Shown here piece after piece: positions 1 to 64,000 of a stretch of 64,000 nucleotides of DNA. The stretch spans positions 5,518,001-5,582,000 of the forward strand of contig NZ_CP107772.1 of assembly GCF_036345155.1 (NCBI RefSeq). The letters run 5' to 3'. Numbering within the stretch: the first letter of the stretch is position 1; every line of letters starts with the position of its first letter. A model generated the notes under the pieces. That model was given only the letters and a program-made list of their open reading frames with translations, was not told where the DNA came from and made no database searches. Origin of the DNA: Streptomyces sp. NBC_00582 (GTDB lineage: Bacteria > Actinomycetota > Actinomycetes > Streptomycetales > Streptomycetaceae). Position numbers and translations under genes: made by a program.

Positions 1-1058
1 CCGGCGTCCCGGTCGACGGCGATCACGCGCGCCCCTGCCTCGGCGAACGCGAGCGCCGTGGCCCGTCCGATGCCGCTGCCCGCACCCGTCACCAGCACCA
101 ACTGCCCGCCGAAACGGTCCGCGTGGCGCCCGGTGGCCTGCGGCGCCGGCTCCCCGGTGGCCTCGACGGACATGACGAACTCCGAGATCCAGGAGGCGAC
201 CCGGTCGGGGCGCGTCCGGGGGATCCAGTGCTTCGCGGGAAGCGTGCGCCGCACCAACGTCGGCGCCCACCGCTCCAGTTCGTCGTACAGCCGCTCCGAC
301 AGGAACGCGTCGCCCAGAGGCGTGATGAGCTGCACGGGCACGTGCGCGTGCGCGTCGGGACGCGGGCGGCGCAGCCGGTTCCGTACGTTGTCCCGGTACA
401 ACCAGGCGCCGTTGGCCGCGTCCGACGGCAGGGACGAGGTCGGGTAGCCGTCGCCCGGCACCTTCTCCACGCGGGCCAGGATCGCCGGCCAGCGCTTGCC
501 GAGCGGGCCGCGCCAGGCCAGTTCGGGCAGTGCGGGGGTGTGCAGCAGGTACACGTACCAGGACTTGGCCCCCTGGCCCAGGAGTTGACCGACCCGGCGC
601 GGAGTGGGCCTGGTGAGGCGCTGGTTGATCCAGTGGCCGAAGTGGTCGAGGGACGGCCCGGACATCGAGGTGAAGGACGCGATCCGGCCCCGGGTGCGCT
701 CCACGGTCACGAACTCCCAGGACTGCACCGACCCCCAGTCGTGCCCCACCAGATGCACCGGCCGGTCCGGGCTGACCGTGTCCACCACCGCCAGGAAGTC
801 GTCCGTCAGCTTCTCCAGGGTGAACCCGCCCCGCAGCGGCCTCGGCGCGCTGGACCGGCCGTGGCCCCGGACGTCGTAGAGCACCACGTGGAACCGGTCG
901 GCGAGCCGGACCGCGACCTCGGACCACACCTCCTTGCTGTCCGGGTAGCCGTGCACCAGCACGACCACCGGCCGCCCGGGTTCCCCCAGCTCGGCCACGC
1001 ACAGCTCTATCCCGCCGGTCCGCACCCACCGCTCGCGCGCGCTCTGGAGCACCGTCAC
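1..1058 (-). CDS. EphD-like alpha/beta hydrolase-SDR fusion (3' end off window)
   Basis: The leftward frame begins with an alpha/beta hydrolase domain and runs into a short-chain dehydrogenase domain cut by the window edge. Near residue 37 is HGYPDS, and further on is GHDWGS, a nucleophile elbow with Asp as in epoxide hydrolases. At positions 1-57 the frame reads the Rossmann loop TGAGSGIG. This order resembles mycobacterial EphD (family knowledge). The reaction is unknown, probably hydrolysis plus NAD(P)-dependent oxidoreduction of a lipid-like substrate. GTG 1058 follows a GGAGGGG at 1061-1067 very closely; GTG 1052, in the same frame, has better spacing. The gene is transcribed away from the ABC operon. 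About 350 codons are visible and the catalytic SDR Tyr/Lys lie outside. Confidence 0.75.
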   Translation of the reverse strand, partial: MTVLQSARERWVRTGGIELCVAELGEPGRPVVVLVHGYPDSKEVWSEVAVRLADRFHVVLYDVRGHGRSSAPRPLRGGFTLEKLTDDFLAVVDTVSPDRPVHLVGHDWGSVQSWEFVTVERTRGRIASFTSMSGPSLDHFGHWINQRLTRPTPRRVGQLLGQGAKSWYVYLLHTPALPELAWRGPLGKRWPAILARVEKVPGDGYPTSSLPSDAANGAWLYRDNVRNRLRRPRPDAHAHVPVQLITPLGDAFLSERLYDELERWAPTLVRRTLPAKHWIPRTRPDRVASWISEFVMSVEATGEPAPQATGRHADRFGGQLVLVTGAGSGIGRATALAFAEAGARVIAVDRDA

Positions 1059-1358
1059 TTCCCCTCCGCTTTCGCCGCCGTCCTCGCATCCCTCCAGTAC
1101 GGGCGCCGTGTCCGGGATGTACGGCATCCCGGCTCCGGCCGGGCCGACTGCGGTACGCGTCCGTAACGTGACCACGCCGAATCTGACACTTGTTAGAGAA
1201 AGCGTCAATAGGGCGGTCCGCGACCGGGAGACGGGCGGCCCCGTAACTCTCAAGAAGGGTGTCCCCCTACGGGCCCGTACATCTGAGGTCTGAGGCGAAG
1301 ACGGCTCTGAGGTCTGACGATGTCCGTGGCGTGCGTCACTACATTCGAAGCTGTGACT
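1059..1358. promoter_or_regulatory. divergent intergenic region with 12-bp direct repeat
   Basis: This gap of about 300 bp separates two divergent transcription units and should hold both promoters. TCTGAGGTCTGA occurs at 1282-1293 and again at 1306-1317, a perfect 12-bp direct repeat with 24-bp period, so TCTGA recurs four times. It lies 40-75 bp upstream of the ABC start and could be an operator. No clear -35/-10 pair is visible. Confidence 0.45.
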
Positions 1359-2348
1359 GTGATCGCGACCGAAAGCCTGAGCAAGCGGTTCCCCCGGGTG
1401 ACCGCGCTCGACCGGCTGTCCGTGGACATCGGAGCCGGTGTGACCGGACTCGTCGGAGCCAACGGCGCCGGCAAGTCCACGCTCATCAAGATCCTGCTGG
1501 GTCTCTCGCCCGCCACCGAGGGCCGCGCCGAGGTGCTCGGCCTCGACGTGGCCACCAAGGGCGCCGCCATCCGCGAGCGGGTCGGCTACATGCCGGAACA
1601 CGACTGCCTGCCGCCCGACGTCTCGGCCACCGAGTTCGTCGTGCACATGGCCCGTATGTCCGGCCTGCCGCCCGCCGCCGCGCGCGAGCGCACCGCGGAC
1701 ACCCTGCGCCACGTCGGGCTGTACGAGGAGCGCTACCGCCCCATCGGCGGCTACTCCACGGGCATGAAACAGCGCGTCAAACTCGCCCAGGCCCTGGTGC
1801 ACGACCCGCAGCTCGTCTTCCTCGACGAGCCGACCAACGGTCTCGACCCGGTCGGCCGCGACGAGATGCTCGGCCTCATCCGCCGCATCCACACCGACTT
1901 CGGCATCTCGGTCCTGGTCACCTCCCACCTCCTGGGCGAACTGGAGCGCACCTGCGACCACGTCGTGGTCGTCGACGGCGGCAAGCTCCTGCGCTCCAGC
2001 TCCACCACCGACTTCACCCAGACCACCACCACGCTGGCGATCGAGGTCACCGACACCGACGACCACCCCGACGGCACCCGCGCGGTCCGCGACGCGCTCC
2101 ACGCGCGCGGGGTGGAGATCGTGGAGTCCGGCGCGGGCCTGCCCGGTGCCGGCCACATCCTCCTGCTGACCGCCCAGGGCGAGGACACCTACGACCTCGT
2201 CCGCGACGTGGTCGCCGACCTCGGCCTCGGCCTGGTCCGCATGGAGCAGCGCCGGCACCACATCTCCGAGGTCTTCACCGACACCGCGGACAGCCGGACG
2301 ACAGACGGCGACACCACCAGGAAGGAGGCCGTCGGCCATGGCGGTTGA
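1359..2348 (+). CDS. ABC transporter ATP-binding protein (first of operon)
   Basis: Cytoplasmic ATPase of a transporter. Walker A is GANGAGKST, the signature is YSTGMKQRV (a variant common in the ABC-2 export/drug class), and Walker B is LVFLDEPTNGLD. A C-terminal extension of about 90 residues follows the H-loop region. The frame is open from ATG 1320, but GTG 1359 (VIATESLSKRF) has GAAG eight bases upstream and starts right at the conserved domain, so I prefer it (329 aa). Its 3' end overlaps the next permease gene by 11 bp. With the following permease, ATPase and permease genes it forms a two-ATPase, two-permease operon. The substrate cannot be read from sequence. Confidence 0.85.
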   Translation: MIATESLSKRFPRVTALDRLSVDIGAGVTGLVGANGAGKSTLIKILLGLSPATEGRAEVLGLDVATKGAAIRERVGYMPEHDCLPPDVSATEFVVHMARMSGLPPAAARERTADTLRHVGLYEERYRPIGGYSTGMKQRVKLAQALVHDPQLVFLDEPTNGLDPVGRDEMLGLIRRIHTDFGISVLVTSHLLGELERTCDHVVVVDGGKLLRSSSTTDFTQTTTTLAIEVTDTDDHPDGTRAVRDALHARGVEIVESGAGLPGAGHILLLTAQGEDTYDLVRDVVADLGLGLVRMEQRRHHISEVFTDTADSRTTDGDTTRKEAVGHGG

Positions 2349-3246
2349 CCAGCCCGTCACCACCCCCGCGGGTGACCAGACCCGCATCCACAACATCGGC
2401 TACCGCAGCTACGACGGCCCCCGCCTCGGCCGCGCCTACGCCCGCCGCTCCCTGTACTCGCAGTCCCTGCGCGGCGCCTACGGCCTCGGCCGCTCGGTGA
2501 AGTCCAAGGTGCTGCCGATGCTGCTGTTCGTGGTGATGTGCGTGCCCGCGGCCATCATGGTCGCCGTCGCGGTCGCCACGAAGGCCAAGGAACTCCCCGT
2601 CGACTACCCGCGCTACGCGATCATCATGCAGGCCGTCATCAGCCTGTACGTCGCCTCGCAGGCGCCCCAGTCCGTCTCCCGCGACCTGCGCTTCAAGACC
2701 GTCCCGCTGTACTTCTCCCGGCCCATCGAGACCGCGGACTACGTACGCGCCAAGTACGCGGCACTGGCCTCGGCGCTGTTCATCCTCACCGCCGCCCCGC
2801 TGCTCGTGCTCTACATCGGCGCGCTGCTGGCCAAGCTCGACTTCGCCGACCAGACCAAGGGATTCGCTCAGGGACTCGTCTCCGTGGCACTGCTCTCACT
2901 GCTCTTCGCCGGCATCGGCCTCGTCATCGCCTCGGTGACCCCCCGCCGCGGCTTCGGCATCGCGGCCGTCATCGCCGTCCTGACCATCTCCTACGGCGCC
3001 GTCTCCACCCTCCAGGCCATCGCCGACTCCCAGAACAGCACCGACGCCGTCCCCTGGATCGGACTGTTCTCGCCGGTCACGCTCATCGACGGCGTCCAGT
3101 CCGCGTTCCTCGGCGCCGCCTCGGCCTACCCCGGCGCCGCGGGCCCGAGCACCGGTGAGGGCGTCGTCTTCGTCCTCGCCGTCCTCGGTCTGATCGCCGC
3201 CAGCTACGGCCTCCTGATGCGCCGCTACCGGAAGGTGGGCCTGTGA
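2338..3246 (+). CDS. ABC transporter permease (ABC-2 type)
   Basis: Integral membrane subunit of 302 aa with about six hydrophobic segments, starting near residue 60 (VLPMLLFVVMCVPAAIMVAV). The soluble N-terminus has the IGYRSYDGPRLGR-type stretch seen in actinobacterial ABC-2 permeases. ATG 2338 lies inside the end of the preceding ATPase gene, and the stop overlaps the next GTG start at 3243, so translation is probably coupled. It should pair with one or both neighbouring ATPases to form an exporter. Substrate unknown. Confidence 0.82.
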   Translation: MAVDQPVTTPAGDQTRIHNIGYRSYDGPRLGRAYARRSLYSQSLRGAYGLGRSVKSKVLPMLLFVVMCVPAAIMVAVAVATKAKELPVDYPRYAIIMQAVISLYVASQAPQSVSRDLRFKTVPLYFSRPIETADYVRAKYAALASALFILTAAPLLVLYIGALLAKLDFADQTKGFAQGLVSVALLSLLFAGIGLVIASVTPRRGFGIAAVIAVLTISYGAVSTLQAIADSQNSTDAVPWIGLFSPVTLIDGVQSAFLGAASAYPGAAGPSTGEGVVFVLAVLGLIAASYGLLMRRYRKVGL

Positions 3247-4154
3247 CCACGCTCCACATCGACCATGTCTCCCGCTGGTTCGGCAACGTGGTCGCCGTCA
3301 ACGACATCACCATGACCATCGGCCCCGGAGTCACCGGTCTGCTCGGTCCCAACGGCGCCGGAAAGTCCACCCTCATCAACATGATGGGCGGCTTCCTCGC
3401 CCCCTCCACCGGCACCGTCACCCTCGACGGACAGCAGGTCTGGCGCAACGAGGACATCTACCGGCACATCGGCATCGTCCCCGAGCGCGAGGCGATGTAC
3501 GACTTCCTCACCGGCCGCGAGTTCGTCGTCGCCAACGCCGAACTGCACGGCCTCGGCGACAAGGCCGCCCAACGGGCCCTGGCCACCGTCGAGATGGAGT
3601 ACGCGCAGGACCGCAGGATCGCGACCTACTCCAAGGGCATGCGGCAGCGCGTGAAGATGGCGAGCGCCCTCGTCCACGACCCCTCGCTGCTCCTGCTCGA
3701 CGAGCCCTTCAACGGCATGGACCCCCGCCAGCGCATGCAGCTCATGGACCTGCTGCGGCGCATGGGCGACGAGGGCCGCACGGTGCTGTTCTCCTCGCAC
3801 ATCCTCGAAGAGGTCGAACAGCTCGCCTGGCACATCGAGGTCGTCGTCGCCGGACGGCACGCGGCCAGCGGTGACTTCCGCAAGATCCGCCGCCTGATGA
3901 CCGACCGCCCGCACCGCTATCTGGTGCGCTCCAGCGACGACCGCGCCCTCGCGGCCGCGCTGATCGCCGACCCGTCGACCTCCGGTATCGAGGTGGACCT
4001 GGCGGAGGGCGCGCTGCGCGTCCAGGCCGTCGACTTCGGCCGCTTCACGACCCTGCTGCCGAAGGTCGCCAGGGACCACGGCATCCGGCTGCTGACGGTC
4101 TCGCCGTCCGACGAGTCCCTTGAGTCCGTGTTCTCGTACCTGGTCGCGGCGTAG
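3243..4154 (+). CDS. ABC transporter ATP-binding protein (second of operon)
   Basis: Second ATPase of the operon, 303 aa. It shows Walker A GPNGAGKST, signature YSKGMRQRV, Walker B LLLLDEPFNGMD and the switch region SSHILEEVE. GTG 3243 overlaps the upstream stop (GTGA). It is clearly related to the first ATPase but diverged, so the operon may encode a heteromeric transporter or two half-modules that arose by duplication. The gene ends 10 bp before the start of the last permease. Confidence 0.85.
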   Translation: MTTLHIDHVSRWFGNVVAVNDITMTIGPGVTGLLGPNGAGKSTLINMMGGFLAPSTGTVTLDGQQVWRNEDIYRHIGIVPEREAMYDFLTGREFVVANAELHGLGDKAAQRALATVEMEYAQDRRIATYSKGMRQRVKMASALVHDPSLLLLDEPFNGMDPRQRMQLMDLLRRMGDEGRTVLFSSHILEEVEQLAWHIEVVVAGRHAASGDFRKIRRLMTDRPHRYLVRSSDDRALAAALIADPSTSGIEVDLAEGALRVQAVDFGRFTTLLPKVARDHGIRLLTVSPSDESLESVFSYLVAA

Positions 4155-4164
4155 GAGGCCGAAG

Positions 4165-4884
4165 ATGTACGACCCCACAGTCGCCCGGCTCACCTACCGG
4201 GCCCTGCTCGGCCGCCGTCGGGCCCTCATCCTGGGCGCCCTGCCCCTGCTGCTGATCGCGATCTCCGTGGTCGTCCGGGCCCTGACCGGCGCCGACGACC
4301 AGACGGCCGCCGACCTGCTGGGCGGTCTCGGGCTGGCCACGATGGTGCCGATCATCGGTGTCATCGCCGGCACCGGCGCGATCGGCCCGGAGATCGACGA
4401 CGGCTCCGTGGTCTACCTGCTGTCCAAGCCCATCAAACGGCCGACGATCATCTTCACCAAGCTGATCGTGGCGATCGCGGTGACGATGGTGTTCTCGGCC
4501 CTGCCGACGCTGATCGCCGGTTTCATCCTCAACGGCAACGGCCAGCAGATCGCCGTGGCCTACACGGTCGCGGCCCTGGTCTCCTCCATCGCCTACGCGG
4601 CCCTGTTCCTGCTGCTGGGCACGGTGTCCCGGCACGCGGTGGTCTTCGGGCTCGTCTACGCCCTGGTGTGGGAGGCCCTGTTCGGCTCCCTGGTGCCGGG
4701 CGCGCGCACCCTCAGCGTCCAGCAGTGGTCGCTGGCCGTCGCCCACAAGGTGGCCGGCGGTGACCTGGTCACCTCGGACGTCGGACTGACGACGGCGACG
4801 GTGCTGCTGGTCGTGGTGACCGTCCTGGCCACCTGGTACGCGGGACAGAAGCTGCGGGCGCTGACCCTGGCGGGCGAGGAGTAG
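4165..4884 (+). CDS. ABC transporter permease (last of operon)
   Basis: Membrane subunit of 239 aa with six likely transmembrane segments, the first at about residues 20-40. ATG 4165 is chosen because AGGAGG ends seven bases upstream; the frame is open further upstream but only inside the previous gene. A stretch reading LSKPIKRPTI resembles the first permease's YFSRPIETADY (2338-3246), supporting duplication of an ATPase/permease pair. It closes the operon; no strong terminator is visible before the next gene. Confidence 0.82.
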   Translation: MYDPTVARLTYRALLGRRRALILGALPLLLIAISVVVRALTGADDQTAADLLGGLGLATMVPIIGVIAGTGAIGPEIDDGSVVYLLSKPIKRPTIIFTKLIVAIAVTMVFSALPTLIAGFILNGNGQQIAVAYTVAALVSSIAYAALFLLLGTVSRHAVVFGLVYALVWEALFGSLVPGARTLSVQQWSLAVAHKVAGGDLVTSDVGLTTATVLLVVVTVLATWYAGQKLRALTLAGEE

Positions 4885-4990
4885 AAGGGGAGGGGCGTGG
4901 AGCCGCCGTCGCTCTTGACGGGGGCTTCACCTCCCTCCGGGCACACTGGGCCGAAGGATTACGGCCCATCAGGAGGGCAGGAGGCCGGGG

Positions 4991-5233
4991 ATGGCAGACC
5001 AGACGTCACAGCGCGGCGGGCGCGAGGAATCGGGCGACGAGGCCTGGGACGACCTCGTCCTGGACGAGGACTTCGTCCGGGCCGCCGAGACGTCCGAGCC
5101 GTCCGCGCGGGCCCGGATGCTCGCCGCACGCTGGCGGGCCCAGGAGCCCGAGCCGCAGCCGTGGCGCTCCGACGAGCCGCCCGCCGGCTGGTTCTTCAGC
5201 AAGGCCCGGCGCCGCAGGTGGCGCCGCCGGTAG
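4991..5233 (+). CDS. small acidic/basic hypothetical protein
   Basis: An 80-residue protein not assigned to a named family. The first two thirds are acidic (DEAWDDLVLDEDFVRA) with an Arg-rich helix RARMLAARWRAQ; the last ten residues are almost all Arg/Lys (KARRRRWRRR). GAGGGCAGGAGG lies upstream of ATG 4991 with good spacing. Such short proteins commonly sit near serS in streptomycetes. The split charge could suit a nucleic-acid or membrane-surface contact, but that is speculation. Confidence 0.65.
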   Translation: MADQTSQRGGREESGDEAWDDLVLDEDFVRAAETSEPSARARMLAARWRAQEPEPQPWRSDEPPAGWFFSKARRRRWRRR

Positions 5234-5472
5234 CACACCTGTTTTATTCGGTGGCGCCCAACTCCTCCGCCGGGCAGAGTGGTTGTCGTCCACCACGAGC
5301 TGGGAGAGGAGCGGGGCGATGTCCATGCACGGCAGTACGTCCTGCTCCCGACAGGGCAGCCGGCGACGGGCTTCGGAGTAGTTACCCCTCCATGAAGCCC
5401 CGGTCGCACGGGGAGCTGCCCGGGGCGGCCGCTTCGAGCACGCGATGTCGCTCTCGCGTGGGCCGCCCACCC

Positions 5473-5560
<88 letters not shown>

Positions 5561-5590
5561 AAGACATTGAACACAGGACGAGTGGACCCA

Positions 5591-5666
5591 CCCAGGGGCG
5601 CGGGGCTGTATCGATTTGCGGCTCCGCCGCGTGGGCGCGACCGGCCACGACGGCCCCGCACCCGAA
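5591..5666. repeat. Streptomyces intergenic GC repeat, copy A
   Basis: A short imperfect repeat starting CCCAGGGGCGCGGGGC and continuing through GCGGCTCCGCCGCG to GCACCCG. Close relatives are at 62452 and, more diverged, at 18087. All three lie at the 3' end of genes. The core GCGGCTCCGCCGC can form a small hairpin. Confidence 0.6.
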
Positions 5667-5674
5667 CCCCGACC

Positions 5675-6493
5675 TCAGCCCAGCAGACGCTCCAGCACCA
5701 CCGCGACGCCGTCCTCGTCGTGGGAGGACGTCACCTCGTCGGCGACGGCCTTCAGCTCCTCATGGGCGTTGGCCATGGCCACCCCCCGCGAGGCCCAGGC
5801 GAACAGGGGAATGTCGTTGGGCATGTCGCCGAAGGCGATGGTCTCGGCGGCCTTCACGCCCAGTCGGCGGGCCGCCAGGGAGAGCCCCGTCGCCTTGGAC
5901 AGCCCCAGGGGCAGCAGCTCCACGATGCCCGCACCGGCCATCGCCACGGTCACGAAGCCGCCCGCGGCCCGGCGGGCGGCATCCGCCAGCTCGTCGTCCG
6001 TGAGCGTCGGATGCTGGATGTAGATCTTGCTGAGCGGGGCGACCCACAGATCGGACGCGTCCGTGAACGGGGTCGAGGGCAGTTTGCCGGTGACCGAGTA
6101 GCCGGGCCCGACCAGCACATCGCCGTCCAGCCCGTCCCGGCTCGCCGCCAGATACAGCGGGCCGACCTCCGACTCGATCTTCGCGAGGGCCACTCCGGCG
6201 AGCTGCCGGTCCAGGGTCACGGAGGTCAGCAGGCGGTGCGCACCGGCGTCGTACACCTGTGCGCCCTGGCCGCAGACCGCGAGGCCCTCGTAGCCGAGGT
6301 CGTCGAGGATGTGCCGGGTCCAGGGGACCCCGCGCCCGGTGACGACGATGTGCGCCGCGCCCGCCGCGGTGGCGGCGGCGAGCGCGTCACGGGTGCGTCG
6401 TGAGACGGACTCGTCGGAGCGCAGGAGCGTTCCGTCGAGGTCGGTCGCGATCAACCGGTAGGGGAACCCCCCGGAGAAGGACGCGGTGCTCAC
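5675..6493 (-). CDS. HAD-superfamily Cof-type phosphatase
   Basis: A cytoplasmic HAD hydrolase of 272 aa. Motif I is DLDGTLL near residue 18 (nucleophile Asp), and motif IV is [10 protein letters not shown] near the C-terminus; the large cap insert between them fits the Cof/IIB type acting on phosphorylated small molecules. GTG 6493 overlaps the serS stop as GTGA, so the two genes are translationally linked. The open frame further upstream only runs through serS out of frame and is discarded. The substrate is unknown. Confidence 0.85.
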
Positions 6494-7767
6494 TTGGCGG
6501 TCGGCTCCAGGACCTCTCGGCCGCCGAGGTAGGGGCGCAGCACCTCGGGCACCCGCACCGAACCGTCGGCCTGCTGGTGGTTCTCCAGGATCGCGACGAT
6601 CGTGCGCGGGACGGCGCACAGGGTGCCGTTCAGCGTGGCCAGCGGACGGACCTGCTTGCCCTCGCGGACGCGGATCGACAGCCGGCGGGACTGGAACTCG
6701 GTGCAGTCCGAGGTCGAGGTCAGCTCGCGGTACTTGCCCTGGGTCGGGATCCAGGCCTCGCAGTCGAACTTGCGGGCCGCCGAGGCACCGAGGTCACCCG
6801 TGGCGACGTCGATCACCCGGAACGGCAGCTCCAGCGAGGTCAGCCACTGCTTCTCCCACTCCAGCAGACGCTGGTGCTCGGCCTGCGAGTCCTCGGGGGA
6901 GACGTAGGAGAACATCTCGACCTTGTCGAACTGGTGGACCCGGAAGATGCCCTTGGTGTCCTTGCCGTGCGAACCGGCCTCGCGGCGGAAGCAGGGCGAG
7001 AAACCGGCGTAGCGCAGCGGGAGGCGCTCGGCGTCGATGATCTCGTCCATGTGGTACGCGGCGAGCGGCACCTCGGAGGTCCCGACCAGGTAGAGGTCGT
7101 CCTTGTCGAGGTGGTAGACGTCCTGGGCCGCCTGGCCGAGGAAGCCGGTGCCCGCCATCGACTGGGGGCGGACCAGGGCCGGGGTGAGCATCGGGGTGAA
7201 GCCGGCCGCCGTGGCCTGGGCGATCGCCGCGTTGACCAGGGCCAGCTCCAGCAGGGCGCCGACGCCGGTCAGGAAGTAGAAGCGGGAGCCGGAGACCTTC
7301 GCGCCGCGCTCGACGTCGATCGCGCCGAGGATCTGGCCGAGCTCCAGGTGGTCCTTGGGCTCGAAGCCCTCGGCGTCGAAGTCGCGGATCGTGCCGTGCG
7401 TCTCGAGGGTGACGAAGTCCTCCTCGCCGCCGACGGGCACGCCGGGGTGGACGAGGTTGCCGAGCCTGAGCAGCAGTTCCTGGGTCTCGGCGTCCGCCGC
7501 GTCCCGGTCGGCGTCGGCCGCCTTGACGTCGGTCTTGAGCTGCTCGGCGCGCTTCAGCAGCTCGGCCTTCTCCTCGGGGGAGGCCTTGGGGATCAGCTTG
7601 CCGAGCGACTTCTGCTCGTTGCGCAGTTCGTCGAAGCGGACGCCGGACGACCTGCGCCGCTCGTCGGCGGACAGGAGAGCGTCGACGAGCGCGACGTCCT
7701 CTCCACGGGCGCGCTGGGACGCGCGCACACGGTCGGGGTCCTCACGGAGCAGGCGAAGGTCAATCAC
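6490..7767 (-). CDS. serS: seryl-tRNA synthetase
   Basis: Charges tRNA-Ser with serine in the cytoplasm. 425 aa, the usual bacterial length. An N-terminal coiled-coil arm (residues about 30-110, [17 protein letters not shown] onward) precedes the class II core with [10 protein letters not shown], motif 2 [14 protein letters not shown] and motif 3 ending in RPYLGG. GTG 7767 gives [10 protein letters not shown], the conserved N-terminus; the frame is open further upstream but without family similarity. A serine tRNA gene lies 930 bp beyond its end, and a downstream HAD gene overlaps its stop. Confidence 0.97.
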
Positions 7768-8306
7768 GCGGTCAAGGCTACCGGTGTGTGGTTGCGGCTC
7801 ACGACTCGCTATTCCGAACCGCGCGCCGTACGTTCCGAATCGTGGCTTACGTTCCGTTGTGGGGTAATTGCCGAGCGTGTCAAGGAAAAGTGTCTCATTC
7901 CCTGGGACGGGGCAGGTGGTGGGCGTCGCGTTGACTCGACTTCCTTGTGCGGGCCCGAACTTGGGGGCGGAGTGGGGAGCGGAGTTGTCCACAGGGATCC
8001 ACACCCCGAGTGAGTTATCCACAGGGTGTGCGAAAGGTCTGTGGACATCGGAATGGATCATTCCAAGTCGCCTCGGTGATACGAGGAATTCCCGTTCCCG
8101 GTGCCCTTCGCCCCCACTTTCGAGTGGAAATGGGTCGCCCCAAAGGATTGATCGAAGGAAACGGGTGGACGAAGGGTGATGTGTGCGGCTGTGGGCGCGC
8201 TTAAGCGCTCCAGGGCGATTTGTCGACTGGATGACGCTTCGATGTCGACTTGTCCCCAGGTCGAGAAGCCCACCTGTGGATAACTTCTGTGGATAACAGG
8301 GCGGGG
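7768..8306. promoter_or_regulatory. intergenic region with DnaA-box cluster
   Basis: A 539-bp non-coding stretch between serS (its promoter must be here) and the 3' end of pheA. It holds TTGTCCACA at 7985-7993, TTATCCACA at 8015-8023, ATGTCCACA (minus strand) near 8040-8048, and TGTGGATAA (inverted TTATCCACA) at 8275-8283 and 8288-8296. TTGTCCCCA near 8249 is a weaker match. These fit the streptomycete DnaA consensus TTGTCCACA and its E. coli-like variant. No dnaA or dnaN is adjacent, so this is not the usual oriC layout. Confidence 0.7.
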
Positions 8307-9239
8307 CTAGAAGCGGCCGTCCTGGCAGCGCGCCACCCAGTCCGCCGCCGCCACGAACTCCCCGTCCGAGGTGCCCGTCAGCGGAGCCGGTACGTCCGCC
8401 ACGGTCACGTCCGCCCGCGGGTACGAACCGAGGAAGCGCACATCGCGGCAGATCCGCTTCAGCCCCATCAGCGCGTCCGCCACCCGGCGGTCGGTGATGT
8501 GCCCCTCCGCGTCGATGCAGAAGCAGTAGTTGCCGATGCCCGCGCCCGTCGGCCGGGACTGCAGCACCATGAGGTTGACGCCACGGGTGGCGAACTCGCC
8601 CAGCAGATCGCGCAGCCCGCCGGGGTGGTCGTCGCGCTGCCACAGCACGACCGACGTCTTGTCCGCGCCCGTCGGCGCCGCGGGCCGGGCGGGCCGGCCG
8701 ACGAGCACGAACCGGGTCTGGGCGTTCTCGGCGTCGTGGATCCCGGTCTCCAGGGCCACCAGGCCATAACGGGCGGCCGCGAACTCGCCCGCGAACGCCG
8801 CGTCGTAACGGCCCTCCTGGACCAGCCGTGCGGCGTCCGCGTTCGAGGCGGCGGACTCCCAGACGGCGTCGGGGAGGTTCGCCCGCAGCCAGTTGCGCAC
8901 CTGCGGCTGGGCGGCCGGATGCGCGGAGACCGTCTTGATGTCCGACAGTGAGGTGCCCGGCCGGACCAGCAGCGCGAAGGTGATCGACAGCAGCACCTCG
9001 CGGTAGATCATCAGCGGCTCGCCCGCGACCAGCTCGTCCAGGGTGGTGGTGATGCCGCCCTCGACCGAGTTCTCGATCGGCACGAACGCGGCCTCGGCCT
9101 CACCGCCGCGCACCGCGTCGAGCGCGGACTGCACGGACACGTACGGGACAAGCTGCCGGGTGGCGGTCTCCGGAAGCGTACGCAGGGCGACCTCCGTGAA
9201 GGTGCCCTCGGGGCCGAGATACGCATAGCTCGCTGGCAT
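8307..9239 (-). CDS. pheA: prephenate dehydratase
   Basis: Converts prephenate to phenylpyruvate in phenylalanine synthesis. 310 aa: a two-lobed catalytic domain starting [16 protein letters not shown], with [11 protein letters not shown] and the catalytic TRF motif ([10 protein letters not shown]) near residue 175, then an ACT regulatory domain with QSRPTG, the counterpart of the phenylalanine-binding ESRP motif. There is no fused chorismate mutase, as in other actinobacteria. ATG 9239 begins the family N-terminus. Confidence 0.95.
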
Positions 9240-9290
9240 GACCTCACCCTAATGGCCCTCGCGACCCCGGCGGCCCCGGAGCGGACCGTC

Positions 9291-10571
9291 TCACCCTTCC
9301 AGCAGGGCCTGTCCCACGTACTCCCCCTCCGCCGCACCGCCCGGCACCGCGAAGAGGCCGCTGGACTCATGGCGGATGTACTTCGACAGCGCGTCCCCGC
9401 GGTCCAGCTTCCGCTGGACGGTGACGAAACCGCGCAGCGGGTCCGCCTGCCAGCAGACGAACAGCAGACCCGCGTCGGGAGTGCCGTCCGCGTCGATGCC
9501 GTCGTGGTACGAGAAGGGCCGCCGCAGCATGGCCGCCCCGCCGTTCTGGTCGGGCCGGGTGATCCGGGCGTGCGCGTTCAGCGGGACGACCAGATCGCCC
9601 TTCGCGTCGGTCTTCTCCAGGTCCATCGCGGTGGTCTCGTCGCCCCCCGTCAGCGGCGCCCCGTTGGACTTGCGCCGCCCGATCACCTGCTCCTGCGCCG
9701 TCAGCGAGAGCTTCTCCCAGTCGTCGAGCAGCATGCGGATACGGCGTACGACGGCGTAGGAGCCGTTCGCCATCCAGGCGGGGTCCTTGGCGCTCTTCGC
9801 CGGGACGAAGACGCGGGTGTCGAAGTCGGACTCGGTCGGCTTGGGATTGCGGGTGCCGTCCATCTGGCCCATCAGGTTCCGGGCCGTCATGGGATGCGCG
9901 GTGGCGCCCGGCGTGCGGTTGAAGCCGTTCATCTGCCAGCGGACCTTCGCCGCGCTGCCCGCGTCCTTCTGGACCGCGCGCAGGGCGTGGAAGGCCACCA
10001 GGGCGTCGTCCGCACCGATCTGCACCCACAGATCCCCGTTGCTGCGGGCCTTGTCGAGGTGGTCGGAGGAGAAGTCGGGCAGCGGGTCCAGGGCGACCGG
10101 GCGCTGTTTCTCCAGACCGGTGCGGGCGAAGAAGCTGTTGCCGAAGCCGAAGGTGATCGTCAGCGAGGACGGCCCCGCGTCCCGGGCGATGTCCGTGTCG
10201 TCGTGCGGGGCCGCCTCGCCCGCCATCAGCCGGCGGGCCGTCTCCGACCAGCGGCGCAGCAGCGCGGCGGCCTCCTTGCGGCCCGCACCGGCCGCCAGGT
10301 CGAAGGCCACCAGATGCCCGCGCGCCTGGAGGCCCTGAGTGATGCCGGGCTGATGTTTCACGTGAAACGGGACATGCCCGGCGCCGATCGAGGACAGCGG
10401 GGTCGCCGCGGACGGCGCTGCCGCGTAGCCGGCGGTGGCCCCCGCCGTACCGAGCACCAGCCCGGTGGCCCCTGCGGTGCCGAGCAGTCGGCGTCGGGTC
10501 AGCCGGGCGGCCCCCTCCTGCGAGGAGGTGACCTCCGGCTCCTGGACTTCGGTGGTGGACTGGTCAGGCAT
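9291..10571 (-). CDS. Tat-exported DyP-type haem peroxidase
   Basis: A secreted or membrane-surface dye-decolourising peroxidase of 426 aa. The N-terminus holds a twin-arginine signal (TRRRLLGTAGATG, about residues 26-38) followed by an Ala-rich hydrophobic stretch. The family hallmark GXXDG is GQMDG at 235-239, with Asp238 the expected catalytic acid. ATG 10571 is preferred over an in-frame ATG 28 codons upstream because the Tat signal then has normal length. It follows the CopC-CopD fusion by 8 bp and belongs to the copper block; a DyP beside Sco1/CopC genes is a recurring actinobacterial arrangement. The coding sequence contains a parS site at 10355-10368. Confidence 0.9.
   Translation of the reverse strand: MPDQSTTEVQEPEVTSSQEGAARLTRRRLLGTAGATGLVLGTAGATAGYAAAPSAATPLSSIGAGHVPFHVKHQPGITQGLQARGHLVAFDLAAGAGRKEAAALLRRWSETARRLMAGEAAPHDDTDIARDAGPSSLTITFGFGNSFFARTGLEKQRPVALDPLPDFSSDHLDKARSNGDLWVQIGADDALVAFHALRAVQKDAGSAAKVRWQMNGFNRTPGATAHPMTARNLMGQMDGTRNPKPTESDFDTRVFVPAKSAKDPAWMANGSYAVVRRIRMLLDDWEKLSLTAQEQVIGRRKSNGAPLTGGDETTAMDLEKTDAKGDLVVPLNAHARITRPDQNGGAAMLRRPFSYHDGIDADGTPDAGLLFVCWQADPLRGFVTVQRKLDRGDALSKYIRHESSGLFAVPGGAAEGEYVGQALLEG
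10355..10368. promoter_or_regulatory. parS (ParB-binding) site
   Basis: GTTTCACGTGAAAC is a perfect 14-bp palindrome, preceded by T to give TGTTTCACGTGAAAC. It matches the bacterial parS core. It is embedded in the DyP gene, where it encodes FHVKH near residues 68-72. In Streptomyces such sites cluster around oriC. Confidence 0.88.
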
Positions 10572-10579
10572 GGTGCGGT

Positions 10580-12526
10580 TCAGCCGATCTGCGCGTTCTT
10601 GGAGACGGTCACCTGGTCGATGTCGGAGGTCCGCACGGTGACGGAGACCTTCCATTCGCCGGCCATCGGGATCTGCACCCCGTTCGCCGCCCAGTGGCCG
10701 GTGGTGATGTGGTCGGGGACGACGGGCAGCGGCCCGATGCTCTTCGCTTCGAGGGTGAAGGCGACCTTCACCTCGGGGACGTCGAAGCCGCGGCCGTTGG
10801 GCCTGGTCACATAGACGTGCATCTCGTTGGCGCCCGCCCGGGCGGGGTTGAGATCCACGCTGACGACGCCCTTGCCGTCGGCGCCCCCGGTGTCGAAGGA
10901 CATGTCCAGCGTCAGGGCACCCGAGGTGGAGTCCGACGAGGCGGCCGAGGAGGCGGACGAGGTGGCCTTGGCGGCCTCCTGCTCCGTACGGCCGGGTTCG
11001 GTCGAGGTCAGCGCGGTGGTGACGGCGAGGAGCACGAGGGCGACACCGGTCTCGGCGAGGACCGAGCGGCGCAGCCTGAAGCGGTTCGGGTCGCCGTTCC
11101 GCAGCCGCTTCTCCCGCGCGGTGTCCACGGCGGCGCGCTGCCGGGCGAGCTGCGCGGCACGCCGGGAGTCACCGGAGTCCTCCACGTCACCGGCCCCCTT
11201 GGAGCCCGTGGCCGCCTCCGAGCCCTTGGCTCCCGCCGGCGCGGTCACGGGGTCCTTCGCGGGCAGCTCCTTCTCGATTCCCTCACCGACGACCGCCGTG
11301 TCCCCCAGCCGTGCCGTCCACCGCCGGGAGATCCAGGCGATGCCGACGAGCACCGCCACCAGGCAGATCTTCACCAGGAGCAGTTGGCCGTAGCGGGTGT
11401 CCGTGAAGGCCGACCAGGAGCCGAGCTGCCGCCAGGACTGATAGACGCCGGTCGCGACCAGGGCGATGACACTGCCGAAGGCGACCTGGGAGAAGCGGCG
11501 GACCGCGCCGGCCTCGACGGGCCGGTCCGCGGGCGCCCGGTAGAGGGCGACGAGCAGCGCGGAGAGTCCGCCCAGCCAGGCGGCGACCGCCAGCAGGTGC
11601 AGGATGTCGACGGGCATCGCGATGCCCGGCTGCAGCCCGGTCGAGGCGTGCTCGGCCATGGCCCAGCTCGCGGCGAGCCCGGCGGCCACCACCGTGCCGC
11701 CGACCGCCAGCCCGAAGGTGAGGTCCCGCTTCTCCTCGTCCTCCCGCTTGTCGTACGCGCCGAACAGGACGGCGATGAACAGCGCGGCAGCGGCGAGCAG
11801 CAGCAGCCGGGAGACGAGGGCCGCACCCGTCTTGGTCTGCAGGACCTGTCCGAGCAGCTCCAGGTCGAAGACGTCGCCGACCTTCCCGGAGCCGGTGTAG
11901 GAGCCGCGCAGGAGCAGCAGGAACAGCGTGGCCGCGGTCATCACGAGCCAGCCGGAGACCACCAGCCGCTGCAGGGCCCGTACCCCGGTGCCGCGCTGCC
12001 AGCAGGCCAGCACGAAGGCGGCCCCGCCGACCATCACGATGAACCCGGCGTACGACATGTACCGGCCGAACCCGTAGAGCCCGCCGACGACCCCGCCGCC
12101 GGCCGCGGTGTCGGAGACCGAGACGCTGGTCTTCGAGGGGGAGCCGATGGAGAAGGTGTAGGCGCCGGCGACGGGATGGCTGTCGGCGGACACCACCTGG
12201 TACGTCACGGTGTACGTGCCGTCCGGCAGCCCCGAGTGGAGCTGCACGGCGTACGAGGTGCCGCTGACGTTGGACGGCTTGCCCTCGTCGACCTCGGCGC
12301 CCTTGGGGTCGAGGACGTGCAGCGAGTCGTCGTTCATGGAGACGGTCTCGGAGAAGGTCAGCGTCACCTGGGTGGGTGCCTTGTCGACCACCACCCCCTG
12401 CGCGGGGTCGCTGCCCGTCAGCGCGGCGTGCGCGGAGGCCGGTCCGGCGCCGGCGAGAAGCGCGCCGGTGACCGCCAGGAACAGCAGCACGATCATCCGG
12501 ACGCGGGGGGCGATGGTCTGCCTCAC
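10580..12526 (-). CDS. CopC-CopD fusion, copper import/resistance membrane protein
   Basis: A 648-aa YcnJ-like protein. A signal peptide ends near ASAHA; the new N-terminal His would be the CopC copper ligand. The CopC domain (about 34-130) includes SADSHPVAGAYTF. A run of hydrophobic segments (about 155-400) forms CopD with scattered His. A basic loop with a charged Ser/Gly linker and one more transmembrane segment near 495-515 lead to an extracytoplasmic beta domain (about 540-648). Family role: periplasmic copper capture and transport. It follows the PCuAC gene closely and precedes the DyP gene. Confidence 0.88.
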   Translation of the reverse strand: MRQTIAPRVRMIVLLFLAVTGALLAGAGPASAHAALTGSDPAQGVVVDKAPTQVTLTFSETVSMNDDSLHVLDPKGAEVDEGKPSNVSGTSYAVQLHSGLPDGTYTVTYQVVSADSHPVAGAYTFSIGSPSKTSVSVSDTAAGGGVVGGLYGFGRYMSYAGFIVMVGGAAFVLACWQRGTGVRALQRLVVSGWLVMTAATLFLLLLRGSYTGSGKVGDVFDLELLGQVLQTKTGAALVSRLLLLAAAALFIAVLFGAYDKREDEEKRDLTFGLAVGGTVVAAGLAASWAMAEHASTGLQPGIAMPVDILHLLAVAAWLGGLSALLVALYRAPADRPVEAGAVRRFSQVAFGSVIALVATGVYQSWRQLGSWSAFTDTRYGQLLLVKICLVAVLVGIAWISRRWTARLGDTAVVGEGIEKELPAKDPVTAPAGAKGSEAATGSKGAGDVEDSGDSRRAAQLARQRAAVDTAREKRLRNGDPNRFRLRRSVLAETGVALVLLAVTTALTSTEPGRTEQEAAKATSSASSAASSDSTSGALTLDMSFDTGGADGKGVVSVDLNPARAGANEMHVYVTRPNGRGFDVPEVKVAFTLEAKSIGPLPVVPDHITTGHWAANGVQIPMAGEWKVSVTVRTSDIDQVTVSKNAQIG

Positions 12527-12539
12527 GGTGGTCCTTCCC

Positions 12540-12989
12540 TCAGTGTCCGGTCTTGGGGCTGTACACGGCCGACTCCACCGGGATCTCGACCTTCAGCGGG
12601 CCGGACTCGGCGAAGTGCAGTTCGACGTCGACCGTCTCGCCCTGCACCGGCTTGCGCTTCAGCTTCTCGAACATCAGATGGTTCCCGCCGCTCTTGAACA
12701 CGAGTTGACCGTGCGCGGGCACCTCCAGCGAGGTGACCTCCTCCATCGAGGACCCGACGGTCTCGTGGAGGGTGACGCTGCCCGCGACGGCACTCGTGAC
12801 GGAGGTCAGTTCGTCCTTCGCGTCACCCTTGTTGACGACGGTCAGGAAACCGGCGGCCATCGTGTCCGAGACGGGCTGCGGTATGTAGGCGGCGTCCACG
12901 GACAGATCGGCCTTGCCGTCGGAGCCGCAGCCCGCGAGCAGGAACGCTCCGGCGATCACCGCGGAGGTGGCCGCCGCGCGGTACCTCAC
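12540..12989 (-). CDS. PCu(A)C-type copper chaperone lipoprotein
   Basis: A 149-aa lipoprotein with lipobox FLLAGC (Cys near residue 21). The DUF461 fold shows the metal-site pieces: AGFLTVVNKG, SVTLHETVGSSMEEV (H...M) and GGNHLMFEKLK (HLM), i.e. the H(M)X10MX21HXM pattern. Family role: extracytoplasmic Cu(I) delivery to cytochrome oxidase together with Sco1. GTG 12989 overlaps the upstream sco1 stop (GTGA). The gene is therefore coupled to Sco1 and lies just upstream of the CopC-CopD gene. Confidence 0.88.
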   Translation of the reverse strand: MRYRAAATSAVIAGAFLLAGCGSDGKADLSVDAAYIPQPVSDTMAAGFLTVVNKGDAKDELTSVTSAVAGSVTLHETVGSSMEEVTSLEVPAHGQLVFKSGGNHLMFEKLKRKPVQGETVDVELHFAESGPLKVEIPVESAVYSPKTGH

Positions 12990-13639
12990 GGGTTCTGCCC
13001 CTTCATGATCTTGGGCAGGTCCTTGGTGTAGTCGTCGACCGTGGCGTCCTCGCCGTACAGCAGATAGCCGCCGTTCGTCTTCGGCGAGAAGGCGATGACC
13101 TGGGTGCCGTGGGTGGAGACCATCTTGCCGTTCTTGTCCTTGTGCGGCGGCTCGACGGAGATCCCGACGGTCCGGGCGGCGGCCTGGATGGTGGCGAACT
13201 TGCCGGTGAGGCCCACGACCTGCGGGTCGATGCCCTTGAGCCACTTGCCGAGCGCGGCCGGGGTGTCCCGGTCCGGGTCGGTGGTGACGAACACCACGCG
13301 CAGCTCGTCCTGGTCGGCCCGGGAGAGCTGCTTCTTGGCGACGGCGATGTTGCTCATCGTCAGCGGACAGACGTCCGGGCAGTTGGTGTAGCCGAAGTAG
13401 ATCAGCGTGGGGTGGCCGTCGGTCTCCTCGCGGAGGTCGTAGGCCTTGCCCTGGGTGTCGGTGAGGACCAGGTCCGGCTTGGTGAAGGGCTGGTCCAGCA
13501 CGGTCGCGGCCTGCTGCTTGCCGTTCTCCTCGGAGACGGCGGCGACGGAGGTGTCGGCGCTGTCCCCGCTGCCGCAGGCGGACAGGGTGAGAGTGGCGGC
13601 GGCGAGCAGCGCGGCTGCGGCGAACGTCTTCTTGCGCAT
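12986..13639 (-). CDS. Sco1/SenC copper chaperone lipoprotein
   Basis: A 217-aa thioredoxin-fold lipoprotein. The lipobox is LTLSAC. It has the copper/redox motif CPDVC in YFGYTNCPDVCPLT and the distal His in STHGTQVIAF, all three Sco1 ligands. Family role: assembly of the CuA centre of cytochrome c oxidase. ATG 13639 is right for a short lipoprotein signal; the open frame upstream has no domain similarity. It lies between the YcnI-like gene and the PCuAC gene. Confidence 0.92.
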   Translation of the reverse strand: MRKKTFAAAALLAAATLTLSACGSGDSADTSVAAVSEENGKQQAATVLDQPFTKPDLVLTDTQGKAYDLREETDGHPTLIYFGYTNCPDVCPLTMSNIAVAKKQLSRADQDELRVVFVTTDPDRDTPAALGKWLKGIDPQVVGLTGKFATIQAAARTVGISVEPPHKDKNGKMVSTHGTQVIAFSPKTNGGYLLYGEDATVDDYTKDLPKIMKGQNP

Positions 13640-13776
13640 AGAGAAATGTCCCAGATGTAGGAACTCCGGCACGCACCGGGGCCGTGCGTCAGTGCGGCGG
13701 CACGGCCCCGGGTGCGTACGGCAGTACGACGGTACGGCGACAAGGCGGTACGGGTACTGCGGTGGAGCGGGGTCGG

Positions 13777-14529
13777 TCAGGCGTCGGACGTCGTACGGCG
13801 GCGGCCGGCGAGCACGCCGTACGCCACTCCGGCGGCGCCGACGACGATGCCGACCACGCCGAGCACACGGGCGGTGGTGTCGCTCCCGCCGGAGGAGTCG
13901 TCGGCGGCCTCGGTGGTGGCGGAGGCGGCCTTGGCGTCCTCGGACTCGTCGGAGGCGTCCTCGGCGGTCGCGCCGCCGTGATGGTCGTCCTCGGAGGCGG
14001 CGGACAGGGCGAGCACGGGCGCCGGGTTCTCCGGCTCCTCGGCGCCGTCCTCCTGGACCTCGATCCAGCGCACGACCTCGCCGCCCGAGTAGGTCTGGAC
14101 GGCCTTGAAGACCAGTTCGTCCGTGTCCTCGGGCAGGGCGCCCATGGAGACCGGGAACCGCTGGATGTAGCCGGGTTCGATGCCCTTGCCGTCGGCGGTC
14201 CAGGTGACCTTGGAGACCGCCTCGTTGATCTTCTGGCCGTGCACCTCGAGCGGCTTGGCGAGCTTGGTCCTGGTGACCGTGGCCTTCCAGCCGGCGATCT
14301 TCTCCGGCATCACGGAGGCCAGCGGGTGGTCGGTCGGGAAGCTGACCTCGAGCTTGGTGGTCGAGGCGTCGTCCCGCTCGTTGGGGACGCGGAAGTTGAC
14401 CAGGGCGTAGCCGCCCTTGGCGGCCGTGCCGTCCGGCTGCACGCTGACGTGGGCGAACGCGGGCGAGGACAGCACGAGGACGGCGGAACCGGCGACGGCA
14501 GCGGCGGCGGCGATACGAGAGGCCTGCAT
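13777..14529 (-). CDS. YcnI/DUF1775 copper-binding membrane-anchored protein
   Basis: A 250-aa exported protein. The signal peptide ends SSPAFA and mature His begins HVSVQPD; an N-terminal His and a conserved Trp (GWKATV, VTWTADGKG) are the mono-copper site features of YcnI. The DUF1775 beta domain spans about 27-165, then an acidic Ser/Ala-rich stalk and a C-terminal transmembrane helix with an RRR stop-transfer. ATG 14529 has GGAG 12 bases upstream. It heads the YcnI-Sco1-PCuAC-CopCD-DyP series. Confidence 0.85.
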   Translation of the reverse strand: MQASRIAAAAAVAGSAVLVLSSPAFAHVSVQPDGTAAKGGYALVNFRVPNERDDASTTKLEVSFPTDHPLASVMPEKIAGWKATVTRTKLAKPLEVHGQKINEAVSKVTWTADGKGIEPGYIQRFPVSMGALPEDTDELVFKAVQTYSGGEVVRWIEVQEDGAEEPENPAPVLALSAASEDDHHGGATAEDASDESEDAKAASATTEAADDSSGGSDTTARVLGVVGIVVGAAGVAYGVLAGRRRTTSDA

Positions 14530-14674
14530 GATGACGAGCACTCCACTGTGAGTGAGGTCCGATGGTGGGAGGCGTACGCGACGGGCCGGCCGGGACCGGC
14601 GAAAGCGCGCACACGCGCGTGCCGCACGACGGCGGCCACCTCCCACGGAGTGTCGGAGTGCTGGTCGCGTCGCG

Positions 14675-15505
14675 TCAGGCAGCGAGGACGAGAACGGACT
14701 CGGTGGGCGGGCCGCGCCGGATCACCGTGTGCTGGAGTGCGGTGGTACGGGGCCGAGGGGGCGTGAGAAGCGCGGTGCGCGCGGTGCACGGACCCGTTCC
14801 CAGGGTGGTCGGCAGCCCCGCGAGCAGGGCACGCACCAGCGCGAGCGCCCCGCGCAGGGACCGTACGAGCGCCCCCTCGGCGACCCCGTGCGCCGACAGT
14901 TCGATCAGCCGCCGCACGGCGGAGTCGCCGCGCCGCAGCAGCCAACCGGCGGCGAGGGCCGCGAGGAGATGTCCGAGCACCATGGGCAACGACGGCAGCA
15001 GGGACATGGACGAGCCGACGCCGGACAGGGCGTCGGCCGGATGGTGCATGGACCCCATGCCGCCCATCCCGCTCATCGCGGCCGCGTCCGTACCGCCGGT
15101 GCCGCTGGAGAGCCGCGCGTCGACGAGGATCTTCTGGGCCTGCGCCGGACTGATCGCCGCCGCCGTCGCCCCGCACACCAGCCGGGCCGCCCGCGCGACG
15201 AGTTCGGCGTCGGACGCCGACATCGTGCCGGTGGTGGAGGCGGCGGCGGCGGTGGCCTGCCCGAGGCCGAACAGCGTGTGCAGCACGGTCTGTCCGACGG
15301 CGAGCAGCGCCACGACGCCCGGCAGCGAGCGCTCGCGCCCGGCGAGCGGCACCACGACCGCGAGGGCGCCCAGGAACCCGGCGCCCAGCGTCCACAGCGG
15401 GAGGGAGGCGCAGGAGGCCATGGTGTGCCCCGCGGCGGCCAGCACGACACAGACCGCGGTGAAGACCGCGGCCCGCAGCAGGCGGACCTCGTGGGGGGCA
15501 GTCAT
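14675..15505 (-). CDS. polytopic membrane protein with Met/His-rich loop
   Basis: A 276-aa protein with about four or five hydrophobic segments (around 10-30, 36-55, 62-85, 170-195) and no family I can name with confidence. Between them lies a loop MSGMGGMGSMHH, the kind of Met/His cluster used for Cu(I). It is the furthest upstream gene of the leftward copper block, 145 bp before the YcnI-like start, so a copper link is plausible but inferred. The C-terminal 70 residues are basic and probably cytoplasmic. Confidence 0.7.
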   Translation of the reverse strand: MTAPHEVRLLRAAVFTAVCVVLAAAGHTMASCASLPLWTLGAGFLGALAVVVPLAGRERSLPGVVALLAVGQTVLHTLFGLGQATAAAASTTGTMSASDAELVARAARLVCGATAAAISPAQAQKILVDARLSSGTGGTDAAAMSGMGGMGSMHHPADALSGVGSSMSLLPSLPMVLGHLLAALAAGWLLRRGDSAVRRLIELSAHGVAEGALVRSLRGALALVRALLAGLPTTLGTGPCTARTALLTPPRPRTTALQHTVIRRGPPTESVLVLAA

Positions 15506-15758
15506 GGCGGGCTCATCATCGCACTGGCCTCACGGCCGCCATACGCCAGGTCCGCAAGACGCGGTACGGCTCCCTGTGATCCGGAAGATCACCTTCTGGA
15601 AAGACTGATACGACTGATGCCCCCTGCGTCCCACATACACCGATTCTTGTCATCCGTGCATCCCCCATATGGGCGGCATCACGCGGAATTCGCGCTTACA
15701 TACCCGCCCGGGCGGCAATACGTATCGGTATGTCGAGCCGCGGCCAGGAGGCTGGAGC

Positions 15759-16214
15759 ATGAGCATCTGGTGGTCACTCCATCTGCGGCGCGAAGCCGCG
15801 AGTGTTCCGCTCGCCCGCCGTCTGCTGCTCGGCACGATGGAGACGGCCGGGGTCGATCCCGACGTGAGCTACGACCTCTCGGTCGCGCTGAGCGAGGCCT
15901 GTGCGAACGCCGTCGAGCACGGCGGCGAGTACGCGCGCGGCGGCCCTTCGGAGGCCTACCGCGTCACCGCGTACCTCGACGGCGAGAAGTGCCGGATCGA
16001 GGTCGCCGACTCAGGCCCCGGCTTCACCGGCGAGCGCCCCGCGCCCGCGCCGGTCCGCATGAGCGCGGACGCCGAACAGGGCAGAGGCCTCTTCCTCATC
16101 CAAGAGCTCGCCGACCACGTCCACATCGGCAACACGCCGGGACGCGGCGGGGCGGTGGTCAGCTTCGACAAGATCCTCAAGTGGCGCAAGGACGCCCCGT
16201 TGATGGCCGTATGA
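15759..16214 (+). CDS. RsbW/SpoIIAB-like ATP-binding regulatory protein
   Basis: A 151-aa single GHKL ATPase domain. N box SEACANAVEHG, G1 box DSGPGF and G2 box GRGLFLIQ are intact, so it should bind ATP. Streptomyces has many such proteins acting as anti-sigma factors or anti-anti-sigma kinases. No partner sigma or STAS gene is adjacent. ATG 15759 is chosen for GGAGC just upstream. The divergent 250-bp leader contains CCCATATGGG at 15664-15673 and ACATACC/GGTATGT arms at 15698 and 15727. Confidence 0.82.
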   Translation: MSIWWSLHLRREAASVPLARRLLLGTMETAGVDPDVSYDLSVALSEACANAVEHGGEYARGGPSEAYRVTAYLDGEKCRIEVADSGPGFTGERPAPAPVRMSADAEQGRGLFLIQELADHVHIGNTPGRGGAVVSFDKILKWRKDAPLMAV

Positions 16215-16263
16215 CGTCTCCTCAGATTTCCTGCGCGGCACGGAACTTAAGGTTCCTCAGCAC

Positions 16264-16281
16264 TCACAGGCTCCCCTCAGC
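16264..16281 (+). promoter_or_regulatory. candidate OmpR-type regulator box upstream of dioxygenase
   Basis: TCACAGG-CTCC-CCTCAGC gives two half-sites with 11-bp period, 45 bp before the dioxygenase start. It resembles the TCTCAGG/TCACAGG half-sites at 52921-52938, with two mismatches. A nearby palindrome GGAAC-TTAAG-GTTCC is at 16242-16256. Confidence 0.4.
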
Positions 16282-16325
16282 GTTCTTCCAGCCCGCTGAT
16301 GGACTGCGTTCCTAATTTCCTGGTC

Positions 16326-17252
16326 ATGACGGGAAACCACAAAGACACCAGCATCACCCGGCGCCGCGCTCTCGTGGTGACGGGTGGCACGGTCGCGGCC
16401 GGCGGACTCGCCGTCGCGGGCTACCAGTCGGCGTTCGCCGACACCACCACGGACACCGGGACGACCGCGGACGCCACCGCGACCGGCAGCGAGTGCATGA
16501 CGCTGATGAGCAGCGTCACGGAAGGGCCCTACTACCTCGACGGTGCCTTGGTGCGCAAGGACATCACCGAGGGCAAGAGCGGCGTACCGCTGACCCTGCG
16601 GCTCACGGTCGTCGACGCCACCGACGGCTGTACCCCGGTCAAGGGCGCCGCCGTCGAGATCTGGCACTGCGACGCCTGGGGCTACTACTCCGGCTACACC
16701 ACCGCCAACCCCGGCGGCTCGGCCCCCGCCGAGAGCGAGGACGGCTCCACCGCCAACGACGGCACCTATCTGCGCGGTTACCAGATCGCCAACGCCAACG
16801 GGGTCGTCAAGTTCGAGACGATCTTCCCCGGCTGGTACACGCCCCGCACCTGCCACATCCACGTCAAGGTGCACACCGGCGGCGAGAAGGAGGACGGCAC
16901 CTACGAGGGCGGCAAGGTCAACTACACCGGCCAGCTCTTCTTCGACGACACGATCGCCGAGGAGATCTTCACCCTGGAGCCGTACTCGAAGCACTCCGGC
17001 AGCTACACCACCCTCGACAACGACATGGTGTACGACGGCGGCGGCGCCTCCAGCGGCCTGCTGACCCTCAAGGCCGTCCACAAGACGGACCCCTCCAAGG
17101 GCTACAAGGGGTTCCTGACCCTCGGCATCGACCCGGACGCCGAGAACACCGGTGCCGGCAGCGGAGGGGGCGGCGGCACCCCGCCGAGCGACGCCCCCAC
17201 GGGCACCCCGCCGAGCGACGCGCCCACCGACTCCGCCACCACGTCCTCGTAG
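16326..17252 (+). CDS. Tat-exported intradiol ring-cleavage dioxygenase-like protein
   Basis: A 308-aa exported protein with a twin-arginine signal (SITRRRALVVTGG, about residues 9-21). The intradiol dioxygenase beta core carries the Fe(III) ligand set: Tyr in EGPYYLDG, Tyr in FPGWYTPRTCH, and two His in CHIHVKVH. Family members cleave catechols between the hydroxyls; secreted ones of unclear substrate are common in Streptomyces. The last 40 residues are a Gly/Pro/Ser/Thr tail with a repeated PPSDAPTG unit, probably a cell-wall spacer. ATG 16326 fits the Tat n-region better than ATG 16299. Confidence 0.88.
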   Translation: MTGNHKDTSITRRRALVVTGGTVAAGGLAVAGYQSAFADTTTDTGTTADATATGSECMTLMSSVTEGPYYLDGALVRKDITEGKSGVPLTLRLTVVDATDGCTPVKGAAVEIWHCDAWGYYSGYTTANPGGSAPAESEDGSTANDGTYLRGYQIANANGVVKFETIFPGWYTPRTCHIHVKVHTGGEKEDGTYEGGKVNYTGQLFFDDTIAEEIFTLEPYSKHSGSYTTLDNDMVYDGGGASSGLLTLKAVHKTDPSKGYKGFLTLGIDPDAENTGAGSGGGGGTPPSDAPTGTPPSDAPTDSATTSS

Positions 17253-17261
17253 GGCGGGGTC

Positions 17262-18089
17262 ATGACCAGCCGTGAGGACGACGTGCTCGCGCAGGCCGCC
17301 GTGGCCGCGCTGACCGGTCAGCTCGCCCTGGCTCCCAAGCCGGGCCTGCCCGACCCCCGTGACCTGGACGCCCGTGTCACCCGCAGGGACCACTGCGGGC
17401 TGCGCTGGTCGGCCAAGGCGCTCGCACCTGGCCTTGCGGCGATGGCCGCCGCCGCCCGCCGCACCGGCGAACCCACCCCCCGGCTCCGCGCGGAGCTCGG
17501 CGCCATAGGCCGCTGCACCGAACACTCGGTGGGTCTGGCGGGCGGCGGACACCGGGGAGCCCTGTGGACGCTGGGACTGCTGGTCGCCGCGGCCGCCCTC
17601 AACCCCCGCGCGCGGGGAGCCGAGGTCGCCCAGGCAGCCAAGCGGATCGCCGCGCACCCCGACCGGGGCGCACCACGGCGGCCGTCGCGTGGTTCGACGG
17701 TCTCGGCGAAGTACGGCGCGGCAGGCGCCCGGGGCGAGGCACGCGCCGGGTTCCCTCATGTACGGCGGGCACTGGACGCCCTGGCCAAGGCACGCTCCGC
17801 CGGCGCGGGCGAGGCCGAGGCCCGGCTGGACGCCCTGCTCACCGTGATGTCCACCCTCCAGGACTCCGAACTCCTGTACACGGCCGGTCCCTTGGGCCTA
17901 CGCCACGTCCAGGCGGGCGCCCGAGGAGTCCTGGAGGCGGGCGGCACGCACACGGACGGGGGCCGAGAGGCCCTGACGTCCTTCGACGCGGACCTCCACG
18001 AACGGGGCTGGAGCCCGAGAGGAAGCGCAGGGCTGCTGGCCGGGGCCCTGTTCGTGGACTCCTTGCCGAACGTGACAGCCACCCCCTAA
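17262..18089 (+). CDS. triphosphoribosyl-dephospho-CoA synthase (CitG/MdcB) family protein
   Basis: 275 aa, all-helical. It resembles CitG/MdcB: ALAPKPGLPDPRD matches the family's PKPGLVD start, and LAGGGHRGALWTLGLL matches the GxNxHKGA region. Family members make the prosthetic-group precursor of citrate lyase or malonate decarboxylase, but no such enzyme genes are adjacent, and the usual second half of the first motif is altered, so the function may differ. It starts 9 bp after the dioxygenase and is probably cotranscribed. Confidence 0.7.
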   Translation: MTSREDDVLAQAAVAALTGQLALAPKPGLPDPRDLDARVTRRDHCGLRWSAKALAPGLAAMAAAARRTGEPTPRLRAELGAIGRCTEHSVGLAGGGHRGALWTLGLLVAAAALNPRARGAEVAQAAKRIAAHPDRGAPRRPSRGSTVSAKYGAAGARGEARAGFPHVRRALDALAKARSAGAGEAEARLDALLTVMSTLQDSELLYTAGPLGLRHVQAGARGVLEAGGTHTDGGREALTSFDADLHERGWSPRGSAGLLAGALFVDSLPNVTATP

Positions 18090-18170
18090 GGGCGTGGGGA
18101 ACCGCGCGGCAAGCCCCCACGCACCCGCACACCGCAACGACGGCCGGGCACCCCACCGGGCACCCGGCCA
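18087..18170. repeat. Streptomyces intergenic GC repeat, copy B, with stem-loop
   Basis: Diverged member of the repeat family seen at 5591 and 62452. GCGTGGGG at 18092-18099 pairs with CCCCACGC at 18115-18122, which could help terminate the converging CitG-like and aminopeptidase transcripts. Confidence 0.5.
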
Positions 18171-18182
18171 TCAGACCCGGCC

Positions 18183-19646
18183 TCAGCCCTTCAGCGAAGC
18201 CATCCAGCTCTCGACGTCGTCGGACCGCCGCGGCAACCCCTCCGACAGATTCCGGTTCCCGGACTCCGTCACCAGGATGTCGTCCTCGATCCGCACCCCG
18301 ATCCCCCGGTACTCCTCCGGCACGGTCAGATCGTCGGCCTGGAAGTACAGCCCGGGCTCGACGGTCAGGACCATCCCCGGCTCCAGCGTCCCGTCCACGT
18401 ACGACTCCACCCGCGCGGCAGCGCAGTCGTGGACGTCCATGCCGAGCATGTGCCCGGTCCCGTGCAGCGTCCAGCGCCGCTGAAGCCCCAGCTCCAGCAC
18501 CCGCTCCACCGGCCCCTCGACCAGCCCCCACTCGACGAGCCTCTCGGCCAGCACCCGCTGCGCCGCGTCATGGAAGTCGCGGTACTTCGCCCCCGGCACG
18601 ACCGCCGCGATACCGGCCTCCTGGGCCTCGTACACCGCGTCGTAGATCTTCTTCTGGATCTCGGTGTACCGCCCGCCGACCGGCAGCGTGCGCGTGACGT
18701 CCGCGGTGTAGTACGTGTGCGTCTCGACGCCCGCGTCCAGCAGCAGCAGATCGCCCGAGCGCACGGGCCCGTCGTTGCGGACCCAGTGCAGCGTGCACGC
18801 GTGCGGCCCGGCCGCGGCGATCGTGCCGTACCCGACGTCGTTGCCCTCGACGCGCGCACGGAGGAAGAACGTCCCCTCGATGTACCGCTCGCTGGTGGCC
18901 TCGGCCTTGTCCAGGACCCGTACGACGTCCTCGAAGCCGCGCACGGTGGAGTCGACGGCCTTCTGCAGCTCGCCGATCTCGAACGCGTCCTTCACCAGTC
19001 GCGCCTCGGACAGGAAGACCCGCAGCTCCTCGTCGCGCTCGCCGGTGACCTTGTCGGTCAGGGCGGCCTCGATCCCGGCGTCGTACCCGCGGACGACCCG
19101 CACCGGCCCGGTGGCCTCGCGCAGGCTGCCGGCGAGCTCACGCACATCGGCGGCCGGGATGCCGTACAGCTTCTCCGCCTCGCTCAGCGAGTGACGCCGG
19201 CCGACCCACAGCTCGCCCTGGCCGGAGAGCCAGAACTCGCCGTTCTCCCGGTCGGAGCGCGGCAGCAGATAGATCGTCGCCTCGTGGCCCTCGCCCTTGG
19301 GCTCCAGGACCAGGACGCCGTCCTCGGTCTGGTTTCCGGTGAGGTACGCGTACTCGACGGAGGCGCGGAACGGGTAGTCCGTGTCGTTGGACCGGGTCTT
19401 CAGCCCGCCCGCGGGGATCACCAGGCGCTCGCCGGGGAAACGCGCGGAGAGCGCGGCGCGCCGGGCGGCGGTCTCGGCGGCCTGGGCGATCGGCTCCAGG
19501 TCGCGCAGTTCCGTGTCGGCCCAGCCGGACTTCATGTTCTCGGCGAGCTCGTCGGACACGCCCGGGTACAGGCCGTTCTTGCGCTGCTTGATGGGCTCCT
19601 CTTCGGCAGTCTCCGGGGTCTCCGTGAGTTCCTCTGCCACGGTCAT
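18183..19646 (-). CDS. Xaa-Pro aminopeptidase (aminopeptidase P, M24B)
   Basis: Cytoplasmic metallopeptidase of 487 aa removing the N-terminal residue before proline. The N-terminal domain (about 60-210) precedes the pita-bread domain with all five metal ligands visible: Asp in LLLLDAGVETHTYYTADVTR (two Asp), His in HGTGHMLGMDVHD, Glu in TVEPGLYF and Glu in RIEDDILVTE. The first 30 residues are acidic and variable. It is monocistronic, convergent with the CitG-like gene. The ATG start has GAGGAT upstream. Confidence 0.93.
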   Translation of the reverse strand: MTVAEELTETPETAEEEPIKQRKNGLYPGVSDELAENMKSGWADTELRDLEPIAQAAETAARRAALSARFPGERLVIPAGGLKTRSNDTDYPFRASVEYAYLTGNQTEDGVLVLEPKGEGHEATIYLLPRSDRENGEFWLSGQGELWVGRRHSLSEAEKLYGIPAADVRELAGSLREATGPVRVVRGYDAGIEAALTDKVTGERDEELRVFLSEARLVKDAFEIGELQKAVDSTVRGFEDVVRVLDKAEATSERYIEGTFFLRARVEGNDVGYGTIAAAGPHACTLHWVRNDGPVRSGDLLLLDAGVETHTYYTADVTRTLPVGGRYTEIQKKIYDAVYEAQEAGIAAVVPGAKYRDFHDAAQRVLAERLVEWGLVEGPVERVLELGLQRRWTLHGTGHMLGMDVHDCAAARVESYVDGTLEPGMVLTVEPGLYFQADDLTVPEEYRGIGVRIEDDILVTESGNRNLSEGLPRRSDDVESWMASLKG

Positions 19647-19727
19647 CCTCCTCGATACGGCACTGGACCCCGTCCATCGTACGGTCGGACGTAAGGGGAC
19701 CCGCAGGGAAGAGACCTCGTACGGCCG

Positions 19728-21263
19728 CTACTCGAAGCGCGCCGCCAGCAGGACCACGTCCTCCTCGCTGTCCTGCTCGGCCAGACCGTCGGGGAGGACC
19801 GTGCGCAGCACGTGGTCGGCGACCGCGCCGGGGTCGCCCCGCAGGGGCTTCGGCACCCCGGCGGCGGCCGCGTGCAGCCGGGCGAAGGCGCGGTCGACGG
19901 GGTCGCCGGTCCGGTGCAGGAGACCGTCGGTGTAGAGCAGAACCGTCTCGCCCGGCTCCGGATCCAGCTCCACGCTCGGCGCCTCCCAGCAGGTCAGCAT
20001 GCCCAGCGGAGCGGAGACGGAGGTCTCCACGAACTCCGTGCGCCGCTCTCCGACGAGCAGCGGCGGGCAGTGTCCTGCCCCGGCCAGGGTGATCTTGCGC
20101 AGCGAGGGTTCGCAGTAGGCGAACAGGGCGGTGGCGGAGCGGGCGGGCTCGGTCAGCCGCAGCAGCAGCTCCAGGTCGGACAGGACGGCGACCGGGTCCT
20201 CGCCCTCCATCACGGCGTACGCCCGCAGGGAGGCGCGCAGCCGGCCCATCGCGGCGATCGCGCTCGGCCCGGAGCCGGTGACCGATCCGACGGCGAGGCC
20301 GAGTGCGGCGTCCGGCAGGGGCAGCGCGTCGTACCAGTCGCCGCCGCCGCGCGGGCCGCTGCTGCGGCGGGCCGCGAGCTGGACGCCGGGCACCCTGGGC
20401 AGCCGGGACGGCAGGAGTTCCTCGGCCATGGTGGCCATGGACGCGCGGGTGCGCTCGACCTCGACGAGCCGGGCCAGGTGCTCGGCGGCGGTGCGGACGT
20501 ACAGACCGATCAGATGGCGCTGGCGCTCACGGGGCTCGGCGGGCTCGTCGTAGAGCCAGACGGCGGCGCCGACGCGGCCCTCGGGGCCCCCGGCGACCAG
20601 GGGCAGGGCGTAGCTGGCGGCGTAGCCGAGACGGGCGGCCACCTCGCGGTGGCGGGGGTCGAGGCCGTCCTCGGCGAACAGGTCGGGCTCGGCGATCTCG
20701 CCGTCGGCGCCCGGCAGCCCGTCGAGGATCCGGCCGTAGGAGATGGCGCTGCGGGGCACGGTCTCGATGTGGCCGAGGTCCGCGCGGCCGAGCCCGAGGC
20801 CGATGGTGGTGTCGGGGCCGAGGCCGCTGGCCGGCTCCAGGACGACGAGACCGCGTCGGGCGCCCACGAGGGCGGCTCCGGCGCGCAGCAGTTCGGTCAG
20901 GGCGTCGCCGAGTGCGTCCGTGCGGGCCAGACGTTCGGTCAGTTCATGGAGGGTCGTGAGATCGGAGACCCAGCCGGCGAGCCGGTCCGTCAGCAGGGCG
21001 CCCGGGTCGGCGGGGGACGACGGGGCGTCCGGGGAGGCGTGCGCGGGCGCGACAGTGTGTGCGGGCGCGGGAACCGTTGAATCGATTCCAGCCACTTTCG
21101 GAGCGTGAGGGGCGTTCATGGCGTCCGGCTCTCGGACCGGAGCATATTGCTCAAAAGCATCGCAAACCCCCATGTCAATCTGCGCCGCTAGCAGTGTCTC
21201 CACATGTACACGCACTCGTGAGGGGATGTCCAGCATTGTCCTGCTGGGATTAGTGGTGTCCAT
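19728..21263 (-). CDS. GAF-SpoIIE/PP2C-like regulator, phosphatase site altered
   Basis: A 511-aa cytoplasmic protein. A variable N-terminus leads to a GAF domain (about 110-265) and a SpoIIE/PP2C domain (about 275-510). The first metal motif is intact (GGGDWYDALPLP) and the late motif LLYTDGL is present, but where the family has GDVxGHG this protein has GSVTGSG, losing the Asp. Activity may be lost or changed. Streptomyces SpoIIE proteins normally dephosphorylate anti-anti-sigma factors. AAAGG precedes ATG 21263. It shares no operon with its neighbours. Confidence 0.82.
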   Translation of the reverse strand: MDTTNPSRTMLDIPSRVRVHVETLLAAQIDMGVCDAFEQYAPVREPDAMNAPHAPKVAGIDSTVPAPAHTVAPAHASPDAPSSPADPGALLTDRLAGWVSDLTTLHELTERLARTDALGDALTELLRAGAALVGARRGLVVLEPASGLGPDTTIGLGLGRADLGHIETVPRSAISYGRILDGLPGADGEIAEPDLFAEDGLDPRHREVAARLGYAASYALPLVAGGPEGRVGAAVWLYDEPAEPRERQRHLIGLYVRTAAEHLARLVEVERTRASMATMAEELLPSRLPRVPGVQLAARRSSGPRGGGDWYDALPLPDAALGLAVGSVTGSGPSAIAAMGRLRASLRAYAVMEGEDPVAVLSDLELLLRLTEPARSATALFAYCEPSLRKITLAGAGHCPPLLVGERRTEFVETSVSAPLGMLTCWEAPSVELDPEPGETVLLYTDGLLHRTGDPVDRAFARLHAAAAGVPKPLRGDPGAVADHVLRTVLPDGLAEQDSEEDVVLLAARFE

Positions 21264-21749
21264 GAGGCCTTTGGGGGGAATCGGACATGGTTCTTCCGAC
21301 CCCCTTGTCGAATAGCAAAAATGGCTTAAAACTGACTCGGGTTACGGTTGTTTGCGGTCGACTGGCCTTGCTCCACGGAGCGTCACAGCGGTCGTGATGG
21401 GTACGTACTCGGTAAGGACCAGGGGTCGTCGGGGGCCACCCGGAACCTGGTGACCGAACCGAGCGTCATAGCCACCGACGACCGTGCCCCATCCTCCCGT
21501 GGCGGAGGCCGAGAGAAATACGGCGAGCGGTAAAACGCCAGACTTCGCCACCCCACGCCACGCCAGTCTTTAGATGGACGCAAGTCGGCGGAGCGGTCGC
21601 GGAAGCGGCCGGAGCTCGGCCCCCAGGGGTTCCCCTTGTCGAGGACAGGGGTGTGATGCGCCAACAGGTACGCCCAGTGAAGTGATCGACACATGGTGTG
21701 ATGTGGCCCACGGTGTTGCCAGCGGTGCAACGGAAAGGAACGAGCGCTC
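21264..21749. other. 486-bp divergent intergenic region
   Basis: No convincing gene. It contains a locally A/T-rich patch (21310-21345) that may hold promoters of the leftward SpoIIE-like gene. Just before the prim-pol start lies an imperfect dyad GTTGC-N5-GTGCAAC (about 21714-21731). AAAGGAACG precedes ATG 21750. Confidence 0.4.
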
Positions 21750-22415
21750 ATGCGCGAGATCCTCGGAAGGCGACGCAGGCTCCTGTCCCAGTCCAGCGAC
21801 AAGGCGCCTGAGCTGATCGACGCGGCTCTGACCTTCGCGACGGAGTGGCAGTGGCCCGTCCTCCCCGGAGTTTCGGCCGACCCTCGCGGCACCTCGCGGT
21901 GCGGCTGCCCCGACCCGGAGTGTGTGCTGCCCGGCGCCCATCCCTTCGACCCCGGCCTGCTCGCGGCCACCACCGACGCCCGCATGGTGCGCTGGTGGTG
22001 GACCAACCGGCCGGCCGCGCCGATCGTCCTCGCGACCGGGGGCCAGGCCCCGTGCGCGGTCAGCCTCCCCGCACTCGCCGCCTCCCGCGCGCTCGTGGCG
22101 CTGGACCGGCAGGGCATGCGGCTCGGCCCGGTGGTCGCCTCGCCCACCCGCTGGGCGATCCTGGTGCGCCCCTACTCCATGGAGCAGCTCGGCGAACTGC
22201 TGTACGCCAAGGACTTCGTCCCCGGCTCCCTGCGCTTCCACAGCGAGGGCGGCTATCTCGCCCTGCCGCCCTCCGAGACCGGCCGCGGCGACATCCGCTG
22301 GGAGCGCGCGCCGCTGCCCGGTTCGGCCTCCCCCTGGGTGCCCGATGTCGAGGCCGTGGTGGACGCGGTCGTGGACGCCCTCACTCGTACGGGTGTGAGC
22401 GCGCCCGAGTTGTAG
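21750..22415 (+). CDS. prim-pol-like (AEP) protein, catalytic motif degenerate
   Basis: 221 aa resembling the N-terminal primase-polymerase domain of actinobacterial prim-pols. A Cys cluster RCGCPDPECVLPGAHP near residues 50-66 and the WWWTNRPAAPIVLATG region are recognisable. The family then has a DxD metal pair; this protein reads QAPCAVSLPA, so the acidic pair appears missing. SPWVPDVEAVVDAVVDAL closes the domain. No helicase follows. It may be a non-catalytic paralogue, for example a nucleic-acid-binding regulator. Compare the intact copy at 32269-33210. Confidence 0.72.
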   Translation: MREILGRRRRLLSQSSDKAPELIDAALTFATEWQWPVLPGVSADPRGTSRCGCPDPECVLPGAHPFDPGLLAATTDARMVRWWWTNRPAAPIVLATGGQAPCAVSLPALAASRALVALDRQGMRLGPVVASPTRWAILVRPYSMEQLGELLYAKDFVPGSLRFHSEGGYLALPPSETGRGDIRWERAPLPGSASPWVPDVEAVVDAVVDALTRTGVSAPEL

Positions 22416-22470
22416 GGGTGTCGGGCGCGCGCCGACCGGGGCGCCCGGGTTCGCCCCCTATCTTCCCCCT

Positions 22471-23043
22471 ATGAACCTTCGTCTTCTCGCCCTCGGCGGA
22501 GCCGTGGCCTGCGCGGTCACCCTGCCCCTGGCCATGGCTTCGGCGGGGCAGGGCGGAGACGAAGGGCACTCCGCGATGCCCCCGCGGACCCTCTTCGGTG
22601 GCGATACGGACCCGAAGGCGCCCTCCGCCGTCCCGGCCCCGCCCCCGTCCGCCCCCTCCTCCCCGCTGCTGCTCGGCCTGGGCCTGGCCACCGCCGCCCG
22701 CTGCGGGCCCGCGCTCACCTCGCCCGAGGGGGTGGAGGCGCAGACCTGCGTCATGACCCAGGGCGAGGACACCTGGGCGCGCACCTACTACCGCAATGCC
22801 ACGGGACGGGCCCTGGACGCCGTCCTGAGCCTCATGGGGCCCGAGGGGCGTGCGGTGCAGATGCGCTGTGCCGTCGGCGCCGAGGACGAGCCGGAGACCT
22901 GCGAGACGCCCCGTGAGCGGACGCGGGGCGGTCAGGGCGCGTACACCGCCGTGACCGAGTTCTCGGCGGCCGCCGGGGCGGCGGGCGAGGGGCCGCTGCT
23001 GCTGCGCTCCGGGAGCAACTCCACCATGGACGGCGGCAGTTGA
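22471..23043 (+). CDS. secreted hypothetical protein
   Basis: 190 aa with a signal peptide (LLALGGAVACAVTLPLAMASA, cleavage near residue 25), a Pro/Ser-rich linker (about 45-70) and a small beta-like domain with four Cys (AARCGP, AQTCVM, QMRCAV, PETCET), probably two disulfides. I recognise no family. It starts 55 bp after the prim-pol-like gene and ends at a double stem-loop. Confidence 0.7.
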   Translation: MNLRLLALGGAVACAVTLPLAMASAGQGGDEGHSAMPPRTLFGGDTDPKAPSAVPAPPPSAPSSPLLLGLGLATAARCGPALTSPEGVEAQTCVMTQGEDTWARTYYRNATGRALDAVLSLMGPEGRAVQMRCAVGAEDEPETCETPRERTRGGQGAYTAVTEFSAAAGAAGEGPLLLRSGSNSTMDGGS

Positions 23044-23085
23044 CGGACAGGTCCGTTCTGCCCGGATCGCGCGGGCATGCAAAGA

Positions 23086-23123
23086 CCCGGTTGCTGGCGA
23101 CGGGGGATGCACCAGCAACCGGG
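23086..23123. terminator. 12-bp perfect stem-loop
   Basis: CCCGGTTGCTGG (23086-23097) pairs perfectly with CCAGCAACCGGG (23112-23123) around a 14-nt loop. It lies between converging genes and can act in both directions. Confidence 0.8.
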
Positions 23124-23136
23124 CTATTGGAACGGT

Positions 23137-23177
23137 AACAAGAGATCGGCTCCAGGCAAATTCGATCTCTTGTTTTC
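23137..23177. terminator. second 12-bp stem-loop with T-run
   Basis: AACAAGAGATCG (23137-23148) pairs with CGATCTCTTGTT (23163-23174), followed by further T. Read leftward the stem is also bordered by A/T. A canonical bidirectional terminator 14 bp after the first stem-loop. Confidence 0.85.
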
Positions 23178-23322
23178 ATCGGGCTTTCGGACACCCGCCG
23201 ATCGGCTTTATCTGGCGCCGACTCCCCTTGCGCACACGGGAGTTGTGAGCGGAGTCACGCCTTCCGCCCGTTCGGCCCGGCTGACCGACCGGTCAGCCGG
23301 ACCCCTGTGCGGCGGCCGTGTA

Positions 23323-24288
23323 TCAGCTCAGCGTCACCTGACGGTTGGTGAGCCCGCCGCGTGCCCGGCGCTCCTCGGGAGTCAGCGGATCCTGTGACGC
23401 CAGGGCGCCCGCGAGCCGCTCCGCGAACTCGGCGGCCGGCTTCTCCACGTCGTCCGCCGAGACCCCGCTCGGCAGGTCCCAGACCGGCACCGTCAGGCCG
23501 TGCGCCCGGAAGGAGCCCACCAGACGCGTGCCCTCGCCGAGGCTGGAACGCCCCGCCGCGTGCAGCCGCGCGAGAGCGTCCAGGAGCTGCTCCTCCGGGT
23601 GCGGCATGACCCACCGCAGATGGTTCTTGTCCGGCGTCTCGCACCAGTACGCGGCGTCCACACCGGTCAGCTTCACCGTCGGGATCGCCGCCGCGTTCGC
23701 TCGCTCCAGGGAGGCGGACACGTCCGGGGAGGCGTTCTCCGGGTCCGGCACCCAGAACTCGAAACCGTCGTGCACAACTGGCTCGAACGCGCCTTCGGCG
23801 TCGAGCAGGTCCTGCATCCGGGGACCGTCCGCCGGGGCACGCCGGGCCTGCACGGGAGTACCCGGCTTGGCCTCGAGGGCCCGCTGGAGGGTGTCCGCCA
23901 GGTCACGGCTGATGTCGCCGGACGGCGTGTCGTTCTGCAGGCCGAGCAGCACCGAGCCGTCGTCGCGGCGCAGGGCGGGCCACGCCATCGGCAGGACCGT
24001 GGCGAGCGTGACCGAGGGCACGCCCTCGGGCAGACCGTCCTTCAGCGGCAGCTCGACCGTGGCGGCCGGCACCAGTTCCCGCAGCGCCACCCAGTCGCAC
24101 TCGCCCGGCAACCCCTCGAAGGGCCGCTGCACCAGCTCGGTCACGGCATGCGCCGCGGCCCGGCCGTGACAGGCCTTGTAGCGGCGGCCGCTGCCGCACG
24201 GGCAGGGTTCCCGGGCGCCGACGACCGGGACCTCCCCGTCCGTGAGCTGCGGCCGGCCGGCCTTCGTCTGGGGTCGCTTCTTGGCCAC
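23323..24288 (-). CDS. DUF5926-family protein with SEC-C zinc motif
   Basis: 321 aa, basic N-terminus (VAKKRPQTKAGRP). Near residue 28 is the SEC-C type zinc motif PCPCGSGRRYKACHG, as in SecA C-termini and many nucleic-acid or ribosome-linked proteins. The rest is a conserved actinobacterial domain without a known reaction (LRWVMPHPEEQLLDALARLH). GTG 24288 has GGGAGA upstream. Function unknown; a protein- or RNA-handling role is only inferred from SEC-C. Confidence 0.82.
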   Translation of the reverse strand: MAKKRPQTKAGRPQLTDGEVPVVGAREPCPCGSGRRYKACHGRAAAHAVTELVQRPFEGLPGECDWVALRELVPAATVELPLKDGLPEGVPSVTLATVLPMAWPALRRDDGSVLLGLQNDTPSGDISRDLADTLQRALEAKPGTPVQARRAPADGPRMQDLLDAEGAFEPVVHDGFEFWVPDPENASPDVSASLERANAAAIPTVKLTGVDAAYWCETPDKNHLRWVMPHPEEQLLDALARLHAAGRSSLGEGTRLVGSFRAHGLTVPVWDLPSGVSADDVEKPAAEFAERLAGALASQDPLTPEERRARGGLTNRQVTLS

Positions 24289-24420
24289 TGGGTGTCTCCC
24301 GGGTACGGCTCGTCTGGTACGGGCGGAGCCTAGCCGCTCGCACCCGAGACCACGGGAACCTGTGGACAACGCGGCGGTTGTGGACGACGCGGGTTGGTTC
24401 TCCAGAGGGCCGGGCTGGGG

Positions 24421-25110
24421 TCAGTCCAGGTCGTCGAACGCGTCGGCGAAGCCCAGTCCGGGCATCGACGACACCGAGGGCGCGCCGACCCGCGACGCGA
24501 AGTCGTCGCGGCGACAGCCGGCGTCGGGGTCGAAGGCGTCGGCGTGGACCAGGACCCACACCGTGACCTCGCCGCGGGCGTCGTCCCGTACACCCCAGTC
24601 GTCGGACAGGGCCGAGATGATGTTCAGCCCCCGCCCGCCGTGCGCCGTGACGGAGGGGGTGGCGGGCGAGGGCCGGGTCGGGCCTCCGCCGTCGGTCACC
24701 TCGACGACCAGCCGGCCGCCCGGATCGACCCGCCATGCGGCCCGCACGTCGCCGTCCCCGGCCAGGGCGTCACCCAGGGGCCGACCGTGTTTGCACGCGT
24801 TGCTCAAAAGTTCGGAAAGGATCAGTACGGCATCGTCGATGACCGTCTCCGACACCCCACCGCTGCGCAGCTGATCGCGCATACGGTGTCGCGCCTCCCC
24901 CACGCCCGCAGGGCCATGGGGTACGGCCATGCTCGACGACGTGGGCACCTCCTGTGCCACCACCAACGCCACCCCCGAGACCTCCTTCGCCCCACGCCAC
25001 GGTGTGGATGCCCCATTGGCCTGTACCGGAAACCGGCCAATCCATGTCCTCAGACGCATTCGCAACGATCGAACACGGAGCGAACGCGCCGGAGCACTCC
25101 CCGTGAGCAC
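24421..25110 (-). CDS. SpoIIAB-like ATP-binding anti-sigma-type protein
   Basis: 229 aa. The GHKL core is complete: N box ILSELLSNACKHG, G1 box TDGGGP and G2 box HGGRGLNII. Residues 1-60 are variable, and the true start could be an internal ATG near residue 62, since no ribosome-binding site supports GTG 25110. A poorly conserved tail of about 40 residues follows (DDFASRVGAPSV). It is a candidate partner for anti-anti-sigma factors; it is not linked to a sigma gene. Confidence 0.75.
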   Translation of the reverse strand: MLTGSAPARSLRVRSLRMRLRTWIGRFPVQANGASTPWRGAKEVSGVALVVAQEVPTSSSMAVPHGPAGVGEARHRMRDQLRSGGVSETVIDDAVLILSELLSNACKHGRPLGDALAGDGDVRAAWRVDPGGRLVVEVTDGGGPTRPSPATPSVTAHGGRGLNIISALSDDWGVRDDARGEVTVWVLVHADAFDPDAGCRRDDFASRVGAPSVSSMPGLGFADAFDDLD

Positions 25111-25238
25111 ATGGCTGAATTTCGACGGAGTGGCCGATTTGGAGGATGAGGGAGGGTTGGCGTGGGGTCAAGGGGACGTGAGGTATCTGTGAGGTGTGAG
25201 TGACCTGCGGGACGTCAGAGACCACTCGGTGCGAGCGC

Positions 25239-26075
25239 TCAGCGCCCCAGCCGGTGCAGCACCGCGCGCGGGCGGTTGGTGATGATCGCGTCGATGCCCA
25301 GCTCGACACAGAGGTCCACGTCCTCCGGCTCGTTGACCGTCCACACGTGCACCTGGTGACCGGCCTGCTTCAGACGTTCGACGTACACCGGGTGATTGCG
25401 CACGATCCGGATCGAGGGCCCCGCTATCCCCACCCCCAGGGGCAGCCGCCCGTCGCGCAGCCGGGGCGAGACGAACTGCGACAGATAGACGGTCGGCAGC
25501 GTCGGCGCCGCCGCACGCACGCGATGCAGCGACCGCGCCGAGAAGCTCATGACGCGCACCGGCGACTCGGCCGCCGAGCCCGGCGCCTCCAGACCGAACC
25601 GCTTCAGCAGCGTCAGCAGCCGCTCCTCGACCTGCCCGGCCCACCGCGTCGGATGCTTCGTCTCGATGGCAAGCTCCACCCGGCGGCCGGCGTCGGAGAC
25701 CAGCTCCAGCAGCCGCTCCAGGGTCAGCACGGACGTCTCCTCGCGGTCCTCCGGCCGGACCTCCCAGTCCGGGTCCTCCACGCGCGCGTGCCAGGCCTCC
25801 CGCGCCTCCCTCGTCTTCCAGGAACCGAAGTCCAGCGCCGCGAGATCGGCGAGCTCCAGCGCGGAGACGGCTCCGCGCCCGTTGGACGTACGGTTGACTC
25901 GTCGGTCGTGCACGCAGACGAGATGTCCGTCCGCGGTCAGCCGTACATCGCACTCGAGGGCGTCCGCACCGTCCTCGATCGCCTTCTTGTACGCGGCCAG
26001 GGTGTGCTCGGGGGCCTCCTCGGAGGCTCCGCGGTGAGCGACGACTTGAATGTGGTGCTGCCGTGCGTGGGTCAC
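25239..26075 (-). CDS. glycerophosphodiester phosphodiesterase
   Basis: 278 aa TIM-barrel GDPD hydrolysing glycerophosphodiesters to glycerol-3-phosphate and an alcohol. Catalytic elements at the N-terminus are complete: VVAHRGASEEAPEHT (HR and E), ALECDVRLTADG (E and D) and CVHDRRVNRT (H). No signal peptide, so cytoplasmic. GTG 26075 begins just before the barrel; an in-frame GTG at 26135 exists but would place the regulatory repeat at 26100-26117 in coding sequence. Confidence 0.88.
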   Translation of the reverse strand: MTHARQHHIQVVAHRGASEEAPEHTLAAYKKAIEDGADALECDVRLTADGHLVCVHDRRVNRTSNGRGAVSALELADLAALDFGSWKTREAREAWHARVEDPDWEVRPEDREETSVLTLERLLELVSDAGRRVELAIETKHPTRWAGQVEERLLTLLKRFGLEAPGSAAESPVRVMSFSARSLHRVRAAAPTLPTVYLSQFVSPRLRDGRLPLGVGIAGPSIRIVRNHPVYVERLKQAGHQVHVWTVNEPEDVDLCVELGIDAIITNRPRAVLHRLGR

Positions 26076-26099
26076 CGCGTCATGGTGCCACCGTACGCA

Positions 26100-26117
26100 T
26101 CTGAGAACAGTCTGAGA
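26100..26117 (+). promoter_or_regulatory. 11-bp-period direct repeat in htrA/GDPD divergent promoter
   Basis: TCTGAGA-ACAG-TCTGAGA, a perfect direct repeat with the 11-bp period typical of OmpR-family dimers. Downstream are GCACTTAGTGC (26132-26142) and a TATAAA at 26156-26161 that could be the -10 of the HtrA gene. The half-site nearly matches CCTGAGA/CCTGTGA at 52900-52917. Confidence 0.6.
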
Positions 26118-26332
26118 TGTTTCGAAGATGCGCACTTAGTGCACGGAACGTCCCTTATAAAGAATGCCCACGGACCCACAGCCAGCGCTTATGGTGCTCT
26201 GACGGCCCGTGGGAAAAGCTGAGCAGTACGAAAGCACACGCACAGCTACCGCCGCGCCGGGTCGACGACAAGCGTGAACGGGCGAGACCTAGTGCGACCG
26301 ACGACAACAGCCGTGGATCGAGGAGAAGAGCT

Positions 26333-27973
26333 GTGAGCACCGAGAACGAGGGCACGAACGAGGGCACCCCGGTCCCCCCGGCGCCGTCCGCACCCCCCGT
26401 GCCGGTGGAGTCTTCCTCGGCCGCCGCCCCCCAGCCGCCCGCGCCGGACGCCGGCGCCCCCACCACACCGCTCCCGCCGACCCCGCCCGCGGCCGCCCCG
26501 GCGGCCCCCGTGGGTGACTGGCCGCCGCCCACCGCCCCGCAGCCGGCACCGACCGCCCCCGAGGGCGACTGGCCCCCGCCGACCGCCCCCCAAGGCGCCC
26601 CCGCCGCTCCCGCGCCGGCCACGGCCGCGACGGACGGCTGGCAGAACCCGCCCGCCACCCCCCTCTACGCCGAAGCCGGCGCCGGCACGCACGCGTACGG
26701 CGAGGCCAACGCGGCCGGAGTGGGCGGCGCCGGCACGCACGCGTACGGCGAGGCCAACGCGGCCGGCGTGGGCGGCGCCGGAGGCGCGGGCGCGGGCGGA
26801 GCCGACGGCCTCGCCTGGGGCGCCTCGTACCAGCAGCCCGCGCCCAAGTCCGGGCGTGGCGGCCGGGGCGGGCTCGTCGCCGCGGTCCTCGTCGCCGCGC
26901 TCGTCGCGGGCGGCCTGGGCGGCGGACTCGGCTACACCCTCGCCAAGAACGACGACAACACGGGCTCGACGACCGTCTCGGCCGCCACCAGCGGTGGCGA
27001 CGTGAAGCGCGCGGCGGGCTCGGTCGCGGCCGTGGCCCAAACGGCCCTGCCCTCCACGGTCACCATCGAGGCCGAGTCCAGCAACGGCGAGGGCGGCACC
27101 GGCACCGGGTTCGTCTTCGACACCCAGGGCCACATCGTCACCAACAACCACGTCGTCGCGGACGCCGTCGACGGCGGCAAGGTGACGGCCACCTTCCCGA
27201 ACGGCAAGAAGTACGACGCCGAGGTCGTCGGCCACGCCCAGGGCTACGACGTCGCCGTCATCAAGCTGAAGAACGCCCCGTCGGACCTCAAGCCGCTCAC
27301 CCTCGGCGACTCCGACAAGGTCGCGGTCGGCGACTCGACGATCGCCATCGGCGCCCCCTTCGGCCTCTCCAACACGGTGACCACGGGCATCATCAGCGCC
27401 AAGAACCGCCCGGTGGCCTCCTCGGACGGCAGCGGCAGTTCCTCGTCCTACATGAGCGCCCTGCAGACCGACGCGTCGATCAACCCGGGCAACTCCGGCG
27501 GCCCGCTGCTCGACGCCCAGGGCAACGTCATCGGCATCAACTCCGCGATCCAGTCCACCGGCAGCGGCGGACTGGGCGGCACCGCCCAGTCCGGCTCGAT
27601 CGGCCTCGGCTTCGCCATCCCGATCAACCAGGCCAAGTACGTCGCCCAGCAGCTGATCAAGACCGGTGAGCCGGTGTACGCGAAGATCGGCGCGTCCGTC
27701 TCCCTGGAGGACTCCGGCAACGGCGCGAAGATCACCGACCAGGGCTCGGGCGGCGCCTCCGCCGTCGAGTCGGGCGGCCCCGCCGCCAAGGCCGGCCTCA
27801 AGCCCGGCGACGTCATCACCAAGCTCGACGACACGGTGATCGACTCCGGCCCGACCCTCATCGGCGAGATCTGGACCCACCAGCCCGGCGACAAGGTCAC
27901 GATCACCTACGAGCGCGACGGCAAGACCCATACCGTCGAACTCACCCTCGGCTCCCGCACGGGCGACAACTGA
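26333..27973 (+). CDS. HtrA/DegP-like membrane-anchored serine protease with PDZ
   Basis: 546 aa. A cytoplasmic Pro/Ala-rich segment (1-165) includes two tandem copies of GAGTHAYGEANAAGVG. A transmembrane helix follows (about 180-205), then an extracytoplasmic trypsin-like domain with triad His273 (TNNHVV), Asp306 (YDVAVIKL) and Ser388 (GNSGGPL), and a PDZ domain (about 450-540). Family role: quality control of misfolded exported proteins. GTG 26333 has GAGGAGAAG upstream; earlier in-frame starts lack a site. The TCTGAGA repeat at 26100 suggests two-component control. Confidence 0.92.
   Translation: MSTENEGTNEGTPVPPAPSAPPVPVESSSAAAPQPPAPDAGAPTTPLPPTPPAAAPAAPVGDWPPPTAPQPAPTAPEGDWPPPTAPQGAPAAPAPATAATDGWQNPPATPLYAEAGAGTHAYGEANAAGVGGAGTHAYGEANAAGVGGAGGAGAGGADGLAWGASYQQPAPKSGRGGRGGLVAAVLVAALVAGGLGGGLGYTLAKNDDNTGSTTVSAATSGGDVKRAAGSVAAVAQTALPSTVTIEAESSNGEGGTGTGFVFDTQGHIVTNNHVVADAVDGGKVTATFPNGKKYDAEVVGHAQGYDVAVIKLKNAPSDLKPLTLGDSDKVAVGDSTIAIGAPFGLSNTVTTGIISAKNRPVASSDGSGSSSSYMSALQTDASINPGNSGGPLLDAQGNVIGINSAIQSTGSGGLGGTAQSGSIGLGFAIPINQAKYVAQQLIKTGEPVYAKIGASVSLEDSGNGAKITDQGSGGASAVESGGPAAKAGLKPGDVITKLDDTVIDSGPTLIGEIWTHQPGDKVTITYERDGKTHTVELTLGSRTGDN
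26690..26785 (+). repeat. 48-bp tandem duplication in protease linker
   Basis: Two nearly identical 48-bp units encode GAGTHAYGEANAAGVG twice. They differ at one base, so the duplication is recent or homogenised. Confidence 0.85.
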
Positions 27974-28073
27974 GCGCACGCGCGCGTACCTCCCCGGCTC
28001 AGCACCGACTGACCCCCACGCGCGCGTGTCCACCCGTTACCCTTATCCCCGCGCCGCCGATCAAGCGGCGCGG

Positions 28074-28160
28074 GGAGACGTGCCCGAGCGGCCTAAGGGA
28101 ACGGTCTTGAAAACCGTCGTGGCAGCGATGTCACCGTGGGTTCAAATCCCACCGTCTCCG
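28074..28160 (+). tRNA. tRNA-Ser (anticodon UGA), no encoded CCA
   Basis: 87 nt. The acceptor stem GGAGACG pairs with CGTCTCC and the discriminator is G. Anticodon TGA is at 28108-28110 in loop CTTGAAA. There is a long variable arm and the T-loop is TTCAAAT. CCA is not encoded. Confidence 0.95.
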
Positions 28161-28467
28161 CGCAGGTCATAGATGTTGCAGGTCAGAAGGGGTGCCTCTC
28201 GCTGAGGGGCACCCCTTCCGCATGGGCCCTGTCTCACTCCGATCCGGCTATGTCGCGTTGTGGATCACTGCGTGTGGACCAGGCGTGGACCACTGCCCGG
28301 CGGAAAGAGGGCCATATATCTGCTGGTCAGTGGCACTTTCGTGGTCCGGAGCGTGGACCGTGACCGAGCGTGGCCGCCGGAACGCCGGGCAGCATGACAG
28401 TCCCTACGTGTAATCAATTGGTAACTTTGAGTAGTGAGGGGGGCTCGAACCTCAGTAAAGGGACGAC
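28161..28467. other. non-coding stretch after tRNA-Ser(UGA)
   Basis: Contains the terminator at 28187 and then about 200 bp with recurring GTGGACC/GTGGATC words (for example 28259-28285) but no convincing gene. AAAGGGACGAC precedes the next start. Confidence 0.4.
28187..28217. terminator. stem-loop after tRNA-Ser(UGA)
   Basis: AAGGGGTGCC (28187-28196) pairs with GGCACCCCTT (28208-28217) around an 11-nt loop. Likely terminator of the tRNA transcript. Confidence 0.75.
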
Positions 28468-29067
28468 ATGAGCGACCAGGAAGTCATCTTCTACACCCGA
28501 ACCAACCTCTCGGGCGACGCCCACCCCTACAGGGTCGGAGCCGACGAAAACCTGTACCCGGGCCAGCTCAACGACAGGTTCAAGTCCGTCAAGGTCGGCA
28601 CGAAGGCCAAGATCCTGGCCTGGCAGCACGCCAACCAGACCGGCAAGTACCGAGAATGGGACCTCGACCAGGCGGACATCTCCGACATCGGCGGGCTGAC
28701 CCGGTTCAAGGTCGTCGACAGCACCACTCTGCCCATCGCGGTCCGGCTCGAAGACCTCACCGGCGCACCGGACGGGCGGTTCAGCCTGAAGATTGACTCC
28801 TACGACGTGGGGACCATCATCGTCCACTCCGGCGACCCCGAGTACGGCCTTGTTGGCGTCATGCCAGAAGACGGCCCGCCGGTCACCACCGCCATCTACG
28901 TCCGCAACGAGCAGAGCGGCGAATACGTCGCCACAGGCGCCATCCACTTCGTCTGGAACGCCGGCACCAAGTCGATCGACGTTGCCGACGCCACGAACTT
29001 CCCCGAGAACATGGAGTACTCGCGGGACGGCCGCAACCGGTTCATCTTCAAGCTCAAGTCCGTCTAG
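28468..29067 (+). CDS. beta/gamma-crystallin-like hypothetical protein
   Basis: 199 aa without signal peptide or membrane segment. The first 80 residues look like a beta/gamma-crystallin Greek key: VIFYTRTNLSG, a tyrosine-corner-like PYRVGADENLYPG, then NDRFKSVKVGTKAKILAW, the pattern of a calcium-binding crystallin motif. The remaining 110 residues are a second beta-rich domain I cannot name. G+C is visibly lower than in the flanks, and it is the first gene after the tRNA, suggesting acquisition. GGGACGAC precedes the ATG. Role unknown. Confidence 0.6.
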   Translation: MSDQEVIFYTRTNLSGDAHPYRVGADENLYPGQLNDRFKSVKVGTKAKILAWQHANQTGKYREWDLDQADISDIGGLTRFKVVDSTTLPIAVRLEDLTGAPDGRFSLKIDSYDVGTIIVHSGDPEYGLVGVMPEDGPPVTTAIYVRNEQSGEYVATGAIHFVWNAGTKSIDVADATNFPENMEYSRDGRNRFIFKLKSV

Positions 29068-29521
29068 CCGCCACCGGCACCAGGGCCGGAGATCTCGTGT
29101 TCCGGCCCAGGGGGCGTGACGGCGAAACGCGGTCCAGAAACACGAGGAGGCGCCATCCTCACCCACTGTGGCGTGAGGATGGCGCCTGCCGTGCGGACAA
29201 AGCCAGAGCGAGACGCCCGCGTGGCGCAGAGAGCACGGCACGTCAGCCAGTGGTGAGCGGTACGCGGAGTATTCATCAAGACGGACAGGCCTTGCATGCG
29301 GTACGAACGCGGCGAAGTCGATCTCAGACATCAACAACGTCGGCCAACGTGCCAGATGCGTGCCAGATCATGCGGGGAACCACGGGGAATCGCGGGGCAC
29401 AGCTCGTCGGCCAAGCGGACCCCGTAGCCGCTCAGCCGCAGGTCAGCCAAGCTACCGCCCGTCGGAGACCCAGGCTTCCCAAGCTGAGGGCGCCCGCCGC
29501 CAGCCCAGGCTCCTCGAAGAG
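29068..29521. other. 454-bp gap in accessory patch
   Basis: Holds the 15-bp stem-loop at 29149-29188. From 29340 there is short repetitive sequence (GTGCCAGATG/GTGCCAGATC, and GGGGAA repeated three times). I see no gene, and no recognisable integrase fragment. Confidence 0.4.
29149..29188. terminator. 15-bp perfect stem-loop
   Basis: AGGCGCCATCCTCAC (29149-29163) pairs perfectly with GTGAGGATGGCGCCT (29174-29188), loop 10 nt, 80 bp after the crystallin-like gene. No T-run follows, as is usual in high-G+C genomes. Confidence 0.8.
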
Positions 29522-30124
29522 TCAGTGAAGGTCCCGCCAGAAGGGGGCCGTCGCTCGCGGGTTCCAGCTGTCGTCGACCTCGCCCCGCGCCTCGTCGAAC
29601 TCCTGGTGCATGTAGTCGGCCAGGTCCAGGCCGTAATAGATGATGTCGGTCTGCCACATCGAGAGCACCGGATGCCCGAAGCTTCCTCGGCCGGCAGGCA
29701 GGTATCGGTGGGCATACACGGGCACCATCACCGGCGACTCCGCCAGATGACGCCGCGCCGTATCCAGTGCCGCCGTTGCGTCGGCTGGACGCTCACCCCA
29801 ACCCTCGTACCAGAACGCGTTGTGCTCAACGTCGAGCAGAACACCCTCGACCGGCCAGTCGAGCTGTCGACGCAAGCTGTCCAAATCACCGCCGCGCCAC
29901 TCCGGCCAGGGCCTGGACCAGGTCTGCCCGTCCTCGGTAGGGACGTTGATCGGTAGCCCGGCCGCAAGGAATGCTCGGTGATCGTCCGCGAACTCGAAGC
30001 CGTACTCGCGCTCGATGCGCGTGAACTCGGCCTCCGTCAGCCCCGCCTCGAACTCATAGAGGCCCGTCTGTGCCAGGCGATGTGCGGCCTCGGCACCCAG
30101 CCGTACTCCCTCATTGCTGATCAC
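29522..30124 (-). CDS. SMI1/KNR4-like hypothetical protein
   Basis: 200 aa, soluble, acidic and Trp-rich. RIEREYGFEFADDHRAFLAAG matches the SMI1/KNR4 opening, and WPVEGVLLDVEHNAFWYEGWG its Trp-rich middle. The superfamily includes immunity proteins of polymorphic toxins, but no toxin gene is adjacent. The ATG (MISNEGVRLG) is at the first in-frame start. Lower G+C than the backbone genes. Many streptomycetes carry similar stand-alone copies of unknown function. Confidence 0.6.
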   Translation of the reverse strand: MISNEGVRLGAEAAHRLAQTGLYEFEAGLTEAEFTRIEREYGFEFADDHRAFLAAGLPINVPTEDGQTWSRPWPEWRGGDLDSLRRQLDWPVEGVLLDVEHNAFWYEGWGERPADATAALDTARRHLAESPVMVPVYAHRYLPAGRGSFGHPVLSMWQTDIIYYGLDLADYMHQEFDEARGEVDDSWNPRATAPFWRDLH

Positions 30125-30369
30125 CGCCGCACGCTAGCGCCGACCGCAGCCAACCGTCACCCCAGTTATGCGCGCGCTCCGTCTCAGTTTCCGTCTCGTT
30201 CAGCCCCGTTCACGGCCGTTCAGGCGAGACCGCGAGTCGGCTGCAACCCACGAGCGGGCCGCCCATGAACGCAGGTGAACGCCCCTGCACGCGCCCCAAC
30301 ACCCCACCACCACAGTTGGAAAGCGTGCACTGCGACGGCACTGTCGGTGCCTGGGCTTACGGTCCAGGT

Positions 30370-30771
30370 ATGGCAATCAGACCATCAGCACGTTGGCGGG
30401 CCCGCGTGGACGAAGAGGCGGCCGAGCTCGCTGCTGGGACACGAGCCCTGAGCGATGCCTTCATGTCGGAGCTCTTCCCGGAGTCGCTGCTGGCGGCGAC
30501 TGATAGGGCGTTGCACGCGTTCGAGTCGGATGTGGCCAAGCTTCGGGACCAGGACGACGAGCAGGTCTTCGAGGTGATCAAGCGTGTTGTCCTGGCGCTG
30601 AATGGGATCAACGAGGACCACGACGGCGCCGGCTATGAGACCGAAGAGCGCGAGGAGTTGTGCCTCTACATCGATCAGACCTTGGCGGAGCACGGCATTG
30701 ACGTCCTTACTCTGGCAGCCAGGCGAGGGATCAGCCGCACCGAGATCACGGATGATTGGCGAGACTGGTAG
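30370..30771 (+). CDS. hypothetical helical protein
   Basis: 133 aa, strongly acidic, predicted mostly alpha-helical (VDEEAAELAAGTRALSDAF, LAATDRALHAFESDVAKL). The C-terminal 25 residues (VLTLAARRGISRTEITDDW) resemble a small helix-turn-helix-like end. No family recognised. An in-frame start exists 35 codons upstream, but the sequence between looks non-coding. Lowest G+C of the local genes (about 60 percent by eye). Confidence 0.55.
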   Translation: MAIRPSARWRARVDEEAAELAAGTRALSDAFMSELFPESLLAATDRALHAFESDVAKLRDQDDEQVFEVIKRVVLALNGINEDHDGAGYETEEREELCLYIDQTLAEHGIDVLTLAARRGISRTEITDDWRDW

Positions 30772-31017
30772 CTGCTGCTGTACAGCGACGAGCCGCGGGC
30801 GACTGGTGAGGACGCGAGTGGGGGAGGTGGACCGACCCGATCCGACGGGTGGCCCAGGCGCTGGAAGAGCCAGTGGACCCTGTGTGGACCACAGCCTCCG
30901 TGGATCATTGGTCAGGGGCCGTCGTGTTACGAGGTGCCCGCACGGCACCCTGATTCACCGCAGTTCCCCGATGGGCCGGGCACGGATGGGGCACGACCTT
31001 TGGTACGGATCGGCGGC

Positions 31018-31356
31018 TCAGCTCTCCGGGTCGTACATGATCTCGCGCACTTCCTGGGCGCACCGGCACGCCTCGGCGATCTTCGCAGCCCACATCAGCG
31101 CGTCCGCGCGCGACGGGACCTCGATGATCGAGAAGCCGCCGACGACCGCCTTCGTCTCGGGGAACGGTCCGTCCGTGACCGTGCCGTCGGTGGCCACGAT
31201 GCTCGCCTGCTGACGCTCCACTCCGGCGCCGAAGATCCAGACACCTGCGTCCTTGGCCTCCTGGACCACCCGGTGGGACGCCTCGGCGACCGCAGGGAGG
31301 TCCTCCGCGGGGAAGTTCATCGATCCGTCGTCGAACGAGATCAGGTAGCGCGCCAT
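31018..31356 (-). CDS. YCII-domain protein
   Basis: 112 aa, a single YCII/DGPF-type ferredoxin-like domain: MARYLISFDDGSMN at the start and TDGPFPETKAVVGGFSIIEVPS in the middle, where DGPF is the family signature. Such proteins often accompany ECF sigma factors; none is next to it here. Activity unknown. ATG 31356 has GGAGGC upstream. Confidence 0.85.
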   Translation of the reverse strand: MARYLISFDDGSMNFPAEDLPAVAEASHRVVQEAKDAGVWIFGAGVERQQASIVATDGTVTDGPFPETKAVVGGFSIIEVPSRADALMWAAKIAEACRCAQEVREIMYDPES

Positions 31357-31622
31357 CCTGTCCGCCTCCTTGTCCAGCGGCCACCTGGCCGCCTCGATGC
31401 CGCTCTCGGTCAGACGGACTGCGTGTCAGCTTCTCATCGGTCGTCTCGCCCGCTTCACCGCCCCACGCCCGGAGCCCGTCACACCCGTCTTCGCCCCGTG
31501 ACAGCTGTGTCCCGGCTGTGTGACGCAAGGGCTTGCTGGTCTCCCCTCCGACCAGGGACGTTGTTAGCGTCCCGCCTCGGGTGCGGCCGGCTGGGTCGCC
31601 CGTGAACAGGGGGATGTCGCAG

Positions 31623-32279
31623 ATGAAGGTCAACCGGCTCAGACCCGTCGTCGGTGCGTTCATGGCTGTCGCCGCGCTGACCGCCGTACTCACCGGGTGC
31701 GAGAAGGGCGGCGACGCCGCGAGTGCGGGCGGGGCCGCCAAGAGTTCCAGCCCCGCTGCCGGTGCCACCGCCGAGCCCGCCGGGTCGGTCGCCACCGGCG
31801 CGTCCGCCGGGGCGTCCGCCGGGGCGTCCGCGGGTGGTTCCAAGGGCAAGCCCTCCGCCGTCGCCACGGCCACGGCCACGCCACCGGTCGCCGCCGGATC
31901 CGCCTCCGCCTGTGCCGACAAGCCCCCCACCCCCGACGACTACGACCCCGACGAGTTCGCGCTGTTCCGGGTCGAGGAGCTGCCCGCCGACACGGGCAAG
32001 GTGAACCTCGTCATCCAGCACGGGGCCTGGGGGTGCCCCGACAAGGACACCGACGGCGCCCCGTTCGTCGTCTCCGGGGAGGACAGCCGCTGGGCGCTGG
32101 ACCAGGCCGCGTACGTCACCGCCGTCACGCCGATCACCGACAGCACCGAGAACCGGCGCATCGGGGTGCAGGAGCTGATCGACTGGGTCGACGCGCACCC
32201 CGACTCCGGGCTGGTCTTCCGGTACGAGACCGGTGACGACGGCGCCATCCACCGGCTGGAGCAGGTCTTCACGCCGTAG
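31623..32279 (+). CDS. lipoprotein of unknown function
   Basis: 218 aa. A signal peptide with lipobox AVLTGC gives a lipidated Cys near residue 25, then an Ala/Gly/Ser-rich spacer (30-90, with GASAGASAG repeats) and a globular domain from about residue 95 (CADKPPTPDDYDPDEFALFRV). ATG 31623 has AGGGGG ten bases upstream; ATG 31614 is too close to it. The 3' end overlaps the converging prim-pol gene by 11 bp. No family recognised. Confidence 0.75.
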   Translation: MKVNRLRPVVGAFMAVAALTAVLTGCEKGGDAASAGGAAKSSSPAAGATAEPAGSVATGASAGASAGASAGGSKGKPSAVATATATPPVAAGSASACADKPPTPDDYDPDEFALFRVEELPADTGKVNLVIQHGAWGCPDKDTDGAPFVVSGEDSRWALDQAAYVTAVTPITDSTENRRIGVQELIDWVDAHPDSGLVFRYETGDDGAIHRLEQVFTP

Positions 32280-33210
32280 GGCGGGACATCCGCGCCGCCG
32301 ACGCGACCGTCGAGCGAGCCTCGCGTTCCGTGAGGCCGGTGCGGACCGCGGCCGCCACGAGCGCGTCGGTGAGCGCCTCGCCGATGCCGTTCTGGTAGGC
32401 CCGGCAGGCCGCCCAGAACAGCCGGGTGTTGCGCTGGCCCTCGTGTGCCGCCAGGACGAACTGGAGCAGTCCTCGGCCGTGGGTGCCTCCTGGCCCGGTG
32501 GATGCGCGGCCGGCCGGAGCTCCGGTCCCGGGCGGGGTCTCCCGGGTCCGGGTGGCCCCCGCGGTCAGCAGTCTGACCAGTGCCCGTGGGCAGGGCGCCG
32601 GTGCCAGCCGGTCCGTGCCCGGGGCGGTGCGGTACGCCCCGTGGGCCGTGCGGGAACCGGGGCCGACCAGATAGCCGCCGGCGCCCCGGATGTCGATGCC
32701 GGGGGCGAGGCGGCCGGCCGAGTTGGGGATCACGACGTCCGGTGGGCCGGTGAGCCAGAGGTGCCGGCCGCCGGACGGGGTGACGACCACCACCGTGGGC
32801 GGGATGGTGAAGAGGTGGCGCAGCGCCAGCTCGCGCAGGGCGCCCGTGGCGTCCGTGCCGGACTTGGTGTCCAGGTCGACGCCGATCAGATGGTGCGGGG
32901 GCAGACCGCACGCGATGCCGTAGCCGGTGGCCCAGGGGGCGGCGGCGAAGAGCGCGCGGATGCGGGCCGCGTCGGTCGAGGCGTCGTACACCCCGTGGCC
33001 GAAACGGCCGCAGGTGCCGTGGCACGGAGGGTCTTCGGGGCGGTGGGGGGAGCGCAGGGCCGGGAGTTTGGTCCGGGACAGGGGGATGACGGCCAGGCCG
33101 CGCTCGGCGGCCGACAGGGCGTGGGCGAGGGCCAGGGTGGCGGCCTGCCGGGGGTGCCGGTCCGGACGGCGGTCCGGGTCCCGGGCGCTGTGCCGGTCGA
33201 TGGTGGCCAT
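32269..33210 (-). CDS. bifunctional primase-polymerase-type (prim-pol) protein
   Basis: 313 aa. The AEP prim-pol domain (about 20-230) is complete by eye: HALSAAERGLAVIPLSRTKLP at the start, GVDLDTKSGTDA with the DxD metal pair, TPSGGRHLWLTGP, GIDIRGAGGYLVGPGS. A helical region near the C-terminus (NTRLFWAACRAYQNG) is shared with actinobacterial and plasmid prim-pols. It lacks the helicase half of plasmid replicases, so it may serve repair or be a plasmid/ICE relic. ATG 33210 precedes the conserved helix. The stop converges on the lipoprotein gene. Confidence 0.82.
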   Translation of the reverse strand: MATIDRHSARDPDRRPDRHPRQAATLALAHALSAAERGLAVIPLSRTKLPALRSPHRPEDPPCHGTCGRFGHGVYDASTDAARIRALFAAAPWATGYGIACGLPPHHLIGVDLDTKSGTDATGALRELALRHLFTIPPTVVVVTPSGGRHLWLTGPPDVVIPNSAGRLAPGIDIRGAGGYLVGPGSRTAHGAYRTAPGTDRLAPAPCPRALVRLLTAGATRTRETPPGTGAPAGRASTGPGGTHGRGLLQFVLAAHEGQRNTRLFWAACRAYQNGIGEALTDALVAAAVRTGLTEREARSTVASAARMSRPTA

Positions 33211-33579
33211 GCACCCAGTGTCGTACTGGCGTTCGAAAAAGGGAAGGGCGGGCCGCTGTGACGCGCCCGGGAACCGCAGGGCCGGCCGGACAGTTGGCGG
33301 AACGCTTCCTCCCTTGCGGGGCCTGCGGGAGAGCTGTCCGACCTGGCAGGGGTTGGGGTGTCCGGGGCGGGAAAAGCGCGGCCAGGGGTTTATCGACTTG
33401 TCATCACGCTTGCGTGCGAATCGGGTCTTCCGAGGTGGTTCCGAGTGATCCGGTGGGCAACTCTGGTCTCGCGACGTCGTCACCGCACCGGCCGGTCGGC
33501 CAACCGGCCTGGTGAAAGCCGCAGTTCGAGCCAGCTCAGGGCTTCGTACTGCACAGTCCGATGGTTCTGGAGGACCAAC

Positions 33580-33894
33580 ATGGCAAGCATCCGTACCGCC
33601 CGCGTCATCGCCGCCGTCTCCGCCCTTCCGCTCGCCGCCGCGCTCTTCACCGGCGTCGCGGTGGCGGACAACGGCGGCTTCGCGGACGACGGATCGAACG
33701 CGGGTGTCGCGAGCGTCGTCGGCAGCGGTGTCGGACACGACAACAACGGCAACTCCTCGACCACCCAGCAGAACGCCGTCGGCTCGGGCGCCTCGAACCA
33801 GAGCAACACCGGCCAGGTCAACGGCGCCGCCTACACGGCCCTCAACCAGGGCAACAGGAACATCGCGGTCTCCTTCGCCCCGCTCTTCAGGTGA
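33580..33894 (+). CDS. small secreted Asn/Gln-rich protein
   Basis: 104 aa. A clear signal peptide (RTARVIAAVSALPLAAALFTGVAVA, cleavage near residue 29) leaves a mature peptide of about 75 residues rich in Asn, Gly, Ser and Gln: GHDNNGNSSTTQQNAVGSG, NQSNTGQVNGAAYTALNQGN. The pattern of alternating NQ/S-T with small residues recalls surface amyloid or chaplin/curli-like repeats, but it has no chaplin Cys pair or motif. GGAGGACCAAC precedes the ATG at ideal distance. Probably cell-surface; function unknown. Confidence 0.75.
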   Translation: MASIRTARVIAAVSALPLAAALFTGVAVADNGGFADDGSNAGVASVVGSGVGHDNNGNSSTTQQNAVGSGASNQSNTGQVNGAAYTALNQGNRNIAVSFAPLFR

Positions 33895-34279
33895 GCCGGG
33901 GAGGCAGGGGAGGCCGCAGGGACCGGGGGCGGGGGATCGGAGGGGCCAGGGGGAGAAGCCGGAGGGATCGGAGGGGGCAGGGGAGGGGCCGGAGGGACGG
34001 GACGGGGCAGGGGGAGAAGCCGGAGGGACGGGAGGGGGCAGGGGGAGAAGCCGGAGGGACGGGAGGGGCCAGGGGGAGAAGCCGGAGGGACGGGAGGGGG
34101 CAGGGGGAGAAGCCGGAGGGATCGGAGGGGCCAGGGGGAGGGACCGGGGGGACCGGTGAGGCTCCGGAGCCGGCCCGGTCTCCGGTCGGGATGTGCTCCG
34201 TGGGGGTGTGACAGCGTCTGCGCGGCGGTGCTCGGGTGCCGCCGCGCAGGCGTGTTCGAGCTCCCTCCGCATCCCGACC
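33895..34279. other. non-coding repeat-rich gap
   Basis: The first 260 bp are the G-rich 31-bp minisatellite listed separately. The remainder up to the promoter at 34280 shows no gene. Confidence 0.5.
33933..34150 (+). repeat. 31-bp G-rich minisatellite, about seven units
   Basis: Units are built from GGGACGGGAGGGGGCAGG followed by GGGAGAAGCCGGA, period 31 bp, with variants GGGATCGGAGGGGCC. The plus strand has dense G-runs able to form G-quadruplexes. The period is not a multiple of three, so it is not a coding repeat. Confidence 0.85.
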
Positions 34280-34312
34280 TTGACAGCCCTCCGTATCTGA
34301 CGGACAGTCAGA
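34280..34312 (+). promoter_or_regulatory. promoter with TetR-type palindrome before MaoC/Ltp2 operon
   Basis: TTGACA at 34280-34285 is a consensus -35. About 17 bp downstream lies GACAGT, a possible -10. The perfect palindrome TCTGAC-GGACA-GTCAGA (34296-34312) covers spacer and -10, so a repressor would block the polymerase. Confidence 0.65.
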
Positions 34313-34352
34313 AACCTGCCCGAGCGGTGATTTCCCGGAGGGAGCGGCGACC

Positions 34353-35252
34353 GTGGACGACGACGGGCTCTACGCCACGCTGAAGGCCTACGAGGGCCGG
34401 CCCGCCGCCGTCGCCGGCACCGGCCGGGACCCCGTCAACCTGCCCATGATCCGGCACTGGTGCGAGGCCATGGGCGACCGGAACCCCGCCTACACCGGGC
34501 CCGACGCGATCGCCCCGCCCACCATGCTCCAGGCCTGGATCATGGGCGGCCTCGGCGGTCACGCGGGCCGCGCCCCGGCCTACGAGGAGCTGCTCGCCGT
34601 ACTCGACGAGGCGGGCTGCACGGCGGTCGTGGCCACCGACTGCGAGCAGGAGTACGTCCGTCCCCTGCGCCCGGGCGACGAGGTCGCGTTCGACACGGTG
34701 ATCGAGTCGGTGTCGGAGCGCAAGACCACCAAGCTGGGCTCCGGCCACTTCGTCACGACCCGCACGGACGTCAGGGTCGGCCCCGACCTCGTCGGCACCC
34801 ACCGCTTCCGCGTCCTCAAGTACGCACCCGCCCGCCGGAAACAGGCGCCGCGCGAGCGCCGGCCCCGGCCGGTCGTCAACCGCGACAACGCCGGCTTCTG
34901 GGAGGGCGTGCGCGAGCACCGCCTCCTCCTGCAGCGCTGCACCGCCTGCGCCGCCCTCCGTTTCCCGTGGCTGCCCGGCTGCCAGGCCTGCGGCGGCCCC
35001 GAGTGGGACACCGTCGAGGCGTCCGGCGAGGGGACCGTCTTCTCGTACGTCGTCCTGCACCACCCGCCGTTCCCGGCCTTCGAGCCGCCGTACGCGGTCG
35101 TGCTGGTGGAGCTCGCCGAGGGGGTGCGGATCGTGAGCGACGTGGTGGGAGTGCCGTACGACAAGGTGCGGATCGGGATGCCGGTACGGCTGGAGTTCCG
35201 ACGGTACGACGAGGAGCTGACGCTTCCCGTGTTCCGTGGGGTGACGGTGTGA
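34353..35252 (+). CDS. MaoC-like hydratase/DUF35 fusion (ChsH2-like)
   Basis: 299 aa. Residues 1-160 form a MaoC/hot-dog half (GDRNPAYTGPDAIAPPTMLQ). Residues 185-299 form a DUF35 unit: a zinc ribbon with Cys196, Cys199, Cys210 and Cys213, then an OB fold (GEGTVFSYVVLHHP). This architecture is that of mycobacterial ChsH2, which with ChsH1 hydrates a steroid side-chain enoyl-CoA and via DUF35 docks the aldolase Ltp2. The next two genes are the matching ChsH1-like and Ltp2-like genes, overlapping by 4 bp each. Substrate here may be a sterol or another branched acyl-CoA. Confidence 0.85.
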   Translation: MDDDGLYATLKAYEGRPAAVAGTGRDPVNLPMIRHWCEAMGDRNPAYTGPDAIAPPTMLQAWIMGGLGGHAGRAPAYEELLAVLDEAGCTAVVATDCEQEYVRPLRPGDEVAFDTVIESVSERKTTKLGSGHFVTTRTDVRVGPDLVGTHRFRVLKYAPARRKQAPRERRPRPVVNRDNAGFWEGVREHRLLLQRCTACAALRFPWLPGCQACGGPEWDTVEASGEGTVFSYVVLHHPPFPAFEPPYAVVLVELAEGVRIVSDVVGVPYDKVRIGMPVRLEFRRYDEELTLPVFRGVTV

Positions 35253-35638
35253 ACGCCGGAGACGCCCTGCCGCCGCTGGAGATCGAGATCACCCGGACGC
35301 TGATCGTGGCCGGGGCGCTCGCCTCGCGGGACTACCAGGACGTGCACCACGATCCCGAGGCGGCCCGGGCCAAGGGCTCCCCGGACGTCTTCATGAACAT
35401 CCTCACCACCAACGGCCTGGTCGGCCGCTATCTCACCGACCACTTCGGGCCCACGGCCGTGCTGCGCAAGGTCGCCATCCGGCTCGGGGCGCCCAACTAC
35501 CCGGGGGACACGATGGTGTTGCGAGGGGTGGTCGAGGAGGTCGACGGGGACACGGTGGTGGTGCGGGTGACCGGCGACAACGGCATCGGCCGGCATGTCA
35601 GCGGCAGGGTCACCGTCCAGGCGGGGGGCGCGCGGTGA
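35249..35638 (+). CDS. MaoC-like enoyl-CoA hydratase (ChsH1-like)
   Basis: 129 aa, a single hot-dog domain. SRDYQDVHHDPEAARAKG carries the hydratase Asp/His motif, and DVFMNILTTNGLVGRYLTD follows as in ChsH1. It should be the catalytic half of a heteromeric hydratase with the preceding protein. GTG 35249 overlaps the upstream stop (GTGA), and its stop overlaps the next GTG, implying coupled, near-equimolar translation. Confidence 0.85.
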   Translation: MNAGDALPPLEIEITRTLIVAGALASRDYQDVHHDPEAARAKGSPDVFMNILTTNGLVGRYLTDHFGPTAVLRKVAIRLGAPNYPGDTMVLRGVVEEVDGDTVVVRVTGDNGIGRHVSGRVTVQAGGAR

Positions 35639-36804
35639 GCGTACGGGCGCGGGACGGTCTCGGCGGACGCGCCGCGATCGTCGGCATCGGGGCGACCGAG
35701 TTCTCCAAGGACTCGGGGCGCAGTGAGCTGAGGCTGGCCGCGGAGGCGGTACGGGCGGCGCTCGACGACGCGGGGCTGACGGCGGCCGACGTGGACGGGC
35801 TGGTGACGTTCACCATGGACACCAGCCCGGAGATCACCGTGGCGCAGGCCTGCGGGATGGGCGAGCTGTCGTTCTTCTCGCGGGTGCACTACGGCGGCGG
35901 GGCGGCCTGTGCGACCGTGCAGCAGGCGGCGCTCGCGATCGCGGCGGGCGTGGCCGAGGTGGTGGTCTGCTACCGGGCCTTCAACGAGCGTTCGGGGCGC
36001 CGCTTCGGCTCGGGCGTACGGCACCGGGAGCCCACGGCGGAGGGGACGGCGCTGGGCTGGGTGATGCCGTTCGGGCTGCTCACGCCGGCCTCCTGGGTGG
36101 CGATGGCGGCCCAGCGGTATCTGCACACCTACGGGCTGACCCCCGAGGAGGCCTTCGGGCCGGTCGCGGTCACGGCCCGGCGGCACGCGGCGGTGAATCC
36201 GGCGGCGTACTTCCACGGCCGCCCGATCACGCTCGACGACCACGCCTCCTCCCGCTGGATCGCCGAGCCGCTGCGGCTGCTGGACTGCTGCCAGGAGACG
36301 GACGGCGGCCAGGCGCTCGTCGTCACCTCGGTGGAGCGGGCCCGTGATCTGCCGCATCCTCCCGCCGTGGTCGCGGCGGCCGCGCAGGGCGCGGGGCGGG
36401 CCCAGGAGCAGATGACCAGCTTCTACCGCGACGACCTGACCGGGCTGCCGGAGATGGCCGTGGTGGCCCGTCAGCTCTGGCGCACCTCCGGGCTCGCGCC
36501 CGCCGACGTCGACGCGGCGGTGGTGTACGACCACTTCACGCCGTTCGTGCTGATGCAGCTGGAGGAGTTCGGCTTCTGCGCGCCCGGCGAGGCGGCCGGT
36601 TTCGTCGCGGAGGGCCGGCTGCCGCTCAACACCCATGGGGGGCAGCTCGGGGAGGCGTACCTCCACGGTATGAACGGGGTGGCGGAAGCCGTACGGCAAC
36701 TGCGCGGCACCTCCGTCAACCAGGTGCCGGGCGCGGCACGGACCCTGGTGACGGCGGGGACGGGAGTGCCCACGTCCGGCCTGGTCCTGACCGCCGACGG
36801 CTGA
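35635..36804 (+). CDS. thiolase-fold lipid-transfer protein/aldolase (Ltp2-like)
   Basis: 389 aa of the SCP2/thiolase non-decarboxylating class. It starts GRAAIVGIGATEFSKDSGRSE; the thiolase Cys position near 90 is Gly/Ala-rich (YGGGAACATVQ), HGGQLGEAYLHG is near 334-345, and tyrosines lie at 298 (VYDHF) and 342 (EAYLHG). The reported Ltp2 aldolase uses two tyrosines from equivalent stretches to cleave the side-chain aldol; that these are the same residues is my inference. It ends the three-gene translationally coupled cassette. Confidence 0.83.
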   Translation: MSVRARDGLGGRAAIVGIGATEFSKDSGRSELRLAAEAVRAALDDAGLTAADVDGLVTFTMDTSPEITVAQACGMGELSFFSRVHYGGGAACATVQQAALAIAAGVAEVVVCYRAFNERSGRRFGSGVRHREPTAEGTALGWVMPFGLLTPASWVAMAAQRYLHTYGLTPEEAFGPVAVTARRHAAVNPAAYFHGRPITLDDHASSRWIAEPLRLLDCCQETDGGQALVVTSVERARDLPHPPAVVAAAAQGAGRAQEQMTSFYRDDLTGLPEMAVVARQLWRTSGLAPADVDAAVVYDHFTPFVLMQLEEFGFCAPGEAAGFVAEGRLPLNTHGGQLGEAYLHGMNGVAEAVRQLRGTSVNQVPGAARTLVTAGTGVPTSGLVLTADG

Positions 36805-36963
36805 GCCCGGCCGGTACGTCTCAGGGGTCGACCCGTAGTACTCGGCGTACCGCGCTCCACCTACAGGAGGTGGAGTCAGCACCACCCCTACAACCTGAGG
36901 CGGACCCGTCTTCGGCACCTGCGGGCGATCCGGATTACACGGGCTCACTCCTAGCGTGGAGCC

Positions 36964-37512
36964 ATGACCACACCCGTCTGCACCAGCGCCTCCCACGGCA
37001 AGAGGCGGCCGTCTCCGTACCCGTCCTTCGCGTCGTACGTCAGAGCCCGCCAGCCGGTGCTGCTGCGCACCGCCCGGTCGCTCACGGCCAACCCGAGCGA
37101 CGCCGAGGACCTGTTGCAGACCGCGCTCACCAAGACGTACGTCGCGTGGGAGCGGATCGAGGACCACCGGGCGCTCGACGGCTACGTCCGCCGCGCCCTG
37201 CTGAACACCCGCACCTCGCAGTGGCGCAAGCGCAAGGTCGACGAGTACGTCTGCGACGAGCTGCCCGAGCCGGAGCCCGCGCCCGGCGAGGAGGACCAGG
37301 CCGAGCGGCAGGCGCTGCACGACGCCATGTGGCGGGCGATCATGAAGCTGCCGGACCGGCAGCGGGCGATGGTGGTCCTGCGGTACTACGAGGACCTCAG
37401 CGAGGCCCAGACGGCCGACGTCCTCGGGGTCTCGGTGGGCACGGTGAAGTCGGCGGTGTCCCGGGCCCTCGGCAAGCTCCGCGAGGACCCTGAACTGGGG
37501 CTTGTGCGCTAG
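36964..37512 (+). CDS. SigE-family ECF RNA polymerase sigma factor
   Basis: 182 aa. Region 2 (about 20-90: YVRARQPVLLRTARSLT, DAEDLLQTALTKTYVAW) and region 4 (about 120-170: KLPDRQRAMVVLRYYEDLSEAQTADVLG, VGTVKSAVSRAL) are complete; region 3 is absent as in ECF factors. The basic N-terminus of 18 residues is variable. No anti-sigma gene is adjacent. It lies between the Ltp2-like gene and the acyl-CoA ligase but has its own upstream gap, so co-function with lipid genes is not shown. Confidence 0.9.
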   Translation: MTTPVCTSASHGKRRPSPYPSFASYVRARQPVLLRTARSLTANPSDAEDLLQTALTKTYVAWERIEDHRALDGYVRRALLNTRTSQWRKRKVDEYVCDELPEPEPAPGEEDQAERQALHDAMWRAIMKLPDRQRAMVVLRYYEDLSEAQTADVLGVSVGTVKSAVSRALGKLREDPELGLVR

Positions 37513-37574
37513 CGTGCCGACGTGGTGGTTTTACCGTGGCTTTAGGTGAGGTGATCGATCATCGCTACCTAGTG

Positions 37575-37592
37575 ACATACCGCGCGGTATGT
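37575..37592. promoter_or_regulatory. 18-bp perfect palindrome before acyl-CoA ligase
   Basis: ACATACCGCGCGGTATGT is a perfect 18-bp palindrome 62 bp before the ligase start. Length and form fit a TetR-family operator controlling fatty-acid genes. The regulator is not in this neighbourhood. Confidence 0.75.
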
Positions 37593-37653
37593 GCGCAGAA
37601 TCAGCGCAACCGTTACCACCGCGTAGGCAATGTCGCCGCTCTGGGAGGACGCC

Positions 37654-39303
<1,650 letters not shown>

Positions 39304-39309
<6 letters not shown>

Positions 39310-39421
39310 GCACGGGCTCCGCGTACGGGCCCTGAACACGGGCTCCGTGTACGGGCTCTGAGTACGGGCTCCCTGGACGGGCTCTGAGCACGGGCCCCCT
39401 GGACGGGCTCTGAGTACGGTG
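39304..39421 (+). repeat. 26-bp tandem repeat overlapping ligase stop
   Basis: Four and a half units of CTCTGAGCACGGGCTCC plus a variable GCGTACGGG/CTGGACGGG end. The first unit contains the TGA of the ligase gene. Confidence 0.85.
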
Positions 39422-39423
39422 GA

Positions 39424-39470
39424 GGCGCACGCCGGGCAGGTCACCTCGCGGCACCTGCCCGGCGTGCGCC
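39424..39470. terminator. 18-bp perfect stem-loop between converging genes
   Basis: GGCGCACGCCGGGCAGGT (39424-39441) pairs perfectly with ACCTGCCCGGCGTGCGCC (39453-39470), loop 11 nt, followed by GGTTT. Strong bidirectional terminator. Confidence 0.9.
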
Positions 39471-39503
39471 GGTTTCAGCGTCGTACGGCTGCGGTGGTGC
39501 GGT

Positions 39504-40706
39504 TCAACGCCGTACGGCCGTCGTGCTCCACCCCGCCACCAGCCACACCCCCGCCACCGTGACCACGCCGCCCCAGCCGAAGTGGTCGAAGGCGAGGCCC
39601 GCCAGGGCCGACGCGGTGGCGCCGCCGGCGAAGCCCGCGACCACGTAGGCGCTGTTGGCGGTGGCCGGGGCCGAGGTGGTGGTCAGGGCGAGGGTCTGGT
39701 TGGCGACATGGGAGGCGACCAGGGCCGCGTGGATCGCGACGGCGGCCACGAAGAGTGCCGGGAGGACCCGGCCGCCCAGCCAGAAGAGCGGGACGGAGAC
39801 GGCGGCCAGGACGTAGGCGTTGCGGACCACCTTGGCGGCGCCGAAGCGGTCGACCAGACCGCCCGCCAGCGGGGCCACCACGCTCGCCGCGAGCCCGAAG
39901 AGCCCGAACAGGCCCGCCGTCGCGGTGGACAGCCGGTACGGCTCCCCCGTCAGCAGCAGCGCCAGCGAGGTCCACAGGGCGCTCCACGCGCCGTACATGC
40001 CGGCCTGCCGCACGCAGGCCCGCCACAGGTCCGGGGAGCGGCGGACCAGTCCCGGCATGGTGCGCAGCCCGGTGAGGAGACCGCCCTCCGTGGGGCGACG
40101 GGGTTCGGCAGGCAGAGCGGCGGAGGTCAGCAGACCGAGGGCCGCGGTGAGCACGGCCGCGCCCACGAACACCGCCCGCCAGCCGAAGGCCTGCCCGGCG
40201 AGTCCGCCGAGGACCCGGGCCGCGACGATCCCGGTGAACAGTCCCGCGATGACGGCGGCGACATGACGCGCCCGGTGGTGGGCGGGGGCGCGTGCGGCCA
40301 CCAGCGGCACCAGGAGCTGCGGGACGACCGTCGCGGCGGACGCGACGAGGACGGCGGCGGCGAGTCCTGCCGTACCGGTGGCGGCGGCGCCGGCGGTCAA
40401 CGCCGCAGCGGTGACCAGGGAGAGGACGGCGACCAGGCGGCGCCGGTTCACGCGGTCGCCGAGCGGGGCGAAGAAGAGCAGACCGGCCGCGTAGCCGAAC
40501 TGCGCGACGGAGGCGATCCACGCCACGCCCGAGGGCGCCGAGCCGAAGTCGTGGGCGATGAGGGGGAGCAGCGGGGCCGCCACGTAGATGTTGGCGGCGG
40601 TGACGGCCGTGCAGAGCGCGATGAGGACGAGGAGGAGGTCCCCGCGGCGGCGGGTGGGTGCGGGGGCCCGTCCGGTGCGCTGCGGGACGGTGGCTGCGGA
40701 CGGCAT
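39504..40706 (-). CDS. MFS transporter (drug/metabolite exporter type)
   Basis: 400 aa with twelve likely transmembrane segments. The conserved MFS loop 2-3 motif is present as FAPLGDRVNRRRLV near residues 80-93, and the second-half counterpart is PLAGGLVDRFGAAKVV. It resembles YdhP/AraJ-like exporters. It is divergent from a TetR gene, and the shared 130-bp region has two inverted repeats, so it is probably repressed by that TetR. Substrate unknown, possibly an antibiotic or solvent. Confidence 0.9.
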   Translation of the reverse strand: MPSAATVPQRTGRAPAPTRRRGDLLLVLIALCTAVTAANIYVAAPLLPLIAHDFGSAPSGVAWIASVAQFGYAAGLLFFAPLGDRVNRRRLVAVLSLVTAAALTAGAAATGTAGLAAAVLVASAATVVPQLLVPLVAARAPAHHRARHVAAVIAGLFTGIVAARVLGGLAGQAFGWRAVFVGAAVLTAALGLLTSAALPAEPRRPTEGGLLTGLRTMPGLVRRSPDLWRACVRQAGMYGAWSALWTSLALLLTGEPYRLSTATAGLFGLFGLAASVVAPLAGGLVDRFGAAKVVRNAYVLAAVSVPLFWLGGRVLPALFVAAVAIHAALVASHVANQTLALTTTSAPATANSAYVVAGFAGGATASALAGLAFDHFGWGGVVTVAGVWLVAGWSTTAVRR

Positions 40707-40738
40707 GGCGGAGTGCTCCTTCGAGCCGACTCTAGTAA

Positions 40739-40811
40739 CTAACCAGTTGGTTGGACCGTGGGTGCAACAGTCTGTGCCTGTGGGGCATTCCCGTCAACCA
40801 ACTAGTTGGTT
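40739..40811. promoter_or_regulatory. twin TetR operators between MFS and tetR
   Basis: Operator 1 is CTAACCAGTTGGTTGG (40739-40754), an imperfect palindrome. Operator 2 is AACCAACTAGTTGGTT (40796-40811), a perfect 16-bp palindrome. They sit next to the MFS and tetR starts respectively and share the core AGTTGGTT. Confidence 0.85.
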
Positions 40812-40834
40812 AGGTGGGTGGCTACCATGACCGC

Positions 40835-41416
40835 ATGGCAACCACCCGGGACCCCGAAGCCACCAGAGCGCGGATCTTCGATGCCGCCGTCACCGAGTTC
40901 GCGCGCTACGGCATCGCGGGCGCCCGTATCGACCGCATCGCCGCCGAGGCCAAGGCGAACAAGCAGCTCATCTACGCCTACTTCGGCAACAAGGCGGAGC
41001 TGTTCACCCAGGTGCTGCAGAAGACCATGCTCGACCTCGCGGTCTCCGTCCCCGTCGACGCGGACGACCTCGAGGGCTGGATCGACCGCGTGATGGACTA
41101 CCACGCCGCCCACCCCGAGGTGCTGCGCCTGCTCTTCTGGGAGGGCATGGAGTACGGCGTCACCGAGCTCCCCGACGAGGCCGAGCGCCAGGCGCACTAC
41201 CGCGAGAAGATCTCCGTCGTCCAGGACGGCCAGGACCGGGGTGTCATCAGCGACGCGATCCCCGCCGCCGACCTGCTCTTCCTGCTCATCGCCCTGGCCA
41301 ACTGGACGGCCGTCGTCCCCCAGATGCGCCGGATCGTGGTGGGCGGCGAGGACGACGACCGCGAACGCCTGCGCGCCTCCGTCAAGGAGGCGGTACGCAG
41401 GGTGATCAGGCCCTGA
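40835..41416 (+). CDS. TetR-family repressor of the divergent MFS gene
   Basis: 193 aa. The N-terminal helix-turn-helix (ARIFDAAVTEFARYG, AAEAKANKQLIYAYFGNKAELF, about residues 10-55) is typical TetR; the C-terminal ligand-binding half is helical and unassigned. ATG 40835 (MATTRDPEATR) fits the family start. It lies just downstream of operator 2, which should give autoregulation. Confidence 0.9.
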   Translation: MATTRDPEATRARIFDAAVTEFARYGIAGARIDRIAAEAKANKQLIYAYFGNKAELFTQVLQKTMLDLAVSVPVDADDLEGWIDRVMDYHAAHPEVLRLLFWEGMEYGVTELPDEAERQAHYREKISVVQDGQDRGVISDAIPAADLLFLLIALANWTAVVPQMRRIVVGGEDDDRERLRASVKEAVRRVIRP

Positions 41417-41434
41417 CCCCCCAGGGGTGGCCGG

Positions 41435-44400
41435 TCAGTTGACGCCGATACGGGACAGCAGGTCCACGATCCTGACCTGCACCTCGGGGCTGGTCGACCG
41501 CTCGGCCAGGAACAGCACCGTCTCCCCCGACGCCAGCCGGGGCAGGTCCGCCTGGTCAACCGCGGCGGTGTAGACGACCAGCGGGGTGCGGTTGAGCTGG
41601 CCGTTCACCCGCAGCCAGTCGATGATCCCGGCGAATCCGGCCTGCCGCCGATGCACCTGCATCAGGTCCATCACCACGAGGTTCGGCCGGAGCTGGCCCG
41701 CGAGCGTCACGGCGTCCGCGTCACTCGCCGCCCGCGCCACCTGCATCCCGCGCCGCTCCAGCGTCGCGGTCAGCGCCAGCGCGATCTCCGCGTGCTCCTC
41801 GATGAGCAGTACCCGCGGCGGGTGCTGCTCACTGTCCCGCGGCGCGAGCGCCTTCAGCAGGACGGCGGGATCGGCGCCGTACGCCGCCTCCCGCGTCGCC
41901 TGCCCCAGCCCGGCCGTGACCAGGACCGGGACCTCCGCGGCCACGGCCGCCTGCCGCAGCGACTGCAGCGCGGTACGCGTGATCGGCCCGGTCAGGGGGT
42001 CCACGAACAGCGCGGCCGGGAACGCGGCGATCTGCGCGTCGACCTCCTCGCGCGAGTGCACGATCACCGGCCGGTAGCCGCGGTCGCTCAGCGCCTGCTG
42101 GGTGGAGACGTCCGGCGCGGGCCACACCAGCAGCCGGCGCGGGTTGTCCAGCGGCTCCGGCGGCAGCTCGTCGTCCATCGGCATCGGCCGCGGCGGATCC
42201 GCGACCTCGACGGCCCCACCGGGACCGTCCAGCGGCTCCGGGCCCTCGGCGGCGTTCTCGTCCGGGGCCCCTATGGCGTACGACCGTCCCGCCCCGTCGG
42301 TCGCCCCGGGCACGAGCCGCGCCTGACCGGCCAGGGAGGGCTGAGCCAGAGACGGCTGGGACAGAGACGGCTGGGACAGCGAGGGCTGCGGGGTGGCCGG
42401 CGGTTGTCCCGCGAGCGAGGGCTGCGCGGGCAGGGGCGCCTGGCCCGCGACGGGCTGCTCGGCCGACGGATGCGGACGCGCCGTCTGCTCCGGACGGGAG
42501 GCCGGGTCCGGCGGGGTGCCCAGCTTGCGGCGCCGCCCGGAACCGCCCGGCGCGTGCGGGGCGGGAGTGGCCGTGGCCTGCGCGGCGGGCTGCGCCTGCT
42601 GCACCTGGGCGGCCTGCCGGGTGAAGGGGACGCCCTGCCCCAGCGTCCGCACACTGATCGCCCGGCCCTGCGTCGAGTTCGGGTCCAGGGGCAGCGCCGC
42701 CGCCTCGGCGGGCAGCGGCTGCGCCACGGGCGCGACCGGGGGCACGGGGGCCTCGGGCGGGAGCGGGGTCCCCGTGCTGGGGGTCGCGGTCGGCGGGGTG
42801 GGGATCCGGGGCTGCGCGGGGGCCGCTCCGGTGGCTGCTCCGATCGGTGCGCCGGTCGCGGCGGAAGCCGCCGGGGCGGTGCCGGGGGCGGCTTCGGCGG
42901 GGAGCGGCCGGCCCGGTGCCGGGGCCGCGGCGGCCGCTGCCCGGGAGGGAGCCTGGGCGGGGAGGGGCTGCCCGGCACCCTCCTGCGGAGGAACCGTGGC
43001 CCGGACCGGAACACCCCCCGCTTCCGCGAGACCCGCCGCTTCCGCGGGTTGTCCGATGGCACGACGACGGCGACCTGTGGGCGCGGCCGTGGGGTGCGGC
43101 TGCGGCGGAGTGTGATCGTCGGCCTGGTCGGGTCCTACGGCGTCATGGCGGCCGTGGTCGATGAGGGCGTCCTCGGAGGAGCCCTGGGCGGGAATCTGGG
43201 CCACCGGAGCCTGACCGGGCACGGGAACCTGACCGGGCACGGGAGCCTGACCGGGCACCGGAACTTGACCGGGCACGGGAACCTGACCGGGCACCGGAGC
43301 CTGACCGGGCACCGGGACCTGACCGGGCACGGGAACCTGACCGGGCACCGGAACTTGACCGGGCACGGGAGCCTGACCGGGCACCGGAACTTGACCGGGC
43401 ACCGGAGCCTGACCGGGCACGGGAGCCTGACCGGCCACCGGGACCTGACCGGGCACGGGAACCTGACCGGGCACGGGAGCCTGACCGGCCACCGGCACCG
43501 TCATGGGATCAGGAACCGTCATGGGATCAGGAACCGGAACCGGAACCGGCCCGGCCTCCTGTCCTTGAGCGGGCACGGCCGCGCCGTCGGGCACCCGGTC
43601 CGCCTCGGCCGGCGGCAGGGCGAACACCGTACGCGGCCCAGCCTCCTGCGCGGCGGCGCGCTCGGACGCCGCGGCGAGGGCACGCCGCCTGCGCCCGGTC
43701 GGCTCGGCGTCCTCGTCCGGTGCACCGGCGACCGCGGGCAGGGCGGCCGGCAGGGCGTTCTGCTGTCCTTCGTCGGCGCGCCGCGCCCGTCGTCCGCCGG
43801 GCGGCGCGGGCACGCCCTGCGGCGGAACGGTCCCGCCCAGTCCCGTGCCCACGGCGGCGGTACCGGCCGCGCTCTCGGCGGCGGTCACGACCGCACCCTC
43901 CGCCACACCCGCACCGGCTCCGCCGTCCTCGGCGGGACGCCCTCGCCGCCGCCCGGAACCGCCGGAGTGGTCCTCGGCCGCCTCCGGCAGCTCACCGGGC
44001 GTCTCGTTGGCGGCCGGACCACGCCGGCGTCGGCGTCCGGTGGGCGGCGCGTTCTCCCCTTCGGCGCCCTCGGCCGAGCCAGGGACGTCGCCGTCCAGGA
44101 AGGCGTCCACGGAGGACCTGCGGGCGCGGCGGCGCCCATGCACCTGCTCATGAGCCTGCTCGGCGGGCGGCTCGCCGTCGTCGGGGGCGCTCTGGACCGC
44201 GGGCAGTGCGGCGGGCAGCGCCGCGGGCGCCGGAGGGGCGACGGCCCCCGCCCCGCCCCCGAGGGGGACCTCGAGGACGTAGGCACTGCCGCTCATGCCC
44301 GGCACCTCGTGCGTCTGCAGGACGCCGCCGTGGGCGCGCACGATCCCGCGCACGATCGGCTCGTGCACCGGGTCGCCCCCGGAGTACGGCCCGCGCACCT

Positions 44401-45910
44401 CGATCCGTACGACCTCGCCCCGCTGGGCGGCCGCGACGACGACCGTGTTGTCCATGTAACCGCCCGCCGAGACGGGCGCGTTGCCGGTGGCGTCGACACC
44501 CGCGACATCGGCGACGAGATGGGCGAGCGCGGTCGCGAGGAGCCGGGCGTCGACCTCCGCCTCGATGGGCGGCGCGTGCACGGCGAACTGCACCCGTCCG
44601 GGCCCGATGAGCTCGACGGCCCCGTCGACACCGGCGGCGACGACCGCGTCCAGCATCACCTTCGTACGGGCGATCACCTCGCCGCCCGCGTCGAGGCGCT
44701 GGTAGCCGAGGACGTTGTCGATGAGGGTGGTGATGCGCGAGTAACCGGCGGACAGGTGGTGCAGGACCTGGTTGGCCTCGGGCCAGAGCTGCCCGGCGTC
44801 GTCGGCGGCGAGCGCGGCCAGCTCACGGCGCAGTTCGTCGAGGGGCCCGCGCAGGGAGATCGCGAGGAGGGTGAGCAGTTGGTCGTACCGCCCGGCGAGG
44901 GCGTCGTACCGGTCCTTCTCCCGCTCGCCGAGGGCCGCGTAGCGCTCCTCGGCGTCGGCGATGTCCTCCGCGTGCTGCTCGCGCAGCTCCTCCAGCTCGG
45001 TGACGTGCCGCTGGCGGAGCGCGGTGAGATCGGAGGCGTGCTCCTCGGAGAGCCGCTCCAGTTCGTCCGCGTGCCGCTTCTCGACGTCCTCCTTCTCCGC
45101 GGCGAGGTCGTCGTACGGCCGCCGGTCCGTGAACGTCATCACGGCGCCGACGAGCTGGTCGCCGTCGCGCACGGGGGCGGTGGTCAGGTCGACGGACACC
45201 TTCTCCCCGCCCTTGGACCACAGCACCTGCCCGCGCACCCGGTGCTTGCGCCCGGAGCGCAGGGTGTCGGCGAGCGGCGACTCGTCGTACGGGAAGGGCG
45301 AGCCGTCGGCGCGCGAGTGCACGACGAGGGTGTGCAGCTCCTTGCCGCCGAGATCGCTGGCCCGGTACCCGAGGATCTGCGCGGCGGCCGGGTTGACGAG
45401 CACGATCCGCCCGTCGGTGTCGGTGCCGACGACCCCCTCCGACGCGGCCCGCAGGATCATCTCGGTCTGCCGCTGCGACCGCGCCAGCTCGGCCTCGGTG
45501 TCCACGGTCCCGGTCAGATCCCGTACGACGAGCATCAGCAGCTCGTCGCCGCTGTAGCCGTAGCCGTCGTAGGCCTGCTGCCCGTTCTCCAGGTTGGCGC
45601 TGGTGACCTCGACCGGGAACTCCGTCCCGTCGGTCCGCCGGGCGATCATCCGGGTGGGCTTGGTCCGCCCGCGCGGGTCCATGTGATCGGGCCGCCGCAT
45701 GGACCCCGGGATCAGCTTGGAGTCGAACTGCGGAAGCAGATCGAGCAGCCCCCGCCCCACCAGAGCCGTACCAGGCGTCTCGAAGGCCTCGAGCGCGATG
45801 GTGTTCGCGTTGACGACTGTCCCGTTTGCGTTGACGAGCACCAACGCGTCGGGAAGCGCGTCGAGTATGGCTGCGAGGCGAGCAGCGCCTCGGGATGGCC
45901 TGCTGCTCAC
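41435..45910 (-). CDS. 1491-aa PAS-PAS-kinase-like-receiver hybrid with PVPGQ repeats
   Basis: Domains in order: PAS (about 10-130), PAS (150-270), coiled coil (280-350, EKRHADELERLSEEH and similar), a dimerisation/phosphoacceptor-like helix reading LLAISLRGPLDELRREL without the usual His, a divergent ATPase-like domain (420-560, LAHLVADVAGVD in place of the N box), a very long Pro/Ala/Gln-rich disordered linker (560-1210) with 16 copies of VPGQ(V/A)P at about 803-905, a degenerate receiver-like domain (1230-1350, ALFVDPLTGP), and a C-terminal receiver with candidate Asp1415 (VVMDLMQ). No signal or transmembrane segment, so cytosolic. It may act as a pseudokinase scaffold. Monocistronic. Confidence 0.82.
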   Translation of the reverse strand: MSSRPSRGAARLAAILDALPDALVLVNANGTVVNANTIALEAFETPGTALVGRGLLDLLPQFDSKLIPGSMRRPDHMDPRGRTKPTRMIARRTDGTEFPVEVTSANLENGQQAYDGYGYSGDELLMLVVRDLTGTVDTEAELARSQRQTEMILRAASEGVVGTDTDGRIVLVNPAAAQILGYRASDLGGKELHTLVVHSRADGSPFPYDESPLADTLRSGRKHRVRGQVLWSKGGEKVSVDLTTAPVRDGDQLVGAVMTFTDRRPYDDLAAEKEDVEKRHADELERLSEEHASDLTALRQRHVTELEELREQHAEDIADAEERYAALGEREKDRYDALAGRYDQLLTLLAISLRGPLDELRRELAALAADDAGQLWPEANQVLHHLSAGYSRITTLIDNVLGYQRLDAGGEVIARTKVMLDAVVAAGVDGAVELIGPGRVQFAVHAPPIEAEVDARLLATALAHLVADVAGVDATGNAPVSAGGYMDNTVVVAAAQRGEVVRIEVRGPYSGGDPVHEPIVRGIVRAHGGVLQTHEVPGMSGSAYVLEVPLGGGAGAVAPPAPAALPAALPAVQSAPDDGEPPAEQAHEQVHGRRRARRSSVDAFLDGDVPGSAEGAEGENAPPTGRRRRRGPAANETPGELPEAAEDHSGGSGRRRGRPAEDGGAGAGVAEGAVVTAAESAAGTAAVGTGLGGTVPPQGVPAPPGGRRARRADEGQQNALPAALPAVAGAPDEDAEPTGRRRRALAAASERAAAQEAGPRTVFALPPAEADRVPDGAAVPAQGQEAGPVPVPVPDPMTVPDPMTVPVAGQAPVPGQVPVPGQVPVAGQAPVPGQAPVPGQVPVPGQAPVPGQVPVPGQVPVPGQVPVPGQAPVPGQVPVPGQVPVPGQAPVPGQVPVPGQAPVAQIPAQGSSEDALIDHGRHDAVGPDQADDHTPPQPHPTAAPTGRRRRAIGQPAEAAGLAEAGGVPVRATVPPQEGAGQPLPAQAPSRAAAAAAPAPGRPLPAEAAPGTAPAASAATGAPIGAATGAAPAQPRIPTPPTATPSTGTPLPPEAPVPPVAPVAQPLPAEAAALPLDPNSTQGRAISVRTLGQGVPFTRQAAQVQQAQPAAQATATPAPHAPGGSGRRRKLGTPPDPASRPEQTARPHPSAEQPVAGQAPLPAQPSLAGQPPATPQPSLSQPSLSQPSLAQPSLAGQARLVPGATDGAGRSYAIGAPDENAAEGPEPLDGPGGAVEVADPPRPMPMDDELPPEPLDNPRRLLVWPAPDVSTQQALSDRGYRPVIVHSREEVDAQIAAFPAALFVDPLTGPITRTALQSLRQAAVAAEVPVLVTAGLGQATREAAYGADPAVLLKALAPRDSEQHPPRVLLIEEHAEIALALTATLERRGMQVARAASDADAVTLAGQLRPNLVVMDLMQVHRRQAGFAGIIDWLRVNGQLNRTPLVVYTAAVDQADLPRLASGETVLFLAERSTSPEVQVRIVDLLSRIGVN
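43195..43500. repeat. 18-bp coding minisatellite (PVPGQ hexapeptide)
   Basis: About 16-17 tandem 18-bp units such as CCGGGCACGGGAACCTGA on the plus strand, coding leftward for VPGQVP/VPGQAP. Units alternate between two or three sequence types, indicating repeated unit exchange. Confidence 0.9.
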
Positions 45911-46173
45911 GAGTCGCTTCCTCCCTGTTACCGCACCTTGCCGACCGCTCGGGCCATATTGCCAACCGGCCCGCAGCGTGTCACGCGAGGGAGTCTAAGG
46001 GCTGGGGTCCCGTCACAGCCCCCGGATGAGAGGCAGCTCGCACGACGAAGTGACACAGACGGTCTGACGGTCGCATGACCTTCGCGGGAGTTTTACGGAA
46101 CGGGTGAATCCGCGGTGCGGCGCCTGTGGGAGACGGCCCGGCCGGGGACGGCGGCCCGGGAACGGAACCCGGG

Positions 46174-46845
46174 CTACCGCCCTCGGGGAGGCTGTGATGA
46201 GGCTGCGGGGAGGGCGTGGGAAGGCCGTGGGAAGGCCGTGATGAGGCCGCCGGGAGGCCGTGGGAAGCCACGGGGGAAGGTCGTGCGGAGGCCGCGGGGA
46301 GAGTTCAGGAGGTGGGGGGCGGGCAGACGGTCGGAAAGGGCGGGCAGCAGGGGCACCATCCGATCACACCGCTCGATCGCGCACCCGTTGCGGCGGTCGT
46401 ACGTCGTGTCGACGGGTCGTCCGGCCCAGCGGCCGCTGACATGGGCGGTGGCCGGCCCGCCGTACCGCATGGTGCACAGGACGCCGCTCGGCACCGGGGC
46501 GAAGGGGTCCCGTCCCCAGCGGGTGTTCCGCTCGACGGCCCGGCAGGCGCCCGACACGTCCGGGTGACGGCCGCCGCCGGGACGACACCACACCTCGAAC
46601 ACCCCGTCGGCCCGTCCACCGGCGCGCCGGACGGTGACGACGAGGTGATCCTGATCGGCCCGGTCCTCGTCCCGGACGGGCGGCGGCGCGAGCGGGGTGA
46701 CGGCGGAGGCGGAGGAGGGGAGAAGGGCGGCGAGGGCTCCGAGGGCGGCGAGGGAGACGGACAGGGCGAGGACGCCCTCCAGCCGTCGACGGCGACGGGC
46801 TCGGCGGCTGGGGGCGAGGGGCGAGATGGCGGTGACCTGCGACAT
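46174..46845 (-). CDS. SSI-like secreted protease inhibitor with long C-terminal tail
   Basis: 223 aa. The signal peptide ends near SSASA. Residues about 60-165 follow the Streptomyces subtilisin inhibitor pattern: LVVTVRRAGG, FEVWCRPGGGRHPDVSGAC (Cys 15 apart), the reactive-loop region VLCTMRYGGPATAHVSGRWAG, and RRNGC closing the second disulfide. A fifth Cys follows. SSI proteins end near here, but this frame continues about 55 residues through a low-complexity FPRPPGGLITAFPRPSH tail encoded by imperfect DNA repeats. The family inhibits subtilisin-like proteases outside the cell. The start lacks a strong ribosome-binding site. Confidence 0.75.
   Translation of the reverse strand: MSQVTAISPLAPSRRARRRRRLEGVLALSVSLAALGALAALLPSSASAVTPLAPPPVRDEDRADQDHLVVTVRRAGGRADGVFEVWCRPGGGRHPDVSGACRAVERNTRWGRDPFAPVPSGVLCTMRYGGPATAHVSGRWAGRPVDTTYDRRNGCAIERCDRMVPLLPALSDRLPAPHLLNSPRGLRTTFPRGFPRPPGGLITAFPRPSHALPAASSQPPRGR
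46180..46310. repeat. imperfect GGGAAGGCCGTG repeats
   Basis: Words of the form GGGAAGGCCGTG, GGGAGGCCGTG and GAGGCCGCGGG recur irregularly. They code for the tail of the SSI-like protein and continue in diluted form beyond its stop to about 46110. Confidence 0.65.
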
Positions 46846-47002
46846 GCCCGGACCAACGCGGCGCCACGCCGGACGTTGCGCACGGGGAAGCCCTTTGCCC
46901 TGTGACCCGACTCCCTAGTACCGTGGACGTCGATTGGTGACAGCACGCTCGACTGTGTCATCATCTGCACGCACCACTCGCACCCACGCGAGAGGTTGTG
47001 CT

Positions 47003-47096
47003 GGAGGCGTCGCCTAGTCCGGTCTATGGCGCCGCACTGCTAATGCGGTTTGGGCCTTAAAGCCCATCGAGGGTTCAAATCCCTCCGCCTCCGCCA
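47003..47096 (+). tRNA. tRNA-Ser (anticodon GCU), CCA encoded
   Basis: The acceptor stem GGAGGCG pairs with CGCCTCC, the discriminator is G, and CCA is encoded at 47094-47096. Anticodon GCT at 47039-47041, flanked by a perfect 5-bp stem CCGCA/TGCGG. The long variable arm pairs TGGGC with GCCCA. Confidence 0.95.
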
Positions 47097-47102
47097 GATC
47101 AC

Positions 47103-47136
47103 CGAAGCCCCGGTCCGTACACGGCCCGGGGCTTCG
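47103..47136. terminator. stem-loop after tRNA-Ser
   Basis: CGAAGCCCCGG (47103-47113) pairs with CCGGGGCTTCG (47126-47136), loop 12 nt, immediately after the tRNA. Confidence 0.85.
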
Positions 47137-47300
47137 CCGTTCCCGCGCCCCCTCCCGATCCCCCTCTGAGGTCGTTTTCGCAGGTCACAAGGGGTGCGCT
47201 AAACGGATTTCACATGTCGGCGGCAGTCATGTAATGTTCTTCCTGTCGCCGAGAGCGGCCCGGAAGGGCAAGGATCGAAGACAGAAAAACCGAATAACAA

Positions 47301-47373
47301 GCACTCGTAGCTTAACGGATAGAGCATCTGACTACGGATCAGAAGGTTGCAGGTTCGAATCCTGCCGAGTGCA
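47301..47373 (+). tRNA. tRNA-Arg (anticodon ACG), no encoded CCA
   Basis: 73 nt. The acceptor stem GCACTCG pairs with CGAGTGC, discriminator A. Anticodon ACG at 47334-47336 between TCTGA and TCAGA. The wobble A would be deaminated to inosine, reading CGN codons. Confidence 0.95.
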
Positions 47374-47382
47374 CACAGGTGA

Positions 47383-47410
47383 GAGGCCCCGGAGAGATCC
47401 GGGGCCTCTT
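47383..47410. terminator. stem-loop with TT after tRNA-Arg
   Basis: GAGGCCCCGG (47383-47392) pairs with CCGGGGCCTC (47399-47408), loop 6 nt, followed by TT. Confidence 0.87.
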
Positions 47411-47505
47411 GCGTTTCGGGGTGTACGGCAGTGAAGTACGGCGTGGAAGCGAGTGAACGTCTCCTCGTACGCGGCGACTTCAGTCGCTCACTCGTAGCCC
47501 GTCGG

Positions 47506-48315
47506 CTACGGCCCGCTGTTGAAGAAGCCGGACCTCAGGTCTGTGACGATGGCGTCGAGGGGATGTCCGCTGACGATGAACGGTCCGCTCCAGGCCGCGG
47601 TGAGGGCCAAGAGCAGTGCCAGGCTCAGGCCGACCACGCTTCCGAGGCCCACGACCAGCAGGGACGTGCGCAGGCTGCTGCGGAAGACCAGGGCGCCGGC
47701 GTTCACGATCAGGGCCAGTCCGCTGACCACGAGCGTGATGACGTAGAGGACCGGAACGTCGCGGGAGGCGGCGGCGATGCGGGCGCGACGGCTGCTGGTG
47801 ACGCCGTCCAGGGAGACCACCAGCTCCGTGCCGGTCGTGGTGCCGACCTCGGGGCGGGCCGCCTCGGTGCGCACGGTCCGCTCCAGCCGTGCGATCGCGC
47901 GAGCGGTGGCCGCGTCGTCGCCGGACGCCGCCGCCGCGCCCTCCCATTCCCTGGCGCGCGTGGTCCGCAGGTAGTTCAGCAGTGCCTGATGGATCGGCTC
48001 CGACTGGACCCGTGGACTGGTCGCCGCCCAGGCCAGACGGGAGGACGCGGCTGCCTCGTCGCTCACCAGCGCCTCCGCCGCGCGCAGGTAGCCGGCCTCG
48101 CTGGCCAGTGAGAGTGCCGCGAAGATCGCGAAGGCGGCGCCGAGTGAGGACATCAGGGGCATGGCGATCTGGGGCACATGGTCCCGTTCCCCGGCCGGTA
48201 CGAGGGCGCGGACGCCGACCCGTGCCACCGCCGTGGCCAGGAGGGCGAAGAAGAGTCCGCCCACGACCAGCGCCACCGCCGGCAGCGAAGTCAGCCAGTT
48301 CACCAGATCACCCAC
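47506..48315 (-). CDS. DUF4239/bestrophin-like membrane protein
   Basis: 269 aa with four hydrophobic helices, two near the N-terminus (about 10-30 and 55-75) and two near the C-terminus (about 180-205 and 215-240), separated by a soluble helical loop. The ending AWSGPFIVSGHPLDAIVTDLRSG is typical of DUF4239 proteins, where GPF.V...P precedes the last helix. Family function is uncertain, and channel activity is only suggested by distant bestrophin likeness. GTG 48315 has GGAAG upstream. Confidence 0.7.
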   Translation of the reverse strand: MGDLVNWLTSLPAVALVVGGLFFALLATAVARVGVRALVPAGERDHVPQIAMPLMSSLGAAFAIFAALSLASEAGYLRAAEALVSDEAAASSRLAWAATSPRVQSEPIHQALLNYLRTTRAREWEGAAAASGDDAATARAIARLERTVRTEAARPEVGTTTGTELVVSLDGVTSSRRARIAAASRDVPVLYVITLVVSGLALIVNAGALVFRSSLRTSLLVVGLGSVVGLSLALLLALTAAWSGPFIVSGHPLDAIVTDLRSGFFNSGP

Positions 48316-48487
48316 AGATCGCTTCCGAGGAACGCTTCATGGTCACAGGTGGAGGACCTGGGATGCCCGCGACGCCCGGCACGGCGGCGCGCTTCGTGGG
48401 CCGAACAGCCGAATGCGGCTGATCGATCCGCGCACGCTGTACCTGAAGGACCTCTGCGGACTTCCTCACCAAGCGGCCGGAGAACGG

Positions 48488-48982
48488 TCAGCGGGGTGCG
48501 TAGGCCACGTGCGCGAACGGCCACTCGTGGTGCAGCCAGGTGCTGACGACCCGGTGGAGTTCGGGGTCGAGGGAGGCGTGGTCGGCTCTGACCCAGGAGC
48601 GGACGTCGGTGACGCCTGGGGTGTCACGGGAGCCGTAGATGTAGACGCAGCCGATCACGTCCTCGTCCGGGAGTGACAGGACGGTGTAGGTGAAGCCGGT
48701 CCGGTCGGTGAAGTCCTCTGCGTGTCGGCGCAGGTCTTCGAGGTTGGCCTCCGGGGTCATGCCTTCCGGCGGTGGCCAGGAGCGGCCGACGAAGCCGGGG
48801 GTCGCACGGATGTGGGCGATGCTGGAGGTCCAGGCCGCGTGGTCGGCGGCGTTGTGCTGCGGGCCGAGGGGCTCCAGCCGGAACGTGTCCGTGGCGGGCG
48901 GGGCCGGTACGTCGAAGTCCGGGGGGACGAGGGGCGCACGAGGGGGCTGCGGGGTGTGCGGCGGGGTGTCGGATGACGTCAC
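48488..48982 (-). CDS. GNAT-like acetyltransferase family protein
   Basis: 164 aa. A Pro-rich N-terminus of 30 residues precedes a GNAT-like fold: FRLEPLGPQHNAADHAAW, GFTYTVLSLPDEDVIGCVYIYGS (beta4/beta5 with the acetyl-CoA side). The usual (Q/R)xxGx(G/A) pyrophosphate loop is not obvious, so acetyl-CoA binding is uncertain. Divergent from the TTA-containing membrane protein gene. Confidence 0.65.
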   Translation of the reverse strand: MTSSDTPPHTPQPPRAPLVPPDFDVPAPPATDTFRLEPLGPQHNAADHAAWTSSIAHIRATPGFVGRSWPPPEGMTPEANLEDLRRHAEDFTDRTGFTYTVLSLPDEDVIGCVYIYGSRDTPGVTDVRSWVRADHASLDPELHRVVSTWLHHEWPFAHVAYAPR

Positions 48983-49062
48983 GTCGGGAGCGTAGCGCCG
49001 GGGCCACGGCCGTATCGGGGTCCGGGCGGGCGGGGTCGAAGCAATGCCGCGACAACAATCGT

Positions 49063-49094
49063 GGGGTTGGATGCGTGTCCAACCCCGGTACGAT
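49063..49094 (+). promoter_or_regulatory. promoter overlapped by 9-bp inverted repeat
   Basis: TTGGAT (49067-49072) and TACGAT (49089-49094) are spaced 16 bp, a good housekeeping-type promoter for the gene at 49154. GGGGTTGGA (49063-49071) and TCCAACCCC (49078-49086) form a perfect inverted repeat over the -35 and spacer, a likely operator. Confidence 0.65.
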
Positions 49095-49153
49095 CGGCGG
49101 CCCGCTGCCGTCGGATGCGTTCGGCGTAGCTCTCGTGGAAGGACGCCCCAACA

Positions 49154-50413
49154 GTGCAGGGTCCGCTGCCGCGCCGGTCCAAAGGGCCGTCGGCGATCGC
49201 TGCGGCGTCCGGTCGGGGCGCCGACAAGGGGACCGGGGAGGGGACCGGAGAGGGCGCCCCAGGTGACTCCGGTTCCCGGGGGGAGGCCGGGGGCGAGCCG
49301 GAGGCGGCTGACGCCCCGGCGGTGATGTCCTCGGCCGCCGAGTCGTTCGTCGCGGAGCTCAGCGATACGGCGGCGGCGGGTTCGGGGAGCGCCGGTTCGG
49401 CGAAGACCGGGTCCGCGCAGGCCGGTCCGGTCAAGGTGAAGAGCGGTGCGGCGGGGGCCGCCCGGCCGGGTGCGGGTGGGGAGCTCCCGGCGGGTGGTCG
49501 CTCCGCCAAGAGCGCAGGGTCCCCGAAGGCCCCGGCCCCGGCCCCGGCCTCCGCCCCGGCCCCGGCCTCCGCCCCGGCCCCGGCCCGGTCCGAGGCCCAG
49601 GCCCAGGCCCCGGCCGTGCGGCGGCGGTTACGGCGCCCCGTGCTGCTGGCCGCTGTCGGTCTCGTCGTTGTCGCGCTGATCGCCGGGGTGTTCCTCGTTC
49701 GTGGCGGTGGGGACGGGCGGTCCTCGGCGGCGGTGCCGGGTGCCGGGCCCGACCACACGCAGGGGGGCGGGCCGTACGGCAGGCCGCCCAGCGTGCCCGA
49801 GTCGGCCTCGGCGTCCGCGTCGGTGTCGGCCTCGCCGTCGGCGGACACGACGAGCACGTCCTCGAAGGCGTCGGCCAAGGAGTCGGCCACCGCCGGCACC
49901 TCCGGTACCGCAGGCACCTCCCGCACGGACGACCAGGACGAGCCCGCCGCCACCTCGACGGCCGTCGCCAAGCAGGGCGGCACGGGGTCGGGCGGCAGTG
50001 GCAACGGCAGTTCCTGCTCCTCCGGCTCGGGCTCGGTCTCCGACACCGTCGGCGCCTACTCCGTCTGCGTGTCCTCCGGAACCGTCACCTTCCGGGCGGC
50101 CTTCCGCGCCTCGGAGCGCTACTACCACGTCTTCATCGACGTCGACGGCGACACCTCCACCGGCTACCGGCTCCCCTACCCCTCGCCCTCCGCCCTCGGC
50201 GCCGACTACATGATCGAGAACGGCGGCCTCTACAAAAGCCGGTCGACGGAGTGGAGTTGGAGCGAGCTGGGGTCCGGCCTCTCGACGTCGGTCAGCGGCT
50301 CCACCCGGACCTGGACGCTGTCCCTGGGGGCCATCGGCTCGCCGGGCGGGACCCAGAGGATGGAGTTCCACGCCGGTTCCGACTACACCTCGGTCGTCTC
50401 CTTCACTCCGTAG
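49154..50413 (+). CDS. single-pass membrane protein with TTA codon
   Basis: 419 aa. The cytoplasmic N-terminus (1-155) is low complexity, rich in Gly, Ala and Ser and ending in APAPASAPAPASAPAP repeats. RRRLRRP precedes one transmembrane helix (about 163-182), then a Ser/Thr-rich stalk (190-290) and an extracellular beta domain (about 295-419: GAYSVCVSSGTVTFRAAFRA, FIDVDGDTSTGYRLP). Leu159 is encoded by TTA at 49628-49630, the only in-frame TTA I found in the window, so translation should need the bldA tRNA. The FIDVDGDTSTG loop resembles a calcium-binding turn. Function unknown; a developmental surface role is inferred. Confidence 0.72.
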   Translation: MQGPLPRRSKGPSAIAAASGRGADKGTGEGTGEGAPGDSGSRGEAGGEPEAADAPAVMSSAAESFVAELSDTAAAGSGSAGSAKTGSAQAGPVKVKSGAAGAARPGAGGELPAGGRSAKSAGSPKAPAPAPASAPAPASAPAPARSEAQAQAPAVRRRLRRPVLLAAVGLVVVALIAGVFLVRGGGDGRSSAAVPGAGPDHTQGGGPYGRPPSVPESASASASVSASPSADTTSTSSKASAKESATAGTSGTAGTSRTDDQDEPAATSTAVAKQGGTGSGGSGNGSSCSSGSGSVSDTVGAYSVCVSSGTVTFRAAFRASERYYHVFIDVDGDTSTGYRLPYPSPSALGADYMIENGGLYKSRSTEWSWSELGSGLSTSVSGSTRTWTLSLGAIGSPGGTQRMEFHAGSDYTSVVSFTP

Positions 50414-50900
50414 CCGGTTCGTCCGCCCGGCGTTCCTCGCGGTACGCGTTCGCCAGTGCGGTCGCCCGTGTGAACCAGTCCGTGAGGACCGCGATCTCCT
50501 CGGCGGAGTAGTCCGCGAAGAGCTCGTTCAGACGGTCGTAGTACGGCTGGTAGAGCGCGTACGCCCGGGCCACGGCGGAGGGTACGGCGGCCACGCGGAC
50601 CCTGCGGCGGTCCTGCGGGTCGGGGCGGCGGATGACGTAACCGGCGCGCTCCAGACGGTTGAGGATGCCGGTGACCGCGCCGGTGGTGACATGGACGCGG
50701 GTCGCCAACTCGCCCGCCGTCAGCAGGTTCTCGCCCGCCTGGAGGACGTAGGCGAAGCAGGTCAGGTCGGTGACGTTCAGACCGAGGCGCTGGGCCATCT
50801 CCTGCTGGCCGATCATGCTCGCCGCGATGAGGTCGTCCATGGCCGAGAGCGCCTGGGCGGGGGTCGCCGCGGGGCGTGGGCGGGGTTGCTGGGCTGTCAT
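50403..50900 (-). CDS. MarR-family transcriptional regulator
   Basis: 165 aa winged helix-turn-helix protein: recognition region LTAGELATRVHVTTGAVTGILNRLERAGYV and wing DPQDRRRVRVAAV are standard. Its end overlaps the converging membrane protein gene by 11 bp. The divergent promoter contains the inverted repeat at 50960-50976, so it probably regulates itself and the gene at 51015. Confidence 0.92.
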   Translation of the reverse strand: MTAQQPRPRPAATPAQALSAMDDLIAASMIGQQEMAQRLGLNVTDLTCFAYVLQAGENLLTAGELATRVHVTTGAVTGILNRLERAGYVIRRPDPQDRRRVRVAAVPSAVARAYALYQPYYDRLNELFADYSAEEIAVLTDWFTRATALANAYREERRADEPATE

Positions 50901-50959
50901 CGCGGGGGAGATTCCTCTCGGAGGTTTCGTGCTGGGTCCTTGTTATCCGCTTTCGGTTT

Positions 50960-50976
50960 CTCTTACCTTGTAAGAG
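50960..50976. promoter_or_regulatory. MarR-type inverted repeat
   Basis: CTCTTAC-CTT-GTAAGAG, perfect 7-bp arms, 60 bp upstream of the marR start and 39 bp before the divergent gene. A further half-site CCTCTTAG follows at 50991-50998. Confidence 0.8.
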
Positions 50977-51014
50977 GTTAAGAACATCAACCTCTTAGAT
51001 TGTGAGGGAGTGGC

Positions 51015-51416
51015 GTGGCGGGTCATCTGTACGACGAGGGGCACACGGTCGCCGGCTGGACCGGCTTCGGCATCGCGACCGTCGGGACCGCCGTGATGGG
51101 GGTGGGGGTGTGCGCCGTCTCCCCCGTTCTGCTGGTCGGCGGCGGTGCCGTGGTGATCGTGAGCCTGCTGGTCACATGGGCGCTGCACCTGACCGGGTGG
51201 GGCAAGCCGCCGGGCGTGCGGCCCCGGGCGGAGTGGGGGATGCGGGTGCGGGACGCGTCGGCCCGCGGCGGTCACCCGGGGTGCGTCGGATGCCTGCTCG
51301 CCGGGCGGAGCGCCGGGCGCGAAGCCGCAGGTCGGGGAGCGTTGTCAGAGGTGGGGGCTAGCGTGGTGGGCGATGGCACAGGCATGGAAGTGCGCGGGGC
51401 TGCGGTGGTCGACTGA
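51015..51416 (+). CDS. small membrane protein, HGxTxAxWT family
   Basis: 133 aa. YDEGHTVAGWTG matches the HGHTPAAWT signature of short actinobacterial membrane proteins, followed by two transmembrane helices (about 17-36 and 40-61). The remaining 70 residues are basic and poorly conserved, and run 44 bp into the next gene. GGGAG precedes GTG 51015. Likely controlled by the divergent MarR. Function unknown. Confidence 0.65.
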   Translation: MAGHLYDEGHTVAGWTGFGIATVGTAVMGVGVCAVSPVLLVGGGAVVIVSLLVTWALHLTGWGKPPGVRPRAEWGMRVRDASARGGHPGCVGCLLAGRSAGREAAGRGALSEVGASVVGDGTGMEVRGAAVVD

Positions 51417-52254
51417 GGGTCCCGTGCTGCTGTGGGACGGGGGGCGGCGCAGCCCGCTGTCCTGGGGGAAACGGGTGGCCTTCGCGGTCGCGGAAGGGGG
51501 TGTACGGGGGTGCGTGGGAGCTCGCGGGCACGCGTGCCCGGTGCGGGCGCCGGTGTCGGGGAGGAGCACGGGGGCGCGGTGTGAGGAGTGCGCGCGGCTG
51601 GACCGGGCGCATTCCGTCGCCGCGGACGGGATCGCCGACGATCCCCGGCCCTACCGGGTCTATCTGGCGTGGTTCGGGCCCGGGCTGGTCAAGGTCGGGA
51701 TCACGGCCGTCGAGCGGGGGTCGGCGCGGTTGCTGGAGCAGGGGGCGGTCTGCTTCTGCTGGCTGGGCAGCGGGCCGCTGATGGCCGCCCGCCGGACCGA
51801 GGAGCTGTTGCGGGCGGCGCTGCGGGTGCCGGACCGGATTCCGTACGCCGAGAAGCGGGCGGTGCGGGGTGCTCTGCCGGGGGACGAGGAGGAGCGGCTG
51901 TGTGAGATACGGGAGGTGCACGGACGGGCCGTCGAACTGGCCGAGTGGCCGGAGTCGTTGACGCGGGCGCCCTTCGAAGGTGTCGACCATCTGGCGGTGT
52001 TCGGACTCGACGCGGCGCCCGCCGCCCGGGGGGAGATCGGCGAGCTGGTCGCCGGGGGCGCGGTGAGCGGGGAGCTGGTGGCGGCGGCCGGGCCCGATCT
52101 TCATCTGGTGAGCGGGGAGGAGGTGATCGTGCTGGACACACGGTTGATGAGGGGGTGGGAGCTGGTGCCGGTCGGCGCCGGGCCGGGTGTGGACATGCGG
52201 TTCCCCGTACGGGAGTTCAAGGAAGGCGGGCATTTGCAGGACGGCCTGTTCTGA
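51373..52254 (+). CDS. DUF2797 family protein (GIY-YIG-like)
   Basis: 293 aa. It starts WKCAGLRWSTEGPVLLW, with Cys pairs CPVRAP and CEECARLD suggesting a zinc site, then YRVYLAWFGPGLVKVGIT with ERGSARLLEQGA, which looks like a GIY-YIG endonuclease beta-hairpin and Arg helix. The family has no established activity. ATG 51373 must be used since the conserved WKC follows at once, forcing a 44-bp overlap with the preceding gene. Confidence 0.75.
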   Translation: MAQAWKCAGLRWSTEGPVLLWDGGRRSPLSWGKRVAFAVAEGGVRGCVGARGHACPVRAPVSGRSTGARCEECARLDRAHSVAADGIADDPRPYRVYLAWFGPGLVKVGITAVERGSARLLEQGAVCFCWLGSGPLMAARRTEELLRAALRVPDRIPYAEKRAVRGALPGDEEERLCEIREVHGRAVELAEWPESLTRAPFEGVDHLAVFGLDAAPAARGEIGELVAGGAVSGELVAAAGPDLHLVSGEEVIVLDTRLMRGWELVPVGAGPGVDMRFPVREFKEGGHLQDGLF

Positions 52255-52278
52255 GCGGAGCCGCGCGGGCCGGCCCTC

Positions 52279-52401
52279 GCTGAAGAAGCCCCGCTGAAGA
52301 GCCGCGCCTCGCTGAAGAAGCCTCGCTGGAGAGCCGCTCCCCGCTGAAGAAGCCTGGGTAAAGAGCCGCTCCCCGCTGAAGAGCCGCGCCTCGGTAAAGA
52401 C
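52279..52401 (+). repeat. 32-bp tandem repeat after DUF2797 gene
   Basis: Three full units of GCTGAAGAAGCCTCGC followed by TGAAGAGCCGCTCCCC, plus a partial fourth. Each unit is itself two related 16-bp halves. Confidence 0.85.
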
Positions 52402-52472
52402 TTGGATCCCGGACGGATCCCGTTCGGCAAGGTCTCTGGACCCGTGGCGGCCCCCGGCCGATCGTGGGTGAC

Positions 52473-52826
52473 ATGAGCGAACAGCGGATCGCACCTGTCC
52501 CCGCACATCAACCGCCGTACTACGCCGTCGTCTTCACTTCCCTGCGCACCGAGCCGGACGCGGGATACGGCGAGACGGCCGAGCGGCTAGGGGAGTTGGT
52601 GAAGGACGTCCCGGGGTTCCTGGGAGAGGACTCGGCCCGTACACCGGGAGGACTCGGCATCACCGTCGCCTACTTCCGGGACCTGGCCGGCATCGAGCGA
52701 TGGCGGGCGCACGAGGAGCATCGGGCGGCCAAGGAGCACGGGAGGGCGCACTGGTACGAGCGCTACTCCCTGCACATCGCCAAGGTGGAACACAGCCACG
52801 GGTTCGAACGGCCCGCACCCGGCTGA
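52473..52826 (+). CDS. antibiotic-biosynthesis-monooxygenase-fold protein
   Basis: 117 aa, a single ferredoxin-like ABM domain: YYAVVFTSLRTEPDAGY, VPGFLGEDSARTPGG, ITVAYFRDLAGIERWRAHEEHRAAKEHGR. The ERWRxHxEHxxA helix is typical of the family. Members include haem- or quinone-related monooxygenases, but most are uncharacterised. ATG 52473 is preferred to GTG 52464. Confidence 0.83.
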   Translation: MSEQRIAPVPAHQPPYYAVVFTSLRTEPDAGYGETAERLGELVKDVPGFLGEDSARTPGGLGITVAYFRDLAGIERWRAHEEHRAAKEHGRAHWYERYSLHIAKVEHSHGFERPAPG

Positions 52827-52899
52827 TCGGGGATGATGTGCGGTGACCAGGGCCGCAGCCGCCCGAGATCAACTCCGCGTCAGGGGTTGCCAGGCATTG

Positions 52900-52938
52900 C
52901 CTGAGAGGCTCCTGTGAGTTTCTCAGGGAAATCACAGG
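52900..52938. promoter_or_regulatory. four-half-site regulator element before the RR operon
   Basis: CCTGAGA (52900-52906) and CCTGTGA (52911-52917) are direct repeats with 11-bp period. TCTCAGG (52921-52927) and TCACAGG (52932-52938) are their exact inverted copies with the same period. The element ends 44 bp before the response regulator start. Confidence 0.82.
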
Positions 52939-52982
52939 TTGTCGAAAGAGTGCTCTAAGAGGACACCGACAAGGTGTTCCCC

Positions 52983-53723
52983 ATGACCACGACCTCGCCC
53001 CAGGGGCGCACCGAACTGCTGAGGCCGGACGGGAGCCCCGTCCGAGTGCTTGTGGTGGACGACGAGCTGTCGATCACCGAACTGCTCTCCATGGCCCTGC
53101 GCTACGAGGGATGGCAGATCCGGAGTGCGGGAGACGGCACCGGTGCCATCCAGACCGCCCGGGAGTTCCGTCCCGACGCCGTCGTCCTCGACATGATGCT
53201 GCCCGACATGGACGGGCTGACCGTCCTGGGCCGGCTGCGCCGTGAGCTGCCGGACGTCCCCGTCCTGTTCCTCACCGCGAAGGACGCCGTCGAGGACCGT
53301 ATCGCCGGGCTCACCGCCGGTGGCGACGACTACGTCACCAAGCCGTTCAGCCTGGAAGAGGTCGTGGCCCGGCTGCGTGGGCTCATCCGGCGTTCCGGTG
53401 CCGCCGACCGGCGCTCCGACTCCGTCCTCGTCGTCGGTGACCTCACCCTGGACGAGGACAGCCACGAGGTCTCGCGGGCCGGGGAGAACATCCACCTCAC
53501 CGCCACCGAGTTCGAGCTGCTGCGCTTCCTGATGCGCAACCCGCGGCGCGTGCTGAGCAAGGCGCAGATCCTGGACCGGGTGTGGTCGTACGACTTCGGC
53601 GGCCAGGCCAACGTGGTCGAGCTGTACATCTCCTACCTGCGCCGCAAGATAGACGCCGGCCGTGAGCCGATGATCCACACCCGGCGTGGGGCCGGTTACC
53701 TGATCAAGCCCGCCGCGTCATGA
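52983..53723 (+). CDS. OmpR/PhoB-family response regulator
   Basis: 246 aa. The receiver (about 20-135) has the acidic pair Asp26/Asp27 (VLVVDDE), phosphoacceptor Asp70 (VVLDMMLPDMDG) and LTAKD. The winged-helix DNA-binding domain (about 150-246) shows HLTATEFELLRFLM and VVELYISYLRRKI. It should be phosphorylated by the next gene's kinase, which overlaps its stop by 4 bp. The 11-bp-period element upstream is a likely autoregulatory site. ATG 52983 has AAGG upstream. Confidence 0.95.
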   Translation: MTTTSPQGRTELLRPDGSPVRVLVVDDELSITELLSMALRYEGWQIRSAGDGTGAIQTAREFRPDAVVLDMMLPDMDGLTVLGRLRRELPDVPVLFLTAKDAVEDRIAGLTAGGDDYVTKPFSLEEVVARLRGLIRRSGAADRRSDSVLVVGDLTLDEDSHEVSRAGENIHLTATEFELLRFLMRNPRRVLSKAQILDRVWSYDFGGQANVVELYISYLRRKIDAGREPMIHTRRGAGYLIKPAAS

Positions 53724-55363
53724 GCGGGCGACGACGGCCACGTCCGCAGAAGCGACGAGCGGGAAAGCCGCGCACCCTGCGGACCCGGCTCGTCGTCGTG
53801 TCCGTGACACTGATCGCCGTGGTGTGCGCGGTGATCGGCACCGTCACCACGCTGGTGCTGCGGGACCATCTCTACGGGCAGTTGGACGGCTCCCTGAAGG
53901 AAAGCACCATGCGGGTCTCCGGTGGGCCCCTCGGAGGGGGACCCGGGGCAAAGAACAACAACGGCACCGCGGGCAACAGCGACAGCAATGCGCCCAAGCA
54001 GCAGTCGACCGACGTCATCACCGACTTCGTCAGCCGGGCCCCGGGACCGCAGAGGTCCCTCGCGGCCAAGATCGAGAACGGCTCGATCAGCTACGGCAAG
54101 GTCGGCGCCAAGAAGAACGACGACAACAACATCCCGCAGATGAACGCCGAGACCCTCACCGAGGCCCAGCTCAAGGTGCTCGGCTCGGTCACGCAGGACG
54201 GGAAGCGGCACACCGTCGACATCCCCGACCTCGGCACCTACCGGGTCCAGTACGTCAAAGGCAACAACGGCTCCTTCTACGTCGGCATCCCCACCTCCGA
54301 CGTGGACGGCACCATCAACACCCTGATCATCGTGGAGATCAGCCTCACCGTCGCCGGTCTCGTCGCCGCCGGTCTCGCCGGGACCGTCATGGTCAACGTC
54401 GCCACCCGCCCCCTCCGCAAGGTCGCCGCCACCGCGACCCGAGTCTCCGAGCTGCCCCTGCACACCGGTGAGGTCAACCTCAGCGAGCGGGTGCCCGAGT
54501 CGGAGACGGATCCGCACACCGAGGTCGGGCAGGTCGGCGCCGCGCTGAACCGGATGCTGAACCATGTCCACGGCGCCCTGCACGCCCGCCAGGAGAGCGA
54601 GATGCGGGTCCGGCAGTTCGTCGCGGACGCCAGCCACGAGCTCCGTACCCCCCTCGCGTCGATCCGCGGATACGCCGAGCTCACCCGCCGCGGACGCGAA
54701 CAGGTCGGCCCCGACACCAAGCACGCCCTCGGCCGGATCGAGTCCGAGGCCGGCCGGATGACCCTCCTCGTCGAGGACCTGCTCCTGCTCGCCCGGCTCG
54801 ACGCCGGCCGCCCGCTGCAGTTCGAGCAGACCGACCTCGTCCCGCTGGTCATCGACACCATCAGCGACGCCCGCGCGGCCGGACGCGACCATGTGTGGCG
54901 GCTGGAGCTGCCCGAGGAGCCCGCGCTCGTCTCCGCCGACTCGGCCCGTCTCCAGCAGGTGCTCGTCAACCTGCTGGCCAACGCCCGTACCCACACCCCG
55001 CCCGGGACGACCGTCGTCGCACGGGTGCAGCGGCGCGGACCGTGGCTGTGCGTCGACGTCCAGGACAACGGGCAGGGCATCCCGCCCGACCTGCTCCCCC
55101 ATGTCTTCGAGCGGTTCGCCCGGGGTGACTCGGCCCGTTCCCGTACCACCGGCTCCACCGGCCTCGGCCTCGCCATCGTGCAGGCCGTGGCGACCGCGCA
55201 CGGCGGTGCCGTGACGGTGGACAGCGTGCCCGGGCAGACCATCTTCACGGTGCATCTGCCCGCTCTCGCCCCCGCCGTCCCCCAGCCCGCGCCCGAAACG
55301 AACTGGCAACTGGACTCACAGGTCGAACACAGTGCCACCACATGGGTGCAACAGGGCGCTTGA
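53720..55363 (+). CDS. membrane sensor histidine kinase
   Basis: 547 aa. TM1 is at about 27-50, a sensor domain of about 140 residues faces outside (Gly/Asn/Lys-rich GGGPGAKNNNGTAGN, then a PepSY-like fold), TM2 is about 200-225, then HAMP, HisKA with His306 (DASHELRTPLASIRGY) and HATPase with LVNLLANARTHTPPG, DNGQGIPPD and TGLGLAIVQ. All catalytic motifs are intact. ATG 53720 overlaps the regulator's stop (ATGA). The downstream glycosyltransferases suggest an envelope-related signal. Confidence 0.94.
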   Translation: MSGRRRPRPQKRRAGKPRTLRTRLVVVSVTLIAVVCAVIGTVTTLVLRDHLYGQLDGSLKESTMRVSGGPLGGGPGAKNNNGTAGNSDSNAPKQQSTDVITDFVSRAPGPQRSLAAKIENGSISYGKVGAKKNDDNNIPQMNAETLTEAQLKVLGSVTQDGKRHTVDIPDLGTYRVQYVKGNNGSFYVGIPTSDVDGTINTLIIVEISLTVAGLVAAGLAGTVMVNVATRPLRKVAATATRVSELPLHTGEVNLSERVPESETDPHTEVGQVGAALNRMLNHVHGALHARQESEMRVRQFVADASHELRTPLASIRGYAELTRRGREQVGPDTKHALGRIESEAGRMTLLVEDLLLLARLDAGRPLQFEQTDLVPLVIDTISDARAAGRDHVWRLELPEEPALVSADSARLQQVLVNLLANARTHTPPGTTVVARVQRRGPWLCVDVQDNGQGIPPDLLPHVFERFARGDSARSRTTGSTGLGLAIVQAVATAHGGAVTVDSVPGQTIFTVHLPALAPAVPQPAPETNWQLDSQVEHSATTWVQQGA

Positions 55364-55377
55364 CGAAAGTCGTTGGC

Positions 55378-56901
55378 ATGCGAACCGACTCTTCTCCCGG
55401 CACCCTGCCGGCGCGGGAGCACCTCCCGGCCGCCACAGCCGGTACGCCTGTCCTGGACGTAGTGATCCCCGTCTACAACGAGGAGAAGGACCTCCAGCCG
55501 TGCGTCGAGAGACTGCACGACCACCTGACGCGTACGTTCCCGTACCCGTTCCGCATCACGATCGCGGACAACGCGTCGATCGACACCACCCCCGAGGTGG
55601 CGTGCCGGCTGGAGGCGCGGATCCCGGAGGTCAAGAACTTCCGGCTGGAGCAGAAGGGCCGCGGCCGTGCGCTGCGGACCGTCTGGTCGGCCTCGGACGC
55701 CCCGATCCTCGCGTACATGGACGTGGACCTGTCCACCGACCTCAACGCGCTGCTGCCGCTGGTGGCCCCGCTGATCTCCGGTCACTCCGACCTGGCGATC
55801 GGCTCCCGGCTCTCCCGCAGCTCGCGCGTGGTGCGCGGCCCGAAGAGGGAGTTCATCAGCCGCGCCTACAACCTGATCCTGCGCGGCTCGCTCCAGGCCC
55901 GCTTCTCGGACGCCCAGTGCGGTTTCAAGGCGATCCGCCGTGATGTGGCCCAGGTGCTCCTGCCCCTGGTGGAGGACACCGGCTGGTTCTTCGACACCGA
56001 GATGCTGGTGCTCGCCGAGCGTGCCGGTCTCCGGATCCACGAGGTGCCGGTCGACTGGGTCGACGACCCGGACTCCACGGTGCACATCGTGAAGACGGCC
56101 ACCGAGGACCTCAAGGGCGTCTGGCGCGTGGGCAAGGCCCTGGCCACCGGATCCCTGTCGCTGGACCGGCTCACCCGCCCCTTCGGCGACGACCCGCGCG
56201 ACCGTGAGATCCAGGACGTGCCCAAGGGGCTGGCCCGCCAGCTCGTCGGCTTCTGCGTCGTGGGCGGTCTGTCCACCCTGTTCTATCTGCTGCTCTACAG
56301 CGGCTTCCGCCAGCTCGGCGGCTCGCAGTCCGCCAACGCGCTCGCCCTGCTGGTGTCCGCGGTCGCCAACACCGCCGCCAACCGACGGCTGACCTTCGGG
56401 GTCCGCGGCCGCGGCGGGGCCGTCAAGCACCAGGCGCAGGGCCTGGTCGTCTTCGGCATCGGCCTGGCGCTGACCAGCGGCTCCCTCGTCGCCCTGAACG
56501 CGGCGACCACCGAGCCCGCGCACTCCACCGAACTCGCGGTGCTCATCGCCGCCAACCTCGCGGCGACGATCCTGCGCTTCCTGCTCTTCCGCGCGTGGGT
56601 GTTCTCGGACCGACGGGACGACGACGAGGACGACGCCCCCGCGTCGACCGTCGTCGCCGCCCACCTCCCGGCGCAGCCGACGCCGTACGCGTCGCCGTAC
56701 CCGGCCGCACCGTCGTACGGGCCGCAGCACCCGGCCCGTCCGACCGAGCCGGCGTACGCCTCGCCGTACCGGAACACCACCGCCACCCAAGAGACCACCC
56801 AGTTCCGCGCCGGCGAAGCCGCGGACGGCACCTGGAGGGACGCCACCACGCGACTGCAGCCGGTGCGCCCTCACGACACCGACCCGGGGGACCCCCGATG
56901 A
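55378..56901 (+). CDS. GT2 polyprenyl-phosphate glycosyltransferase fused to GtrA domain
   Basis: 507 aa. The N-terminal GT-A domain (about 30-265) has VVIPVYNEEKDL, DNASIDTTPEVA and the DXD equivalent YMDVDLSTD, as in dolichol-phosphate mannosyltransferase-like enzymes. A GtrA-type four-helix membrane domain follows (about 285-410, GFCVVGGLSTLFYLLLY). The Tyr/Pro/Ala-rich tail has YASPY repeats. Family role: make a lipid-linked sugar and help flip it. It starts 14 bp after the kinase, and its stop overlaps the GT39 gene (ATGA), suggesting donor synthesis for that enzyme. Confidence 0.88.
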   Translation: MRTDSSPGTLPAREHLPAATAGTPVLDVVIPVYNEEKDLQPCVERLHDHLTRTFPYPFRITIADNASIDTTPEVACRLEARIPEVKNFRLEQKGRGRALRTVWSASDAPILAYMDVDLSTDLNALLPLVAPLISGHSDLAIGSRLSRSSRVVRGPKREFISRAYNLILRGSLQARFSDAQCGFKAIRRDVAQVLLPLVEDTGWFFDTEMLVLAERAGLRIHEVPVDWVDDPDSTVHIVKTATEDLKGVWRVGKALATGSLSLDRLTRPFGDDPRDREIQDVPKGLARQLVGFCVVGGLSTLFYLLLYSGFRQLGGSQSANALALLVSAVANTAANRRLTFGVRGRGGAVKHQAQGLVVFGIGLALTSGSLVALNAATTEPAHSTELAVLIAANLAATILRFLLFRAWVFSDRRDDDEDDAPASTVVAAHLPAQPTPYASPYPAAPSYGPQHPARPTEPAYASPYRNTTATQETTQFRAGEAADGTWRDATTRLQPVRPHDTDPGDPR

Positions 56902-59111
56902 CCACCCATCTCGACCAGCCGACGGCCTGGGGCCCGCCTCCGAGCGCCCCTCCCACGAGAGAGCCGGAGCAGCCGGCCACCCCGGCCCCCGAGTCGGGCG
57001 AGCCGAACCAGCCCCTGCACCGCAGGCTGTGGCGCGGCCGCCCCGAGGACGCCCGCTGGGTCCGCCCCGCGTTCCTCGGTCTCCTCCTCGCCACCCTCCT
57101 CCTCTACCTCTACAACCTGAGCGCCTCCGGGTACGCCAACTCCTTCTACTCGGCGGCCGTCCAGGCGGGCAGCCAGTCCTGGAAGGCGTTCTTCTTCGGC
57201 TCGCTGGACGCGGGCAACGCCATCACCGTCGACAAGCCCCCGGCCTCCCTGTGGCCGATGGCCCTGTCGGTCCGGATCTTCGGTCTGAACTCGTGGGCGA
57301 TCCTCGCTCCCGAGGTGTTGATGGGCGTCGGCACGGTCGCCGTCGTCTACGCCTCGGTGCGCCGCCGGTTCAGCGCCGCGGCCGGCCTGATCGCGGGCGC
57401 CGTGCTCGCGCTCACCCCCGTCGCCGCGCTGATGTTCCGGTTCAACAACCCGGACGCGATGCTGGCCCTGCTCATGGCCGTGGCCTGCTACTTCACCGCC
57501 CGCGCGGTGGAGGACGGCCGCACCAAGTGGCTGGTGTGGGCCGGGGTCGCGATCGGCTTCGCGTTCCTCGCGAAGACGCTCCAGGCGTTCCTGATCCTCC
57601 CGCCGCTCGCGATCGTCTACGCGGTCTGCGCGCCGGTGAGCGTGAAGAAGCGGTTCGGACAGCTCGCCCTGGCCACCGGTGCGCTGATCGCGTCCGGCGG
57701 CTGGTGGGTCGCGATCGTCGAACTGTGGCCCGCCTCCTCCCGCCCCTACATCGGCGGCTCGCAGAACAACTCCTTCCTGGAGCTGACCTTCGGCTACAAC
57801 GGTCTCGGCCGCCTCAACGGCGAGGAGACCGGCAGCGTCGGCGGCGGTGGCGGCAACAGCGGCGGCCAGTGGGGCGAGACCGGCTGGGACCGGATGTTCA
57901 ACTCCGAGATCGGCGGACAGATCTCCTGGCTGCTGCCGGCCGCGCTGATCCTGCTGGTCGCCGGTCTGGTGGCCACGCGCACACTGAGGCGCACCTCGGC
58001 CACCCGCGGTCTGTTCCTCGTCTGGGGCGGCTCGCTGCTCATCACCATGGTCGTCTTCAGCTACATGGCGGGCATCTTCCACCAGTACTACACGGTGGCC
58101 CTCGCCCCGTACATGGCGGCCGTGATCGGTATGGGCGCCGGTCTGCTGTGGGAGAAGCGGTCCGAGCTGTGGGCCTCGATCACCCTCGCGGCCTCGGTCG
58201 TGGCGGCGGCCTCCTGGTCGTACGTCCTGCTCAACCGCACCTCGGACTACCTGCCGTGGCTGAAGTGGCTGGTCCTGATCGGCGGTCTCGCCGCCGCGCT
58301 CGGCCTGGTCTTCGCGGGCCGGATCAACCGGCAGCTGGCCCTCGCGGCGGCCTCCGTCGGCCTGGTCGCCTCCCTGGCCGGCCCGACGGCGTACACGATC
58401 AGCACCCTGCAGACGGGCCACACCGGCTCCATCGTCACGGCGGGCCCGGCGGGCGCGTCCATGATGGGCGGCGGTCCGGGCGGTGGCGGCGGCCGGGGCG
58501 GCTTCGGCGGCGGTATGCCGGGCCGGCAGGGCCAGAACCAGCAGGGCCAGCAGAACGGCAACGGTACCTCCCAGAACGGCAACGGCTTCCCCGGCGGCGG
58601 CTTCCCGGGCGGCGGCCAGAACCAGCAGAACGGCAACGGCAACACCCAGAACCAGGGCCAGAACCAGCAGGGCGGCCCCGGCGGCCAGACCGGTGACGGC
58701 GGCGGCATGGGCGGCGGCGGTGGCGTCGGCGGCCTGCTGAACGGCGCGAGCGTCTCCGACGAGGCCAAGAAGCTGCTGGAGACCGACTCCGGCACGTACA
58801 CCTGGGTCGCGGCGGCGATCGGCGCGCAGAACGCGGCGAGCTACCAGCTCTCCACCGGCGAGGCGGTCATGGCGATCGGCGGCTTCAACGGCACCGACCC
58901 GTCCCCGACGCTGGCGCAGTTCAAGGAGTACGTGGCGGACGGCAAGATCCACTACTTCATCTCCAGCGGCACCGGCGGCGGCATGGGCGGCAGCAGCAGC
59001 GGCACGTCCTCGCAGATCACCTCCTGGGTCGAGGCCAACTTCAAGAAGGTGACGGTGGGTTCGTCCACCTTCTACGACCTGACGCAGAAGGCGAGCAGCT
59101 CCGACAGCTGA
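56898..59111 (+). CDS. GT39/ArnT-like membrane glycosyltransferase with Gly/Gln/Asn-rich insert
   Basis: 737 aa. A Pro-rich N-terminus (1-50), then 11-13 transmembrane helices (about 55-505). The first outer loop contains GSLDAGNAITVDKPP, the acidic motif of GT-C enzymes using polyprenyl-phosphate sugars. Residues about 525-625 are an extreme low-complexity stretch (GGGPGGGGGRGGFGG, GQNQQGQQNGNG), and a C-terminal folded domain (about 630-737) resembles the soluble end of other actinobacterial GT39 proteins. It probably transfers sugar to an envelope acceptor. Last gene of the operon, followed by a strong terminator. Confidence 0.88.
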   Translation: MTTHLDQPTAWGPPPSAPPTREPEQPATPAPESGEPNQPLHRRLWRGRPEDARWVRPAFLGLLLATLLLYLYNLSASGYANSFYSAAVQAGSQSWKAFFFGSLDAGNAITVDKPPASLWPMALSVRIFGLNSWAILAPEVLMGVGTVAVVYASVRRRFSAAAGLIAGAVLALTPVAALMFRFNNPDAMLALLMAVACYFTARAVEDGRTKWLVWAGVAIGFAFLAKTLQAFLILPPLAIVYAVCAPVSVKKRFGQLALATGALIASGGWWVAIVELWPASSRPYIGGSQNNSFLELTFGYNGLGRLNGEETGSVGGGGGNSGGQWGETGWDRMFNSEIGGQISWLLPAALILLVAGLVATRTLRRTSATRGLFLVWGGSLLITMVVFSYMAGIFHQYYTVALAPYMAAVIGMGAGLLWEKRSELWASITLAASVVAAASWSYVLLNRTSDYLPWLKWLVLIGGLAAALGLVFAGRINRQLALAAASVGLVASLAGPTAYTISTLQTGHTGSIVTAGPAGASMMGGGPGGGGGRGGFGGGMPGRQGQNQQGQQNGNGTSQNGNGFPGGGFPGGGQNQQNGNGNTQNQGQNQQGGPGGQTGDGGGMGGGGGVGGLLNGASVSDEAKKLLETDSGTYTWVAAAIGAQNAASYQLSTGEAVMAIGGFNGTDPSPTLAQFKEYVADGKIHYFISSGTGGGMGGSSSGTSSQITSWVEANFKKVTVGSSTFYDLTQKASSSDS

Positions 59112-59127
59112 GGCGGCGCAAGCGGGT

Positions 59128-59158
59128 GAAGGGCGGTGGCCGGCGGCCACCGCCCTTC
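59128..59158. terminator. 14-bp perfect stem-loop ending the RR-kinase-GT operon
   Basis: GAAGGGCGGTGGCC (59128-59141) pairs with GGCCACCGCCCTTC (59145-59158), loop 3 nt, 17 bp after the GT39 stop. The rest of the 325-bp gap holds the ECF41 promoter. Confidence 0.9.
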
Positions 59159-59374
59159 CTCGCACCTCAGTTGTACGCCGTATGGGAAGTCTTCCGCGGT
59201 GTACGGCATGGCTACCTCCCCGTGACGTCGGGCCGGTCGCTGTCGGCCGGGCTGGACGCGGGGCCCGCTGGTGGGAGCGGTTGCCGCACTGGGCGGAGGA
59301 CTGGTGGCGGCGGGGCCGCTGCGCAGGGCGGGCCAGGTGAAACAGGGAGCTCTGGTGTGAGCTGTGCCACATGC

Positions 59375-59401
59375 TGTCACAGTCGGCGGGGCCCCGGTGT
59401 C
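59375..59401 (+). promoter_or_regulatory. ECF41-type promoter
   Basis: TGTCACA (59375-59381), 16 bp, then TGTC (59398-59401). The published ECF41 consensus is TGTCACA-N16-CGTC, so only one base of the -10 differs. It is 35 bp before the oxidoreductase start. Confidence 0.75.
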
Positions 59402-59436
59402 TTGTGGCCGAACCCTCTGGAACCCGAGGAGCCACC

Positions 59437-60660
59437 GTGAGCGAGAACACCGTGAGCGAGAACACCGAGATCGTCGTGATCGGCGGGGGATACGCCGGCG
59501 TGATCGCGGCGAACCGTCTGACCCGGCGCGACGACCTGAACGTGACGCTGATCAACCCGCGCCCGGACTTCGTCGAGCGGATCCGCCTGCACCAGCTGGT
59601 CGCCGGAACCCATGACGCCGTCGTCGACTACCGGAAGATCCTGGGCGGGGGCGTCCGGCTGGTCGTCGACACCGTGACCCGGATCGACGCGGCCGGACGC
59701 GGCCTGACGCTGGCGAGCGGCGCCACCGTCCGCTACGACCACCTGATCTACGCGGTGGGCAGCGGCAGCGCCGACCCGCGGGTGCCCGGAGCGGCCGAGT
59801 TCGCCCACCCGATCGCCACCCTGGAGGACGCCCGGCGGCTGCGGCCGGTCGTCGACGCCGCGTCCGCGAAGGCCCCGCTGACCGTCGTCGGAGCCGGCCC
59901 GACCGGCATCGAGACCGCGGCCGAGCTGGCCGAGCAGGGCCGCACGGTGACCCTGGTCTGCGGCGGAGTCCTCGGCCCGTACCTGCACCCGCGGGGCCGG
60001 CGCTCGGTCGCCGGACGCCTGGCCGCGCTCGGGGTGACCGTCCTCGACGGCCCCGGCACGAAGGTGACCGCGGTGACCCGCGACGCCGTACAGCTCGCCG
60101 ACGGCCGCACGCTGCCCAGCGAGGTGACCGTCTGGACCGCCGGCTTCGGGGTCCCGGACCTGGCCGCGCGCAGCGGCCTGAGCACCGACGCCCTCGGCCG
60201 TCTCCTCACCGACGAGACGCTGACCAGCGTCGACGACCCGCACATCGTCGCGGCCGGGGACTCGGCCGCGCCCTCGGGCCTGCCCCTGCGGATGAGCTGC
60301 CAGGCCGCGATCCCGCTGGGCGCGCGGGCCGCCGACACGGTGCTCAGCCGGATCGCCGGTGAGCGGCCCGCGACCCTGAACCAGGTGTTCGCCGGCCAGT
60401 GCATCAGCCTGGGCCGGGACGCGGGCATCTTCCAGTTCGCCCACCGCTACGACGTCGCGGTCGGGTTCCACATCGGCGGTCGTCCCGGTGCGAAGCTCAA
60501 GGAGTTCGTGTGCAAGGGCATCATCGAGCACCTGGCGGGCGAGGCACGCAAGCCCGGTGCGTACCGCCTGCACAAGGTCTCGGGAGGATCCAGGCGGCAG
60601 CAGCAGCTCCAGCGGAGCGAGCACGCCGAGCACCCGGCCGTCGTCGAACGCGTGGTCTGA
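59437..60660 (+). CDS. NAD(P)/FAD-dependent oxidoreductase (NDH-2-like), ECF41 partner
   Basis: 407 aa. The FAD-binding IVVIGGGYAGVIAANRL lies at residues 12-28, a second Rossmann motif TVVGAGPTGIETAAELAEQG is at about 150, and the FAD end motif is HIVAAGDSAA. The fold is that of type II NADH dehydrogenases and related quinone or carotenoid reductases. GTG 59437 has GAGGAG six bases upstream; a duplicated 15-bp unit (VSENT twice) gives a second GTG. ECF41 sigma genes are usually next to such oxidoreductase or carboxymuconolactone-decarboxylase genes; the sigma gene follows after 30 bp. Confidence 0.88.
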   Translation: MSENTVSENTEIVVIGGGYAGVIAANRLTRRDDLNVTLINPRPDFVERIRLHQLVAGTHDAVVDYRKILGGGVRLVVDTVTRIDAAGRGLTLASGATVRYDHLIYAVGSGSADPRVPGAAEFAHPIATLEDARRLRPVVDAASAKAPLTVVGAGPTGIETAAELAEQGRTVTLVCGGVLGPYLHPRGRRSVAGRLAALGVTVLDGPGTKVTAVTRDAVQLADGRTLPSEVTVWTAGFGVPDLAARSGLSTDALGRLLTDETLTSVDDPHIVAAGDSAAPSGLPLRMSCQAAIPLGARAADTVLSRIAGERPATLNQVFAGQCISLGRDAGIFQFAHRYDVAVGFHIGGRPGAKLKEFVCKGIIEHLAGEARKPGAYRLHKVSGGSRRQQQLQRSEHAEHPAVVERVV

Positions 60661-60690
60661 GCCGCGCCCGGACGGGGGAGGGACCCTGAC

Positions 60691-61587
60691 ATGGACGATC
60701 ACACCGCCGACCCGGCGACAGAGGCGTTCGTCGCCCACCGCAACCTGCTCTTCACCGTCGCCTACGAGATGCTCGGCTCGGCCGCCGACGCCGAGGACGT
60801 GCTGCAGGAGACCTGGCTGCGGTGGGTGGACACCGACCTGGCCGAGGTGCGCGACCCGCGCGCCTACCTGGTCCGCATCACCACCCGCCAGGCCCTCAAC
60901 CGGCTGCGCACCCTGACCCGCCGCAAGGAGGCGTACGTCGGCCCCTGGCTGCCCGAGCCGCTGCTCACCACCCCGGACGTGGCCCAGGACGTCGAGCTCG
61001 CCGAGAGCGTGTCGATGGCTCTGATGCTCGTCCTCGAGACCCTGTCCCCCACCGAGCGGGCCGTCTTCGTGCTGCGCGAGGTCTTCGACGTCGGCTACGA
61101 CGAGATCGCCGCCGCCGTCGACAAGAGCCCCGCGGCGGTCCGTCAGATCGCGCACCGCGCCCGCCGGCACGTCGACGCCCGCCGCCCGCGCGAGGTGGTC
61201 TCCGAGAGCAGGACCCGCGCGGCCCTGGAGTCGTTCCGGCGGGCGCTCGCCACCGGGGACCTCCAGGGCTTCCTCGACGTGCTCGCCCCCGACGTCGTCC
61301 TGATGAGCGACGGCGGCGGACTCCGGCAGGCCGCACCCCGGCCGATCAGCGGCGCCGACAAGGTGGCCCGCTTCATCGTCGGCGGTTCCCGCCGCCACCG
61401 GGCGACGCTCACCAGCGAGTTCACCATGGTCAACGGCGGCCCGGCGCTCGTGCTGCGCGTGGACGGCGAGATCGACGGTGTCGTCGCCATCCGCTTCGAG
61501 GACGACCGCATCACTGGTCTGTACTACGTCCGCAACCCGGAGAAACTGACCCGGGTCGACTACGAGACCCCGCTCACCCTGCGCTGA
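60691..61587 (+). CDS. sigJ: ECF41-group sigma factor with SnoaL-like C-terminal domain
   Basis: 298 aa. Sigma region 2 (about 10-75, AEDVLQETWLRWVD) and region 4 (about 108-160, LSPTERAVFVLREVFD) precede a SnoaL-like extension (175-298). All reported ECF41 marks are visible: WLPEPLL from Trp86 in the linker, DGGG near residue 208, and RNPEKL near the end (family NPDKL). The extension is known to modulate sigma activity in place of a separate anti-sigma factor. It is cotranscribed with the oxidoreductase from the promoter at 59375. Confidence 0.92.
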   Translation: MDDHTADPATEAFVAHRNLLFTVAYEMLGSAADAEDVLQETWLRWVDTDLAEVRDPRAYLVRITTRQALNRLRTLTRRKEAYVGPWLPEPLLTTPDVAQDVELAESVSMALMLVLETLSPTERAVFVLREVFDVGYDEIAAAVDKSPAAVRQIAHRARRHVDARRPREVVSESRTRAALESFRRALATGDLQGFLDVLAPDVVLMSDGGGLRQAAPRPISGADKVARFIVGGSRRHRATLTSEFTMVNGGPALVLRVDGEIDGVVAIRFEDDRITGLYYVRNPEKLTRVDYETPLTLR

Positions 61588-61685
61588 ACACCGGCCGCCC
61601 CGGGCAGGCCCAGGAAGGGCCCTAGCATCTTCCCCAGTACCGGAACACAGTTCTCCGTACCGGACGAAGAGGAAGGTGCCCTGCC

Positions 61686-62459
61686 ATGGCCGAGACCGCC
61701 AAGGACGCCCCGCACCGCAGTGTGTGGCTGGAGGGCAAGGCACGGCGGCGCGGCCGGGGCGGCGGCCAGCCCTCCGGGCTCGACCGGACCCGGATCACCC
61801 AGGTGACCGTCCGGCTGCTGGACGCGGAGGGGCTGGCGAAGTTCTCCATGCGGCGGCTGGCGGCCGAGCTGAACGTGACGGCGATGTCCGTGTACTGGTA
61901 CGTCGACACCAAGGACGACCTCCTCGAACTCGCCCTGGACGCCGCCTTCGAGGGCCTGGAGCTGCCCGATCCGGCCCGGCACGACGAGGACTGGCGCGAC
62001 CAGCTCCGCGCCCTGGCCCGCGCCTACCGCGGCCTGCTGGTCCGCCACCCCTGGCTGTCGCCGCTGGCGGGCACCTTCCTCAACATCGGCCCGAACAACC
62101 TGGCGTTCTCCCGTACCGTCCAGCAGGTGATCCGCCGCACCGGGCTGCCGACGCACGGGCTGGCGGCGGCCATCTCCTCCGTCTTCCAGTTCGTGTACGG
62201 CTTCGGCACGATCGAGGGCCACTTCATCGCCCGCTCCACGGCCGTCGGCCTGACGCCCGACGAGTACTTCCGCGAATCCCTGGCCACGGTCACCGAGGCA
62301 CCCCAGGCCGCCGACGTCATCAGGGAGAGCGAGGACATCATGGCGGCCCGAGGCGGCGACACGGTCGAGGAGATGTGGGAACGCGACTTCGCATACGCCT
62401 TGGACTTGCTGATCGCAGGCATCGAAGCCATGACACAAAGGTCCAGGCAGACCCCCTAG
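61686..62459 (+). CDS. TetR-family regulator (TetR_C type)
   Basis: 257 aa. A basic Gly/Arg-rich leader (GKARRRGRGGGQPSG) precedes the helix-turn-helix (QVTVRLLDAEGLAKFSMRRLAAELNVTAMSVYWYVDTKDDLL, about residues 38-80). The long C-terminal half fits the TetR_C class that binds planar or hydrophobic ligands. The 60 bp upstream contain GTACCGGA twice (about 61637 and 61655), the second within TCCGTACCGGA, a possible autoregulatory site. The stop codon lies at the edge of the copy C repeat. Confidence 0.87.
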   Translation: MAETAKDAPHRSVWLEGKARRRGRGGGQPSGLDRTRITQVTVRLLDAEGLAKFSMRRLAAELNVTAMSVYWYVDTKDDLLELALDAAFEGLELPDPARHDEDWRDQLRALARAYRGLLVRHPWLSPLAGTFLNIGPNNLAFSRTVQQVIRRTGLPTHGLAAAISSVFQFVYGFGTIEGHFIARSTAVGLTPDEYFRESLATVTEAPQAADVIRESEDIMAARGGDTVEEMWERDFAYALDLLIAGIEAMTQRSRQTP

Positions 62460-62530
62460 GGGCGCGGGGCCGCATCAATACGCGGCTCCGCCGCGTGGGC
62501 GCGACAAGCCACATACGACCCGCACCCGCA
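62452..62530. repeat. Streptomyces intergenic GC repeat, copy C
   Basis: CCCCCTAGGGGCGCGGGGC to GCACCCGCA, closely matching copy A at 5591 including the GCGGCTCCGCCGCG core and GTGGGCGCGAC. It begins at the TetR stop. Confidence 0.65.
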
Positions 62531-62560
62531 AGACGACAAGGCGCCCGGAGTCAGCAGCCG

Positions 62561-63031
62561 TCAGTCCACTGAAACAAGCCGAGCCGGGAAACCGCCGGTC
62601 GCGACCGGCCCCCACCGCACCGGGGTGATCCGGATGATCGACTTCCCCTGCCGCACCATCGCCGCCCGGTACTCCTCCCAGTCCGGGTGCTCCCCCGCGA
62701 TGTTCCGGAAGTACTCCACCAGCGGCTCGACGGACTCCGGCACGTCGAGCACCTCCGCCGTCCCGTCGATCTGCACCCACGGCCCGTCCCAGTCGTCGCT
62801 GAGCACGAGCACGCTCACCCGCTCGTCCCGCTTGGCGTTGCGCGTCTTGGCCCGCTCGGGGTAGGTGGAGACGACGATCCGCCCGGAGTCGTCGACGCCG
62901 CAGGTCAGGGGCGACCCCTGGGGCCCGCCGTCACCGCGCCGGGTCAGCAGGATCGCGCGGTGACGGGGTCGTACGAAGTCCAGCAGCTCATCGAGCGAGA
63001 CGGCCGTGTTGGTCGCGATGTTCGGTGCCAT
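62561..63031 (-). CDS. PPOX-class flavin/F420-dependent oxidoreductase-like protein
   Basis: 156 aa split-beta-barrel protein of the pyridoxamine-phosphate-oxidase-like class: FVRPRHRAILLTRRGDGGPQGSPLT, RIVVSTYPERAKTRNAKRDERVSVLVL and WVQIDGTAEVLD. The PERAKTRNxxRDxRVS stretch is the cofactor phosphate-binding region of F420-type members. Substrate unknown. ATG 63031 (MAPNIATNTAVSLDELLDF) is the natural start. It converges on the TetR gene. Confidence 0.87.
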   Translation of the reverse strand: MAPNIATNTAVSLDELLDFVRPRHRAILLTRRGDGGPQGSPLTCGVDDSGRIVVSTYPERAKTRNAKRDERVSVLVLSDDWDGPWVQIDGTAEVLDVPESVEPLVEYFRNIAGEHPDWEEYRAAMVRQGKSIIRITPVRWGPVATGGFPARLVSVD

Positions 63032-63080
63032 GCGGTCAGCCTAGGCGGCCGGAGGGCCGCCCTGGGTGACCCTGCCGGTC

Positions 63081-63902
63081 CTACGCCCCGGGCAGCGACT
63101 CGCCCCGCACCGCCTGGATGTCCAGTTCCACCCGCAGGGTCGTGCCGATCGCGGCGACGCCCGCCTGGAGGACCTGGTTGTAGGTCATCGCGAAGTCCTC
63201 GCGGTGCAGTTCCGCCGTCGCGCGGAAGGCGACCCGGGTGCCGCCCCACGGGTCGGCGCCGGTGCCGAGGAGGGCGAGGTCCAGGTCGACGGGCCGTACG
63301 ACTCCCCGCAGGGACAGCTCACCGTGGACGGTCCAGCGGTCGGGGCCCGCGACCGTCAGACCGGTCGAGCGGTAGGTGATCTCGGGGTGCTTCTCGACGT
63401 CCAGGAAGTCCGCCGAGCGCAGATGCGTGTCGCGCGTGCCGTTGCCGGTGTCGATGGAGGCCGCCCGGATCACCGCCTCCACCCGGGACGTGGTGACGTC
63501 GTCCGGGGCGATCTCGATCGTCGCCGAGAAGTCGGTGAACCGGCCGCGCACACTGGAGATGCCCAGGTGCCGGGCGACCGCGCCGACCGTGGAGTGCGCC
63601 GGGTCGACGGTCCAGCGCCCGGGCGGCGGCAGCTCGGCCCCGCCCTGCCGGGCCAGGGTCACCGTGCCCACGTCCACCCGGCCGCTCGCGGTGACGAGCG
63701 CGGTGGAGGCGACGGGCCCGTGTCCGACCGCCGTGACGATCACGGTGTACGGCCCCGGCGCGAGGTCGGTCGCCTCGCGTACGGCGCCCTCCTCGTCCGC
63801 CTCCGCCCGCAGCACCTGCGTACCGGTCATGTCGGTCACCGTGACGACCGCGTGCGACACGGCCCATCCGTCGCGGGTGCGGATCCTCGCGGTCAGTGCC
63901 AT
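63081..63902 (-). CDS. YceI-like protein with N-terminal carboxypeptidase-regulatory-like domain
   Basis: 273 aa, no signal peptide. Residues 1-95 form a transthyretin-like beta domain (VSHAVVTVTDMTGTQVLRAE, LAPGPYTVIVTAVGHGP). Residues 100-273 form a YceI lipocalin-like barrel (WTVDPAHSTVGAVARHLGISSVRGRF, SADFLDVEKHPEITYRST), a fold known to bind isoprenoids. Fusion to a transthyretin-like domain is common in actinobacteria. ATG 63902 has AGGAG upstream. Ligand unknown. Confidence 0.87.
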   Translation of the reverse strand: MALTARIRTRDGWAVSHAVVTVTDMTGTQVLRAEADEEGAVREATDLAPGPYTVIVTAVGHGPVASTALVTASGRVDVGTVTLARQGGAELPPPGRWTVDPAHSTVGAVARHLGISSVRGRFTDFSATIEIAPDDVTTSRVEAVIRAASIDTGNGTRDTHLRSADFLDVEKHPEITYRSTGLTVAGPDRWTVHGELSLRGVVRPVDLDLALLGTGADPWGGTRVAFRATAELHREDFAMTYNQVLQAGVAAIGTTLRVELDIQAVRGESLPGA

Positions 63903-63976
63903 CTCAGGTAACTCCTCGTGGGAAGAACGGGGCGGGGGCGGTGGGGCACCCCCCACCGCCCCCGCCCGCGGTCGTG

Positions 63977-64000
63977 CTACTCGCCCGGGTGGGCGAGCTC
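63977..64000 (-). CDS. possible 3' end of a leftward gene
   Basis: A leftward open frame enters from the right edge and stops with TAG at 63977-63979, reading ELAHPGE. It is followed by a normal gap to the YceI gene. Too short to identify. Confidence 0.3.
   Translation of the reverse strand, partial: ELAHPGE

Follow-up and report, generated by a model that had tools for sequence, protein, structure and literature searches.

An exact copy of the ParB-binding palindrome parS lies in frame within dtpA of Streptomyces sp. NBC_00582, at the N-terminal edge of the DtpA peroxidase domain, and probably serves as a working ParB-loading site of the origin-proximal array. We read the dtpA site as a real parS under joint selection on DNA and protein, and comparisons among orthologues point to repeated loss of an otherwise conserved DtpA glycine, replaced by valine under selection for the DNA site. 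This reading, drawn from sequence comparison, is based on the place of the site in the array, its identity to parS, its conservation beyond the needs of the codons, the recurrence of the Gly-to-Val change, and the covariation of core and flanking bases. ParB would bind the site, load as a clamp and spread, and the site would contribute to the anchoring and segregation of oriC by the ParB/SMC complex. The window referred to throughout is the whole 64,000-nucleotide stretch analyzed (C1:5,518,001-5,582,000); its relevant features are collected in Table I.

Table I. Features of the dtpA region in window coordinates
Feature	Position	Strand	Basis or remark
Exact parS palindrome GTTTCACGTGAAAC	10355..10368	.	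Exact word search of the window
Codons TTT CAC GTG AAA CAT (F-H-V-K-H) enclosing the palindrome	10353..10367	-	Residues 69-73 of 426, DtpA
dtpA, DyP-type peroxidase, 426 aa, orthologue of SCO3963 and S. lividans DtpA	9291..10571	-	TIGR01412 and PDB matches
CopC-CopD fusion gene, directly upstream of dtpA	10580..12526	-	Pfam CopC and CopD
Variable CopC-CopD linker, counterpart of the stretch that holds the alternative parS; parS absent from it in this genome	11165..11308	-	Linker comparison with 12 loci

The preliminary description of this DNA had reported a full 14-bp ParB palindrome across which the gene still encodes FHVKH. Both statements are correct: the palindrome is exact, no second exact copy occurs in the window, and it is read through by the minus-strand codons given in Table I. 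The accompanying view that segregation DNA here overlaps an enzyme gene also stands, in that the word has the parS sequence, is in frame within dtpA, and is conserved beyond codon needs. Window positions 10354-10368 read TGTTTCACGTGAAAC; the 16-bp form TGTTTCACGTGAAACA falls one base short, base 10369 being G. A search of the whole window at up to three mismatches returned a single further match, a 3-mismatch word at 38346, for an expectation from shuffled sequences of 0.84 matches per window. From base composition, an exact parS is expected 2e-5 times per window.

The 11.1-Mb genome contains 20 exact parS copies, against 0.004 expected by chance, and all of them lie between 5,341,926 and 5,648,098, a zone of 306 kb around dnaA. 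Four of the five one-mismatch words in the genome fall inside the same zone. The dnaA domain match spans 5,443,008-5,443,493, and a TIGR00180 match above cut-off (C1:5449926) places parB near dnaA, as for a cognate chromosomal parB. The dtpA site, at 5,528,355, is ~85 kb from the dnaA match, on the side that carries 15 of the 20 exact copies. The earlier suggestion that parS clustering would help to place the window is therefore sound, and puts it about 75-139 kb from dnaA. S. coelicolor is reported to have 23 central parS sites and one near an end, and 16 sites in S. venezuelae are supported by ChIP-seq (PMC4852455); a later paper plots 17 (PMC12511625), and a right-hand bias of parS has been described from 20 closed genomes (PMC8743542). 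The present array resembles those of S. coelicolor and S. venezuelae in its 14-bp palindrome, its clustering at oriC, and its one-sided excess, but differs in that this copy is in the middle of a gene, within a conserved protein motif. The accessible portions of published accounts of Streptomyces parS arrays mention neither codon-level conservation nor a residue trade-off.

The host gene scores 542 bits against TIGR01412 (cut-off 428), which places it in that family, and the top PDB relatives of its product are 4gt2 (SCO3963), aligned over residues 1-426, and 5mjh and 5map (DtpA). As these best relatives are SCO3963 and DtpA, members of the same gene family over the full length, dtpA is the better gene name. 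The translation contains LTRRRLLGTAG, which we take to be a putative twin-arginine (Tat) signal motif. S. lividans DtpA is described as a Tat substrate required for GlxA maturation (PMC4736821). Upstream on the same strand are genes for the CopC-CopD fusion, a PCu(A)C chaperone, a SCO1/SenC protein, and a DUF1775 protein. Among the nearest dtpA loci in named genomes (best 80 of 579), 78 are titled Streptomyces and two 'Actinobacteria bacterium'. None of the loci compared comes within four residues of SCO3963 over the compared stretch; at the protein level, S. coelicolor and S. lividans have MFHGKH where the window protein has PFHVKH.

The site coincides with the motif F-H-G-x-H-Q-x-G-I. Contrary to the preliminary description, which had put it in a poorly conserved region, no variation is seen across 178 distinct orthologues (190 sequences less 11 duplicates and one truncated) at the Phe, Gln, second Gly, or Ile of FHxxHQxGI, and Gly occupies residue 3 in 46 of the 47 siteless orthologues, with Val in none. 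Lys occupies residue 4 in 131/131 site-bearing orthologues and 0/47 siteless ones, and the codon preceding Phe is ATG in 105 of the 131. Some siteless rows carry indels or are doubtfully aligned in the motif (e.g., L150, L174, L178), and counts of site states in the set of 178 are distinct from prevalence, as it includes 21 dtpA loci picked as exact.

Conservation beyond what the codons require, a check that the preliminary description had itself proposed, is borne out. In the 131 site-bearing orthologues, Phe is encoded by TTT in 113, Lys by AAA in all 131, and the following His by CAT in 111, whereas downstream in the same genes TTT accounts for 0.9% of Phe, AAA for 5.1% of Lys, and CAT for 11% of His codons. 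The Gly codon is GGG in 78/78 and the Val codon GTG in 53/53 (downstream 23% of Gly and 39% of Val, respectively); the use of GTG follows partly from GGG to GTG being a one-step change. The site's Phe and Lys columns are the two that deviate most out of 320 codon columns compared across 81 orthologues. As a separate observation, Val codon column 247 of the 81-sequence alignment is GTA in 86% of orthologues, compared with 7% of the gene's Val codons, and is unexplained. The form GTTTCACGGGAAAC, hereafter the GGG form, is the nearest match to parS that still encodes F-H-G-K: its synonymous choices all follow parS, from which it departs only where Gly demands a G. Mismatches to parS are bimodally distributed over the 178 orthologues, with 0-2 in 131, three in one, four in one, and 5-10 in 45, and downstream in all 131 site-bearing genes there is no other word within two mismatches of parS.

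These figures bear on the simplest alternative, that a conserved peptide is coded in the ordinary way and matches parS by coincidence. Part of the peptide is indeed kept where the site is missing (Phe, as TTC, in 47/47, His in 29/47, and Gly in 46/47 siteless orthologues). Coincidence is nonetheless hardly credible, given that codon use yields a probability of 1e-5 per gene for the GGG-form codons encoding F-H-G-K-H, that the Lys at residue 4 accompanies the site without exception, that codon use in the motif is unlike the rest of the gene, and that the site belongs to a parS array.

A parS-like word, mostly with one mismatch and with the rare codons kept, is present at exactly this dtpA address in 90 of 150 sampled genomes of the genus: 76 have GTTTCACGGGAAAC, 11 the exact word, and three GTTCCACGTGAAAC. 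The pattern FH[G/V]KHQxGI gave 90 matches in these genomes (75 GTTTCACGGGAAAC, 11 exact, three GTTCCACGTGAAAC, and one in ordinary codons), and the GGG site of G080, which falls outside the pattern, was added to reach 90/150. The remaining 60 genomes showed no in-gene site. All 60 genomes lacking a pattern match do have a dtpA orthologue; 30 loci inspected from them comprised 28 siteless loci, one with a GGG site (L130), and one without the region (L133). In a sample of 392 genus genomes at least 27 have the exact in-gene site, by a slightly narrower pattern that demands G as the first base two codons before Phe and misses some exact forms. Within the family, dtpA was found in 78 of 81 genomes, and the in-gene site was absent from all 15 loci inspected in other genera. 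Because it is undetected in these 15 loci and in 60/150 genus genomes, the in-gene site is dispensable, which counts against the main reading. Prevalence was taken from these samples, since the best-80-of-579 locus set over-represents the site through overlap with the search peptide KHQPGITQ. The expectation that the palindrome recurs in orthologues near oriC thus holds for a parS-like word, but not for the perfect palindrome, which is a minority form. Judged by perfect palindromes, the site would look half absent, but the near-palindromes share the rare-codon signature.

The history of the site was followed on a dtpA gene tree from which the motif had been left out and whose root was set by a single outgroup locus. 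On one most-parsimonious path, 22 changes follow a siteless start: the GGG form is gained twice and the exact form once, GGG changes to exact ten times and to TTC-GTG four times, TTC-GTG changes to exact three times (the lineage of the window among them), and there are one loss and one two-mismatch form. On this one path, with the direct gain included, 15 Gly-to-Val changes are reconstructed, all in site-bearing lineages and none in siteless rows. Within the gene, GTTTCACGGGAAAC with ATG...CAT around it is probably the older form; it is as close as a word can come to parS while retaining the glycine of the enzyme. In several lineages, including that of the window, a change of Gly to Val would have permitted a perfect core, after which the outer bases may often have been lost, presumably as a perfect core needs them less. 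The outer bases ATG...CAT are indeed found with 93 of 94 one-mismatch cores and with four of 36 exact cores, and this contrast is retained in 10 independent contrasts on the tree (median sign-test p = 0.002).

A general compensation between core and flank at parS is unsupported. At the other parS sites of three genomes, with two dtpA GGG sites set aside and the fifth one-mismatch site of the window's genome left out, no such relation was seen (57 exact and 15 one-mismatch sites, p = 0.45). Since the relation is absent there, the pattern in dtpA may reflect relaxed selection on flanks specific to this locus rather than a general rule. An earlier idea, that the gene avoids the complete 18-bp palindrome, came from 0/19 exact cores having both flanks; the later count of 4/36 led to its replacement by relaxed flanks. 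One might go further and suppose that ParB-loading strength is under stabilizing selection here, such that centromere word and enzyme residue co-evolve, the Gly-to-Val change is repeatedly forced, and core and flank bases are traded to hold a set affinity; we regard this fuller scheme as tentative, with the balance somewhat against it.

Whether the commonest form works is a further matter. Position 6 is reported to be one of two that distinguish parS from the Noc site and to matter for ParB specificity (PMC7383237), so the position-6 mismatch of the GGG form counts against a working site. It could be that the exact sites function as parS whereas the GGG form acts very weakly or is a remnant, its codons kept by descent and not by present selection, and the two gains of this form on the one parsimony path would agree with that. 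We consider this improbable, since TTT, AAA, and CAT persist among orthologues in which roughly one residue in five, or more, differs (elsewhere TTT 0.9%, AAA 5%) and since the GGG word recurs near dtpA. In 86 of the 150 genomes there are 100 copies of GTTTCACGGGAAAC, against one match for the reversed control. Apart from the 76 dtpA sites, 24 extra copies remain (flanks were obtained for 18), of which 19 lie on the dtpA contig, 14 within 100 kb and all 19 within 425 kb; ten of these 19 are on nine contigs of 4.6-12.1 Mb, some other contigs being short. In S. coeruleorubidus and S. cyaneochromogenes together, 11 of 13 one-mismatch parS words are within the span of the exact copies, and the remaining two are the S. 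cyaneochromogenes dtpA site, 14 kb outside, and another 263 kb outside. These origin-near GGG and one-mismatch copies support the use of such variants by ParB. Several extra GTTTCACGGGAAAC copies (among L264-L280) are 20-55 kb from dtpA and may represent another conserved address.

The conserved word might also be the site of another DNA-binding protein, or an RNA hairpin, that resembles parS by chance. The GGG form with ATG...CAT does fold as RNA into a hairpin of -10.6 kcal/mol (z = -4.1), but the hairpin is not kept: folding is weak in exact forms that have lost the flanks (-3.8 and -4.8 kcal/mol), and the TTC form reaches -5.8 kcal/mol. An Rfam search gave no match, and with the hairpin lost in exact forms an RNA element was rejected. 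The word moreover equals parS, lies within the parS zone, and shifts in several lineages to the exact parS core and to no other palindrome, which makes this explanation very unlikely.

The site is a real-looking origin-proximal parS of the ordinary kind that seems to have struck an unusual evolutionary compromise with a conserved motif of the enzyme. Intragenic parS sites are already known: of the ten sites in P. aeruginosa, nine most likely fall within coding sequence (PMC4368675), and C. glutamicum has its parS1 within trpCF (PMC7083940). In contrast to those cases, the present site is traced across a genus and is accompanied by recurrent replacement of a conserved residue. Literature on intragenic parS, codons, and SCO3963, with most subscription papers outside its scope, yielded no account of a trade-off between parS and a residue; the 2002 S. 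coelicolor parS paper may already list the dtpA site. With several natural parS variants and some 15 inferred replacements of Gly by Val, this one address amounts to a countable natural experiment in which the price of a centromere site would be paid in enzyme sequence. It makes testable what parS strength is needed, which mismatches ParB tolerates in vivo, and whether DNA-level selection can override a conserved residue. It also warns that, where an origin-proximal protein has changed at a conserved residue, the cause need not lie in the function of the protein.

Because TGA closes one frame of GTTTCACGTGAAAC on each strand, an intragenic parS can be read only as F-H-V-K or as V-S-R-E-T, and both readings are found in the dtpA/CopC-CopD operon. 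Of 44 siteless loci whose sequence extends far enough upstream, 12 have an exact parS 0.81-0.95 kb upstream, compared with 0/129 site-bearing loci. The 14 copies at these 12 loci (L135, L140, L141, L144-L149, L152, L158, and L169, one siteless clade) are in the variable CopC-CopD linker, always in the V-S-R-E-T frame, and the CopC-CopD proteins concerned are 53-59% identical to that of the window. Substitution of the in-gene site by the upstream parS is a single change on the tree, and so is suggestive only. In the genome of the window, a further exact parS is located at C1:5449854-5449867 (L215) in the parB open reading frame, ahead of the ParB profile match, where it is read as V-S-R-E-T.
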